A stretch of DNA of 64,000 nt from Ulva prolifera (lineage: Eukaryota; Chlorophyta; Ulvophyceae; Ulvales; Ulvaceae): assembly GCA_023078555.1 (NCBI GenBank), contig CM041198.1:2282800-2346799 (forward strand), written 5' to 3'. The notes beneath the pieces were generated by a model, which had not been told where the DNA came from, searched no databases, and worked only from the letters and a program-made list of their open reading frames with translations. Within the stretch, counting starts at the first letter, position 1. Each line of letters starts with the position of its first letter. Position numbers and translations under genes: made by a program. Shown one piece after another: positions 1 through 64,000 of this stretch.

Positions 1-1900
1 AGTCACGCAAGCCGGTGTCAGCAGGGAGACGACTGTACAGCGTGTACGTATGGGCAAAGCAGACCGAACCCAACTGTCAACAAGAAGCGCACCACCTCTA
101 AATGGTGTTCCAACAGTTCACAGGCTTTCTGATCGAAGACTGATCGCCGTCAAGCTGGCGTAGTGTCGATGCGTGGTAATCGCCAAGGTATCTGGCGCCC
201 TGCTGACCGACCAATCCGCAGGCTTTGGTCCGACAGCGAACAAGCAGGAACACATAAGCCAAAATGTCATCAGCCGCTGAAGGGAACTCGCAGAGATATG
301 CAACGGTCGGCCCCACCCGGGCCCTGCAGGCACAGATTCTGAGCCCCTTCGCCATTCACGGATAACGGCAGCGATGAAGTTGACTGTACGGACGGGTGCA
401 CGTCACGACTGACACTTGCCATTGTGTATCCGAGATTGATGTAGGCCTCGGCACAGGGCAATTGTGCTATCGATACATGTGTATTGGACCATGAAATGCT
501 GTGTACATAACAGCGCTGTCAAATCGCAAGCGACGATCTGAGATATCCCAAAATATGAGCGAGAGGCAAGTTTAAAGTCCGCAGGCACTGGTCATGGCTG
601 CAGCAAGTCTTGGCGCTGTCCAGTGCTCCGTGTCGGGACGCAGGCAGCCCCATCTCACCGGTCAACAAACAGCCATGGACTCTGTGGCAATGTGAAGTGG
701 AAAATATCAACAATCAGTGTCTGGAGGCGGGCACGTTCCGCGCGTCACCTTCCGTCGCTCCACAGGCTTGGGCTCGACTACCAGCTCTAGAGGTGACCCG
801 ACCTCGAGTTGCGTGACCAGCAAGTCGCACAGATAACTTTGTAGCCCGATACATCGTCATGTGTGTTTCGCACTGAATCATCCCCTGTTATGTGATGCTT
901 CCGTCCGCTGCTGGCTCCCTAGATGTGTTGCTCAGCGTTTGGCCAGTTAGTAAGGTCAGCTGGTTGTCTTTGTACCCGATCGTGCATTACCAGCGTTGCT
1001 TGAGATACGTTATACGTGAATGCTCCGTTAGCCAGTTGTTGTCCGTGCAAATTTCCATCTGCCATGGCTGTAGCTGTGTTCGTGGGCTGCATTGTCTGAG
1101 TGCCAGCCCGGAACTGGAAGCATCCAGCGATGGGATGTTCCTCCCGAGCGCCTGGTATGAACTAGTCATGCGCTATCTCGGCCTCAGTTTTCCCTGCTGT
1201 GTGATTATCGTCTGTCAGCATTATTGCTCACCTGCTGTCCGCCATGTTGACCACAGCTGCAGACACAAGCCACCTCCTCATGTAGCAAATGAACCAACAC
1301 AGCCCCATGAGCAATGCATGAGTACTTGCGATGCTGAAAAACCTGATCCACATTGCATTGTCAGCTCCAGCGGCTGTGGACCACTGTGCATCGCCGGCAT
1401 GAACAGCCATTCTCGGCTTCCACTGGCATCCTTGTGATTACATCTTGGAGGATTATGTCTACGCAGGCAGGGGGATGCCTAGCTACAGTGTGAACCTGTG
1501 CCTCTTGTTAGCTGTGTTATACGAGTTTGGTGTTTCCGTGGACTCCCTCATACATCCGGTCTGTGCTATGTTGTGATCCTTTGCCTAATGCATCAACAGC
1601 TACATCGCATCCGACGAATCACCATTTCAATACGTCGGGATGCTCCCCTGCCATGCACATTGCCACCTACGACCTCCTTGCCTTGTTTCTTGTCTTTGAG
1701 GTCGGCGTGCTTTGTCAGGTGGCTGCATTTTGACACCGTTCGCATCCGCATTACATGCGTAGCTTGCTTGATGGCACAGACATGATCCTATCGAGGTCCA
1801 CTTGGACCTCACCATTCCTGTGTGACTCATATTGATATCTGTGTGTATTACAGGGATGAACATGCCGAGGTTGGCAGCACCGCGTAATCTCCAGGCAAGT
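1..1900. other. Intergenic stretch, no supported gene
   Basis: I see no splice-consistent or family-related coding region here. Several short open frames overlap on both strands. The longest (plus strand, 892-1437) has an unbiased, Cys/Ser/His-rich translation with no recognisable motif, so I do not call it. Composition is close to 50% GC, lower than in the gene exons. Confidence 0.6.
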
Positions 1901-1915
1901 CAAGCACACAGCAGC

Positions 1916-1968
1916 CCTGCTTGCTTCTTTCGCGGTGCTGCACGCCTCGCCGCATTCATCATTGTAGC
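1916..1968 (-). mobile_element. Short SINE-like repeat A, reverse copy
   Basis: On the minus strand this reads as a diverged copy of the element starting TACAAGGACAAAGG and ending CCGCGAAAGAAGCAAGC, seen cleanly at 11459 and 18219. The 3' half (GCAGCACCGCGAAAGAAGCAAGCAG) is almost identical to those copies, while the 5' half has drifted. Flanks share an imperfect AGCACA-type word, so a target duplication is possible but not demonstrated. Confidence 0.55.
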
Positions 1969-2159
1969 ACAGCCCCCCGGTCCAACGGACCCGTGTCCTC
2001 GCTCCCATGCATCACACCCGCGCACTGCATGCAAAACCCACAGCGCCCCCAACAAATCACATAGACTCCCCAACTGCCACACACCCACACCCGGGTGCTT
2101 TGCTGGCTGCCCCGCGCCGCAGATTCTCCGTGATCCGGCCCCCGGACACATCCCATGAG

Positions 2160-2752
2160 TGCCGTGGCTTGGGCGTGCTTTGGCCTGGGCGGCTGGCGGA
2201 TGACGGCGCTGCCGTGTTGCTCTGCCGCTCGGGGCTGATCTGATCGGACGCAGGAGTGGAGGTGGTGTGTGGGTATGGGGGTGCGTGTTTAATGGATTTC
2301 TGCCATGCGTGTGGTTGGGCACTGTGCGCGGGTGACCACTGTAACTGGGCACTCTGTTCGGGCGAGTTCGGCGTGGGTGACACTCTCCTGGCGTGCATAC
2401 ATTGGGCCGTTGGTGTGCTTGTTCGTTGCCCTGGCGGTGCTACCGGCCACTCCGGCTTTGTCCTTGTAACAGACATCCACACCCACGCCAACACACGCAC
2501 ACACATATATAAACACCCCGCCCCAAACACACCCACAATGCATCCCACACCTCAATGCCTGTCCCCACGCGGCATAGCCGTGCCCAAATCGGCGCTGCCC
2601 GAGGCCGCCCCGCCGGTCCACCCACCGCCCGCGCCCCCGCCCCGACCCCTACCCCACCCGGAGACCCACAGCACACCCTGCCTATCTGTCATACCGCCGC
2701 GCAGCCCACCCGCCCCGCACCACATTGCACCAAGGACAAGGCGGTGCCCATC

Positions 2753-2794
<42 letters not shown>

Positions 2795-3170
2795 CATTGC
2801 CATCGACAGCCGTATCATGTGCCAAGCGGAGCCGGGCGCGCAGGAGCCAGAGCCCATCGGTTGTTGGCATCAAGCGGGTGGGGATCCCGAGGGGCGGCCC
2901 ACCGCTCAGGCCGGAGGGCCTGTGAGCGGCGAGACGTCATCGGACGGGACTGTGAGTATCGTCAAACTGCCTTGCCCGCGTGCCGCGCCCCCGCCGGGGC
3001 CCCGTGCCATCAGCGGAGCAGCGGCGCAGACCTGGCGAGCACATGCACGGCGGAGCGTCGTACGTAGACAGGTCGCGCATTAATGCGTTCTCGAGGAATC
3101 GCCGCCGCCAGACCCTGCCGCCACGTCAGCAAGACTGGTGAGGAACGCAAAAGGCGGCCGGGCCGACCCG
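2160..3170. repeat. GC-rich composite repeat with poly-C tract, upstream of gene A
   Basis: This block has no credible gene although some frames stay open because stops are rare in GC-rich DNA. It contains a reverse copy of repeat A near 2400-2470 (ending CTTTGTCCTTGTAACA), a CA-rich stretch, an uninterrupted run of C at 2756-2792, and a 3' part (about 2830-3170) that matches 10440-10780 upstream of gene B and 27110-27250 upstream of gene D. Shared words include GACGGCGCTGCCGTGTTGCT near 2200 and GGCCTGTGAGCGGCGAGA near 2920. I read it as part of the tandemly duplicated segment carrying family T. Confidence 0.6.
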
Positions 3171-3330
3171 TCCATATGTGTATCCGTGCATGAACCCGTG
3201 AGGCGAAGGATGAAGTCCACTGTGAAGCTGAACACCTGTGTACGCGTGAGAGTTCCTGCTTTGTTACACAGCTAGTCAGCACCTGCTGGATGTACAGTGA
3301 TCGAGGTATCACGCGGACAAGTGTGACGAC

Positions 3331-3620
3331 GCAGGTTCTGTGCCACTTCCGACCGAGCTCTCGACGCGGCCGCACCAAGAGCTTGCGCTCCGGAAGCTTG
3401 GCCATGCGGCTGGTGAATCCGGCTGAATCCACGGTTGCTTTAAAAACAGCGAGCAGCAGCATTGCGAACGAACTGGCAGCAAGGTGGAGGGAGAACAGGG
3501 TCCAGGGGAAAAAATCCCGGATCAGTAGCATTGCATAGATCTATATCTATAGATCTAGACGTCAAGTACAGAAAGTTCGGCAGCATCACTGCAGCTGGCG
3601 ACGCGCAAGCACACGGACCC
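3331..3620 (+). promoter_or_regulatory. Conserved promoter/5'UTR block of gene A
   Basis: Two sub-blocks are shared with the same positions before genes B and D. The distal box (3341-3377) reads TGCCACTTCCGAC then AGCTCTCGACGCGGCC. The proximal one, just before the ATG, reads GACGCGCAAGCACACGGA. Sequence between them is not conserved. In B and D the distal box continues into CCACACGTGTA, which holds a CACGTG G-box; in A that half is lost. The spacing (about 200-250 bp before the start) fits promoter elements, and the proximal part is probably 5'UTR. Confidence 0.55.
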
Positions 3621-6600
3621 ATGAGGCACGTCGATGAGGTGTGAAACCTAGCTTTGTTGCAGTAAATCATGATCAGGAAGCAATGCATTTCATCAGCTGC
3701 TTGGAACTTCATCACGGACCTTGCGCATCTATGAGGACTTGAAAGGGATGTTTCACGACGCCGGATCTCCGTCCGACGAAAACAGACAAACGTGACGACC
3801 GTGCAATCGGATATCTACGATGTGTGGCCACAGCGCAAGGTCGTAGACAAACACACATCTGCGACGTCTGACTTTGTCGCTGCGGCTTCGATCGTTTGCT
3901 GTGACCAGCGGGCTGAGCTCAGCTGCCGATGGTGTGAACATTTGCTCAGCTGAGGGCGAGGGAAGACAGTCCATCGTTGAAACGTTTTCAAAGAATTCAG
4001 AACTTGAGTCCCGGTGAGCGACACGTGAGCAGCAGCGCATAAGTGCAGTACCTCGAGCTGACAAGATGGTCACTCGCAGCGCTGGCACTCAGCTAGCAGC
4101 ATCACGGAGTCGCCTTATCGCGAGCGAGCAGCAGCTTTACGCAAACCCATGTGTACTGAGAGGCTCGCAGGCTGCATGCATCGAGGCTTCAACTTAGTTG
4201 AGCTCGTGTTGCGACGACATTCCTTCGGCGCTCACCTGGGCTGCAGCTGCTGAGGACGCTCAAGATCGTCCGACCACATGTATTGCTGTAAACACATGCA
4301 TGCAATCTATTTATGTGGATTTGCACCGGCGCAGCTGTCTCATCCAGACCTGTGCTGCGCTTGTCAGCCGATGTGTGCCTGATGGAATGAGATGGCTGTT
4401 GTCCAGCTTGAGGCCTGGCCTGGCCTGGCCTGAGGCCTGGCCTGGGGCCTGGCCTGAGGCCTGGCCTGGGGCCTGGCCTGGCCTGAGGCCTGGAGACCCT
4501 AGGGTCAGAAGTTCTGAGTCTCAGAACACCAGATAACTTGTTTGAGACACTTCGTCAGAACGAGGAGCCCATCCTGCCGAACAAAGGCGCGTGTGCTGAT
4601 TAATTGCTGCACTGTGGCTGGGGCTCATGATTCGAAAGAGATTCTTTTTTGTTTTTGTCTGTGCCCGTCCACTCTAGTGTGTCTACAGGTGACATCCCTG
4701 CCCGTCCACTGTCCACTGTCCAGTGTCTCTATCACAAGAACGTCATGCCCGTGCTTATGCACAGGTACAGCGCTTGATCTGCTGGATTCTTCCTCGGTGC
4801 TGCCCACCCGGCCACCTTATAATTAATCATGATCCTTAACTTAAAGGCTTGTAACACATATGTGCAGCCATAGCGCAGCCGCCTCACACGAACTCCCCCT
4901 TCTCCGGCACGCTCAGATGCTTATGCCTCATCATGCGTACCTGCACGCAGGACCAGGATCAGTCAGCTGATCTCGAGCAGCGGCGGGGAATGTCCGACAC
5001 AGACCCGGGGATACTGCAGCAATTCCGGCAGCTGCGCACTCGTAGCCAGGACCTTAACGAAGATGGAGACAGCGCGTCAGACAACGACTCCCCTCCTGGC
5101 GGCGACGACAACAGCGCGGCCATGGGCGCCGGTGCCGACCTCTCCGCCCGTGAACAACCTCCCTCCTCCGACTCGGAGGCGGAGGCGGAGGCCCCGCCGA
5201 GCGGCCTGGCCACACAGCGCTTCTGCCGCAAACACGGCATCGACCCGGCGTCGTTGCCAGACCCCCCTCCTGTCGCCGATTTGGGCGTGTCATTCGAGAC
5301 GCTGCTTGCTGGCACGGCAACCCCGGTCTGCGCCTACGAGCTGCAAGTTGTCAGAAACGCCACAATCATGAACGCGGATGATGGAGAGAAATTCATAGCG
5401 CTTGCTCTGCGAAACCTCGCGCTCTGCGGCCGCCTGACTCGCGCCGGCGAGCCCGAGCAGTGGGGCGACGACCGCGCCATCCAACTCGACATCCAGGACG
5501 CCCAGGGACAGGCGGTCAGCTTCCTCGTTCTCGATCCGGCGTTTGAGGCGCTGACGCCGGCGGCGTTCGTGGCGGAGGCGGTGGCGCGGTTCCCCGCCGG
5601 CACGGCCGTCGCGATTATCGACTTCACGCTGATCATTGAGCCGTTAGACCATGACCACTACTGCGTTGTTCGGCGCGGCACAGCCGGAGTGGAGGGTGCT
5701 CCACCGCCTGGCGTCGTGCACCGCCTCGGCACCGCGAGCCTGCCATCGCTCAAGCTCTCCCAGGTGCGCTGCGTGCTGTGCGCTGCGCTGTGTGCTGGGT
5801 GGTGTGCGGCGTGTGGTGCATGTACATGCATGCAGTCCGTCCTGAAGCATCGCTTGCCTGTTCTGTAGCTGGTTCCGGGCGGTGACTCTGTGAAGGGATG
5901 TCACGCACACAATCTTAATCGGCGTGTCAGACGCGTCGTGCGGTTGTGATAGGCGTGGGTCGTGTTCCGACCCGCCGCCACCAGCTCTCTACGGTCGTCG
6001 GCCGACCGTAGAGATCCCGCACTCCAGTGCTGCGCTCGAGCTCGCAGCTGGCGCCATGGCCGTCGCTGGAATTGCTACCAAGGTCAGCTGAGGCAGCTCA
6101 CTGGTGGCACGTGAGTCACAGTGACCCATGTTGCACGCGGGTGAGGCCTGCTGGCATTCATGCCCCAGCAGTTTTACAGAAGAGTGAACGGGAACACTCT
6201 TGTCTAGTACTAGTAGACCAAAACAACAAAAGCATCTCGGCCGAATCAACAGCCATACCCACACACACTGCCACACTATGGCGTCACAATACGGCGCCAC
6301 CCTGGAGAAAACAAACACTGAAACCGAATCTCATCCGAATCAACTGCAACATGCACTCACACACACACACACCCTGGCAGCGCCCACGCCTCAGTCTGGC
6401 TTGCCCTCCAGGCCCGCATCATCCCGCAACCCTTGTAGTCACCTCAGCCGTGCAACGCCCACATCGCCACCTCTTCCAGGGCTGTTGCAGTTTCCCTCAT
6501 CGTGCTGCACCTCAGCGCTGCTTCGAGCCCCATCATGCTTGATCTGTATGCATGCATGCAGGTGGACCGCGTTTCAGGTATTCTCCTCAACGCCGGCCAG

Positions 6601-8767
6601 CGCGCCATCATGGTTAACCACACCGTGGTCAGCATGAAAGATGCAGCAGAGGAGGTCGACTTGATGCTGCGGCCGCTGCTGGTCAGCCTCGCGGTCGCGC
6701 ACCTGCGCCTCGGGGCCGACGGGGTCGCCCTCGCCTACGCCACCGCCGCCTCGCAGGTCGTGTTCCAGATGACGCCCCCTGCCGCCGCCTGTGCCTCAGC
6801 GGAGGTGCTGAACAAGTTCGGCCTGAAGACCGGGGCCTGGTCTGCGTTGCACCTGGTGCGATGCCGATGCATGATGTGCATGCACACGCACCTCAGCCTG
6901 CAAACGTGTACTCAAGCAGGTTGAGGCGGGTAAGGCAGCCCCGTGCATGTGTGCATACTATGTATAGTATACACAATATATGTACCGCCGCAGAGCCAGC
7001 TTGTACATGCACGCAGACATGCATGCATGCATGCACAGGTGCACCCCTGCAGATCCGAGCCGCAATCTCTGAATGGCTATGCAGGGCGACTTTCCCCAGG
7101 GACACGAGCTGGCGTCCCTGAAACTTGAAGCCCTTTTCGGCCTCCTGGTGTGTCACTGACCATCAACAAAGATATGACGTGGTGAGCCTTGAACGGCTTT
7201 TGAAACATTTGTCACAAGGCCTCAAACTTCCTGTACAGCCGTATCTGAGGTGCTTTGAATCAGCCTCGGTGGCCTCCATGGCGGCTCCTCCCTGGTCTGA
7301 AAAGAAGGATGCAATTTGCTGCATGCCTGTCGAGTGCCCCCTAGTCAGCGCCCCCGTAGTCACTGGGACGCGCCGAGGTGTTGTAGTCTCCGGGCGAAGG
7401 GGTAGTGATGGGAAGTGATGGGAAGTGTAGGGAGAGCCTTTGTGCCACCATTGGGAACAACCTCTTTGAAATGCGAACGCGTGCGGGGCCTGTGTTGTGC
7501 ACGGGCTCTGAGTACGTGCTGTCGAAGGGTTCCGTGCTCCATCTCGGTCAAACAACATGTGTGTTTTGTGTTAGATCAAACAAAACGCGTCTGTGTGCGA
7601 AGTGATTGCCTGGCGCAGGTGAGCGCGGTGAACTCTTGCACTCGACGTCTTCACCGACTCTGCGCCTGTGCAGGAAATCGCTGGGGTTGATGCGGTCCAG
7701 TACAAAACCGACACGGCTGCCTCGTTGGCTAAAATCGCCGACGCTCACAAGTCCGGCACGGCTCAGATCGCAGAGGGCCTCGCCAGGACAGAGAAAGAGT
7801 GGCTGGAGCACGCCCTTGGGGACGTCTCGGCCGTGCAAGCTGCAGCTGAGAGAGCAGCTGCTGACCACGGGCCGAACGCCGGGCAGCACCTGAAGCTGGA
7901 GGCGGATCGGCTCTTTGCTGCTGGCAGCTCGAAGGAGGAGCCGGTGAAGAACCGGCAGAACGTCGAGGACGCGATTCTGAAGTGGCGGGCGGCTCTGCGG
8001 CTGATCATGGACCCAGAGGGGCAAGAGGGGAAGACTGGCGGCTATGCTTGGACTATTCTCAAGCGCCGCTACCTGCACTGGGAGGAGGTGCGCCTGTGGC
8101 TCATGTTGCAACTGCAATAAAGGAGATGTGTGCATTGCCTGTTAGCAACATACACTGTTGGCACGCTTTGCTGCGTTGCCGCTAGGCTTGCAGTGCATGA
8201 TCTCATGAGCTAGAATACTCTCATGAGCTAGAAGCTTTCATTCCGCGATGAGCTCATTGAGTCCTCGCGGCGCAGATGCCGTTCGCGGCAATTTCATGGC
8301 ACGATCATATGCATGTCAGACACCGCTGCCTATATATAGGGTAGCTACTATAGAGTAGCTACTTTGCTGAGATCTCTGGAACTGTCTGGAAAGCAGAAAG
8401 CAGAGGGCCGTCACACCGTTTGAACGCGCCTCGGCACAGCAGCCCCATCTGTGATTGGACCACCTCAGCTGCTTTTTCATGGCACCCTGTCGCATTGATC
8501 TGGGGCCAGCGGATGCGGTCGAGAATACCTTGAGCCTCTGCAGTCCACGGCACAGGCCAGTGCGTGCATCGGCGCGAAGACTGACAAGGGGTGCTGCTGC
8601 AGTGCTCGCGCAATGTCGATCCCAGGGCGATACGCTACATGGACGTTGCAGCGCTCGCGGTCTTGCATATGCGCAGACGCGACATCGGGGTGAGCGCTCT
8701 GCGCATGCGCAGTATTGTGCACACCTCGCGCGCCGGCCTCCAGGATGGCGACGGCGTCACGGGCTAG
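3621..8767 (+). CDS. Family T gene A: beta-domain plus TPR-like protein (6 exons)
   Basis: Exons: 3621-3638, 4951-5763, 6562-6855, 7085-7147, 7674-8087, 8603-8767. All introns are GT-AG and phase 0; the product is 588 residues. The 18-bp first exon encodes MRHVDE. Exon 2 has an acidic, low-complexity N-terminus, then FCRKHGIDPASLPDP, then a probable beta-barrel-like domain ending GVVHRLG...KLSQ. Exon 3 carries paired helices (LRPLLVSLAVAHLRLGADGV) typical of TPRs, exon 4 a GDFPQGHEL segment, and exon 5 a TPR-like LKLEADRLFAAGSS...ILKWRAAL. Exon 6 keeps DPRAIRYMDVAAL but its tail diverges from copies B-D and lacks the KGRCxxGDWE block, so the last helix pair is altered. No catalytic motif is seen; a scaffold or protein-binding role is inferred from the TPR-like helices. 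An in-frame ATG at 4933 is an alternative start if the small first exon is not used. Confidence 0.75.
4410..4493 (+). repeat. Minisatellite in intron 1 of gene A
   Basis: About 3.5 imperfect copies of a 24-bp unit built from GAGGCCTGGCCT and GGGGCCTGGCCT. It lies in the first intron (3639-4950). The Trp/Pro/Ala-rich open frame across it is a by-product of the repeat. Confidence 0.85.
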
Positions 8768-9500
8768 ACTTATCCTGTCTCGAGCGTCCTGACCGAAGCT
8801 GCGCAGGCGTCATGGGCGAAACGTATACGCCAGCCTAATCATGCTCGACATCTCCATGCGAACGGTACCTGTGTGCATTAGACTCTGTGCGACAGCACAT
8901 GAACATGTATGTGTGGTACGGACTGTCACGTCTGGCCGCATGATTCTCTGTGATGAGAGATTTATGTGTAGCATAAACATCTTTGGCATATCATTGTGAG
9001 ACTTCGAGTCACCACACGGGGCGCTATCTGGAGATAGTATACGTAGTGGTGTGTCGTAGTGGGTTACTATATTAGTAGCCTGGGTGCCTTTGCCATGGAG
9101 AGCAGCTGGATGACTACATGGTGGTTGCCGGAAAAGCGTGTGAGCTGTGACTTGAGCATGCGATCTGTAATCAGCTCTGAATCTTGAGGTTCATGGCATG
9201 TGATGTGATGTACTGGCATCGTCGTCCGTAGTGCGTTGAGCACTCCCAACTGCATGGAGTCATGCTGCGGTGTTTTGAACGTGCAGTCTCCACATGGCCA
9301 TGATGTCAGTATGATCATGTCGCCACAGGCAGGTATTGCCGTTGGTGTCAATGTCGCAATGGATATGTGTATGCAACACTGCGGGGTGGTGAGGGGAGCA
9401 GGTGAGCAGGGGAAAGGGCCATGCCGATACCACGCACAAGCTTAATCACATAACCCGGACACAGGCCGGAGGTGCGCAGCATGCTGGGCCTTAGGGGTGC
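8768..9500. other. Spacer between family T gene A and the next repeat block
   Basis: No coding region is supported. The stretch has mixed composition with scattered TG-rich words and short open frames on both strands without motifs. It contains whatever terminator gene A uses; I see no obvious poly(A) signal. Confidence 0.5.
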
Positions 9501-9509
9501 TCCATCCCG

Positions 9510-10790
9510 AGCGATTCGGGGGATGACGGTGCTACCGTGTTACTCGAACGCTCAGCGCTGATCTGTTCGGGTATGGGATTGCAGCGGGGGGTGGCTGCGG
9601 CTGGGGGATTACGTTGGGGTCAGGAAGCGTAGGGGGGGCTTGTGCATTGAGCCGGCGCCGGTCGGACTGCCAGCTTGGGCTGAGCGGGGACGAGTGTGTG
9701 GCCAGCCACGTGGCTGTGGTGGGGGGGCGGGGGGGGGGGGGGGGGGGGGGGGGTCGGGCCGGCGTTGGTGGCGGGTGCGACACTGAGAGCACACCCCGAG
9801 GCAGAGACAGCAGCTGCGCACGTGACAGAAGGAGAAGCCTGGTCGCCATGGGAGGGAGCGGGCGCGGCCGAGGCAGGGGAGGCTTGTGTGTGTTTGTGGG
9901 TGTGTGTGGTTTGTGTGGCTGTGTGGCTGTGGCCGGCGCGGGTGCTGACGTTGCGTGTGTGTGTTGGTGTGTGCTGCGTGTGGCTTGTTGCGTGGTGTGC
10001 GGTTCCCCTGGTTGTTGCTCGCGGTGCTACCTGCCTTGCTTACTTTGTCCTTGTAACACAAACCTTTCACGCGTGCAGCAAATGACACAGACCCGCACCC
10101 CGCCAAGCACACACCCACACACCCACACACACACAAGCACAGACCCCACGGCCCACAAGCACACAACAACGCATCCCCCAACACCGCAACGCCCGCCGCC
10201 GCACAACAGGGCCGCCCCCAACACACTGCTGCCTGAGGTCGCCCATTCTGGCTGCTCGATTGCCGGGGGACGCCCCAGCCCCTAACCCCGCCCCGCCCCC
10301 CGAGCCACGCCAGCCCGGCACACCGCCACGCAGCCCCGCCAGCCCACGCCGCACCGTACCCAGGACGATGCAGCGCCCAAGCCGTCTCAGCAGTCTCTGC
10401 ACACGCCAGCGAAGGCATCCCGCACACCCAGCGGACCCGGCCTAGCTGGAGTCAGAGGCCATCGGTTGGTGTGGTCAAGCGGACGGGGCTCCCGAGGGCC
10501 ACCACACCGCTCAAGCAGGATGGTCTGTAAGCGGCGAGGGGTCATCAGACGGGACTGTGAGTCCCACCGAAACTGCCTTGCCCGCTTGACGTGCCATCAG
10601 CGGAGCTGCAGCGCGCACCTGGTGCGCCACTGCACGACAGAGCGTCGTGGAGAGATCGCGCATTGCGTTCTCCAGGAATCGCCGCCGAGAGGCCGCGCCA
10701 GACCCTGCAGCCATGATGTAGCCACATCAGCAAGCCTGTTGAGGAATGCAAAGGCGGCCAGGGCAGCCCGTCCGTACGTCTCATGCGACA
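9510..10790. repeat. GC-rich composite repeat with poly-G tract, upstream of gene B
   Basis: Same class as 2160-3170. It starts with a block GATGACGGTGCTACCGTGTT (near 9520), carries a G run (9721-9753, one C interruption), a TG-rich arm, a reverse repeat-A end (CTTACTTTGTCCTTGTAACA near 10045-10065), a CA-rich arm, and then 10440-10780. That last part aligns with 2830-3170, sharing GACTGTGAGT, AACTGCCTTGCCCGC, CATCAGCGGAGC, GAATCGCCGCC and AGACCCTGC in the same order. Long open frames over the block are compositional. Confidence 0.65.
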
Positions 10791-11444
10791 GCGGGACCAG
10801 CGTGAACGCGCCCGCGCCGGCCCGGTGTGCTGTTCGCGTTTGTGCGGGTCGGCGGCCTCTGCCGAGGCACCGTCGTGGAGCGCCGCGGCGCTGACGTTAG
10901 AGGAAGCCAGCGGGTGGGTGACGCACACGTCTCCGATGACCGGCGCGCCCGGGAAGAACGTCAGGATGTCACCCCGCTGTGCGGGTCTGCGGGACCGGGG
11001 CACAGCCGGCGACGGGGCAGCTGGTGCCTGGACCGAATTCTGTGGCGCTCGCGGCACCGCCTGCGCAGTGTGGGAAGCGGCCGCACCAGCGGGGGCGTCA
11101 GCGCCGGTCGCCGTTGTGGCACCAATGAGTATGTGTACCTGCTATGTTGCGAAACATGCAAGCTGTATATACACTCGTACAGCATGGATGCTGTTGTTAC
11201 AAATCAAAAATTCCTTGCGCGGTCTTGTTTTTGAACAGCTAGCATCCGTGATGAGCACAGCTTAATGTTAAGCTTAAGCCCAATTGCTCTGGCAGGATCG
11301 CCCGGGTACCCGATTTTGGAACGGTTCCACGCAACATAGTGTCTATCTGCTACTATGAGCCTTCCTGAGTCCACATGCCGCTTTTGTGCCGATTTTGCTA
11401 TTTTGATTCTGCTTGCGCACCCAGCATGCGCACCCATGGGTGAG

Positions 11445-11523
11445 CATGCTGCACGTGTTACAAGGACAAAGGCAGCAAGGCGGGCAATACCGCGAAAGAA
11501 GCAAGCAGACATGCTGCACGTGT
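11445..11523 (+). mobile_element. Short SINE-like repeat A with 14-bp target duplication
   Basis: A 51-bp element (11459-11509) begins TACAAGGACAAAGGCAGC and ends GCGAAAGAAGCAAGCAGA. It is flanked by perfect 14-bp direct repeats CATGCTGCACGTGT at 11445-11458 and 11510-11523. The duplications show it was inserted as a unit. There is no open reading frame, no poly(A) tail and no clear RNA polymerase III box. Its class is uncertain; duplication length is typical of LINE-type insertion. Confidence 0.8.
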
Positions 11524-11662
11524 GCCCTGTGGTTGTGTCCGACGTGAGGAGGTGAAGCGTTCACGCTGTGAAGTAGGAGAACCACAGTATTGCAACAATT
11601 CATACGTGCCAGCTTCGAAAGAAGCCGCATGTTTGACGGTTGAGAAACCTCAAACGCGGGTC

Positions 11663-11910
11663 GAGGCACATTCCGTGCCGCTTCCGACTGAGTCTCAACG
11701 CGGCCACACGTGTACACTGTACAGTGAACTGCTTGCGGCCGTTTGGTGCCTTACAGACAAAATCTGAAGGAGCAGTTTAAACTCATGCTGACGTTAGCCT
11801 GCTGGACCCAGCAGCGCTGCGGACAGTGTTGAGTACGGGCCAACTACGAGCACTCGCGATCGAAGTCGGGACGAATCACTGCAGCAAGGAACGCGCAAGC
11901 ACTCGGATCA
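11663..11910 (+). promoter_or_regulatory. Conserved promoter/5'UTR block of gene B
   Basis: The distal box 11676-11714 reads GTGCCGCTTCCGACTGAG, then CTCAACGCGGCCACACGTGT, containing a CACGTG core. The proximal block (about 11860-11910) reads GTCGGGACGAATCACTGCAG, then GGAACGCGCAAGCACTCGGA, and ends directly at the ATG of the 18-bp first exon. Both are shared in order with gene D and partly with gene A. Confidence 0.6.
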
Positions 11911-14900
11911 ATGCGTGTAGTCAATGAGGTGTGGTTCATACATGATTTGCGGTAGCTGCAAAGGCAATGTGCTTTTCAGCCGCTTACACATTTGTCAGGG
12001 ACTGCGCTGATAAGCCGTGAACAGCAGCTTTCATCACGCCTCTTCGGCCATCGGACGAACCAAGACACGCGAATACATTTGCATAGCTCAGGCTCTTGCG
12101 TGACATCTTCATTCCTGGTGGTTAAAAATCTCAGCCCAGCGCTTGGAGCAGGTGGCCATCTGCAGTCGTGAGAGTCACGAGCGTCGCTGCAAGGCTCAGC
12201 TGTTCGAAATAAAAATGATTCACGTTAGCCGTCGATTTTTGCCTGTCCTCGAGCTGTACCTGTAGAACAAGATGATTGCACATTGCTGCACCACCACATC
12301 ACTGTCCCACCTCCCAACATGATCACGCACCACGCCGCTCAGCTGCAGCAGCTTCGCGAAGCATTCTGCGCAGCCGACATTCAGCAACAAAACGCATACA
12401 CCTGGTCGTATCCGGAGGCCTGCTACTCGTGGGATTTCCTTGTCACACACACAATTCTGTGTCACCGTGGTGCTACAGGCCTCTCTTGCACAATGTGCAC
12501 ACAAGACTGGGCGCCTGAGCACGCCATCTGCAGCCATTGAGGCCGGCTAAATGCGTCGCACACTCACCCACACGTCCATGCACCTGTCGCAGACGCCCCT
12601 GTCGCACATGCCGCCACTCCAGCCGCTCGTCACAAAGCGCAGCATCTGCATGGCCACCATGCACAAGTGCAGGACGAAGACCAGGCAACCCCCCTCGAGC
12701 AGGTGCTGGGGACGTCCAGCATGGACCCGCAGGCGGAGCGATCGCTACCGCTGCGCATGCACAGCCAGGACCTCGACGCCGGCGGCTCCAGCGACGGCGG
12801 CTCCGACGCGGACACGTCCACCGGCGCAGACATCAACGACGCGCCCGTCATCGCCGACCTGGACCTCGGCCTCACCCCATCCCCCCAACGCTTGCAAACG
12901 CCCATGGATACACCATCTAGCGCAGCTGCTCCCGCCGAGGCAGGTGCACAGACCGCGCCGAGCGCCCTCACAGACACGCAGCGCTTCTGCCGCGAGCACG
13001 GCATCGACCCGGCGTCGCTGCCAGACCCGGCCCCTGCCGCCGACCCGGGAGTATCGTTCCAAACCCTGCTTGTCGGCGACGTCTCCCCGGTGGGTGCCAG
13101 CGAGCTGAAGCTCGTCAGCGCAACCACGGAGGTGACGGCGGAGGAGGGCCATAAATCGCTCGGGGTGCGGAATCTCGCGCTCTGCGGCCGCCTGAAGACG
13201 CACGGCGAGCCGACGGTGTTGATGCGGGAGCGAGCCGTCGGCCTCCGCATCGTGGACGGGGCAGAGGATCAGGTCAACGTCCACGTGTTTGACCCAGGGT
13301 TTGCGGCGCTGACGCCGGCCGAGTTTGCGGCGGAAGCGGTGACGCGATTCCCCGCCGGTACGGCCGTCGCCCTCATCGGCTTCGAGATGCACATCCATCC
13401 AGATGGCTTCGGCTGTTTCATCCGGTGCGGTGCGGCGGAGGGGAACGCCGGCGGCCGGTGCGGTGTCGTGCATCGCCTCGGGAGTGCCGACCTCCCGCCA
13501 CTCAGGCTCTGCCAGGTGCGCTGCGTGCTGCGCTGCGTGCTGTGCGCTTTGCAGACGCATGAAGCCTCCCTCTGCGCTGTATCTCAGAGACATGTGTACA
13601 GAAGAGTGGACGGGTGTAGACAAACACGCCACCGTCAAAGAGCATGAACCTCTCTTCGCTGCATTGATCACCCCTGCAGGTCGAACACCTCTGCGGCCTG
13701 ATGCGCAAGGCCGGCCACAACGCGGCAATGGTCAAGCTCTCCGTGGACGGCATGCGGAAAGTCGCAGGCGAGGTCGACGTGATGCTGCGGCCGCTGCTGG
13801 TCAGCCTCGCGGTCGCGCACCTGCGCCTTGGGGCTGACGGCATCGCCCTCGCGTACGCCACCGCCGCCTCGCAGGTCGTCTTCCAGAGGGGCCCCCCCGT
13901 CGCCGCCTGCGTCGCCGCGGAGGTGCTCAACCGGCTCGGCCTGAAGACCGGGGCCTGCGCTGCGCTGTACATGGTGCGATGCGAGTGCATGCTATGCATG
14001 CATACATACCTGCACACTACTCCTGTTCTTATGCTTCCGCGGCCCCTGCGGCGCTGCTCTTCGAAGGTGCTATTCTTGAGAAAATGTCGCCTCTCTGACT
14101 TTGTCTCTGTGTCATATTTGCACACTGGAGTGTCTCTCGATGTAGCTGCGTGCCCTGAAAGCCCCTTGTAAGGTAGCGATCGGCTGGCTTTAAGATGATG
14201 GCGTGCCGGTCCGATGTGTGTCAGGTGCGCGCAGCGCTGTTGCGGGGCCGCACATTCACATGCATGCATGCGAGCAGGCGTAGTCACTGTGTTAGGGTCG
14301 GCCGTGTTACAGCATCGCCATGTTGGTTTTTTCAAACAGGGTAAACAGGTACCCATTTTGTGTTTTCTTTATGAGTCCAGTCTAGTCCATTCTAATCCAT
14401 GGAATGCAGTATTTCCATCACCATATATGATTCCTATTGCCCATTTTTGCTCACTGTTAATATCTTCACGTTTAGTCTCCGAAGAAATAACACTTATTTT
14501 CATTGTTTAATCATTGTTTGTTTAGGTTTTTATACTTTGTACCCTTGTTCTGTCTAGATCCTGTCTAGGTCTATCCCAAGTGATCTGAAGAGCATGAAGA
14601 ACAATTATGATTTAAAGAAAATCAACAAATGCCAGACAGTTTCAGGATTACTTAAAAACCTAACAAATAATTCTCCATAAATATAATAAATCAAACCCCT
14701 TTAAATTCAAAGGTAATGGATTTTAGTAAGCGCAGGTTTTGGGTTATAAAATGCTTTTGGGGAGAATTTGCAAACTTTACGACTATGTGACGCGATAAAT
14801 TGTTTTGAAACTAAACTGCTCTTGTGTTTTTTTAAATACAAAAGGAGCGCGAATTACAGTGAGTAGTTTTTTATACTTGTTTACAGCATCAGACGCCTGG

Positions 14901-16797
14901 TGCTGTGAACATGGCCGAGGAGCGCTCCTCGGCCATGTGCGTCTGGCAGAGACTCTAGACCTGCGATTTCTGCAAAGGCTGCATGCTCTGGCCAGCTTCG
15001 GATGTGCCTCACCCGGCGCTACTGCACTCATCAGCCGGGCTGTGTCTAAAGGCGCGCCAGCACTGTCCTACAATGGGCGAACCTTGGGCCGTTGCAGCTG
15101 AGAGTTCAGGTGGTGGCCACGGCGCCTCTCACCATCTCGGCTGTAAGAGCCCACAAGCGCCCTGGTCCTTCACACTCAGCAGCAACGGGAGGTAGGGCCA
15201 GAGTTGCATGCATGGCGTGTTGCCCTCGAGTCTGACCTCCTGCAGCAAGCGTCAAGCATCAATCGCCATGCCGCAATACCACATTCGTGGGCATCTTCAC
15301 AGGGTATCCTATGGCTTGAGTCCCGCTGCACAATTACAACCTGCGGAACAGGTGATCGCCTCCAAGCTGCAGGTTAAAGCTGGAACCGTTGACTGGTTGT
15401 GCAGGGTAATTTTCCAGAAGGACATGAGCTGCAGCCACTGGATGCTCTTGCCCACGTTGGCCTCCTCGTGAGTTTCTGTTCATCATCTTGAATGTGACGT
15501 ATTGTGCTTGAACGATGCATCTCTGACCGGGTGCTGATCTCTGCATAGCCCTAGCAGCCCTTGATGTGGTATCTAGCAGTCTCATGAATATTGGGCTTCA
15601 GGGAGGCTTCTGCGTGGCCTTCAACGCAGGACGTAATGTTCCATGTACATTTTCTGGGTGCTCGATATCTGCAACACCACAGCAGGCACCACATCCTTGC
15701 TTACAACAACAATTAGTGGAAATGGAAATGATAGCACATCTCTTGCCTGCTTGTATAGTGTGCGCCGCTGGGTGATGATGGCCATCGACACCCACACTTC
15801 TCTTGACGAAGTCTGTGTCTACACAGGAGGCTGCCGGAATCGATCCGACCCGGCGGAATATAGATGTAGATACCCACATCACCCACGCCATCAACGCCGG
15901 CCTTACCCAGATTGCAGAGGGGCTCTCAAAGACGGAGGTGAAGTGGCTGGAGCACGGCCTCGGGGACGTCGCGGCCGTGCAGGCCTCGGCAGAGCGAGCG
16001 GCTACGAATCATGGCCCGAAAGCCGCGATGCGGCTGAAGGTTGAGGCAGACCGGCTGTTTGCGGCGGGCAGCACAACACAGCAGCCGCTGAAGAACCGAG
16101 GGAAGGTTGAGGAGGCGGTGACGAAGTGGCGGGCGGCGCTGTGGCTGATGCTGGATGCAGAACGGCTGGAGGGAAAGACAGGATACCACGCCTGGGCAAT
16201 CCTGAACGGCCGCTACTTGCACTGGTCCGAGGTGTGCATCTGCCTCGCATTTGAGCTGCTTTCGATGCCTGCCCACGCCATGCAGTTCGTGGACGCCTGA
16301 TGCTTCGCTGATGCGCATGCAGCGCACTCTTCGACGATCATCATGAATGAATTCCGCCCTCTGGAGAACCCCGACATGCACGTGCACGGGAACAGGCCAT
16401 GCCAATGTAATCATGTCCGACATTCGAGCGCCGTTGGGCACCTATGCATGCCCTGTCGAGCCGCATTCCTCCTTGACGGTGGCAAGCCGGCGCGTGGCGC
16501 CGAGCCTGCTGCCGCGGCTTGCAAACCCGAGCAGGCATCATGCATGCGCATGGCTCAGCAAAACGGAAGCCATCGATGGAGGCTGAGCTATGCCTGCCGC
16601 TGCAGAGGGGTGGAGTGGAGCCCAAGGCGCTGCGCTACATGGACCTCGCGTCGCTGACTGTCATGCGGGCTGAGCACTGCAACGTCCACGGTCTTCGCAC
16701 CAACGTGTACAAGGGCCGCTGCGACCTGGGAGACTGGGAGGGCGCTCTCGATGATGCCCTCAGCGCCAGCCTCAGCAAGCTGGACATCTCCTTGTGA
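11911..16797 (+). CDS. Family T gene B: beta-domain plus TPR-like protein (6 exons)
   Basis: Exons: 11911-11928 (MRVVNE), 12673-13515, 13680-13973, 15405-15467, 15827-16231, 16606-16797. All introns are GT-AG and phase 0, coding 604 residues without a break. After a Ser/Asp-rich N-terminus comes FCREHGIDPASLPDPAPAAD (about residues 105-125), then the beta-rich domain (NLALCGRLKTHGEP, VFDPGFAALTPAEFAAEAV, FPAGTAVALIGFEM) to about residue 287. Exon 3 gives LRPLLVSLAVAHLRLGADGI, exon 4 GNFPEGHELQPLDALAHVGL, exon 5 the TPR-like VEADRLFAAGS...VTKWRAALWLML, and exon 6 KALRYMDLASLTVMR and KGRCDLGDWEGALDDAL, ending DISL. With D it is the best-preserved copy and a good reference for the family. Function unknown; helical repeats suggest protein-protein binding. 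It probably has no signal peptide or membrane segment. Confidence 0.8.
14340..14890. other. AT-rich island inside intron 3 of gene B
   Basis: About 550 bp with clearly lower GC than all surrounding DNA (many A/T runs such as TTTAAATTCAAAGG). No open frame or element ends are evident. It lies within the 1.4-kb intron between exons 13680-13973 and 15405-15467, so it is probably an insertion of foreign composition. Paralogues A, C and D have no matching segment. Confidence 0.6.
14909..14938. repeat. Perfect 30-bp palindrome
   Basis: The sequence is its own reverse complement over 30 bp, centred on AGCGCT, with CCGAGG/CCTCGG arms and CATG ends. It sits directly downstream of the AT-rich island in intron 3 of gene B. 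It could form a cruciform or hairpin; no function can be assigned. Confidence 0.85.
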
Positions 16798-16825
16798 CGT
16801 CTTCATGTGCAAGTTCCTTTGTGTG

Positions 16826-16866
16826 TCACAAGGAAGAAGACGGCAAGGCGGGCAGCACCGCGACCC
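16826..16866 (+). mobile_element. Repeat A fragment after gene B
   Basis: TCACAAGGAAGAAGACGGCA followed by AGGCGGGCAGCACCGCGACC is a diverged copy of the short repeat found intact at 11459 and 18219. It lies about 30 bp after the stop of gene B, probably in its 3'UTR. No target duplication is visible. Confidence 0.55.
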
Positions 16867-16869
16867 AGT

Positions 16870-18200
16870 GAGCGGTGCAATGTCATATGTGCAGTATCGT
16901 GTCATCGTGTCTGTGTAGTATTGATGGATGTGTCTAGTCAGGTCCAGGCTTCTCTGTACAAAGATGTTCAACCGTTGTATTATGTGACCATTCCAGCCAC
17001 CGCAGGGACCTGGGACTACTTGTAATGGCATACATGGCCGTGCCCAGTTGAATACAGCTGGCCGGTGTCGCGGTTGCAGCCTCCAAAGCACGTGTACTCC
17101 AGGAACATGTACTTTTTAAAGGTTGTGAAACACTCGCCGTGTCCTTCGCGCTGCATTGACAACTCTAAACAGTGTGAAGGCCCTTCTCAAGCCACACGTT
17201 CGTACGCTCTCCAACACAGGCCTTCAGAGCCGCAGCTTATTCATGCATGAATGTCGGACATGTCGGAAGCACAGCTGGCGATAGTGTCCAGGCAACAGCG
17301 CTCAGCCGCCCAGGCCCCCGCCACCCGAGCCGTTGGCCCCCCCACCCCCTCAAGGAGGGGCCCTCATCGCACCCAGGCTCTGCCCTCCATCGCCCATGCA
17401 CCAGCCTCCACACGCCCCGAACGGTCTGTTAACACGCTGGTGTTGCCGCTCTCGGTGCACATCCCTGAGTGCACCCCTATGGCTTCCCAGCGCGCACACC
17501 ATACCAGGCCCCCCCGGACACCCTCCTAAGCTGCGCAGCCCGGCCCGACACCTGCGGGCCTCCGCTGCCTCTCTCGCGCCCCTGGCCATGCATGCAGCAG
17601 GGATTGCTCGGAATGTGCGGCGGTGTACGTGTGGAGTGTACACGTGTGCGAGAGGTGACTCGAGGTGTGAATGTGCGCCTCTGCAGATGCCTGACTGTCA
17701 TGCATGTGGCCACCGCGGCCGGCAGCAATGCTGGATCTGCCGTGAAGGAACATCGGCTCCTAGCCACGGCCGAAGTACCGACAGTACCGCAGTACGGCCA
17801 CGCATCGCCGAGACCCGCCGGCACCGCGCGCGCGCACCCCCACATGCCGTCCATATGCATGCATGCCAACCGCCAACCTAAACCGTCAAAGCTACGCGCG
17901 GCATGCCGTGACTGCCCGCGCTGAGAGGTGCTGCGGGCCCCGGACGCTGGCGCCGTGTCGCACCGCAGCAGGCCGCCTGCATGACGCCCGGATAGCGTAA
18001 GGGTGCACCCTTACACATATGTGCCACACAAAGTTGTAAATCAATGACCCCCAGCCCACGGCACAGTGCCGACTCAGCAATGGCGTTACCAGTGTGCACA
18101 CTGATGGAGGGGCTCTCAACAGGTGTGGTGGCCACGACCTGGTCTGCAGGAAGGCGAGGTGCAGCTGAATTTGCCTCATGGGGACGCCATCAGACCGACA
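16870..18200. other. Spacer without supported gene
   Basis: A Pro/Ala/His-rich open frame at 17300-17900 and its antisense partners are compositional: codon use is not biased and no conserved motif or splice pattern links them to either gene family. GCATGC-type words are frequent here. Confidence 0.5.
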
Positions 18201-18204
18201 TGGC

Positions 18205-18279
18205 CACAGTTGGTGTGTTACAAGGACAAAGGCAGCAAGGCGGGCAGCACCGCGAAAGAAGCAAACACAGTTGGTGTGT
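18205..18279 (+). mobile_element. Short SINE-like repeat A with 14-bp target duplication
   Basis: A 47-bp element (18219-18265), nearly identical to the one at 11459: TACAAGGACAAAGGCAGC, AAGGCGGGCAGCACCGCG, AAAGAAGCAAA. Perfect 14-bp direct repeats CACAGTTGGTGTGT flank it at 18205-18218 and 18266-18279. High identity between unlinked copies with clean duplications argues for recent activity. Confidence 0.8.
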
Positions 18280-18491
18280 GACAGATTCTGACAACTGCAA
18301 GCACCGGTGCGGGCCCGCACAGTACGTTGATGGCATGTTCTCCCCTTTCCCTGCAGTGTCCATCGTACACGCAGCTTCAGCCCTATGTGGCTGGTCTGCC
18401 GGAGAACATGTACCCTTGTGTGGGGAGACGAAGACGCCCGGAGCACTCGCCCGGTCTCCGCGAAGCAAACGAACTCGGAGTGTCCATGCGC

Positions 18492-20368
18492 CAGGGGAGT
18501 CTGCACTCGGGCCATGCACACGTCCACCGGGAACGCGAGCCATTCAGACATCGCCCAGGGCCCTGGGAGGTGTATATAGAATCACAATAACACACTGAAT
18601 ACACACAGGCGGTCCCTGGGCGAAATGTAGAAAGGTGCCCAGGGAAAGGCCTGTTTTCCCCCCAAATGCTGATTTCGCCCATGGACGCGGATTTGGCGCC
18701 CAGCGCACGCCCAGTGAGCACAGTGGGTTGAGAACACCCTAAAACACTATAACATGTCTCATCGTTGTTCAGTGACCTATCAATCTGTGTCGTGCGGGTA
18801 TGTCCGACGTGTCTGTGATGCAGTCATGGAGAGCGGACACCACGCCGGCCTAGACCGGCTTAGCTACCACAGACTCAGCGACTGAGTGAAGTTAAGTGGC
18901 ATTGCTGTTGGTTTCTGCCGTAACCTGCGTGCAATTTTTGCACCTCGTGAGTTTGCAAAGACGCAAAACAGCTGTGTCAGCAAAGACGCAACATATCATT
19001 CCAATCGACCATAGCATATACGTACACATACCAAAAGTCACCAGCTCCAGATGGCTCAGGATCTCTGATCTAGGTGGGGAAGGCAGCACTGTTCTTCCGT
19101 CACAGTGATTGAAAGTACGCTGCCGTACACCGGCTCATCAAAGCCTCGGCAAGAATGATGCCTGCGCGATCTGCAAATCGCAGTCATAATTTTCGCCTGT
19201 GTACATCAGCTCCTTCTTCGTTTTGGAGGGCACGGAGGCGCTGCGAATCTGGCTGTGACGGTCGCGACAGCATGTTCATGATAATTTTCACACAAATTTA
19301 TTCAGCACTACGCAATAACTTATCGCTATTCAACCAGCACCGATCCACGTGAGTGATTCGTGGTCAATCATGATGTCATCAGTGGGCGCAATGTGGCAGG
19401 TCACAGATGCAAGCACACGAAGTCGCTGTGTGTAAGGCATTCTTGCTTTGCTACACCTCTGATGCAGTTCAGAATCTCATGACAGCGATGCAGAGCGCAT
19501 GCTGAGTTTTTCTCGCGTAAATATGCTTTTGCATTCTTTTTCACAGCAGTATACGGTCAACTGCATCGGTTTTCTGCCTCTTGCAAAAGGCTACCATGCA
19601 ATCAGCATATAACCTGACTGGCATCCTTCAGATGTGACATCGCTTGCAATACAATCTAGATGCAACTAAATGATACTGTCATTTATGAAAAACATGCCAG
19701 ATGTATCAACCAGGCCAGTTGCATCCATGTGGTGTCAATACTATGACCTTCATCATGTGGACAGCCGCTTGATCAGCCTTGATCACAGCTGTCGATATCG
19801 TTGAAGGTATCCCGATTGTACCATAATTTAAGCACGCACGCCTATTTACGCCTGTTGTTGTATACTCGCGCCATGTACGGGTCACGCCAGAACGAAATGG
19901 GGTCAGAGCCGCTGAAGCAATCAACCGCAGAGCGACAAAGCAACCCATCCCCAAGAGTGAACAACACTTGTATTGATTCTTTATCGCGCTCCAATCGCGC
20001 AGAGCAGCTGCCTACATGTGGCAGCACATGACCCCACAAGTCACAACGGCTAGGACGCCTTCCACAGCAATCGATAATAACAAAGATAACGTACCACTAT
20101 GTAATATAGACATAATAAGGGTGTCCTAGGCTCATTGGGCGTGCTCTGGGCACGCGCTGGGCGCTGTAGGCGCTCCCTGGGCGAAATGGGTCATTCTGCC
20201 CAGGCTTTTCGACGAAACGACTGCTTTCGCCCAGCGACCTGAGACGACCACCTGTGTGCATTCAGTATGTTATTGTGAGTCCATAGATACCAGCCAGGGC
20301 CCTGGGCGATGTCTGAGTGGCTCGCGTTCCCGGTGGACGTGCGCATGTCCCGAGTGCAGACCCCCCTC
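18492..20368. mobile_element. DNA-transposon-like element with ~250-bp terminal inverted repeats
   Basis: The left arm (18492-18735) and right arm (20119-20368) are inverted copies at roughly 80% identity by eye. Shared inverted words include CTGCACTCGGG, CACGTCCACCGGGAACGCGA, CAGACATCGCCCAGGGCCCT, CTGGGCGAAA and GCGCCCAGCGC. Outer ends read CAGGGGAGT and, inverted, GAGGGGGGT. The 1.4-kb interior holds only short unrelated frames and no transposase. A related element lies at 27628-29200. I could not fix a target duplication, so the superfamily is open. Confidence 0.7.
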
Positions 20369-20504
20369 ATGTGTCATTCTTCCGTGAACAGTCGTATCAG
20401 CTACAGCGTCCGCAAGTCTTACATGTGCAGCACTCGTTGAAGTTTGACTGCGCATGACCCCTCGTGAGGATACGCGGGTCGGGGCACGCTCGGCGCTGCT
20501 TCTA

Positions 20505-20536
20505 ATCGTGACAGACGCGGCCGGCCACACGTGTAC
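20505..20536 (+). promoter_or_regulatory. Probable promoter box of broken gene C
   Basis: GACAGACGCGGCCGGCCACA followed by CGTGTAC matches the distal promoter box of genes B and D, including the CACGTG core, with two extra bases. It lies 1.6 kb before the first recognised exon of C. No matching 18-bp first exon was found downstream, so the box may be a relic. Confidence 0.4.
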
Positions 20537-21781
20537 AATGAGCCGCTTGCGTGCATTTCCTGCCATACATACTACATCCGGAGGAACATCATTCACAACG
20601 ACTTTCGTCATTGCATCCGGCTCGGAAAGCTACAGCTGTGGTGAGGACAGGCTGCAGGCACCTCCAGAGCTAGAGCTTTGCAGAGCCAACTTGCGTTGCA
20701 GAAGTAGCAGGGCAGACATGCCGCTCGTTGCGACCATGCTAGCGTAGCTCCGACATCGCCTAGTCAACTCCTGCTCTACTTCAGTGACTGCAGGCGCCTC
20801 GGTCGCCGTGTTCACCGATGTTCCGAGCGCTGTGTACGGCCTGCCATCGGGCCAGCATCGGGCAAGCCACAAGTCGATCGTGGCGCCTGTCTTCGACGAA
20901 TCTGAGTCAACTAACATCTTCTACGGGTCGCTGCAAGCCTTCCACGCGCTACGTACGTCAACTTTCCATGCGTCCTGTGTGCTTTCGGTTGGCCAGCCCG
21001 GCCCTGCCAATATTCTCACAGTATCGCACTCCAGAAATTTAATTATGTCAGACATCTGTACATGTAAACACCACGCGTACGTGGGATTGTGAGAGCTGGA
21101 GATGTTTCCGACACGAGCTGCAGAGCCAGCGTGCGATGCACACACCGCAGGTTCGGCATGTTTCTCGTTCGAGTTCATCACAGCAGGAAATCTATATCCT
21201 ATCTGAGCATGCGTTGCGTGTTTCCGGTCCGCCCTGCCTCGCGGCAGCTGCAGAGCTGATCGTAGCATGCGCACCTGGCTCGCCATGGCACCTCGCCAGC
21301 TCTGAGTGCACCCCGCACCTGGCTCCTCTACATACATTACAAGTGGCATCGATCAACTCGACAACACCCTTGGGTCTGCGAGATACACCTGTATACCGGG
21401 TGGCATACACACCACGTTGACCTCGCAACAGTGGCACTCAACACGCCGCATAGTGCGGGCGCTTTTGAACAGCTGACGGTAAGCAGCAGCACATGTGCGT
21501 CTTGGAGAATTCCGCTGCGTGTAGAACTCGCACGATCGTCTTCGCCAGCTGCTGCCAGCGCTCGCCAGCCAGATGCATGATCCATGTGTGACGCCTCGTC
21601 ACATGCATGGGGATGCATGAGATGCATCATCCTGGAAGCCTCCAGCAGTGGCCGTGAGTTCAGCAGTCAGTGGCTGATCGCACAATAGCCATGTTTTGCA
21701 AATGCAATAGGAGTGTCTGACATGTCCGGGGCACACAGCTGCAGTTTAAACTGTTCAATTGAAGGACGTCGTGGTCAAAAT

Positions 21782-21826
21782 CCACATGGCCAGCGCACGA
21801 ATCGGATTCATGCGCTGGCCATGTGG
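21782..21826. repeat. Hairpin, 16-bp perfect stem
   Basis: CCACATGGCCAGCGCA (21782-21797) and TGCGCTGGCCATGTGG (21811-21826) are exact inverted repeats with a 13-nt loop. It stands about 330 bp upstream of the first coding block of gene C and 25 bp before a tRNA-like A-box repeat. It may be the remains of a fold-back element. Confidence 0.8.
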
Positions 21827-21849
21827 CATTCGACTCGCGACGTGCAAGG

Positions 21850-21888
21850 GTCCAGTGGTATAACGGTCACATCACTGGATTGCCACAC
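21850..21888 (+). repeat. tRNA-Gly-like 5' half / A-box repeat
   Basis: GTCCAGTGGTATAACGGTCA then CATCACTGGATTGCCACA resembles the 5' half of a tRNA-Gly(GCC), including an A-box-like TGGTATAACGG. A near copy lies at 62218-62253. No T-arm B box or acceptor-stem partner follows, so this is a repeat or tRNA-derived fragment, not a tRNA gene. Confidence 0.4.
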
Positions 21889-23253
21889 GCCAGCTTAAGG
21901 CATTCCAGTGTACGTATTGACAGAAGCTGGTACCAGCTTGTGTCACCGGTGCACCTTCACGTGTGGTAGTCGGATCTTCATCCAACCATCCCCTGTCCAG
22001 TCTCTGCACCATGCGCAAGATGCCGCATCATACCCCGGGATGGCCATACAGTCTGCGCAATCATTCTGCTTGAGATCACGCGCATGCGCGTGATTCTTCT
22101 CCAGGTCTGCAGGTCTGCGCAGAACGTGAAACATCATCGTGCATGGGTGCAGGATCAAGCCGAGCCGGTCCACAACGTTAACGTCCAGCAGTTCCCCAGC
22201 TGCCCGATGCTGCCGGGCACGGGCTCGCAGGCACATCACCCACCCGCGCTGCCGCTGCGCATATGCATGTACAGCTCCATCCCCGGCGCCGAAACAGACA
22301 GCGACCACGGCTGCGGGGACACCTCCGACGACGGCCGCGGCGACGGCGATGAACCCCCCAACATCATGGATGATGACACGCTGAGCTTCTGTTACAGCCA
22401 CGGCATCGACCCGGCGTCCCTGCCAGACCCGGACCCTGTCGCCGACCCGGGATTGTCCTTTTGGTCCCTGCTTAAGGCCGGCGACGCATCCCGAGTGACT
22501 GTTGAAGACCTTAAAGTGATGGCGGGGGCCAACCAGGACAGGGTGCTCCGAGAGAACAACAGCGTGTCTATCTTTGTGCGGCAACCCCTCTGCGGCCGGT
22601 TGAGTACCCACGGTGAGCCCGCGCATCACGATCTGCAACACCGCGCCGTGCGCCTCCGCATCTTGGATGCGATGTATGATGAGCTCATCGTCGATGTGGT
22701 CGACCCGGAGTTTGAGGCGCTGACGCCGGCAGAGTTTGCGGCTCAGGCGGTGTCGCGGTTCCCCGGCCGCACCGCCGTCGCGCTGGTCGGCCTCGAGGTG
22801 GAAGTCAAGCTACGTATGTTTGCCTCCGCCGTCTGGTGCGGCGCGGAGGCGTCGGAGAGAGAAGCTCCACGGGGCGTAGTGCACCGCCTCGGCACCGCCG
22901 CCCTCCCGCCACCCAAGCTCTCCCAGGTGTGCTGTGCGCTGCGCTGCGCCCGGATCTGGCGCGGCGTACTGGCATTTGAAGTCACTTCATTCAAGCTGCC
23001 TTCTGTGTCCATGCATGCATGCTCTGGGTCGCCGCTCTGTACAACGTTGAGATGGGCATGGGTGGAGTGCTAGACGTTGTGGGCGATGGCGATACGATGT
23101 CGTGCGGCTTTCTTGGGTGGCGTGCGGCTACCTGATCCACTTTTGCTGCCTGCAGCGAAATTTTAATACTTTTAAGTTTAAACGCACATCGCAAGTTGCA
23201 TGGATGACAGCTCATGTCCAGCTCTGCACTCACACGGGGATGCGCTGCCCATA

Positions 23254-23275
23254 GCTCGATGCTATAGCATCGAGC
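23254..23275. repeat. Perfect 22-bp palindrome
   Basis: GCTCGATGCTATAGCATCGAGC-type self-complementary sequence, centred on CTATAG, in an intron of gene C just upstream of a repeat B copy. Confidence 0.8.
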
Positions 23276-23348
23276 ACATAGCAGCCGAGCTGACATATGT
23301 CAGCCTGGCTGCATGCTGAGATGCCCCACGCACATCTGTATAAACACT

Positions 23349-23405
23349 CGGAGTTGTCAATGTCCAATAGAATACGGCTCAGTAAATTCAGATTTACGTA
23401 AATCT
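23349..23405 (+). repeat. Repeat B copy
   Basis: GGAGTTGTCAATGTCCAATA then GAATACGGCTCAGTAAATTC and AGATTTAC. It is one of at least six dispersed copies (also at 41544, 41904, 43541, 47096 and, reversed, 48345). It lacks the CATATGTGGTCC 5' part found in the longer copies. It lies in an intron of gene C. Confidence 0.7.
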
Positions 23406-23873
23406 ATACTTTGCTGTACATACGTGCTGCGTGCTGTGGCTGTGTGTGTGGCTGTGTGTGTGTGTGGAACTCGAACCTGCGCATGCACATCGCGATTGTT
23501 TCGCCGTGTTCACCCCGTGTGCCACTCTGCTATTGGCACACAAGCATTGTATGACATCAAGCGGCCATACAACTATAAATAGCGGTGCTCTGTAAATCAT
23601 GCGCATGTATGTACCTTTGGAGTGCCGGGCCTGCAGATGTCACGAGCTTCAGCTGCTCCGATCGCGACCCGTATAATAGCGGTGCTGGCCCTAGTTATGT
23701 ACTACCCAGTAGGGCCAACCCTAGTAGGGCCTCATCAATGTTTTGATTGAATGTGCTACCCAGATCAAGGCACACTGTGTAGACACCTACGATATATATA
23801 GCTACAAAAGACAGAGGCCGGGTATCAGGCCGTTCTAGGATTCCATCCGCAAATCCACTCACTCATATATATA

Positions 23874-23988
23874 GTATACACCTGGGTTGGGTCATCGGGC
23901 CCGATTGGGCACATCTCCCGATTGATTGGGCCCGATGAGAAAAATCCTGACATCGGGGGATCGGGCTCGACCCAACCCTGGTAAACAC
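23874..23988. mobile_element. hAT-type MITE (99 bp)
   Basis: The element 23882-23980 starts CTGGGTTGGGTCATCGGGCC and ends, inverted, CAGGGTTGGGTCGAGCCCGA. The 8-bp flanks GTATACAC (23874-23881) and GTAAACAC (23981-23988) match at 7 of 8 positions. TIRs of the CAGGG type plus an 8-bp duplication are typical of non-autonomous hAT transposons. Its inner sequence GGGCCCGAT links it to the other MITE group here. It lies in an intron of gene C. Confidence 0.75.
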
Positions 23989-25813
23989 CACGGGGGGGAT
24001 AAGAGTAGCGGGCAGGAATGGCAGTCAAGGCCGCATCGCACTGCCGGGCGCCCGTACTCGGCCCCTGTGAAGGCCGCCGCATCATGCGTGATGTACCTGC
24101 AACCTCCTGGCTTCACAGCGCTGAAACTGAGCTGCATTGATCGCCACTGCAGACCAAACGTTTCTGCTCCGCGTTCTGTCGCCCTGACCCCAACTGGGAG
24201 ATGATCTCCTTCGGCTTGGCCAATCCCATGGGCAGCATGAAGAAATCACAAGAGGAGGTCGACGTGATGCTGCGGCCGCTGCTGACCAGCCTCGCAGTGG
24301 CGCACCTGCGCCTCGGGGCTGATGGGACCGCCCTCGCCTACGCCACCGCCGCCTCGCAAGTTATCTTCCAGGAGGCGCCCCGCGCCGCCGCGTGCGTCGC
24401 CGCGCAGCCTGAGGTGCTCAACAGGCTCGGCCTGAAGACCGGGGCCTGCGCCGCGCTGTACATGGTGCGATGCCAGTGCATGCTGTGCATGCACACAAGG
24501 CAGAAGATATCCGGTGTCTAGAGTCTGCACACCACGCGCGCTCCTGTGATGCGCATGGGCCGTGCCGCGAAGTCTCCGCCAGTCTGTGTGACTGCACCTC
24601 TCTGAGTGTTGGGCAATTGCGTTGTGAACACATTGTCAGTGGCACACTGCTGGCAACGGAGTGTCTCCAATGCATGAATGCTTGTACGCATTGCTATGCT
24701 GGCCCAGCGGACTTCCCTATAGCTACCGTTCTGCTCGAGGTATGTCATTCAGTGGCTACCAGCATGGTAACTTTAGGGCATATGCATGTGCCTCGCCAGG
24801 CCACTTCGCGTGCGCCATGCACGGTGGCCTGCTGCGCTGTTGCAACAATTGGAGGCATCTATGCTGCTGAAGCAGACCGCACAGAAGCTTTGCTGGTGTG
24901 CTGATCGGACGGTGATCAATGTTCACATCTCTTCTCTTGACAACATTTTGTGCTCGTGCAGGAGATTGTTGCAGCCGATCCGGATCCTGCCCAACATGAC
25001 CAAAATACGGACGACACCATTCGCCACGCCATCAGAGCCGGTGTGAATCAAATCGCAGAGGGCCTCGCTAGGACAGAGGAGGAGTGGCTGGAGCACGCCC
25101 TCGGGGACGTCACAACCGTGCAGGGCGAGCGGTAAACGACCACGGCCCGGAAGCCGCCACGCAGCTCAAATTGACCGCAGCCCGGCTGTTTGCCGCTGGC
25201 AGCTCGCCGCACGAGCCACCGAATGACAGGGGGAAGGTTGAGGAGGCGGTGACGAAGTGGCGGGCGGCTCTGTGGTTGGTGTTGGATCCGCTCGCGGAGG
25301 AGGGCACGACTGGGTATGATGCCTGGAGCATCATCAACAGCCGCTGTCTGCTTGGGGATGTGCGTCTCTATCTTGCAAAACGGGTACTACTTGAAAGTCA
25401 TACTTCGGATGAGTTCGCTGCCTGCGTACGTGCTCCTCCGTGTAGCGCTTGAGCTTGATTTCGTTGCTGCTTGGCTGAGGGCGACACGTGCAGCTCACCA
25501 TCCAGGGGCATATTGTAGTTGGTCCACTCCCGGAGCGGGCTCTGTCGGTGACGTCCTCCAGAGTGACCACGTTGGGTGCCGTGGAGACCGCGGAGCACCG
25601 TTGCACCACGCCACCGCTTTCACGGGAATGCGCCCCAGCACATCAGCCCCAGCCGCGCCAGTGCCACCTAAAGCTCGTGCTTTGGCCACGCCAGAGCACG
25701 CTGCCGATGCCTCACGGTGCTTACATCCTGCCAAGCCTGCTCTTAAGAGCAAAATTTTGCCCGCGCATGCCCCGGAAATGCCTTGAGACGGGTGTGACGC
25801 TGAGAAGGGCTGC

Positions 25814-25932
25814 CAATGCAGCACTGGTGGGTCACGGTGCAGCATATCCAGGGCTGCCATCCGGAAATTAGACCTGAATGTGCGGGAATTGTTCCACATG
25901 ATCGGGCCCGACGACCCAGCACTGCAATGCAG
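25814..25932. mobile_element. hAT-type MITE inserted at the last splice acceptor of gene C
   Basis: The element 25822-25924 (103 bp) starts CACTGGTGGG and ends CCCAGCACTG, with inner inverted words GGGCCCGACGACCC. Perfect 8-bp duplications CAATGCAG flank it (25814-25821, 25925-25932). The right copy directly abuts the last exon of gene C at 25933, so the duplicated octamer is the 3' splice site. Insertion therefore left a working acceptor on the exon side. Confidence 0.85.
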
Positions 25933-26369
25933 GCGGCTGAGTCCTACGATCCCAAGTCGCTGCGTTACATGGACCTTGCGTCGCTGCTTGTCATGCGGAC
26001 GCGCCACGTCCATCTCAGCAAACTACGCAAAGACGTGTTCAAGGCGCGCTGCGACCTCGGTGACTGGGAGGGCGCTCGCGACGACACGCTGGTCGCCAGC
26101 CTCAGCAACTTGTAGCTGGACATCTCCCGGCGACCTCTTCAATATCCTGTGTGAAACGCCACATGATCGTCTCTGTCTGGTATCGAGCGTGGTTTGGATG
26201 AAGTAGGTTGTGCCTTCCAACTGCAGCACGGAGATGTAATGTGAGTGAGGATTCACGAAAGGTCGGGCCCGTGTATGGCAGAACAATAGTCAAACAACAC
26301 TGGCTGTGCCAAGATGTAAATGTGGTCAACACACACTACGGCTGCAGAAAGTCGTGGGTGAAGGATGGG

Positions 26370-27300
26370 GGCCTGTGTGTCTGGATGCGGCCGGGGGTGA
26401 GTGCTAACGTGTGCGGTGGCGTGGGTGTGTCCGTCTGGGCTGGTGGTTTTGTGGATGTGTGTGTTACAAGGACAAAGCCAGAGGGGCCGGTAGCAGCGCC
26501 AGGACGACGAGGAAGCACACGAACAACGCAAAGCACACGCGCCAGGAGAGCAACCGCCACCCGGATTCCGCCCGACCTCAGGGCCCAGGCACAACAAGCA
26601 CCCGCACACAGGAGCCCACCTCAGCCCGACAGGAACCCACCGAAAACGCACCCACACACCCCCACACACCCCCACACACCCCCACACCACAACTACAGCA
26701 ACACCCTCGTCCCCGCTCAACTCCCCACCAAACGCACCCCCACGCACGCACCCGCACGCACGCAACACCACCCTGCCACCCGCGCGGTCGCTGCGGCCCT
26801 ACCTGGGAGGCCAGCCCGCACCGGCCCCATGCGCAAGCCCCCCCCCCCCCCCCCCCCCCTCCCCTGAACCCCACACAACTCCCTTACCGCACCCGCCCCC
26901 CGCTGCAATTGCAACCCCGCACACGCAGACATCAGCCCACAGTGGCGGAGCAACACGGCAGAGTCGTCAGCCGCCGACCCGCTCGGGACAGAGCACGCCT
27001 AAGGCCCAGCACCTACGGAATGCGGTCGGGCGCCGGGTCATGCGGGGCAGGCAGCGCGCGGCCCAGAAAGCGCCCGAGCCGAAGCCGGCGCCCGGCCAGC
27101 GAGGGAGGGGGCGGAGTCGCATGTGGCGGCCGCCGGCGCGCCGCTCCGGCCGAATGGCCGGTGAGCGGCGAGAGGTCATCGCATGGGACCGCCAGCCCTG
27201 TCAAGACTGCCTTGCCTGCGTGGCGGGCCATCAGCGGGGCACAATCGCGGGGGTGTGGGGACACGTTCCCTGCGGTGCTGAGGTATACCTCGGTGTGCGG
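26370..27300. repeat. GC-rich composite repeat with poly-C tract, upstream of gene D
   Basis: It contains a forward repeat A start (GTGTTACAAGGACAAAGCCA near 26460), CA-rich DNA, a run of 22 C (26838-26859), a reverse version of the CTGCCGTGTTGCTC block (near 26940-26970), and at 27110-27250 the block shared with the upstream regions of genes A and B (GGTGAGCGGCGAGAGGTCAT, GACTGCCTTGCC, CATCAGCGGGGC). The open frame of about 300 codons over it is compositional. Confidence 0.6.
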
Positions 27301-27627
27301 CTGCCATGCCATTTTTGCCTTCATTGTGACAAAATTGTGAACACATGTAGCGTTTGGGAACCTGCAGAAGGACTATAATTAAATTCCGGTTTGGTTCCTT
27401 CAGTCAAGTCAAATCTGCTTTTGCATGCATGAGACAGGGGATGTGAGCTCCCGAAGACTGCAGGCACCTGTACAGGTATGGAAGCTCACAAGCTCAAGGT
27501 GACGTGGACAGTATGTACATGGCTCAAACAATTGTCTGTACATCTCACAACAGCATCCATGATCTGCACAGCTTACACTGGTTGGAATGAGGCAGGGGGT
27601 CATGCACTCCCGCTACGAAGTGGTCGA

Positions 27628-29200
27628 TCAGGGGGGTGGGCACTCAGCCGTCATGCACGTCCACCGGGAGCGCGGGCACCTCAGAACGCTCTGGAAAGCG
27701 CTGGGAACGTCTACAGACTAATTAAAGCCTCCTGGGTGCCACTGTATCTTTGTTTCAAGTCGCTGGGCAAAGTCGCACTTTTCCGTCAGAATCGTATGCA
27801 TGGCTGGGCATAAAGACAAGTTTTGCCCAACGCTGCCCAGCGCTCGCCCATTGGGCTCAGAACATCCATTATAGTTATACATGGCCCATAACGAGGTTGT
27901 CTTGGTATTTGGTGGTGCTGTGGGCGGTTCAGCAGCAGTTTTGACATGTATGGGTTGCTGCACACCACCTGCAGCCTTCTTGGAAGCGACACTGCACGAA
28001 ACAAGCACCATAGAAGTGTGATGTCAAGTATTGAGCTCTCCTGCTGATGTACATTCTATTGCGCTGCCTCGATTGCTCAGGAAGCATTGTGCAGTGAGCA
28101 AAACACAAATCACAGACTGAGTTAGCAGTATATGGCTGGCTGCTCACATCAGTATCAAAGGCTGGGTGGTTTACAAGCTAAACCTTGCTCGGGTCGTGTG
28201 ACACTGGAAACATCCAGTTGTGTGACAATTAAACTGCTTCTGTGTGACACCAGATACGTGTGTAGATGCCATGAGTCTATATGATGCTGCTGCGTCTTTC
28301 AATCGGAGACTTATCAATTGTCGCGTCCGGTGTGGAGTCAGCTATGTTTTGTTGCAAGCCACTCCAGGTGTGAGCACATGTAGGCGTGCTGACATGTTTG
28401 TGAACGTGCACCACACAGGTCTAATGCATCAGGTCATGTATCGCAGTGAGACAGAGCTGTTACTTCATGGTATGAGAAAACCAAAGCAGCGTGCGTTGTG
28501 CGTCACTCTCATGACATTGTGCACTGCACGCCAGAACAATGCTGAAGGCTTGGCCTCAGCACAGCCTTTCCGTCTTGTGAATTCAGAATCAGTGGACCAC
28601 GGCCAGTTATGCACTGCTTCTTGCCTAGTGGCCAGGTACTGATCGGAAAGTGACACGTAAAATTCGCGCTGGTTGAGTCTTGATATCGAGCTTTCAGCTC
28701 GAAGCCAGGATGGTGTCCTCATCAACCTGTTCCGGCCGATTGACACAAATGCTTTGTAGAGTGGATAACAGACATATTATTCAGCAATATATGCCTAATC
28801 GTGGTGATCAGCCCCGGCGAGCTGGTCGCTCGCCGTGGCCACGCTGACGAGTCGTCGCGACACGTGCCGTCAAGTCAGACGGACACCAACAACCAGCTGA
28901 CTTATCAATGATCACCAGTGACACATATTATGGTGTTTTCGAGGTGTTCTCGGCCCACCGAGCACAATGGGCATGCGCTGGGCGCCGTTTGACGCCATAT
29001 GAGCCGAGCTGGGCAAAACAACACTTTTGGTCAAGAACCCCTCGTTTCGCTGGGCATTCACACCTGTTTCGCCCAGTATGCTTAAGACCGATTCAGGTTG
29101 TTCTACTCAGTCTATAGCTCTTTAAAGCGTGTTCCAGAGCGTTCTGAGGTGCCCGCGCTCCCGGTGGACGTGCATGCAGACCGAATGCCCACCCCCCTGA
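27628..29200. mobile_element. DNA-transposon-like element with ~250-bp terminal inverted repeats (second copy)
   Basis: Left end TCAGGGGGGTGGGCACTC and right end (inverted) TCAGGGGGGTGGGCATTC. Arms 27628-27870 and 28945-29200 share inverted CATGCACGTCCACCGGGAGC, GCGGGCACCTCAGAACGCTC and CGCCCATTG. Related to 18492-20368 by its arms (CACGTCCACCGGGA) but not visibly by its interior. No transposase is seen in the 1.1-kb centre. It separates gene D from the conserved block at 27110-27250, so it inserted after the segmental duplication. Confidence 0.7.
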
Positions 29201-30420
29201 ACAGCGCTAGCCCAAATCGGCGACTTTGGGCTATTCTCCCCAAACCTCCGAGATGAATCAGCCATTCTATCCATTTAACCTAAATAATGCTTACAGTGTT
29301 CCCCAATCGATCAAAATCGTCGTCGATTTCGCGCGCCCTCACTGGGATCCGGATCGACCAGCTCGCTGTTCCCGTGGGGAGTACCCCCAAATCCGCGTTT
29401 TGTTCTCCAAACCTCGACATTCTTCCCCAACCATCCCCAAACTCGTTCTATAATGCTTCTATTGATGTTGTACTGGCATATAGCCTTCCTTGGTATTATT
29501 TTGCGTCTCTGTGTGCCCTTTTCCGAACTCAGTGTCAATCGTGGTCAGCATACCTTCATGTGATGTCTGTTGACACTGGGACTCTCAAACACAATTGTTG
29601 TGCGGAACTGTGGTTGTGTTGACAGTTCCGGGATGTGATTTCCCCCTGGCGAAGTGCAGCTGGTCAGCCTACCAGTAGCCTACCCAACTTGAATCTGTGG
29701 ACTCACGTGTAATGCAAGTCCGGGTGTTGCAATCGGATGAGATAGCTCTTGCAGCTACCGTGCTTGTTATTCACGGCGATTGCTGTTCACGTCCTATGCC
29801 TCTGTAGTTTGGTTTGATCAGAGCTGTCCATCGTATGCTGTGGTGTTGCGCGATGCCAGCTGTTCAATCAGTATAACGTCCCCCGCGGAAACACCTCGGG
29901 CCTCATAGATGAATTCTCGAAACCACAGTTGCGTGTAGCCACGACATTCACCTTTCGCTCCTCGACTGGTTGCGCCACCACTGTATTAACGACTCCCACG
30001 ACTCGATTCCCTGCATTTCCAAGGCCGACACAGGCTCCACCTACTATATAGGCATCGGATGGGTCTTGCACACCATCGTATAATATCTGTTGCCCACTGC
30101 GTGGACACGAAGCCATGTCATTGCAGTGCGTCGAGGTCTGCTCAGCTGTCACGACGACCACATCACCCACAGAAGTCGCAACAGTGCAAATATCGCCAAT
30201 GTACACTATCATAGTGACTTTTCTGTGTTGTCACTGCATTGTGATCAATGGCGTGCGTTTGGGCGGGAAAAGCTCAACGAATGCCGACGTTTGGTGAGAA
30301 CCGCCATTATTCGCCAAAAATTTGTTATGTAACCTACAGAGAACGCGAGAAGGTGGACACCAAGAGACCAGCAACCGCAAGCTTGACTGAGGTGGATGCG
30401 GATCTCTCATGCGGATCCTT
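29201..30420. other. Spacer with one unassigned minus-strand open frame
   Basis: Only one frame here looks protein-like: minus strand 30212-29868, 114 codons, Val/Gly-rich, with GDVVVVTAEQT and GNRVVGVVNTVVAQPVEERK. I do not recognise a host family; a degraded mobile-element protein is possible. No splice partners were found and I do not call it a gene. Confidence 0.3.
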
Positions 30421-30424
30421 AGGC

Positions 30425-30680
30425 CGAGGCAGGTTCCTTGCAGGTGGCGCTTCCGACAAGCTAGCTCTCGACGCGGCCACACGTGTATCATGAACCGTGG
30501 AGTTTGTTTCACTCCATACATACTGGACCACACAAGAGTTGGAATAAGTTCATGGTGACGCCACAGTGCAGCAATTACTGCTTCGTGTCGATAATAACCG
30601 CGGCGCTGCTACTTGCGGACTACAAAGACTCAGAGTCGGGACGAATCGCCTTTTGAACGAACGCCCGAGCACACGGAGCA
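30425..30680 (+). promoter_or_regulatory. Conserved promoter/5'UTR block of gene D
   Basis: The distal box 30446-30488 reads GGCGCTTCCGACAAGC then GCTCTCGACGCGGCCACACG and TGTA, with the CACGTG core. The proximal block (30635-30680) reads AGTCGGGACGAATCGCC, then GAACGCCCGAGCACACGGAG, ending at the ATG. The order and spacing match gene B closely. Confidence 0.6.
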
Positions 30681-33600
30681 ATGCGACTGGACGACGAGGT
30701 ATGTTTTTGTTTAGATCTGCTTAACGTGATGTGGCGGTGCATTGAAGCAACCTCTGGCAGAGTCATCCGGGAGCTGCAGCAGCGGAGCGGCCTCTCGTGG
30801 CTCCCTTCATCATACCTAGCTAGGCTTCAGATGAGATGAGAGAGAATAGAGAAGTAGCTAATAGCTTGAACGTCTGCGATGTGTGAAATCACTGCTGCTC
30901 ACAGTGATTGGTCCACAGCGTGGACCAACTAATTGTCCATGCAGTCCTGAGAGGAGCGAGCGCCGCTGTACAGCTCACTACGTCGGAGAGATATGTTGGG
31001 TGTGCTGACTGCGTTTCGAATCGTCCTTTTTGCGAGGCATGCGAGTACGTCACACGGATTCTGACACTGCACCGCCTCGAGCGACACGGTCACGTACCAT
31101 GCCGCACAGCGCTGGCGGTACTTCACAGCTGACGGTAAGCAGCATCACGCACACGCCATATACTACCTTGTCACGCCTGTCGCCTTCACGCGACACGAAC
31201 CTGGCTGTTTCCGCCATCTCGTATCTTCGACCCGGTGCCACGTGTCTGTACCCGCCCTGGCATTGCATTGCCAGGGCGGGTACATCTCGTGCGCGCATGC
31301 CCGGCATGTTCGTCCCACGTTGTCACTGTCCAAATATAAATGTAACTTTGCATGCATGTGCATCCCATGTGAATCACCATGCAAATCCTGTCGCCAAGCA
31401 TCATGCGCAGCAGCAACTGCACGACCGCCGTTGGCATCCGCGCAGGACCAAGAGGAGTCGGTCGACCTCGAGCAGGTGCTGGGATCGTCCGGTATGGACG
31501 CACGGGTGCAGCAGCAACTGCTGCAGCTGCTCATGCGCAGCCAGGACCTCGGCGACTTCGGCGACGGCGGCTCCGACGCCGACACCTCCACCGGCGAAGA
31601 CGTCAACGACGCGCCCGTCGTCGCCGACGTGGAGCTCGACCTCACCTCCTCCCGCGCTCAACCCCCTCCGCCCCCCGCCGCACTGGAGTCCCCAGAGTCC
31701 TCCTGGAATGCGTACTGCCGCGAACACGGCATCGACCCCGCGACCCTCCCGTCCCCCACCTCCCCTGCCGCCGACCCCGGCGTCTCGTTCGACACCATTT
31801 TAGTCGACGATGTGTCCCCAGTGAGCGTTGACGAGCTGCAGCTGGTCAGCGCAACCACGGAGGTGGCGGAGGATGAGGGCCACAAGACGCTCGGGGTGCG
31901 GAACCTCGCGCTCTGCGGCCGCCTGAAGACCCACGGCGAGCCCGCGGACTTTATCGGGCAACGCGCCGTGCGCCTGAACATCGAGGACTCCGGGGGCGAC
32001 AACGTCCGGTTCATCGTGATCAACGCGGACCTGGAGGGGCTGCCGCCCGCGGAGTTTGCGGCGGCGGCGGTGACGCGGTACACCGCCGGGACGACCGTCG
32101 CGCTCCTCAACTTCGACATGCTCGTAATGCCGAGCAGCTTCATCTGCACGATCAATCTCGGCGGCGAGGAGCCAGGCGTTGTGCACCGCCTCGGCGACGC
32201 GGAGCTCCCGCCGCTCAAGCTCTCGCAGGTGCGTGCTGCCTGCAGCGTGCTGCGTGCTTTGTGATGTGTGCTGTGCTGCGTGCTGCGTGCGGTCTGTGTG
32301 CTACCGTTCAGGGGCACCACACCACCCCTGCAGGTGGATCGCCGTTGCACCCTCCTGAAGAAGTCCGGCCTGAACGGCGTCATGGTCAAGCACTCCGTGG
32401 AGGGCATGAAGGACACGGCAGATGAGGTTGACGTGATGCTGCGGCCGCTGCTGGTCAGCCTCGCGGTCGCGCACCTGCGCCTCGGGGCCGACGGTGTCGC
32501 CCTCGCCTACGCCACCGCCGCCTCGCAGGTCGTCTTCCAGAGGGGCCCCCCCGCCGCCGCGTGCGTCGCCGCGCAGGTGCTCAACCGGCTCGGCCTGAAG
32601 ACCGGGGCCTGCACCGCGCTGTACCTGGTGCGACACCAACGCATGCCGTACATGCACACCCATCTGCAGGCTGGAGACCCTCCCGTATGCGCACAACCTG
32701 CTGGTCCCTTGAAGCGTGTGGCGTAATGGCACCAGGTCTGCAGGAGGATGATGTGTGGCCACAGGTGCACGCTAGCAGGGTCACCGCATCTGTTGAACCC
32801 GCAGAACATGCTCAAGTCAGAACAAGTTACAGCCGCAGGCTACACATCACAACCTGTGCTTGTGGGTGTTGGGTTGGATGCTTGTGAGTGTTTGTGGGTG
32901 GGTGTGGACGTGTGGCTGTGTGGCTGTGTGGCCGTGGCCGGCGCGGGTGCTGGCGGTGCGTGGGTTTGTTGGTGTGTGCTGCGTGTGGCTTGTTGCATGG
33001 TGTGCGGTTCTCCTGGTTGCTGCTCGCGCTGCTACCTGCCTTGCTTGCTTTGTCCTTGTAACACATTACAACCTGTGCGTACCTGTGCAGGGACACTTCC
33101 CCAGCGGGCACGCTCTGGAGCCGGTGGAGACTATTGGACACGCCGGTCTCAAGGTGTGCCTCTGACGATGACATCGTGCCCTCCCACGTGTCCGCCATGT
33201 ACAATTTTGCAATAACAAACCATGCCGCCGCGGGGCGTTGTTGTGTCCACTGGAAGCGGCTGAAGCCAGCGACCGCAGGCGTCAGCGCCTCTTGCCACAG
33301 CGCGTTCTTTGCGCTGGATTCTGTGCCTCTGTGCCGATTCCGGCTGTACAGGAGTAACCACTTGGTCTTGATGTCGGGTGTGGCCACACTTAAGTGGCGG
33401 TCGACAACGAGGTGTAACGTTGCGTCTAAGAAGACATAGTTTCAAATGTTGCTGTGTGTGATGTGTGTGGGCGGCGAACGCAAGTGTAGCGAATGATGTT
33501 GCCGTTGAAAGTGCCTCTCATAGTGCACCAATTCCGAACACATATCTGTGCAGGTGTGCGCAGGCATCGATGAGTCTCGGCCGAATGTGGACGCAGATGC

Positions 33601-34687
33601 CCACCTCGGCCGCGCCATCAAGGCCGGCATGACCCAGATTGCAGAGGGGCTCGCCAAGACGGAGAAGGAGTGGCTGGAGCACGGCCTCGGGGACGTGCCG
33701 GCCGTGCAGGCTGCAGCGGAGCGAGCGGCCAACAACCACGGCCCGGAAGCCGCCACGCAGCTCAAGCTGGAGGCAGACCGGCTGTTTGCGGCTGGCAGCT
33801 CGCCGCAGGAGCCGCTGAAGAACCGAAGGAAGGTTGAGGAGGCGGTGACGAAGTGGCGGGCGGCGCTGTGGCTGATGCTCGACCCATTGGGACAGGAAGG
33901 CAGGACAGGGTTCTATGCCTGGTCGGTCCTTAACGGCCGTTACACGCTGTGGGACGAGGTGCGTCTCGAGATCTCGGTTGCATTTAAAAGATCAAATGTG
34001 CTGATGAGCTACGCCCTCATGAGATAGGTTGTTATGAGCTCTAGCCTTGCGACGCTGCCTGCCTGTTCGACGCAGAGCGTGTGTGCTTTGTTGCTTTGCG
34101 GTCTGGATTGTTGCTGACAGATGTGCCACGGAGTCGCGCTTCAAACAGTAACTTGCAAGCACACCGCGTGGACGATGTGGCGTGTGGTCAATTGCCCGTG
34201 TATGACCATCCAGCGCAAGCCAGCACTGAAACCGTGGCACACGAATTTGTGTCTACCAGTGTCCTTATACCACAGCCATAGATTCACTGCCCGCTGCGCA
34301 TCACTTGGCAGCCAATTGCTTGCATGAGATTGGATCCGAATCGATCAAGTCCTCATGTTTGCGATTTATGTTGTGTCGTCTGGCCCGATCCCTTAAAACA
34401 GCTATAGATGTTTTGGGCTTATTCCTGGTCAGCAGCCGTGACAACTTTGCAAGGCGACCAAAACGCGATCTTGAGGGGGGCTGCGGCTGCAGGCAAGTGG
34501 CATCATCGAGCCCAAGGCGCTGCACTACATGGACCTCGCTGCCCTCACTGTCATGCGTGACTGCCACGTCAACCTCACAGCTCTGCGGTCCAATGTCTAC
34601 AAGGGGCGCTGCAAGGTCGGGGACTGGGAGAGCGTCCTGGACGATGCCCTCGGGGCCAGCCTCCACAAGCTGGACATCTCCGTGTGA
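30681..34687 (+). CDS. Family T gene D: beta-domain plus TPR-like protein (6 exons)
   Basis: Exons: 30681-30698 (MRLDDE), 31446-32228, 32334-32627, 33091-33153, 33554-33958, 34493-34687. All introns are GT-AG and phase 0, and the frame is open throughout (585 residues). Residues about 7-90 are acidic and Gln/Pro-rich; YCREHGIDPATLP lies near residue 96; the beta-rich domain runs to about 267 (NLALCGRLKTHGEP, LPPAEFAAAAV, GVVHRLGDAELPPLKLSQ). Exon 3: LRPLLVSLAVAHLRLGADGV. Exon 4: GHFPSGHALEPVETIGHAGL. Exon 5: IAEGLAKTEKEWLEHGLGDV, then TPR-like LKLEADRLFAAGSS...VTKWRAALWLML. Exon 6: PKALHYMDLAALTVMR, KGRCKVGDWESVLDDAL, ending DISV. Function unknown; a soluble binding or scaffold protein is the likeliest reading. 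Intron 3 carries a SINE-like insertion that leaves the splice sites intact. Confidence 0.8.
31247..31284. repeat. Hairpin, 16-bp perfect stem, in intron 1 of gene D
   Basis: TGTACCCGCCCTGGCA (31247-31262) and TGCCAGGGCGGGTACA (31269-31284) are exact inverted repeats around a 6-nt loop TTGCAT. It lies in the 747-bp first intron. It may be a cruciform or a structured intron element; no paralogue shares it. Confidence 0.85.
32843..33078 (-). mobile_element. SINE-like repeat A (long form) in intron 3 of gene D
   Basis: The insert 32860-33061 lies in reverse orientation: its right end reads TTTGTCCTTGTAACA, the complement of the repeat A start. Direct repeats CACATCACAACCTGTGC (32843-32859) and CACATTACAACCTGTGC (33062-33078) match at 16 of 17 positions. 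The body is TG-rich and ends with GGTTGCTGCTCGCGCTGCTA-type repeat A sequence. The insertion stops 12 bp before the exon 4 acceptor and leaves it intact. Confidence 0.8.
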
Positions 34688-34765
34688 TATCTTTAAATTT
34701 GTGTGACAGCATGTAGTGTCCTGTGTACAGGGGACATGTACAGTAATGTATGATCATGCCGGCCA

Positions 34766-34883
34766 GGATGCAGCAGTGTTGGGCCATCGGGTCCGATCAC
34801 GTAGAACAATTCCTAATATCCAGGTCTATTTTTTGGGTGGCAGCCCTGGAAATGCTGCAAAGCGACCCAACACTGGGATGCAG
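34766..34883. mobile_element. hAT-type MITE (102 bp) with perfect TIRs and target duplication
   Basis: The element 34774-34875 starts CAGTGTTGGG and ends CCCAACACTG, a perfect 10-bp terminal inverted repeat. It is flanked by perfect 8-bp duplications GGATGCAG (34766-34773, 34876-34883). Inner sequence AATATCCAGGTCTATTTTTT and GGGTGGCAGCCCTGGAAATG identifies the family also at 25822, 54250, 47501, 57689 and 63161. It lies 80 bp after the stop of gene D. Confidence 0.9.
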
Positions 34884-35187
34884 GCTCTGCAGTGCACTGT
34901 CATGGGCAGTGCATGCGTGCACGTGCCAGTGTGGCTGGCCGGGCTCGCGGCTGTAGCCGCGAAAGAACTTGTGCTTCAAATACATGTGAATTGTAAAAGA
35001 TGGAGCATGCCTACCTCATCCTGTACAGTGTTCGATGTGTTCGAACAGCGTACGTGCCCCATATTTTCCTGCATGCACTTGAGTTTGTTAAGCGTGTTTA
35101 TGGTATCATTTCTTTATGGTTCATTTGTTGACCACATGTTGACCACCGATACGCCTCGGCCCCGGACATGACAACAGCGTCGGGCAG

Positions 35188-37685
35188 GCCCTCGGTCTGG
35201 TGTGCGCGTCTGTAGCCACTTCTGGGGACGCCGACTTGCGTCCGCCATCACCGCTTACTAACAGTGATGCCGAGGCGAGCCGGGACGATTCTAAGCAGAT
35301 CAGCACAGCCGCGTGCCCATACTCCACCCTCACGCTCTGCAGCTTCTGCCGCAAACACGCCATCAGTCCCGGCTCGCTGCCGGCGGCGAACGGCCCCGCC
35401 GCCGACCCGGGAGCGTCCCTCTCCGAGCTTCTTGACGAAGGCGTCACTCCCGTCGGCTGCACGGAGTACCTCCTCCAGCGACGCGCGCACCCGGAGCAAT
35501 TTGATCCCACGACCGCAGCACGCGTGCATGCGGCGCAGCGGAAGCCACCACCGGCCAGGCCGTGCACACTCCACACACATAAGGCCTTCTGCGGCCGACT
35601 TGTCTTCCACGGCCACCAAGCGACGGCTGACGGGCGCTTCGTCGTGCGGCTGTACATCAGAGACGCTGCCGGCTTGATCATGGACGTGGCCCACCACGAC
35701 GCGGAGCTTGCGGCAATGCCGGCGGCAGCCTTTGCGCGGGAGGCCGTTGCTCGGTTCCCGTCGAGCTCCGCTGTGGCGTTGACCGGCGTCTTTGTGAAGA
35801 ACTGCGTAGACGAACATGTGTCATCACGCTGCATGCATTCGGGGCTCTCACGTACCATCGCAACCCGCACAGATGAGTTCCGCGAGGGGAGGTATTTCCC
35901 GGAAGTCCGTCGATACGGCGACGTGCTGCTCCCAGAAGTACACCTCTCGCAGGTGTGTGTGCTGTGATTCATGCTGTATGCTGTGCTATGAATTGCCATG
36001 CAATGCCGCGCGATGCCCTGTCCTGTGCATGTCCGCAGTTCTATCCCTTGACCGACGCGGGAAATCCTGAAACGTACGTATCCCGGCCGGACAGTTCGAA
36101 AGGTAGATGCCTGTAGAGAAAGAACGCGATGGCCGGCTTCAAGTCCATCGCTGCTGCAACTAACCAGTTAGTTGCACTGGCAGTTCCAGCAGCGATGGTC
36201 TTGGAGCCGGCCATGGTGCACTGCACAATCGTGAATGCCTCTGCGTGGAATCCCGATGCGTGTGCCTTCCGCGGCCCCGCGCAGAGAGTCACGCGGCCTG
36301 CGAGAACAGCCAGTGCTGAGCGCTGAAGGCCTTCACTAGTACTGGCGCTAGCGCTGTTGCAGCATGCATACTATTGTATGCTGGGCCCCCATCTCCTGAT
36401 CAGCTGAGACGTGCCACATTGGCATGTACATGTGGTATCATCTCTCCAACTCTGGAGGCTGGAGAGCGGCAGCATGCGCACGCTGATGGCCGCAGCCGGA
36501 GACGCTTGAGTGAAGATATCGCCATTCCCGGTGCCGCCGGCCGTAAGGGCCGCGGCTGATGGATATCCATGGCATCACAAGTATGCTCAATGAGCATGCC
36601 TCTGCGGCAAGAGGTCCTTTTTGCAGGTTCTTCGGAGGTGTACCTCCATCGCCCAGGCAGGGGGGTGGCCTGGCATGAATGCGGTCGATGTGTCTGTCTC
36701 TGGGATGGCGGGAGCCATGAAACAGCTCGATGTGCTGCTGCGGCCGGTTCTCACCAGCCTCGCGATGGCACACCTGCGTCTCGGGGCTGATGGCGTCGCC
36801 CTCGCCTACGCCACCGCAGCCGCCATGATGGTCTGGCACTTCACTCCTCCAGCAGCGGCTTGCGTTGCAGCACGCGTGCTGAACATGATGGCCCTGCCGC
36901 TAGGAGCATGCATGGCGATGGCCCTGGTGTGCCGCCGTCACTGGCATGCTGTGGGTGTACAGACAGATAGTTAACATTCGACATCAGTTTTCGCACTGGC
37001 AGTGATGGTAGACCTGCATATCGTGGTAGTACCTTCCAGAATCAATTGATTAAGACTTAAGTCTTACAATCAACCAGCATTGTTTTGAGCGGTGTCTGGA
37101 TCCTTCCTCGCCACTATGTACATACGTGTTGGCATGCACCACACCAGTGGCTCAGGTACCCGGCTGCGCACGGCTGAGGCGCTGTCTGCCTCTAGACTGG
37201 TGGTCTTCGTGTTCAACTTCAAGTTGGAGGCCTCATGATATCAGTCTGTGCATTTGCAAACACACAGCCGCAGGCGTCCACAGGGGACACCACGCACATC
37301 CACACATGATTCCGCAGCAACCCATTGGCATGCCTCGACGTGGTTCGAATACGGAGCTGACACTTTTCTGCCAGTGGTGGGTACTATAGTACAGATCTGC
37401 ATCAGCACGCTCAGGCCTGAGCCGGCTGTCGCAGTTGTGTCGATTGCAATGCCTACCCATTCAGCCTGCCCATACGCGCATTCTACAGGTGCACATGTTA
37501 GCTGCACATGTCCTGGAGTACAGTTCAGGGTTTGATCCATATACATGCGTGACTCCTCCGCAGCCCGCACGGTGCAGCTGGCAGCAAGGCGGCGGGATGC
37601 AGGGCCACTTCCCAGAAGGGCATGAGCTAGAACTGGTGAAGCGCTTGAAGAGATTGGGGCCGCCTTTGACATGGAGAGCTTGCTG
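35188..37685 (+). pseudogene. Family T copy E, 5' part (decayed)
   Basis: Exon-like blocks: 35188-35952, 36627-36926, 37603-37685. The first has FCRKHAISPGSLPAANGPAA, a longer insert before the beta domain (Arg/Pro-rich, near 35480-35580), FCGRLVFHGH and VRRYGDVLLPEVHLSQ, open throughout and ending CAG|GT. The second has LRPVLTSLAMAHLRLGADGV and a changed tail (MALPLGACMAMAL). The third has GHFPEGHELEL, then loses the family frame: it is 83 bp instead of 63, and another frame continues EALEEIGAAFDMESLL. There is no recognisable promoter box or 18-bp start exon, and the exons that should follow are displaced to 42.5 kb. It is more divergent than A-D and probably an old, inactive copy. Confidence 0.6.
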
Positions 37686-37689
37686 GTGT

Positions 37690-39436
37690 GTTGGGAATTA
37701 TAACTTATAATGACACAGTCCACAGCACACTATGGTATTGTGAGCACGCACAGGCACCACCATGGGCACGCTCACCATGGGTGCGCCACCTGGGGTGAGC
37801 CAGGGATCCGGGATCTGAAAGAATGGACATGCTGCACGATGTCGCCTGTTAGTGGGCTTGTTATCAAGATAAAGTGATATTGGATGCGATGGAACTTATC
37901 CGGAGACTTAGAGATGTGTTGCCGTCCAACTATCTGCGTTTCCGTGGGACTCGTAGACACGGCGTAATTTGTCGCCAACTGTCGTCAACAGCCACGATCG
38001 CAAATCCGTGCCCGCAGTTGGATCAATCATCAATGTACAATCGGTTTCGCGTTTTGAGGTCTCGTGATCTCGTCCATGCTTCGGCGTGTTGTCTCTTGCA
38101 TGCTCTGCGTACATGTGCACATGTCGCCATGCTAGCTTGTCTATAGTCATATGTTCCCACAGTGGTCGGTCGAGAATAGCTAAACTTATACTCCTGAGGC
38201 TGTATGCGGGTTGGACGGCTGTCTCTAGTCGCTGTGATGTTGTCGTCGATGGCTCTGTATCGTGTGTGTTCAGGACGGATACCTGTTGATGTAGTCGCCG
38301 CACAGCTTCCTGGGTACAACAGACGCACTCATATCCTTTCATTTACGATTTACGTGATCTGTCGTGTCTCTGCGTGTCCACGCAATTACGGGCGGGTCTT
38401 GTTTGGGCGTCTTTGGTGATCTGTGCGTGCCGGTTCAGACATGTGCACTAGGGTCGCCACGGCAGCATCGGCGCTGGCAATGGCGCCAATCGTGTCTTAT
38501 GATGTCGTTGGTACGTTATCGGACGGTTTCAGCGGTGTCAAATGTGGATTGTGCTTGAAAGAAGCATGATGCGGTGGTCCTCCGACTGGGACGACGCGCA
38601 GGCCTGCCAGGATCGATGTGGGTGGCGGGCATAGTAGGTGCACGCGATCCTATCCCAAACCACGTTTTCGTATCAGATATCCCTTTTAGGATGGTCCTTG
38701 TGTCCGACCCGCCATCCGCAAGGCGTGTTCCTGGTCCGTGTGTTGTATGTCGCACACAGACGGTGGTGATCACGGGGCTCTCGCTTCACTCAATGGCTCT
38801 TCAGCATTGCCTTTCCCTAAGGATGTTCCTGGAAGTCTGCTGTCCTCGTGCGCGGCGCCGTGCTATTTCGCGCACCCAACGTGCACTCACCTTGCCTATG
38901 TGCCTTCCCCATTTTCTGGGGGTGTGTTGTGGGGGTGCCGCGTGTGGTGAGCGACTGCCAATCACGTGAGCAAGTACGGTGAGCAGTGTGGCATATGGAA
39001 TTTAAGGTGGCGCATGTAATGATGTGCTATTAGATTGTATGTATGCACTGTTGGACCGGTTACTTACAATCATTACGAGTTGTCCTTGCCACCCGCATCA
39101 ACTATTCTTCGTCGGGCTACCACCCCCCCACTCAACTCACTATAGGCCTGTATTAAACAATCTAAGATGTCATTAATAACAGATGAATAGAGTAAGTGGT
39201 GATCAACGTTCCTGGTGCCGGCTTCTTATACCATTCCAGTGCCTCTTCGTCAGTGGACCTGCATGTCGCCCTCCGTATCAGTCACAGTAACTGGCCATGA
39301 ACTCCATCACCAGCATCATCTACTCATCGTGGTCATGGCAGCGTGCCGTTGCTGGCATGCTCAAGGCGTGTACAACCGAACCTGTTCTACAACCACAGCT
39401 GTTCCAGGTACAAGTAAGTTTCGTACCGTGCAAAAT
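37690..39436. other. Spacer within split copy E/F, no supported gene
   Basis: GC is near 50%, and open frames on both strands (for example 38574-38969 plus) have no motif, no family match and no consistent splice pattern. This stretch is part of the 4.8-kb gap between the 5' and 3' exons of copy E/F. Confidence 0.45.
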
Positions 39437-41033
39437 TCAATTGCGTGTCTTCTTTGATCTCTTGGTCTGCTTTTTTGCTTGCCTCCGGATTCGTTTGGGT
39501 CGTGTCGCTACTTCTGTGTTGGTAGCATTTGTTAAAGGCTGAGCTCCTCCACCAGCCTCTGGTTCCTCTGTGTTCTGCAAAAGTGAGCTCTTTATGCAAC
39601 CTGGTCCAGGTCTGGACGGGCCATTTAACAAGTGCAGAGGTCAGTATGTCAAACCTGCTCATCAATGAGGGTCTCGGTTGCTGTCGGTGGTGCAGTGCTG
39701 GGCAGTGTGGGAAGTTTAGGTTCAATGGGGTCCTCGGGTGCTTTCTCTCCACTGTCATGAGATGCGGAGGATGCCTGATCGAAACTTAGTCAATGTCAAT
39801 ATTGATCTGCAGTCGAGAGAGTTGCTGAGAGTTCTATAACATTGCATCAACTCAACGGCTCAGCACAAATGCAACGGGCTCGGGTCTTACCAGCCAAGGA
39901 CAGATGGAGTAGCCTTGGCCTCCATGGGCTGAAAATTGAAGGAGCGGCTACAGAAAGCAAGCTTCTCGCATATCATTCGCAATGCGGACGCTGCTGACCT
40001 GCAAGCGGTTGATATGGTGAAAGCTCACGGATGAACAGCCACGCCAGACATTCAGGACATCAGCCAAGTGCACCAGCATCAGATATCGGATGAGGTAAAT
40101 AGATATGGGCGCAGCAGTCGACTTACCAAACGATGGTGGACCGTCAGTGACTATTGTCACCGTGGCTGTGAAGCTTTCAAAGTCAACTTGCTCTCTTTTT
40201 CTGATGCCTGCATATGTGGACCTTGCTCAAGTCATCGGTGTCTGATCAGATCAGGACATTGCTAAATCATGACTATTGCTCCTCCCGCACAGCTCTTCTT
40301 TGGATGGGGAGCTCTTTGAGACGACCATGGTGTGACACGTCCGGCGTAAGAGTCTAAGAAACGAATCACGTGTCTGCAGCATCACTAACTACTGACTTGC
40401 ATTACCGCTGGCTTCGCGGCTGGAGCTGAAACAGTGACGCAAAACTCTGCACCAGCAGCCCTCGACAAAGTCCAACGATAACGTTTCCAGGCGTGCACAC
40501 TCGCTGAAGCGTAATCTCTATAAAACTATCTATGATTTGTATACAAGCAAGCAGGCTATGGTCTTCGCCAGGCCCGGGGGCCTGATCGTCTGACACGCTG
40601 ATCAACAACGCGAGCTTGTATGTGGCGCGCTTCACTACATCAGGCATGAGGAGCATACCATGCACTAAGAGATTTTAATCGTTGCGTATTCAACAGCGAG
40701 AACGCTAGATCAAGGTCCATTGTTGGCGTAGTGCCGAGAGTTGCAGGTACCGTTGCAGCATGCAACAGCTGGTGAGTATGAAGACCGGTGACTATCAGGA
40801 TGATATCATATGAGCAGCGATGTGTATGAAAGCGATCAGAACTTGAGCGAAGGGAGGGCTGCCCGCATGCCAGGACCTCGCAAGTGCCAGAAATCGACAA
40901 TGTCGCCAGAGAAATACGACATATTGCAGTCGGTGCAGTATTCAAGTTGGCGGACAAAATCAGGAGCGCAGTGCGATCTGCAGGGCCGTCTGCCGAATGA
41001 TATCTCAACAAAGCCCGGTATTGCGTGCCGCAT
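39437..41033 (-). CDS. Candidate multi-exon minus-strand gene, unidentified
   Basis: Several consecutive minus-strand blocks read like protein and end in splice-like signals. In order: about 40985-40850 (DFVRQLEYCTDCNMSYFSGD and IVDFWHLR before G|GTCC); about 40660-40500 (MPDVVKRATYKLALLISVSD and HSLLACIQIIDSFIEITLQ); about 40225-40118 (REQVDFESFTATVTIVTDGP, then G|GTAAGT); about 40100-40030 (YLIRYLMLVHLADVLNVWRG, then GTGAGC); about 40010-39960 (VSSVRIANDMREACFL); about 39775-39652 (acidic Pro-rich, ending DEQ|GT). A last block ends at 39437 with a basic, nuclear-signal-like tail (RPKRIRRQAKKQTKRSKKTR). Exact joins and phases are not settled. The acidic linker plus basic tail suggest a nuclear protein; the family is unknown. 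It lies inside the gap of copy E/F, in the opposite orientation. Confidence 0.35.
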
Positions 41034-41543
41034 TCAACGTCATGCCCCAGTGCGCACCCACATGATGCACGCCCACTCCTGTCACTCACCCGCTCCGGTG
41101 AGCAGACCTGCCGGTCCACGTCCACAACCATGCCCGAAAGAATCAATCTACACGGCACACTAGCTCCTATAGCAAAGGTGTACCAGCATGATTGAACTGG
41201 CTCTTCGCAGCGTGTGAAAAGTGCTGGCCACCACTGGCGCTCACTCACACGTCTCACCCGATCACACAGCTCACCCCACCAGTGAGCCTATACCAGCCCA
41301 CCTATCTTACACCGTCTCAGATCTGTCGGAATTGGACCGCCCAACTACCCACCATCACTCATAACCACACATATGTTCATTTCAAGCTATCAAACATGAA
41401 GAAAGCGCAGTTTCGACGAGGTTGCAGCCTGGCTCACCCTCCGCTTACCCACCCTGTTCGATTGCTCACGCAGGTGAGCTATTGTGGCCGTAGTGCCTGT
41501 GCGATGCCACTTCTGTGGCAATCCAGCATGGCCACTACGCCTT

Positions 41544-41626
41544 CAGCATATGTGGCTCCTTTGTTTCGGAGTTGTCAATGTCCAATAGATACGGCTCAGT
41601 CAATCCAGATTTACCTTACTTTACAC
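41544..41626 (+). repeat. Repeat B copy
   Basis: CAGCATATGTGGCTCCTTTG, then TTTCGGAGTTGTCAATGTCC, AATAGATACGGCTCAG and TTTACCTTACTTTACA. This is the longer form with the CATATGTGG 5' part and the TTTACTTTA-type 3' end. Confidence 0.75.
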
Positions 41627-41903
41627 CAGTGGATTGCCACAGATGCAATGTATATGCATGTGTTGGCTGCCAGTGGAGCATTCTCCACCGCAGGCTGCTG
41701 TATATGGTGCTTGCATCCAGTGTTTCTCAACAGAATTTCGATGTGCACCCAAGTCTTCATGCTCGTGCATGTGGCCTGTGGGACGTCATATGATATGCAT
41801 CAGCACTGCTAGTGCTACTAACTATCATCAACATTGCAAGTGCTACTACTAGTATAGTATAGCTAGCTAACTATCTTCTGAATCAGATGAATGACTACAG
41901 TGG

Positions 41904-41940
41904 GATAGGATACAGCTCAGTAAATTCACATTTACTTTAC
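41904..41940 (+). repeat. Repeat B fragment
   Basis: GATAGGATACAGCTCAGTAA then ATTCACATTTACTTTAC: the 3' half only of the dispersed repeat B. Confidence 0.65.
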
Positions 41941-42494
41941 TCACTACAGTGCCATCCGGTGAAATCACCAGGTGTTCAAGTCTGACATGTCAGTGCCAGT
42001 GCAGCGCCCAGTCTAGAGATCTGTAGCAATATTGCGGCCTATATAGGCCTATTGCTGCATACATTGTGATGTGGCTGCATGTTCTATTCACTGCTTTGCA
42101 GAGATGTGACTGTTCATGGTCTGGCTGCATGTACATGTGCTGCGCCGTGGCATACAGTACAGCAATCCCCTCAGCAATCCCCTCAGCATTTTACAACCTG
42201 AAGCCTGGCTGTTGGGGCCCAACACTGTCAATCATGATGCACGGATTTGTGCTTGTACAAAGTGCTGCAGCTGTGAACGTTGACTCGGAGGCAAGCGCAT
42301 CCGTGTGCCCGCAGAACCCGCATTACAGCTAGCAGATCCTCTAAATTTGTGTTTTTTGTTTTTTTTTGTGTAAATTCTACTTCGAGGGCAATGGCGACGA
42401 GGTGGGAAGCAACGCGTAATCAGCAAGCAGCTCAACCTGTGGATCCGTGCACGCCGCAGGCATGCACCCCGTGGGACTGCTCCTGCTCATGCAG

Positions 42495-42976
42495 AAGCAT
42501 GCGGTCAGATATCGTTCACAGCCTAGACCTGCTGCCACTGATACGCACTCAGAATTAGAGGCGGTTTTGGCCCAGGCTGCACAGGCTGGCATACCCCGGG
42601 ACGCAGAGGGCCTTGCAAAGACGGAGCAGGAGTGGCTGGATCATGGCCTCGGTGACGTCTCGGCTGTGGAATCTGCAGCAGAGGAAGCCGCCGTGGAGTT
42701 CGGGGCAGGCGCGGGCACGCAGCTCAAGCTGCGGGCGGAGGACCTGTTTGCCGCCGGCAGCTCAGGGGAAGAACCGCTGAAGGACCGGCAGAAATCTCTT
42801 TAAACTTTAAAGTCGAGGAGGCGGTGCTGAAGTGGCGGGCGGCGCTGTGGACACTGACAGATCCTGCGGGGGTGCCAGGCGCAAGCACTAGGAGATTTGC
42901 GGAGGAGTGGCCTTCGCTGGCTGTGGGATTTCTAGCAAGTAAAATCCTCAGCTGCCGCCGCCCGTTCTGGCACCAG
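42495..42976 (+). pseudogene. Family T copy F: displaced exon 5 of copy E
   Basis: The block after an acceptor GCAG at 42494 reads LAKTEQEWLDHGLGDVSAVE, then QLKLRAEDLFAAGSSGEEPL and, in a later frame, LKWRAALWTLTDPAG, ending CACCAG|GTGAGA at 42976. This is exon 5 of the family. A short A/T insertion (AATCTCTTTAAACTTTAA, about 42791-42808) brings an in-frame TAA and is absent from A, B and D. No exons 1-4 lie directly upstream; the nearest are those of copy E 4.8 kb away, so F is probably the 3' part of E. Confidence 0.65.
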
Positions 42977-43540
42977 GTGAGAGTTTTACCATTGCGCTTC
43001 CCGTGACCACCATTGGCCACGTATCCACAATCATGCGTTCAACATGTGTGGGCATGCATCTGTGCTGCTATCGACCACTACTAGTATAGTATAGTATAGT
43101 ATAGTATACAGTGTATGCACAACACAGAAGCCCACACAACGCACCATATGGTCGAACATGTAATGCATATGCTTGCACTGACTTGCCCGGAGGGGCACTT
43201 CCGACAAAGGTATGCCTTATGTGTACGACGTAATGCATGAGACACGGTGATGGATGCGATGCAGAGCATTTGTGCACACTGAGCGTGAACACGGCAGCCG
43301 TTCTGCATCGATCAACTGAACTCCCGCCCAGTTCCTGGGTGCGCTGGCCGATCGTTGCAGCTGCAGGCCACGGGGCTGCGCTGGCAAGTTACAGAAGAAT
43401 GAACGGGAGACGCCGGCGACAAATACCACAAAGGAATCTCATCCGAATCAAGAGCCACACACACACACACTTAGCACAGGAGGAGGCCCTGTGAGTTGCG
43501 CACGGTCGTCTCAGGGGGGTTTCCAGGTGGTTTACCCCTT

Positions 43541-43632
43541 CGGCATATGTGGTCCTGTTACCTCGGAGTTGTCCATGTCCAATAGGATACAGCTCAGTCG
43601 ACTTGATCAATTCAGATTTACTTTACTTTACA
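43541..43632 (+). repeat. Repeat B copy
   Basis: CGGCATATGTGGTCCTGTTA, CCTCGGAGTTGTCCATGTCC, AATAGGATACAGCTCAG and CAGATTTACTTTACTTTACA: a near full-length copy with a short internal insertion before the TTTACTTTA tail. Confidence 0.75.
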
Positions 43633-43749
43633 CACCGCCACACCACCACCGCGCCTTTTCTCTGCCGAACAAAGTGTTGTGGCAACTAGCGAGAGCCACG
43701 GCTTTATTCAGGCAATGCTCACGTGTGGTAGTACATCACGCAGGCGGAC

Positions 43750-43989
43750 GCAGCGACCTGCATGGATCCCAGGGTGCTGTGCTACATGGGCTGCGCATGC
43801 CATGGCGATGCTGCGGGGGCCTGTTGTGATGGTCGACGGGATGAGAAACACTGTCTACGAGGCCCGCAAGCTTCTAGGAGAGCAAGCTTCTCCAGAGCCC
43901 GGCCGTGGGCTCGGGCGAGGGAAGTTGGACTACAGGCTATATGCCATACAGTGTATGCATGCGTCATGATCACCTGGAATACGTTCTGA
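43750..43989 (+). pseudogene. Family T copy F: relic of the last exon
   Basis: MDPRVLCYMGCACHGDA matches the start of the last exon of genes A-D (DPRAIRYMDVAAL, PKALRYMDLASL). The rest loses the family sequence and frame. It lies about 770 bp after the exon 5 relic, comparable to the spacing in gene D. It supports F being the degraded 3' end of a former gene. Confidence 0.45.
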
Positions 43990-45713
43990 GCAACGTCGAC
44001 GTCACGCAGCGATGGTACAGACATGTCAGAAGCATGCAGTAAAGCCCTCTGTAGCGGCAGTATGTAAAAACCACTGGACTAATTTCACGATGGCAGCTCT
44101 AGTTGCAGCTCCGAGTCTGGTCCACCGGATGTGCATCAAGCCTTTCATATGTACATCAAGTTTGCCGCCGTGTGATAAGGGTCCTGGTGTTGGTACTTGT
44201 TTGAGCCTGCTCACGTTACTGTAGCACGGACCGGTCTCTGTGGCACAAGAGCCAGCGTATACATTCTAGAAGTGCGTACACTGCAGTGTGCTGTCAAGAG
44301 GTGTTGAAATGTGTGGCACACGGGCTAGAAGCTTCAATCTGGGGGTTTTCAATGGCCTTGAGTTCTGAACCGGCGTTTACAACCCAATGGGCGCACATGT
44401 GTTTCTGACAGACCTGATTTTGTTTCATCATATCTTGGCGGCTGCGCATGGATCGCTGCGCGCATGTGCACGCAGGGTTATGGCTTTCACTGCGTGGCCT
44501 ATGGCCTATCAACGGGGTGGACAACAGCGTTTTAGTCGGGTCGACCAAATGATCTGAGGCCTGGCAGTTCAAGGCAGAATACCAGGACAGGCAGCATAGC
44601 AGAGCAGGAAATCCTCTCAATCACAGGATGACCAGCCAATCCGAACATTCACCTGGCACACACGTGAAGACGCCATCACCACGCCCTCAAGGCAGATCTC
44701 CCTGATTCACTGTCCTCAACTACAGTCGTAGTCCCCAGGTCGGCTGCATGCTTGTGACATAGCGTTCACATGCATGACAAGTTCACTCGTCGATGCTTAC
44801 TAAGTTTAGTACAGGGACATCGCTCAGGTGGGCATCACACAGCCCATCATACCCGACCACACGAACCCCTGCCCGCACAGGCTGAACGACAGCGCAGAAA
44901 GGGGCCTACAGCTACAAAATCACAACACTCGCGGCGCCAGCGTTGAACAAACACATAGCAATGAAAAGCCAAGAAAAACGGCAGCAGGGCATTAATATCC
45001 TGCAACGGACGCAAGAGCACCGCCCTTCGCGCCCTGATAGCTCCAACATCACCCTGCTCGAGCCCGAGACAACGATCACACTGAGCTGCCACAGCGCCTC
45101 ATGCACGGCGGCGTGCAGGTCACAAAAAAACAGCACCGCGCGTACCGTGTCGCCTGGGGCGACGGTGGAGTCTTCCCCGCCCGACGCCTACCGGTACCAA
45201 ACCCTGCGCTCTCTACGAGGTTAAGGCGAGCACAACGCAGGTCAACAGTACAATTTGGGCACCGCCTACCGGCGCCCTCCCAGCGGCCGCAACGGCGGCC
45301 AGACACACACACTTCGCCAGAACTCCCTCAGGCCCGGCTCATTGAATAGCGCAGTCAAAGTGCGCTCCGCATGCGAGTGGCCGGACGTGTAGAGACACAC
45401 GCCCACCACTCCGCAACCCGTGCTGCCGCGGCTTAGTTTCGCCACAGACGGCACAGCCTGCGAACAGCCCTCTCAAACAGGCTCCTTGGCCGCAGTCCAC
45501 GACTGGGAGGCGCGTGAACACCGGTGCTCTCAGGGAGCCCCGCCACATCTGGCCGCAAACTTACGCAGGCCAGCACAGGATGTATGCTGCGCAGGCCAGA
45601 GCATGCACGTCCCACAGCTTCCGTGAGCTTCATTCTGACCAGCAGCCTCGCCCAGCATACATACCGCTGCGCGGGTGCACTGCATCCTCCTCGAACCGCA
45701 GCCCTGCCTGGTG
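43990..45713. other. Spacer between the two gene families
   Basis: No coding region is supported. Open frames after 45000 run opposite or parallel to the 3' end of R1 and look compositional. The plus-strand family T array ends here and the minus-strand family R array begins, so this is where convergent transcription would meet. Confidence 0.5.
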
Positions 45714-47397
45714 TTAAAGCAGCCTTGCTGTAGAGGCCAGCACAGCCAGCACTGCCCACAGCGCAGCATGCACAGCACGTATAGCGCGCCCCCGTGCGGG
45801 GGCCGCGCTGAGGTCCGGGGCGATGCTTGCGGCCTCCCCATCCGGATGGGTGCCCCCTGTCCCAACCGAGGGCGAGGCTGCCGAGGTGCTGGGGCTCTGC
45901 TCCGCAGAGTAGCACTGGATGACGTCGAGGGCGCCGATGTCGGCGGTGCTGAAGCCGAGGTCCTCGAGGCCCTGCTTGGTGTAGAGAATGTTGCACTGCA
46001 GCTCCGTGCAGCACCACATGTGGAACTTGTTCGGCGCGAAGCCCTCGCATGACTGCAGCGCGAGGATGCTGCACGCATGCGCACGGTCGGTGTGATTCCC
46101 ATGTATTCATAATTTTCGGGGTTGCGGTACCCGAACGAGTCCCAACAAACCTGCGATTGTCAGAGAACATCCAGCATTGCTGAGGGCAGCCTCACACAAG
46201 CGCACCCAGTCAAGCCTGAACGGAGCACCCCGCTACACCCTGAGGCTCTAGATCTGCCCACGCTCATGCATGTAGTTCTGTGGATCGTGTCTCTGCGGCG
46301 TGCAATCCAGGCAGAGTCATACGTCAAGTTTGTAGGTCCATCTGGGGCAGCGATAGCCTGCATGGTGTGCTTTGCGCCATTGTGCTGCGCATGCATGCGG
46401 ATAGCACACCTGTTTGTGAAGCAGACACGAGCAGACCCGGCCATATCAAAGAAGTCCGTGAAGCCACTCTCGTAGATGCTCTCATACGTCACGTTCGGCA
46501 GCAGCAGCGTCATGTTGGAGAACGTCAGGCTCGTGCCGGGGGGTACGTCCCGCGCCTCCAGGCTGAAGACGGTGCCGGCGTGAAACGGCGCAAACACGGT
46601 CGGGATGCGCAGGGGCTGGCTCACACTGAGCGTGTCAAGCACCGACTCCCCGCGGATGGTGCCTCCTGGGAACGCGACGGGTGCCGTCGCTGCATCCACC
46701 GCTGCGATCGGAGCCTGCAGGCAGTAACGCATATGCATGAGCATCACATGCGGCTGCAGCTTCTCTTTGCTGCGGCGGCCCTGCAACTGGGTGGATGCAT
46801 GCGTGCCGGGGTTCGACTGCTGGGTTTCCGGCCCAGATTTTGGGGGCAGTGGGAGCTGGACAATTGCAGAACCCTGACGCAGGACCCTGTGGCTGCGCAG
46901 GCCCTCCTCCAGACTACGAACCCATGGGCACTGATGAAAAAGCGGAATCGTGATCTCCGCAAGCGCAAGCAACAACTTGCAGCAATGGCGCCTGCAGCCT
47001 GCCAAATAAGTATACAGACCAAACACCATGCACTGTGGAAATGAGTGCGCCGACAGCCCGAGTCTCCACCTGCGCTGCAAGACAACAAGCTGATCGGTAT
47101 ATGTGGTCCCGTTCACTCGGAGTTGTCAATGTCCATTAGGATACGGCCCAGTAATGTCAGATTTACTTTACTTTACAAGCAGCACGTGCGCACCTGGTTG
47201 GCGGATACGGCCCGATCCAGCAGCATGACTTCATCAGGCCCGAGAAAGAAAGTGCCGTAGAGGGCGGGCATCCCTATGCTGCCGCCGATGCTGACCTCCC
47301 CAGGCAGCTGCACCTCCGACACAGCGTGCCCCGCCTGTGAGAGGTTCGCCGGCACGCCCGAGAAGTTCGCGACGCGGACTCCGGTCGTGTCCGCCTC
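45714..47397 (-). CDS. Family R copy R1: predicted surface glycoprotein, 5' end not found
   Basis: Exons (minus strand): 47397-47194, 46714-46410, 46068-45714. The first intron is phase 0 (CAG|GTGCGC), the second phase 2. Exon 1 holds TTGVRVANFSGVP and YGTFFLGPDEVMLLDRA. Exon 2 holds GESVLDTLSVSQPLRIPTVF, TFSNMTLLLPNVTYE (sequons NMT and NVT) and ARVCFTN. Exon 3 starts SILALQSCEGF, has HMWCCTELQCNILYTKQGLE with conserved Cys, then a Ser/Pro/Ala-rich stalk and a hydrophobic C-terminus (AALWAVLAVLASTARLL) like a GPI-anchor signal. R2 and R3 carry a signal peptide in the first exon; here the exon begins at an acceptor (GTGCAG|GAGGCG), so a 5' exon is missing from my model or was lost. Function unknown; a secreted, surface-anchored protein is inferred. 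Confidence 0.65.
47096..47178 (+). repeat. Repeat B copy in intron 1 of R1
   Basis: GGTATATGTGGTCCCGTTCA, CTCGGAGTTGTCAATGTCCA, TTAGGATACGGCCCAG and TCAGATTTACTTTACTTTAC. It lies about 15 bp inside the intron from the R1 exon 1 donor. Confidence 0.75.
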
Positions 47398-47500
47398 CTG
47401 CACCGCACACCCCTATACCGCACACCCCTGTCACACGCGAGATCTCGTGGCCCACGGACAGGCTCTCTGTTGTCTGTGCACGTGTCGGGTTGCCATGCAG

Positions 47501-47580
47501 CATTGTTGGGGCTCCCACCCGAGAATTTGTCCTGAGTGATCGGAATTGTCCAATGTGATCGGGTCCGAAGACCCGACCCT
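47501..47580. mobile_element. Degraded hAT-type MITE upstream of R1
   Basis: CATTGTTGGGGCTCCCACCC, then GATCGGGTCCGAAGACCCGA match the MITE family of 34774. The left flank is again CCATGCAG, but no second copy of it is visible on the right, so the right end is truncated or diverged. Confidence 0.55.
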
Positions 47581-47879
47581 GGTCTGTACACGCGAAGAAG
47601 CACACATTGTGGGCTGAGCTCTGCTGATGTCCCCTGAAGGACAGGTGATGAGTGGAAGCAGGGCCCTGGGCGCAGCATGCTTTGCTGGCTGAGCTAGAAG
47701 GGCCGGCAGCTCCCCGTGATTTCAGTGTCTACAGGCCAACTACTGCTACACGTGGGACGACTGCGAAGGGGACACAACGGTTCGCACAACGTCTGCAGTG
47801 CCGCAGCAGTGCGCTGCGGAAGCCAATTCCCCAGGCCCGAGCGACTTCAAGATGAAATCACAATCACGCATGCGGGGAA

Positions 47880-47909
<30 letters not shown>
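47880..47909 (+). repeat. Poly-G tract (30 bp)
   Basis: An uninterrupted run of G between R1 and the third exon of R2. Similar C or G runs occur in the composite repeats at 2756, 9721 and 26838, but here the repeat flanks are not recognisable. Confidence 0.9.
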
Positions 47910-47911
<2 letters not shown>

Positions 47912-48069
47912 GGCCTCCAGCAGGTGACCAGTGCGGGGTCGCCTTGCAGCAATCTCAGGACCGCCATTCCCTGGGAAACCATACCCAGAAAACGAAAATG
48001 GGATTGTTCGATGTGTTCAGGCACAGGTTAGGCTCAACTCAACAATGCATGAGAGGCATGCATGCGCAC

Positions 48070-50445
48070 CTGCACGATCGGGTCTGCGTCGGGCCCCCCG
48101 GCGGTGGCCTCCGCGCCCTCGGAGCACTGCAGAAAGTCCAGGCCACCGATTTCTGCGAAGCCGAGGTCTTGAAGGGCCTGCCGGGTGTAGAGGATATTGC
48201 ACTGCCGCGCCGTGCAGCACCACATGTGGTACTTCTCGGGAGTGAAGCCCTTGCACGACCGCAGCGCGAGGATGCTGCACACGCATGCGCCACCGTCGAC
48301 GTACCACACACGCGTATGTATGCATGCTTACAAAATCACGACTGAAAAGTAAAGTATAGGACAGTAAATCTGAATTTACTGAGCCGCGTCGTATCGGACA
48401 TAGACAACTCTGAGTGAATGGGACCACACATGCGAAACCGTTGGGACATTGAGATACATGACCGGCCCTGCCGAGCATATCGATGAAAGGAGGATTGTGC
48501 TCCTGTAACATGGGCGGGCTCGAGAGCTACTGGCAGCAGGACGGGCTGGCCTCCTCGTCCCTGTCGGCCATGGCCAGCATATGATACAGCTGTGTGGTCA
48601 TGCATATGCTGACAAGATTAGTTGTCAGCAGTGTCTCATCATGGGCAGAGGCCGCAGCGGCGCACCTGTTCGTGAAGCAGACGCGCGACGACGCCCCGAG
48701 GTCGAAAAAGCTCAGAAAGCCGCTGTCAAACACGCCCTCGTACGTCACGTTTGGCAGCAGCAGCGTCATGTTGGAGAAGGTGAGGGTGGTCCCGGGGGGC
48801 GTGTCCCGGCCCTGCAGGCTGAAGACGGTCCCGGCGTGGAACGGCGCAAACACGGTTGGGACGCGCAGCGGCTGGCTCGTGCTGAGCGTGTCGAGCACCG
48901 ACTCCCCCCTCACGACGGCCCCGGGGAACTCAATGGCTGGGGCCTTGACCGCGTCCGCCGGTTCGATGGGATCCTGCAAGGAGATGCATTGCTCAGGTGC
49001 ACGTGGATGTCTGGGTGTTGCCGTGGCACCGTAGAATTGTAATTAGTGTTGTCCGTGAGACGCCGTGCGGCTGCTCCGAGTACGGCGTGGGCCTGCGGCT
49101 CCAAGAGGAGGGAGAGTCTGCGGTGCTTGGAGGCACACGTACACATATCTGCTGATGCATCACTTTTTTTGGCTTGCATGCCTGCACCAGGGTCAAATGC
49201 CGTCTCGTTTTGAGCTCAAAGGAGCCAGCGTTCGGCAGAAAAGTATAAGGAGATAGCAGCTGCTTCGGAGGCACTGATCGGCGCTCGAGGATTGCTTGGA
49301 AGGCATGAAGCAGCCGAAACGCAGCGAGTAGAACGTCGCTGCTTGAGGCTCTGTGCAAGCATGTCTAGGGCTTGGGACTGCTTGGCAATCTGAGTGCTTC
49401 GGGGGATGTCCCGATGCAAGCGGCTGTGCCTCAACGAGCGCACATGTGCAGTGGACATGGGCAGTGGACGCTACACTTGCTGTTTGTGTCGTTGCAGCGG
49501 TGGGGCTTATGGGAAGGCTGGCCTTGTGGTTTCTCGTGAGCAAGGGTTGCACCGTGCGGAGTCCCTGTCTTGCCGGATAGAGAGATCCGCGTGTGTGACG
49601 CTTCAGGAGTGTGGCTGTGTGTGTGTGGTAGTTGTTCAAAGACAGTTCTCTGTGTTGTTTATTCATAACCGCAGACTGTCTGCCATGAACGGGCCGCAAG
49701 CCCTAGCCTCGAGATCGTCTAGGGCGTTGCACGGCAGCTTGGTTAGCGCTCAGTCATGCACGTGCAGCTATCAGGTCCGTTCGATGATTGCAATCCGTAC
49801 CATGTCGTAGCTTGAGTATGGACTATGCTGCAGGCGCCACGGCGTATGCAGGCGACAGTGTGCGCGAGAAAGCGTAGTACATGTGGCAAGGCCAAGCAGA
49901 ACGTGATGACCCGAGCAGTGAATTCAAAAATACATAATATGAGGGTGAAATAGTCATGATATACGCTTATTTATGGCGCCATGGTGGGATCACTGCTACA
50001 AGCGACCCAGATTAATCTGCCGCGAGTCGCTCTGCTGCCGCGCGCTCACAAACCGCATGCCTGCAGGGACCTGACTCTGATACAAGAATTTATACTGTAA
50101 CTGTTTAGTCTATGAAGCTTTGAGACGCACGAGCTCTGCCCAGACCACCTGCGCCAAGCCTTGAACGTGGGTCGGCCCGAGCTGGTACGCCCCGGGCAGC
50201 GAACTCCCACCGCTTGCGCTGCTGTCCGAGACATCGAGTTGCCCCATGAGCTGCAGTTCACCGACATCGTACTCTTCTCCAGCGACTATGGCTTTTGGAA
50301 GTGTTGAAAAGTCAGCTACGCGAACGCCCGTCACGCCTTCCTCCAGCAAACGTCTTGTCGCGCCTGCTTCAGCTTGCACATATGCTGTGTACTGACACCA
50401 AAGAGCACCTACACAGAGGAGAAGACATGATGCCAGCCTCGGCAT
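48070..50445 (-). CDS. Family R copy R2: predicted secreted glycoprotein
   Basis: Exons (minus strand): 50445-50149, 48973-48666, 48274-48070; phases 0 and 2 as in R1 and R3. The start ATG at 50445 opens a signal peptide (MPRLASCLLLCVGALWCQ). Then follow EEGVTGVRVADFSTLP, GAYQLGPTHVQGLAQ|GT, GESVLDTLSTSQPLRVPTVF, TFSNMTLLLPNVTYE with two sequons, RVCFTN, SILALRSCKGF and YHMWCCTARQCNILYTRQAL with the conserved Cys pattern. The third exon ends at CAG|GTGCGC (48070); a tail exon comparable to the hydrophobic C-termini of R1 and R3 was not found. If the donor is not used, translation stops at about 48034 after a few residues, giving a secreted protein without an anchor. The first exon also fits as a separate short gene, but donor and phase match exon 2. 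Confidence 0.65.
48345..48434 (-). repeat. Repeat B copy, reversed, in intron 2 of R2
   Basis: On the minus strand: GCATGTGTGGTCCCATTCAC, TCAGAGTTGTCTATGTCCGA, CGGCTCAGTAAATTCAGATT and TACTG...TACTTTAC. Same order as the other copies. Confidence 0.7.
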
Positions 50446-51421
50446 CGAAATCGTGCCCCGCTGATCGAACTTGTGTCGGTCTGTACTAAATACTCGACCT
50501 CAGCTTTCACCGCGCTGCCAGTCTAGCAAGCCACGGACCACCCTCAAAAGCAATGAGTACCATGCAGGTGCTCACCTGCTGCGCTAGCCATAATCGGACG
50601 CCTGTGCATGTACTCCTCCTGGTACGGACGCCACATGACTGTACACAACCGAGGCTGCCGCGAGTGACCTCAAGGGCCAAGAAGTCCCGTGAACAAGTCA
50701 CAACAGCTCCTGTCCACGTCTTAATGTGATCGCCTAGTGCAGCACTGCACATGAGCTACGTTTTTGTATCCTAGGAAGAAGCCTTTAGATCTCCCCTGTC
50801 CCCGTTGCTGATCGGTCAGCATAGCGATCGCAACACCAGCCGGAAGAAACCTTCAAGGACGAAACCTTCAACACAGCGTTCGCCAAAGTGCCGTTAAAGC
50901 GTGACATCTGGCCACTGTTGTGCGTTGTTGGGGGTGTCGAGGTTCTGGATCCTCGAGCCTCCATGCGCAATAGCAATGCTCAATGAGCATGCGCACTTCG
51001 ACCTATTGCGGCACGGATGACAGCACCGCGCGCAAGCGCTCGCACTGAGGACTGCATTGTACAATGTACAACATCGAACAGCCTCAAGCAAATCCAGCAG
51101 GCTGAAAGATCTACCGTACAGTACGCCGCGGCGCGTTGCCACAGGGCAGCGTGTATCAGGATGCCTGCGTCTGGAGAATTGTATGCACTTATACATGACA
51201 GCCTACACTCAAACAGGGGATGACAATTGTATTGATTCTGACAGTGAATCTGGGTTGCCGCCGTTCGGGCAGAGCTCAGCGCAGCATGCGACGCTTCAAG
51301 TGCCCTGGGCGTTACACGGGGTGCGAATTGTCCTGGAGGTGTTGACACCTGCGTTGTGGTACAAGTCAAATGTAATCTAACATTTTCGTTACAGCCATGT
51401 ATAACTTCGGCACGGCGCTGA

Positions 51422-51720
51422 TCAAACACCACGGCGAGCATTGCTTGAACGGCACCATGCAGAGAGGCCCCATGGCAGCTCCTCTTGTGTTGGGGCACAG
51501 CACAAAACGTTCTCGCTGTTCACGAATTCAGGGCTGAGCAGCAGCTGCATGGTCAATCGCCCAAACTCATTGTCGACATTTAAGACCACAGCTGAATCAG
51601 GTACGTTTTCATTTTCCCCCAGAAGCTCTCTGGAGCTCTGGCTGCCTTCCAATAACATGTACAAAACCACGCCCAGGCCATTACCACTTATGATTAAGGC
51701 GCACTCGACCGAGCCAAGTT
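51422..51720 (-). CDS. Orphan minus-strand exon candidate
   Basis: A 100-codon open stretch with protein-like composition (ECALIISGNGLGVVLYMLLE, VVLNVDNEFGRLTMQLLLSP, ENVLCCAPTQEELPWGL). It lies between R2 and R3 in the same orientation. The LTMQLLL and nearby hydrophobic pattern faintly resembles the TFSNMTLLLPNVTYE block of family R exon 2, but I cannot align it with confidence. It may be an exon of a diverged fourth copy or of an unrelated gene. Confidence 0.3.
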
Positions 51721-52052
51721 AAAAACGGGCTCTCTGCACGCGATGCTAAAGATGCATCATAGCATCATATGATGCGTGGATCAGATGCAACATGTGCACT
51801 TGCCTCGCCATCTCCACACAACTCAACTACAGCAATGCCCCAAGCATCTTTCCGCATCATGTGCCACTGTGCCCCGCAGCATACCCGGCCAACATCGTCA
51901 ACATAACGTAGCTAAAGCCTAATGCCACTGTGCCCCATATTCAAAGTTTAACTAATCCACAAGCATAAATTACTCTCCATCATCGGCGTCAACATATCAG
52001 CACCGGGCAGCTGCGGCGCACACACAATCAATGCCACCTCATGTGGTCGTCC

Positions 52053-55000
52053 TCATCGCCGCAAACCTAGCTGCCCGGCAAACGCGAGCACGGCCAGCAC
52101 AGCAGCTGCGCCGACACGCTGTGTGCTGGCCGCGCTGGTCTCCACCAGCACACCGCCTGCCGCAGACGGTGCGTCTCGTGTAGCGTTGAGGCTGGGAACG
52201 AGACCTGTGCCCGCTTGTGGCGGTGCGGCCGCGCCGATTGCGAGTGGACCAGGGCGCGGCTCGGCGGGATAGCACTGGATATGCTCTAGGTCTCCGATGT
52301 CCGCAAAGCCGAGGTCACAAAGCGCCTGCTGGGTGTAGAGGATGTTGCACTTCTGCGCCGTGCAGCACCACATGTGGTAGGTGTTGGGATGGTAGCCTTC
52401 GCACGACTTCAGTGCCAGGATGCTGCAAACAGCCTGCATTCTGAGAATGGTGCACTCTCAAGTGATCACTGCGGTGCATGCAGGCCACATTGGGTCAAGG
52501 TACCCAAGCAGTTGCGCGGTTTCAAGGTGTACTTGTCATGCGCATGCTATCTGCCGCTGGCAGTCCACAATTTGTGTATGGGGGTGTGTGTGTTACAAGC
52601 ACAAAGCAAGCGAGGCAGGTAGCACTGCAAGCAAGAACCAGGGGAACCGCACACCACGCAGCAAGCCACACGAAGCTCACACCAAAACACCCACGCAACG
52701 GCAGCACCCGCGCCGGACACAGCCACACAGCCACACAGCCACACACACGCCCACGGGCCCGGACGCGCTGGTGGGCGGCGTGTGCTGCCGCGGCCGTGTG
52801 CCCCGGCCCCCGCACACGGCGCGCCTCGGCTGTGCTCCGTTCCGGGTTTCGCGGATGGGGGCGCCCCCATGTGTGTTGTCCCGGCGCTCGGGGCTGGCCT
52901 GGTCGGGGCATTGGGGCGGGGGTCCTGGGGGCCCCCGGCGGCTTCCGTGTGGGGCCGGCGCCGGCCGGGCCGCTGCATGGGGCTGCCGCAGCCGCGCGGG
53001 CGGCGGGGTCGTGTGGCGTGTTGGCGTGTGGGTTTGTGGGTGCTTGGGTGTGTGTTTGGGTTTGGGTCTGGGCCGCGTGCGGGTGCGTGGGTGCGTGGGT
53101 CGGGTTTCAGTGTGTGGTTCGTGTGGTGGTGTGTGGGCGCGTGGGGATGTGTGGGTGCTTGTTCTGCCTTGGCGTTGGCTGTTGCTCTCCTGCTGCGTGC
53201 GCATTGCGTTGTTCGTGCTCTCCCTTTTGCTCCTGGCGGTGCTACCGGCCCCTCCGGCTTTGTCCTTTGTAACACACACGCCCACGCCCACACCCACACG
53301 CCCACCCCCAGCCGAACCCCGCCCACCAGCCAGGCGCACGAGACCCGGAAGTACAAGCAGCCAAGGCCGCCCAGCAAACAAATAGCGAGACCGCAACAAA
53401 AACCCCAACCCGGGGAGGCCCCCGCCTCCCCCAGCACAGCCCCCCAAGCCCAGCCCTCGCACACCAACCCTCCCGCCCGCAAACCCACACCCGTAACCCC
53501 CAAAGTCTAGCCCAGCCCGCCCAAACTACCCGGCTGCGTCCCAACGGCGGGCCACAAGCAGGCGCACGGGGAAGACACCAGAGAAACGCGGCACGCCTAA
53601 GCCGCCATCACAACAAAGCGGACGAGGCTGCGAGCGCACACGCAGCGGCGACTGCCCACCACGCAGCCCGGGCGGGCGCGCAGCGCCGCTCAGGCCGGGC
53701 GGCCTGTGATGGGGGTGTGTGTAGCATCTAGCTAATTCACATCTGGCCATCTTGCCACGTACGCAGTGTAAGCCACACGATGATCGCATGCATGATGTAC
53801 ACCGGAGCTTTGCTTGGGTCAGCTCAGCATGAGCGCTCACTTTGGCTCAGCACGAGAGCCCTGAAGCGCCCCTGCAGACACATGAAGGCACACGGTCGCG
53901 CGATCGCGGCATGCTGCAGCGCTAGCACACCTGTTCGTGAAGCAAACTCGCGCAGACGCCCCGAGGTCGAAGAACTCCATGAAGCCACTGTCAAATGTGC
54001 CTTCGTACGTCACATTGGGCAGCAGCAGCGTCATGTTGGAGAAGGTGAGGGTGGTGCCGGGGGGCGTGTCCCGGGCCTGCAGGCTGAAGACGGTGCCGGC
54101 GTAGAACGGCGCAAACACGGTCGGGATGCGCCGCAGCGACACATCATTGGCAGCAGCAGCAGATACCGACTCCCCCTGGATTGTTACACCCGGGAACTCC
54201 ACGAGGGGCGTAGTGGCGGCATCTTGCGGTGGGACCGGGACCTGCACACCAGTGTTGGGGCGTCGGGTCCGATCACATGTAACAATATTCCGAATATTCA
54301 GGTCTAATTTCTGGGTGGCAGACCTGGAGATGCTGCAAAGTGACCCAATACTGCTGCACACAGGCCAGCTGTGATCCGTACGATATCGCGTGTATGTGCG
54401 TGTGTGTGTGCGCCATGCTCAATCATCAACGGCAGCACATGCATGTGGCATGAGGATGAAGGCGGCGAGGCGGGCAGCACCGTGAAACAGCAAGCATTGC
54501 TAGAACACAACCGCCGACCCGGTCCAAGGCACCCACGGCAGCAACAAATGCAGTTCGACATGCATGGCCGCACACACCGACGTGAGCAGCTTGCGGACAT
54601 TCTGAACGGGTCGAGACATCCAGAATCGGCCTACTCAAGCTGTTATTGGAGCATCACCCCACCTAATTGGAGCATCCAACATGCATCGCATGCTGCTACA
54701 GACATGGCCGATCAATGCTGCATGTGTGGGTGCTGCAAATCATGTGAACACGTTCAGCAGGAGATCTGCAGACCGCGATGACACAAGCCTTGGAGCTGTT
54801 CATGTGTGCAGTTGTGGTGAGTAGTGTAAGTGCGCGTGGAATTGTACCAGTCTCAGACCTCAGTGGATTTGTATGCTTGAGGGATGTGTGCACATGTTGT
54901 GGAAACATTGGCATCATGCCATTCACCCACGGCATCTGCCTTTGGATCAGCTGCAGCACCCGAGGACATTGCATTGATGGCCATATCAGCAGATTCGAAG

Positions 55001-56107
55001 ACACTGCAATCTCATGTAAATCTGTAGCTCACAGAGGATATTGGCCTTGATCATTGGCTTGCATAGGTTAGTCGATTAGGGCTTCCTTTGAGTGACTAAT
55101 GCGAGTTAATGCGAGTTTGGGTGTGGACACCTCTAGCAACTGTGCTCGAGGCACGGGCCAGATTAACCTACTCTGGCGTCAATGGATTGCACCAAGGCTG
55201 ATGTGTGGGAGCCGTGTAGTGATGCAAGCGGCCATGCCTGCATCAGCCCATGTCACATCTGGCCCATTTCACGACCTCAAGGAGATGGTCCAGGGCTTGA
55301 AGGTATTTAAAACTATCACACTGAATCTTGTACATCGAAAATCTGTACATCAATCAAAGCGCGCAACTACATATGTCCATTTGGAGCCCTGGGTACGGCT
55401 CGGATGGGCTTGGACCCAAGGATCCGGGCTACGTTTGTGTTCACTCAGATACGTGTGATGATCCACTGGTTCACTAAATTATGAACAATATTCAACTATG
55501 CATCCGCTGCATGCCCGTGCGAAGACCGTGTGCACCGTGCGGAGGACGTCTGATGTGAAATACTACTGAGCTGCTGCGAGCGTGCAAAACTCGCCAATTG
55601 CGGAATGCAGTGCACAGAATGATGATGTCACAGAAGATTTTCACGCATCTGTTGCGCAGCATCGTCCGCAATCAACCCGTCACAGGTGGCGCTGGTGTCG
55701 CGTCGGCCGAGGGCCAACACTGTTTCAGCTGGCATCCAAGGTGCATGAACCAGTTTGAAAAAACCATGGATTCGCACCATTTCTTTTTCGATCACCTTCG
55801 CAAGGCTCCGAATTTGTTCCGGCCCTAGCTCATAACTCCCGTGCATCGCACTTTCACCACTCGGACTCATGTTCGAAGAGTGGATGTCGATTGTTCCTGC
55901 AAGCTTAGTCTCGGGTACATTGTACACTTCAGCGGGAAACCTGTCTGGAAGGTTGGAGAAGTCCGCTACACGGACGCCCGTTACAGAACCGACATCATCC
56001 TGCTGCAGGTTGGCACTTGCTGCTCCCTGCACTGTCAGTGCATGCTGGGACAGCATCATTCCTACAAAAGGAATGGCAAAGTTCGACCGCATCAGGATCG
56101 GATACAT
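52053..56107 (-). CDS. Family R copy R3: predicted GPI-anchored surface glycoprotein
   Basis: Exons (minus strand): 56107-55796, 54241-53931, 52422-52053; introns phase 0 and phase 2; 330 residues. The N-terminus is hydrophobic after a short charged start (FAIPFVGMMLSQHALTV), a signal peptide. Exon 1 has VTGVRVADFSNLP and GSYELGPEQIRSLAK|GT. Exon 2 has RRIPTVFAPFYAGTVFSLQA, TFSNMTLLLPNVTYE with two N-glycosylation sequons, and ARVCFTN. Exon 3 has SILALKSCEGYHPNTYHMWC and CTAQKCNILYTQQALCDLGF, a Ser/Ala/Thr-rich stalk, then a hydrophobic tail (VGAAAVLAVLAFAGQLGLRR) typical of a GPI signal. The Cys pattern is C-x7-C-x10-CC-x4-C. No known domain is recognised. A MITE sits at the exon 2 acceptor and a GC-rich composite repeat fills intron 2. 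Confidence 0.7.
52570..53710. repeat. GC-rich composite repeat in intron 2 of R3
   Basis: It opens with a forward repeat A start (GTGTTACAAGCACAAAGC near 52590) and closes around 53240-53275 with a reverse repeat A (CTTTGTCCTTTGTAACA), so the two ends are inverted relative to each other. The middle is TG/CA-rich and high in GC, giving long false frames on both strands. The end near 53690 (CGCTCAGGCCGGGCGGCCTG) matches 2905-2930 upstream of gene A. Confidence 0.6.
54242..54361. mobile_element. hAT-type MITE inserted at the exon 2 acceptor of R3
   Basis: The element 54250-54353 (104 bp) starts CAGTGTTGGG and ends CCCAATACTG. Perfect 8-bp duplications CTGCACAC lie at 54242-54249 and 54354-54361. 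On the coding strand the octamer is GTGTGCAG and the copy at 54249-54242 is exactly the 3' splice site of R3 exon 2. Insertion thus duplicated the acceptor and left the exon-side copy in place. Confidence 0.9.
54449..54495 (+). mobile_element. Repeat A copy
   Basis: CATGAGGATGAAGGCGGCGA, GGCGGGCAGCACCGTG, AAACAGCAAGC: a diverged short-form copy in intron 1 of R3, with no target duplication visible. Confidence 0.6.
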
Positions 56108-56654
56108 GTTGTGCTAGCGCTGAGAGCTGGAAGAGCAGCCTGTACTCGGTGATCGATTATAATCGCGATCAACGCTGTGTCTCAGCGACCTGCCTACGGC
56201 TGTGATTAGAACAGATACCAACGTTTGTCCAGAAATGGATAATCTGCAATTTTATTTGATCAGTCTGCTAGCATGTTCAATACATACAAGTTGTGCAACA
56301 TGCTAGCAGAGCTGCAAGTGGCATCGATGGCGATCGACGCAACCAGCCATGTCAAACAGTCGGTCCGCCTGTGCACGCAAGAGCTAGGCGAACTTTCCAA
56401 AAGTTTGCAGCCGCTCACTTATCTGTAAACACATCTCCTGGAGGGTTTCAGCGGCTTATGTCATGCTCGCGACGACTCGAAGCCTGAGTGCACTGTACAT
56501 ATATAGCACCGAATCTCCGTAATGTCATAGTAAGGGTTCGTGATGACTGAAATGTGTTAAAGAGCACGCCAACGATCCTTCGTGTCGCCGGTTCTTCATT
56601 CGCAGTTCCGTGACAACTCTTCGAGCAGTGGCTTGGACAGACGTTGGCCTTCTG

Positions 56655-56745
56655 GGCACTCGGTCGGCCCTTATGCACGTCCACCTGGAACGCAAGCACC
56701 TCAGAAAGGTCTGCAACGCGCACACCCATATGAAGAAAGATGAGA
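56655..56745 (-). repeat. Solo arm of the long-TIR element, possibly fused to a family R exon relic
   Basis: TGGGCACTCGGTCGGCCCTT, ATGCACGTCCACCTGGAACG and CACCTCAGAAAGGTCTGCAA match the outer 75 bp of the inverted-repeat element at 27628-29200. On the minus strand the adjoining sequence reads MGVRVADLSEV, close to the GVRVADFS block of family R exon 1. Whether this is a gene relic joined to an element end or a chance match is open. Confidence 0.4.
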
Positions 56746-57355
56746 ACCTCCTGAACCGGTCTGAAGCATCCTGATGCTGGTTTGAGTGTGCTGAGTTGGC
56801 GAGTCTGTCTGTTCCTGTGCTGCACGCTGGTCCTGCCAAGCTGCATGCCTTCAAGATTTTTCGTTTACCCTGATATACGCATGCCCGTGTTTGGTGCTCG
56901 ATTCACCGTCGCAGCCGCTTTCCCCACAGCAGCTCCCTTGCCCCCCGCCTCGCTTCCGCCTCGCCTCTGCTGGCAGCACAGATATCGAGCACAAGTACAC
57001 CAACTGCAGAATGTAGACTTGCAGCGAGCCTAATGGCCAAAGTGATGGTTGGGGTATCTGCCCCAGCTGCTCCATGACCGGGGCGCCAAGGCTGCATGCC
57101 GATGAAGCCGGGCTCGGACTCGAACTGGATGCCCGCCGGGTGACATCGCCATGGCATATGCACTCCAGACCACATGTACGATTGCAACGGCACCTGACAC
57201 AGATCACGTACGATAATATATCAATGGCCCCCTGGACGCCCCGCAGATGCACGCCTGGAGTCGATGCACTGAGGCCAGCGTCCGCCGAGCCCGTGCCCGC
57301 ATGCATGCATGTGCACCAGCGGTCGCGACTGATCGAACATGAGTTGCAAGATCTT

Positions 57356-57542
57356 GGGCCACTGTGTTGCAAGGACAAAGTGAGCGAGGCAGGCAGCACC
57401 GCGGGCAGCAACCAGGGGAACCGCGCACCACACAACCAGCCACACGCAGCATGGACCAACACACCCATGCAGCCACACACGGCAGCACCCGCTCTGGCCG
57501 CAGCAAGTGCCCTGACCCCACCCCACCCTCGGGCCATTGTGT
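57356..57542 (+). mobile_element. SINE-like repeat A (long form, 163 bp) with target duplication
   Basis: The element 57368-57530 begins TGCAAGGACAAAGTGAGCGA and GGCAGGCAGCACCGCGGGCA. It is flanked by GGGCCACTGTGT (57356-57367) and GGGCCATTGTGT (57531-57542), 11 of 12 matching. It shares the GGGGAACCGC, ACACGCAGC and GGCAGCACCCGC words with the copies at 52590 and, inverted, at 10000 and 33000. Confidence 0.8.
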
Positions 57543-59531
57543 GCCAGACCACCGACTCGAGTCACCCCAACACACCTTGATCATCGACTCACGGAGCGAT
57601 CACCGCATCACGCTCCAGCGGATGAGCCGCACCACAAGGCACGAAGCTCCGGGATGTACCGGTGGTGGTGCTGAGGACAGCTGTGGAGCAGTGCGGGGCC
57701 ATATTGCAGCATTGTCAGGGCTGCAAGCCTGTAATTAGACCTGAAAATGGGGGTGTGGCCTATGTGGTAGACCCAACGGCCCATCAGCGCTGTGGAGCCC
57801 CAGCTGGTGCTTCACAGCAGCATGCTAGTGGTGCACTACGAGTAGTGCACCTCTCAGGTGGTACTGGCGGCCGCGCTTGGGGCGCTACATTATGATGGCA
57901 CGCGAACGCTGCTGTCGAGTCAGAGGTGTGAATTGCGGAACGCCCTACTTCCTTCTCTCGTTGGCTCTGCAACGCAGGATTCAAGCAGTGAAGGCAGCGA
58001 GTTCGAGTGTGCCATCTTGCATTATAATGGGCTGACAAGTCAAGTGTGTGTCACTGGTGGTTGTGTAAATGCTTCCCTGCCTGATGTTGCGTGTCATTGT
58101 ATTTTTTTTCGTGAGCATCACTCAGAAAACAGGTAAGCAGCATGTTCATGTATGCTGCGTGGCAAAATGTTGCTTGCGTGCCAACATAGACTGTCAGCCT
58201 GTCAGTGTCAGGTATTCATGCCATGCCATGTCGTTGGTGTCATCAGCACGTCAGACCTGCATTGTCTCCCACATATGTCTCCCGTACACAGCACGTGTAC
58301 TACCCAAACTTGAGATGCACACCATATAAAGCAACTTACTGCTACCCAGCCTGGTGCATTCTCCGAAGCCATACTCAGGCCCGGTAGCTCAGAGGTGATA
58401 CGCACAGCACCTGTTCGAAGCTCAGCCAGGTGTACATGCAGCAACCATGCAGGTTTCGGTGATGCCATGAGGTTTGAAACCCAGGTATGCCACCACTGAG
58501 AGCCTAACAGTCTATTCGTAGATGGCAGAGTCCTTTTCCTGCCGGGTTGAGGCCGATCGCCGGGCGCATTATTACAGTGGCACTGCTGTTGATGGCAACT
58601 GTCGTTTTCTCTAGACAGCCACTTGCTTTGACGCACTGGCAGAGAGGTATGCACCTAGCTACCTATGTTCTCAGCTCATGAGCATGTATGTATGGCTTGT
58701 GCCTTCCGTTTGTCGCTTTTCATGCAGACGCTGCACTGTAGTGGAACTGTGAGGGCCATTGCTAGCTTAGACCGCCCCGACAAGGCGAATGCACCTCCAG
58801 GGGTGGTGTCTCGAACCCACTTGATATTAATATCCCGGGTTATGGCGATCGCGCTCCGCGGATACAGGGCGTCTTCATGAGCTCTTGCCGTCGGGCGTGT
58901 CCGAGGTGCACGGTCGCCACACGAGACACTGAGAAGTGTGCGGCATGATGTACATTCCTACGGCGCACTACTGTAGACATCATACATGATGTTTTTTTGT
59001 GTTCTTTTACTTTTACTTGAACTGGGCTATGGTCTTGCTCTGTGCATGGGGATGACGCCGGCGCGTCGGCCTGCCGGCCTGAAATGTTGCCACATTTATT
59101 GCCCGTCGACGTTCCAACAACGCCATTTACCGTCAACATACATATTTGTGACTTTTGAATGCATTATGACTTCGGGGACTGTGCATGCGCGTGTGGGACA
59201 CCAGCGGAATTGTCAGCGATGCAACACACAGCTCACATGCGGTGGCTGCACACCTACGCACAGTTTAGGCCTCGCAGCACCCACACGATGGCACTATGAT
59301 TGCCAGAATATAGTGCCTGACAGCTATGTGCATGAGGAGAACCTGCTTCGATGATCTGCCAAGCTGGAGCAACTGGCTGTAGCTTCACGCCGTCCTGTAC
59401 CTGCTGATACAGCGAGGGTGTTTTGTGGTTTCCATTGTATCCACACTGATGCACTGAACATATGGGAAGAACGTGCCCGCAGGAACAAGCTCGTCTCGCA
59501 AACATGATCGGTGCTTCAGGTATCACAGAGC
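57543..59531. other. Spacer upstream of gene G
   Basis: It contains a partial MITE (about 57689-57750, GGGCTGCAAGCCTGTAATTA) and a weak tRNA-like stretch at 58383-58430 (GGTAGCTCAGAGGTGATACG, then TGTTCGAAGCTC). The two pol III-like boxes there are about 30 bp apart and no acceptor stem can be drawn. No coding region is supported. The promoter of gene G must lie near the right end but has no motif I recognise. Confidence 0.45.
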
Positions 59532-62500
59532 ATGGACTCCCCACAGATTGGACTTTTGCAGCAAGCAGCTGCTGAAAATTCCCTCGGTGATACTGAACTC
59601 GAAAAGAGCCATGCAGCGGCCGCGGCCCCGCGGTACAGGCAATGCCTCCATCTGCTCAACCAAGCAGCCGACAGCCACATCGTCTCGCTCCTCCAGAACC
59701 TCGCCATCGCCCACATGCAGCTGCACAACCACGCAGAGGCCTTCATGTGTGCTGTGGCTGTGCTCGCACTCTTCCCGAACAACAGCCACCCCAAGGCATG
59801 CTTCCACGCAGCCAAGGCAGCCGCAGCCATGGCGCTGGCTGCCGCAGCAGTGTGGCTGTTAGAGCACATTCCTATCAGTCGCAACGCGCCAGCCGTGGCC
59901 CAGCTCGCTACCACACTTGGCGTTTCGATTGGATCTAAGCTGAGGTTCCCTGTGCTCAACGGCGCCGAGCTCGCGCATGCTGCCCTGCACGCCTCGATCC
60001 AGCTGCCAGACCCAGCACCAGACTCCAACATGCTCCACACGACCTCCGCAGAAGAGCCAGCACAGCCTGAAGAACCCAGCAGTACCACTGCTGCAACACC
60101 CGATGCCGGCAGCCATTCCGACTCGAGCAATGCCGCCGTGGAGCAGCTACAGTGCTTAGCTCAGCTGAAGCAGGAAGGAACGAGCTTGTTTCAAGCCGGC
60201 GATGCATGCGGTGCGGTTGCAAAATGGGGTGCTGCTCTGGCCTCGCTTGACATGCTGTCGCGGGTGGTTCTACGGCTTGCACACGCCGAGAATGAGAGCC
60301 AGACGGGGCGGCAAGAGAGCCGCGCTGCGTTGACCTGCGTCGCGCTGATGTGGGCCCCGCGTGACGTGGGCCTGCAAGCTGTGCGCGCGGCGCACGCCGC
60401 CGCAATCTCGAGCGCTGCCGAGCCGCCGCAGGTCCCCGTCCTGTGCATCGAACAGGCCCTCCGGATGCTTCCAGAAGAGCCCAGCCTGCTTGACCAGCAC
60501 CGGGCGCTTACGATGGCACTGCAGGAGTACACGAAGCGTGCTGCAGCAGCGATGCCGGAGAAGTCCTCGGCGGAGAGGCGGCGTGAATGCGAGGCGGTGG
60601 ACACCGCGGACCATGCATCAGGCATGGTGATGAAACAGAAGATGCAGGGGCTGATGGCGTCCCGGCCAGGGATGAGAGCTGCCATGGAGAAGGCAGCCGG
60701 GGGGATGCCCGAAGACTTTGACCGAGTGTTCTTACAGTCTGGCCCGCTTCCACGTGGCTGCGACGCGCAGGCATGCCGAGCCCACCTTGCGATCGGCGCA
60801 AAGGACGCCTACATGCACTGGATGATGCTGGTGACACCGGCGCTGGGGGCTATCAAGCCCAGATCTCAGGTCGAAGGTGATGCAAGCGCGGATCCGCTCG
60901 GGGGCCGGGACAATGTGGTCGTCACGCCGGGTACCCTGACAGTGCGGTTCCACGGCGACTTCACCAGTCACATGCATTGGTGGCAACACGCACCGATCGG
61001 CAGCGTGGCCTGGAGGCTCCCAACCACGTACCATGGCGGCAGCAAGAAGTTGCACTCGTTCTCCAATGTGCTGCAGCACGGATTCCCGCTGCGGGCGGGA
61101 GGCGTGCACGTGCACGTGGGGGTTGGGTTTGTCGACCTCGGCCACGTGGCGGAGACGCTTGTAGACACGGCGCGCCGGGGGGAGCAGCTGCAGCTGCACT
61201 GGACGGGTGTGGACGCGTCTGCGCATGCGTGTGCACTGACGCTGGTCATTGTGCAGATGCTGCAGGTTGGTGCTCCGGTCGACTGCGTCGTTCAGGTGCG
61301 TTGAAAAAAAAAAAAACCGGACCGATGCGATTGTCAAGCTTCGAGACTGGCAATGCGCGCGAGCATGCGACTCTGTGAGTGCTGCAATCATGCACCAATG
61401 GTTCACGGCTGGTATCTGTGTGGCTTCACCTCTTTGTAAAGAGGCATGCTGGTGGCATGCCACTGTTGCTTTCAAGTTGTCGTCACAACATTCGCATAGC
61501 AACTACCTAGCTACAGCAGCACACCACCCTTACGTCCGTGTTCCTCTCGCAAGGACAGGCGTTGCCCAGAACCGACGAGCACGTTAATGCATTGCCGTCC
61601 CTTCCTGAGTCATGGTCAGTGACAGTGTTCCAGTTGCCTGTGCTCTGCAGGTCTGGTATTCTGCTGCCTGGACCAAAGAGGCCTTACAGCGATTCCGCTC
61701 CGCCATCGCAGCGGTGCTCGATCACTGTGACAGCTTTAATCCCGATCAGCAGCACTCGGAGCCAGCAGAGCTGAGCCCTGAGGTCCAAGCCTGGCTACAC
61801 ACATGGGCCACCGCAGAGGTTCCGCTGAAGCAAGCCCGCAAGCAGTGGCTCAAGCGCCAGCTCAAGTCCTCGGCGAGCATCGCCAACGCACGCTCCAGTC
61901 GAGACCGGCACGAGCTCTGTGCGTACCGCCTCACTGGACAGCTGCTGGACGCGGAGACAGGCAGCGTGCCGATGTTTGCCATGCTGCAGCATCCCGGGGT
62001 GCCTTTGGACTACACAGATGAGGAGCAGGTGCTTGACACGATAGCTCCAGAGGCACTGATGAGGGCGCACCGCGACTTGAAGGCAGGGGAGCGGACGTTG
62101 ATGGGCGCTGGGCTGGCGGTTGTGCGGGGGCGTGTGAGGGCGCTGCAGACGGCGGTTCAAGCTGGCACCCTCCGCCTGCGGGTGCGCTCATTCTGCAGCG
62201 CTGCATGAGTGTGGCAATCCAGTGGTGTAGCGGCCACATCACTGGACTGCCACAGTCAGTTGCCCATAACTGTACAGTGCTAGTGCACTGTGCACTGTGA
62301 ATACATCGGTCACAATGTTCGTGCATGGCGCCGGCCTGTATTCCCTTGCACAGCCTCTTGAACCTTTCCCAGTAAGAACCAAACTAATGCATACTATAGG
62401 AACTACGCACATCATGACAAAGCGAAACTGATATAGCAACTCAGAGAATTGACGTAGATTCGGCGCAGCAACCGCCTTGCAGGATATTTAAGCACACATG

Positions 62501-63159
62501 ACCGGCCACGGAGCTTCTGCCAAAGCATAGCCTGTCATTTGTGTCGTCCCACCGTTTCTTGCTGCAGCCACTTCCCAGCACACTGCCAATTTCCATGCAG
62601 AGGTGCCACTGAGGTGCCCATCATGCCGCAGGTGCTGCACGCGACAGTGTCAGCAACAGATCTACGCACCCTCTCGCGCATCGCCGCACTGAGGCCGGAC
62701 AGCATGTCGTGGAGCAACGTCGCGGAGTACATGCAGCCTCAGGCTTTCCACCACCTCGCCCGCCGCTGCTCCCTCCCCCACACCCGCCACTTCCTCCACG
62801 CCATGAACTGGGCGACGACTGTCAAAGGCGCGTTTGTGATGGACTACTGCGAAGCGCCTAGGAGTTCCGCCGCGACTGTGAAGCAGCGCTGCGGGATTGC
62901 AAATAAGGCATACCAGGCAATTGAGAGGTTTCGTCGTGAGGTGGGAGGGGAGGGTGTCTTCCGGCACCCGGTGCTCGATAACCGGATGAATGTGACCGAT
63001 GCCATGCTGGCGCGGCAGCAGCACCGGCAGTGGCTGGAGGCGTTTGTGCGGAAGTGCCAGGCGGGGGTGCCGGTGAGCTATGTGGTGCTCCATGAGCCGG
63101 GGTACTGGTACTTCAGCAGGGCAGACACCGTCGTGCATTTCGAGCTGCGGTACTGTTAG
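59532..63159 (+). CDS. Gene G: large TPR protein (3 exons), relative of family T
   Basis: Exons: 59532-61295, 61651-62181, 62632-63159, all joins GT-AG and phase 0; about 940 residues. Helices LLQNLAIAHMQLHNHAEAFM (near residue 60) and LKQEGTSLFQAGDACGAVAKWGAAL (near 215) are TPR-like and occur in the same order as in family T. The second half has GDFTSHMHWWQHAP, LPTTYHGGSKKL and FSNVLQHGFPLRAGG, then, in exon 3, PDSMSWSNVAEYMQPQAFHH, LARRCSLPHTRHF and AMNWATTVKGAFVMDY. From memory this WSNV...FHxLA...MNW pattern resembles large TPR/MYND-linked eukaryotic proteins of unknown function; I cannot confirm it. The start is the first in-frame ATG. Alternative: exon 2 reads to TGA at 62208 and exon 3 is a separate gene from ATG 62623; the continuous phase and typical GTGCGC donor at 62182 favour one gene. 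Confidence 0.7.
62218..62253 (+). repeat. tRNA-Gly-like A-box repeat, second copy
   Basis: ATCCAGTGGTGTAGCGGCCA then CATCACTGGACTGCCACA, matching 21850-21888 in all but a few bases. It lies in intron 2 of gene G, just past the alternative stop. CCAGTG and CACTGG can pair into a short hairpin. Confidence 0.45.
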
Positions 63160-63160
63160 C

Positions 63161-63240
63161 CAGTGTTGGGTCGCATTGCCGCATTTCCAGGACTGCCACC
63201 CGGAAATTAGACCTGAATATTCGGAAATTCTACACTGCTG
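63161..63240. mobile_element. Truncated hAT-type MITE directly after gene G
   Basis: CAGTGTTGGGTCGCATTGCC, then CAGGACTGCCACCCGGAAAT and TAGACCTGAATATTCGGAAA match the family of 34774, but the right third is missing. It begins two bases after the stop codon of gene G (63157-63159), so it forms the start of the 3'UTR. Confidence 0.7.
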
Positions 63241-63486
63241 GTGCTGCCGTGGGCATCTGCAAGTGTCCACACGCAGACGGGGCATTGATTGATTGGCCCC
63301 AGCATTTGGTAAGTGCACCTTCATGGGCGTATTTGCTGACCTTCAGCTTGAGGTATACGTACGTACTGTCTGCTGTAGGCGCAAGTGCACTAGAGAAACG
63401 GTGTGCAAGCTTGCAAGCTAAGCAACTCAATTGAGTTGGGGAGCTTTAAATTGGCGGCACGTGATGGCAGCATTGGATGTGTCCCG

Positions 63487-63556
63487 GGTTTGTCCATGGA
63501 CATTCGCCGGGACATTCGCCCGGTTTGTCCATGGACATTCGCCGGGACATCCCGCC
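63487..63556 (+). repeat. Tandem duplication, 35-bp unit
   Basis: Two nearly identical copies of GGTTTGTCCATGGACATTCG plus CCGGGACATTCGCCC (63487-63521 and 63522-63556). The overlapping open frames in this area are by-products. Confidence 0.85.
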
Positions 63557-63739
63557 GGGATCCATGTCGCAGCGACTGCAGAGATCGTGGGATATCATTC
63601 AGTGGCACATGCGGCGGGTTCATGTGCTACCGGCGACATGCAGGTGCAGTTGTCCATGCAAACCCCTGCACCTTTCCCCGTGAACACGCCACGCGGTGTC
63701 CGACGTCACGACATGCGCCCGCGGTGTGCTCGCTGTGAG

Positions 63740-64000
63740 CTGCCAGGAACCCGCTCCGCAGCCGATCGCGAGGTTGGCTGGAGGCCTCCGCCGAGGTCAA
63801 GCAATTCCGTATGGCTCAGATGCTGCCTTAGCGGTACTTCTGCGCAGCTTCATACACGATGACTTTCCTAGCCCGTTCCCTCGATGGCAGTCGACGCGTC
63901 TGCAGTACGAGTGGCGCCGGCTCCTCTCTAAAGTTACCTCCGTCAGCCGGACCCACGTGACCGACACCGTCACGCGTCGTGCTTTACGACGCCAGCATGA
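63740..64000 (+). CDS. Possible coding exon running off the right edge
   Basis: One plus-strand frame (ending with the CAT codon at 63996) is open over the last 260 bp and reads IPYGSDAALAVLLRSFIHDD, FPSPFPRWQSTRLQYEWRRL and LSKVTSVSRTHVTDTVTRRA. The composition is protein-like. A possible acceptor (GAGCTGCCAG) lies near 63750. I recognise no family, and the small size leaves it uncertain. Confidence 0.3.

Follow-up and report, generated by a model that had tools for sequence, protein, structure and literature searches.

hAT elements carry short inverted ends that begin with CAGNG. The target of one of them, hobo, is palindromic and was given as GTNCGNAC / NTNNNNAN (PMC3276498). The mar elements of Drosophila and the BniHAT elements of Brassica are hAT MITEs and near relatives in kind of the family reported here. 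With known hAT elements and MITEs, this family shares a short non-coding element, CAGTG-type inverted ends, an 8-bp duplication and a palindromic target; it differs from them in that its target half-site is the core of the host 3′ splice site (acceptor), and in that its copies are over-represented exactly there. A search of the open literature, with most subscription journals outside its scope, returned no MITE family recognisably described as over-represented at existing acceptors.

A second point of comparison is given by the introners, which have been put forward as a main origin of new introns and which create these introns in exons, even where the duplication supplies the splice site (PMC9860276). 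The introners with TIRs and TSDs found in Aureococcus, Symbiodinium and Chrysochromulina, as presented in that study, resemble the present family in being DNA-transposon-like and in that the splice site can lie within the TSD. However, in the copy described below, designated element A, no donor was seen, and its insertion point was the end of an intron that already existed. The introner elements of Amoebophrya also combine inverted repeats with short direct repeats at the splice borders, but their description (PMC7789003) reports mostly non-canonical borders, repeats of 3-5 nt and elements that correspond to whole introns, whereas the border found here was TGCAG|G, the repeats were of 8 bp and the intron was older.

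Element A is a 103-bp hAT-type MITE placed on the plus strand at 25822..25924 of the window (the whole 64-kb stretch of DNA that was analysed), in the majority orientation relative to the gene, and its inverted ends read CACTGGTGGGTC / GACCCAGCACTG. Two perfect copies of the 8-bp target duplication CAATGCAG flanked it, both on the plus strand. The upstream copy (25814..25821) is now followed by a C (TGCAG|C), and the downstream copy (25925..25932) forms the acceptor, TGCAG|G, at which the last intron of family T copy C ends. This intron occupied 25378..25932 of the plus strand, its start being approximate because the alignment of the penultimate exon stops at 25377, and it was followed on the same strand by the last exon (AAESYDPKSLRYMDLASLL...SNL, stop) at 25933..26115, open to a TAG. 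A sequence-only reading of the window had already proposed a 103-bp MITE between perfect octamers, the right-hand one acting as the acceptor before this exon; both proposals were borne out, the latter by the alignment of paralogues. The three other aligned copies of family T presented the same last intron, with last exons starting from ~8603, ~16606 and ~34493, and TGCAG was found directly 5′ of the last exon in each of them, so that the splice site position is conserved in three paralogues. Since these paralogues carry the intron without element A, A did not create the intron, but entered the end of an existing one. A decayed relative, element G, was present in copy D of family T, on the minus strand at 34369..34474 (approximate limits); it lies within the last intron and ends ~18 nt before the acceptor (34492). 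Thus, two of the four last introns of family T contain elements of this MITE family.

These observations bear on the idea that new introns arise when the element inserts into an exon and the duplication serves as acceptor. Such an origin is favoured by the presence of TIRs, of short TSDs and of a splice site within the TSD, all of which are known from introners (PMC9860276). For element A, it was rejected, as the paralogue alignment placed the intron before the insertion. Elsewhere in the family, the left flank scored as non-coding at most acceptor copies (L109 scored 5.9-7.2 and L100 2.2), and GTGTTG is found at the ends of the element, in contrast to the G|GTGCG donor signal of this genome. 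None of the copies examined clearly combined two coding flanks with splicing at the element; L040 scored positive on both sides, without a recognisable protein. An introner origin is therefore considered extremely improbable.

A different course of events is proposed here, in which the MITE (consensus 102 bp, ends CAGTGTTGGGTC) would insert by cut-and-paste, duplicating 8 bp. Insertion on an acceptor octamer doubles this octamer, and the upstream copy then meets the first base of the element (TGCAG|C). At the acceptor copies, the downstream duplication keeps an intact TGCAG|G joined to the exon, and splicing from the unchanged donor to this downstream copy would remove the element together with the intron. 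The upstream copy may be a weaker acceptor through its +1 base. However, among the four acceptors of family T, one reads TGCAG|T (window 8600-8603), one TGCAG|A (16600-16606) and the other two TGCAG|G, which indicates that a G at +1 is not obligatory and that the upstream copy might be used, and this reduces the weight of the argument. Were splicing to use the upstream copy, an element of consensus length (102 bp) would leave 110 extra nt in the message, with a frameshift. The earlier proposal that insertion duplicates the acceptor and leaves the exon with a working site thus holds for the doubled octamer and the intact TGCAG|G, whereas the use of the downstream copy in splicing is a prediction. 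Acceptor insertions may therefore be harmless.

The family to which element A belongs was recovered genome-wide. Exact matches to its 24-base left end numbered 149 in the genome of 88.9 Mb, the reversed control giving none, and a profile search of the window and of loci L002-L088 returned 114 family hits. A perfect 8-bp duplication was present in 38 of these 114, with boundaries picked for best match, and 35 of the 38 had clean CA..TG ends. Clean CA..TG ends together with a duplication matching at 7/8 or more were present in 61 hits, 58 of which lay outside the window; the other 53 were set aside. Most copies with clean ends measured 102 bp, and the consensus inverted ends, CAGTGTTGGGTC / GACCCAACACTG, fit the hAT-type CAGNG start. 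The copies were short, non-coding, numerous and uniform in length, as MITEs are, and every hAT or MITE feature testable here was found, so the family is a non-autonomous hAT-type MITE. The 102-bp consensus corresponds to 34 codons and is open in frame 1, and ORFs cross some copies (L005, 697-1617 on the minus strand; L014), which may be due to chance. Dimer_Tnp_hAT had 16 matches in the genome, four of them in open frames of 414-489 aa; these four frames with hAT dimerisation domains (C2:2130530, C4:6825936, C4:10092314 and C10:632410) are candidate autonomous partners.

The target of the family was derived from the 35 perfect clean duplications, which gave the palindromic logo [GC]TG[CT][AG]CA[GC], with nearly flat sequence around the octamer. 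When both strands were pooled, T at position 2 and A at position 7 were each found in 47 of 70 cases, in agreement with the hAT pattern nTnnnnAn, and the duplications ended in CAG in 18/70 and in CAC in 16/70. TGCAG as a family-wide rule was rejected on these grounds, as the target is palindromic and its ends show CAC about as often as CAG. The TGCAG bias suggested by the sequence-only reading is thus no rule of the family, but one of its preferred half-sites; what does stand out is TGCAG followed by G, which was over-represented. Most of the apparent bias reflects target preference, and the half-site of the palindrome coincides with the acceptor core.

The splice signals of this genome were assessed with a codon model built from long open frames (4908 codons), in which the acceptor signature consisted of coding sequence to the right and non-coding sequence to the left. 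Ten long ORFs were scanned against Pfam, and four matched. The acceptor signature was present at 46/416 TGCAG|G sites, at 29/1262 TGCAG|H sites (by subtraction) and at 29/1328 TGCAC sites. Acceptors detectable by their coding signature are therefore mostly TGCAG|G, although the rule is not strict, and since TGCAG|G contains the half-site of the palindrome, acceptors are natural targets of the family. Donors read G|GTGCG, the signature being found at 40/321 such sites versus 26/764 with other preceding bases. The 68 acceptor-signature sites in the fetched loci showed no pyrimidine tract and were G/C-rich, with G at -6 in 50% of them. The genome also gave 38 matches to the chlorophyll a/b-binding family, and the one examined matched chlorophyll a/b-binding chains in the PDB. 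Proteins of this kind belong to the green lineage, so that the genome is likely to be that of a green alga.

The first indication of an excess at acceptors came from the base that follows the duplication. A genome-wide pattern consisting of right ends, then NNNTGCAS, then A, C or G (T excluded) was found at 97 places, and TGCAG was followed by G in 33/64 of them (52%), against a background of 587/1959 (30%; P=3e-4), the background base frequencies being those of the fetched loci and not of the whole genome. In the TGCAC control, G came next in 7/33, against 31% (P=0.93). Such an excess could arise from ascertainment, if selection holds the downstream octamer at acceptors and patterns that need it intact over-count them; in fact, the genome-wide pattern does need an intact downstream octamer, and the set of 58 copies was kept at an octamer match of at least 7/8. 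However, when copies were chosen by their upstream copy, with the downstream octamer free, G followed in 20/40, against 24.6% (P=5e-4), which means that a conserved downstream copy is not the explanation of the excess. In addition, the loci of the 58 copies had been fetched by element ends and not by the octamer. Ascertainment was accordingly held to be a very unlikely source of the excess.

The same 58 copies, fetched by element ends and with octamers matching at 7/8 or more, were compared with what the target motif alone predicts. Five of them (L034, L054, L066, L067 and L084) lay exactly at acceptor-signature sites, against an expectation of 0.39 (P=5e-5), or of 0.43 after removal of exonic weight (P=8e-5), calculated from a target matrix built from other duplications with positions taken as independent. 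These figures are the main difficulty for the view that the excess is a pure coincidence of motifs, in which the transposase favours STGYRCAS, acceptors happen to contain TGCAG, insertions in exons are lost and the remainder are neutral. In agreement with this view, the motif alone lifts acceptors ~8-fold (0.67% of the target weight versus 0.08% of the positions) and, over all duplications, neither CAG nor CAC clearly predominates at the ends. The rise of G after TGCAG from 30% to 52% genome-wide, without such an effect for TGCAC, speaks against it.

The tests conditional on TGCAG|G gave a weaker signal. In the strict one, the excess was modest, and 8/27 of the TGCAG|G copies carried the signature, compared to 46/416 sites (11%; OR 3.4, P=0.01), with A and B, a second copy from the window, below threshold; the 27 are those examined of the 33 genome-wide TGCAG|G places. 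In the window and loci L002-L088 together, the signature was present at 6/23 TGCAGG sites at elements versus 71/554 (13%) elsewhere, a result that speaks for motif coincidence, and in subsets of this comparison it was present at 0/7 in the twenty 10-kb loci and at 0/3 in the window (A and B sub-threshold). By eye, 15 of the 27 TGCAG|G places were acceptors (12 of L090-L109, plus B, L054 and L066). The twelve are those among the 20 further TGCAG|G copies, L090-L109, that had an open coding frame at the duplication, judged without a by-eye background, with L108 only probable and with L104 counted as an acceptor copy though the family match at its right end covers 26 bp only. The tests for an excess share copies and are not independent of one another. 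Taken as a whole, the evidence leaves pure motif coincidence a doubtful account, with a real but minor chance of being sufficient. Two of the TGCAG|G copies, L091 and L098, both non-acceptor, had nearly identical flanks and probably represent a duplicated segment rather than independent insertions.

The position of the copies relative to acceptors was also informative. Five were exact, against 0.08 expected at random, one lay 1-30 nt upstream (0.39 expected) and five lay 31-150 nt upstream (1.6 expected). The excess at acceptors is thus sharp, but it stands on top of a mild preference for genes, and the mild over-representation at 31-150 nt indicates that part of it could reflect such a general preference. 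The suggestion that the family is targeted to, or selected at, intron 3′ ends is upheld to the extent that exact acceptor copies go beyond the motif expectation, with less support from the conditional tests, but most copies are found elsewhere, acceptors accounting for about 1 in 12 (5/58) of the sample fetched by element ends. In three copies, a probable acceptor followed at a distance of 17 nt (L046), 4 nt (L039) or ~0-8 nt (L076) without forming a clean end of the duplication.

A sharp excess may also arise at the moment of insertion, if insertion is steered to acceptors by the transposase or by a bound host factor, for instance through nucleosome linkers or co-transcriptional complexes. 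The spike at the exact site agrees with this, as does the lack of any age difference seen between acceptor copies, neither older nor younger, and others (mean identity to the consensus 0.917, n=7, versus 0.912, n=54; P=0.49). Moreover, G|GTGCG donors also fit the half-site, and a doubled donor should be equally harmless, yet donor octamers showed no excess, G preceding GTGCG in 3/13, against 29%, in small numbers. The missing donor excess mildly favours something specific to acceptors. However, the donor numbers were judged without a motif-only expectation, the CpG in GTGCG may decay, and the flanks of the logo outside the octamer were nearly featureless, which leaves active targeting improbable. 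No orientation bias was seen at acceptors (11 versus 8 of 19 acceptor copies, comprising 17 genome copies, A and B), so that the element itself has no preferred strand there. As for a branch-point motif within the element, the k-mers upstream of acceptors were too noisy to show one.

The reading that best accounts for these results, to which a probability of about 0.63 is assigned, is that of a hAT-type MITE whose target half-site lies in the acceptor and whose insertion, as the sequence suggests, doubles the octamer and thereby keeps the acceptor, with acceptor copies exceeding the motif expectation. The excess itself would result from tolerance of such insertions together with insertion preference. 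If this reading is correct, it describes a simple and low-cost way for a mobile element to live in genes by doubling the signal at the intron end, as well as an intermediate stage, open to testing, that links introners with ordinary MITEs, and both the motif effect and the additional acceptor excess are measurable in a single genome. A stronger version, in which 3′ splice sites are a safe haven for the family because its half-site is the acceptor core, its first base alters the upstream copy, the downstream copy stays intact and its identical ends serve either orientation, is speculative and rather unlikely; were it true, the family would be one small step, the gain of a donor, from an introner.

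The genes that carry acceptor insertions were explored by scanning ten exons that start at a duplication against Pfam. Three matched above the cut-off, namely AAA_12 (L054), Vps4_C with AAA_lid_3 (L067) and UPRTase (L104), three gave weaker matches below it, namely tRNA-synt_2b (L066), Aldo_ket_red (L093) and Branch (L109), and the exons of L084, L034, L106 and L095 had no match. The tRNA-synthetase-like protein of L066 had a single further match (51% identity) in the genome, and the gene that carries the insertion is thus probably essential. Further names, assigned by eye without Pfam support, are presumed identities only: JmjC, P-type ATPase, Argonaute, protein kinase, COQ5 and, for the L066 synthetase, 'prolyl'.

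Besides A and the decayed G, the window contained five other members of the family. Element B (104 bp, minus strand, 54250..54353) was flanked by the TSD GTGTGCAG at 54242-54249 and 54354-54361, and its downstream copy lies, by eye, where an exon on the minus strand (VPVPPQDAATTPLVEFPG...) has its acceptor. A paralogue of this exon, also on the minus strand (DPIEPADAVKAPAIEFPG..., starting at ~48973), follows TTGCAG and, compared by eye, begins at the same residue as the exon of element B. Element C (minus strand, 34774..34875) had the TSD GGATGCAG (plus strand) at 34766-34773 and 34876-34883; its TGCAG appears only when the strand complementary to that of the element is read, and codon-model scoring found no acceptor signature in its flank. 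The coordinates and TSDs previously described for B and C were hence accurate, whereas C departs from the acceptor pattern. Element F (plus strand, 57689..57789) had been overlooked, and its perfect TSD, CTGTGGAG, contradicts the statement that the perfect-duplication copies of the window were three and all ended in TGCAG, as F is a fourth. The diverged element E (plus strand, ~47480..47581) had flanks GTCTGTGC / GTCTGTAC, matching at 7/8. The same copy had been described as truncated at 47501 with CCATGCAG on its left; by alignment, CCATGCAG lies inside the element (consensus GCTTTGCAGCAT), and this example was rejected as a target duplication in favour of the real flanks. Element D (plus strand, 63161..63234) corresponded to the left part of a copy whose right end was not recognisable.

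A different kind of insertion was observed in L050, where the duplication CTGTAAAC of a plus-strand element (offset 509-612) spans, by eye, a stop codon (GCC CTG TAA AC) and doubles it, which is another possibly harmless place for insertion.
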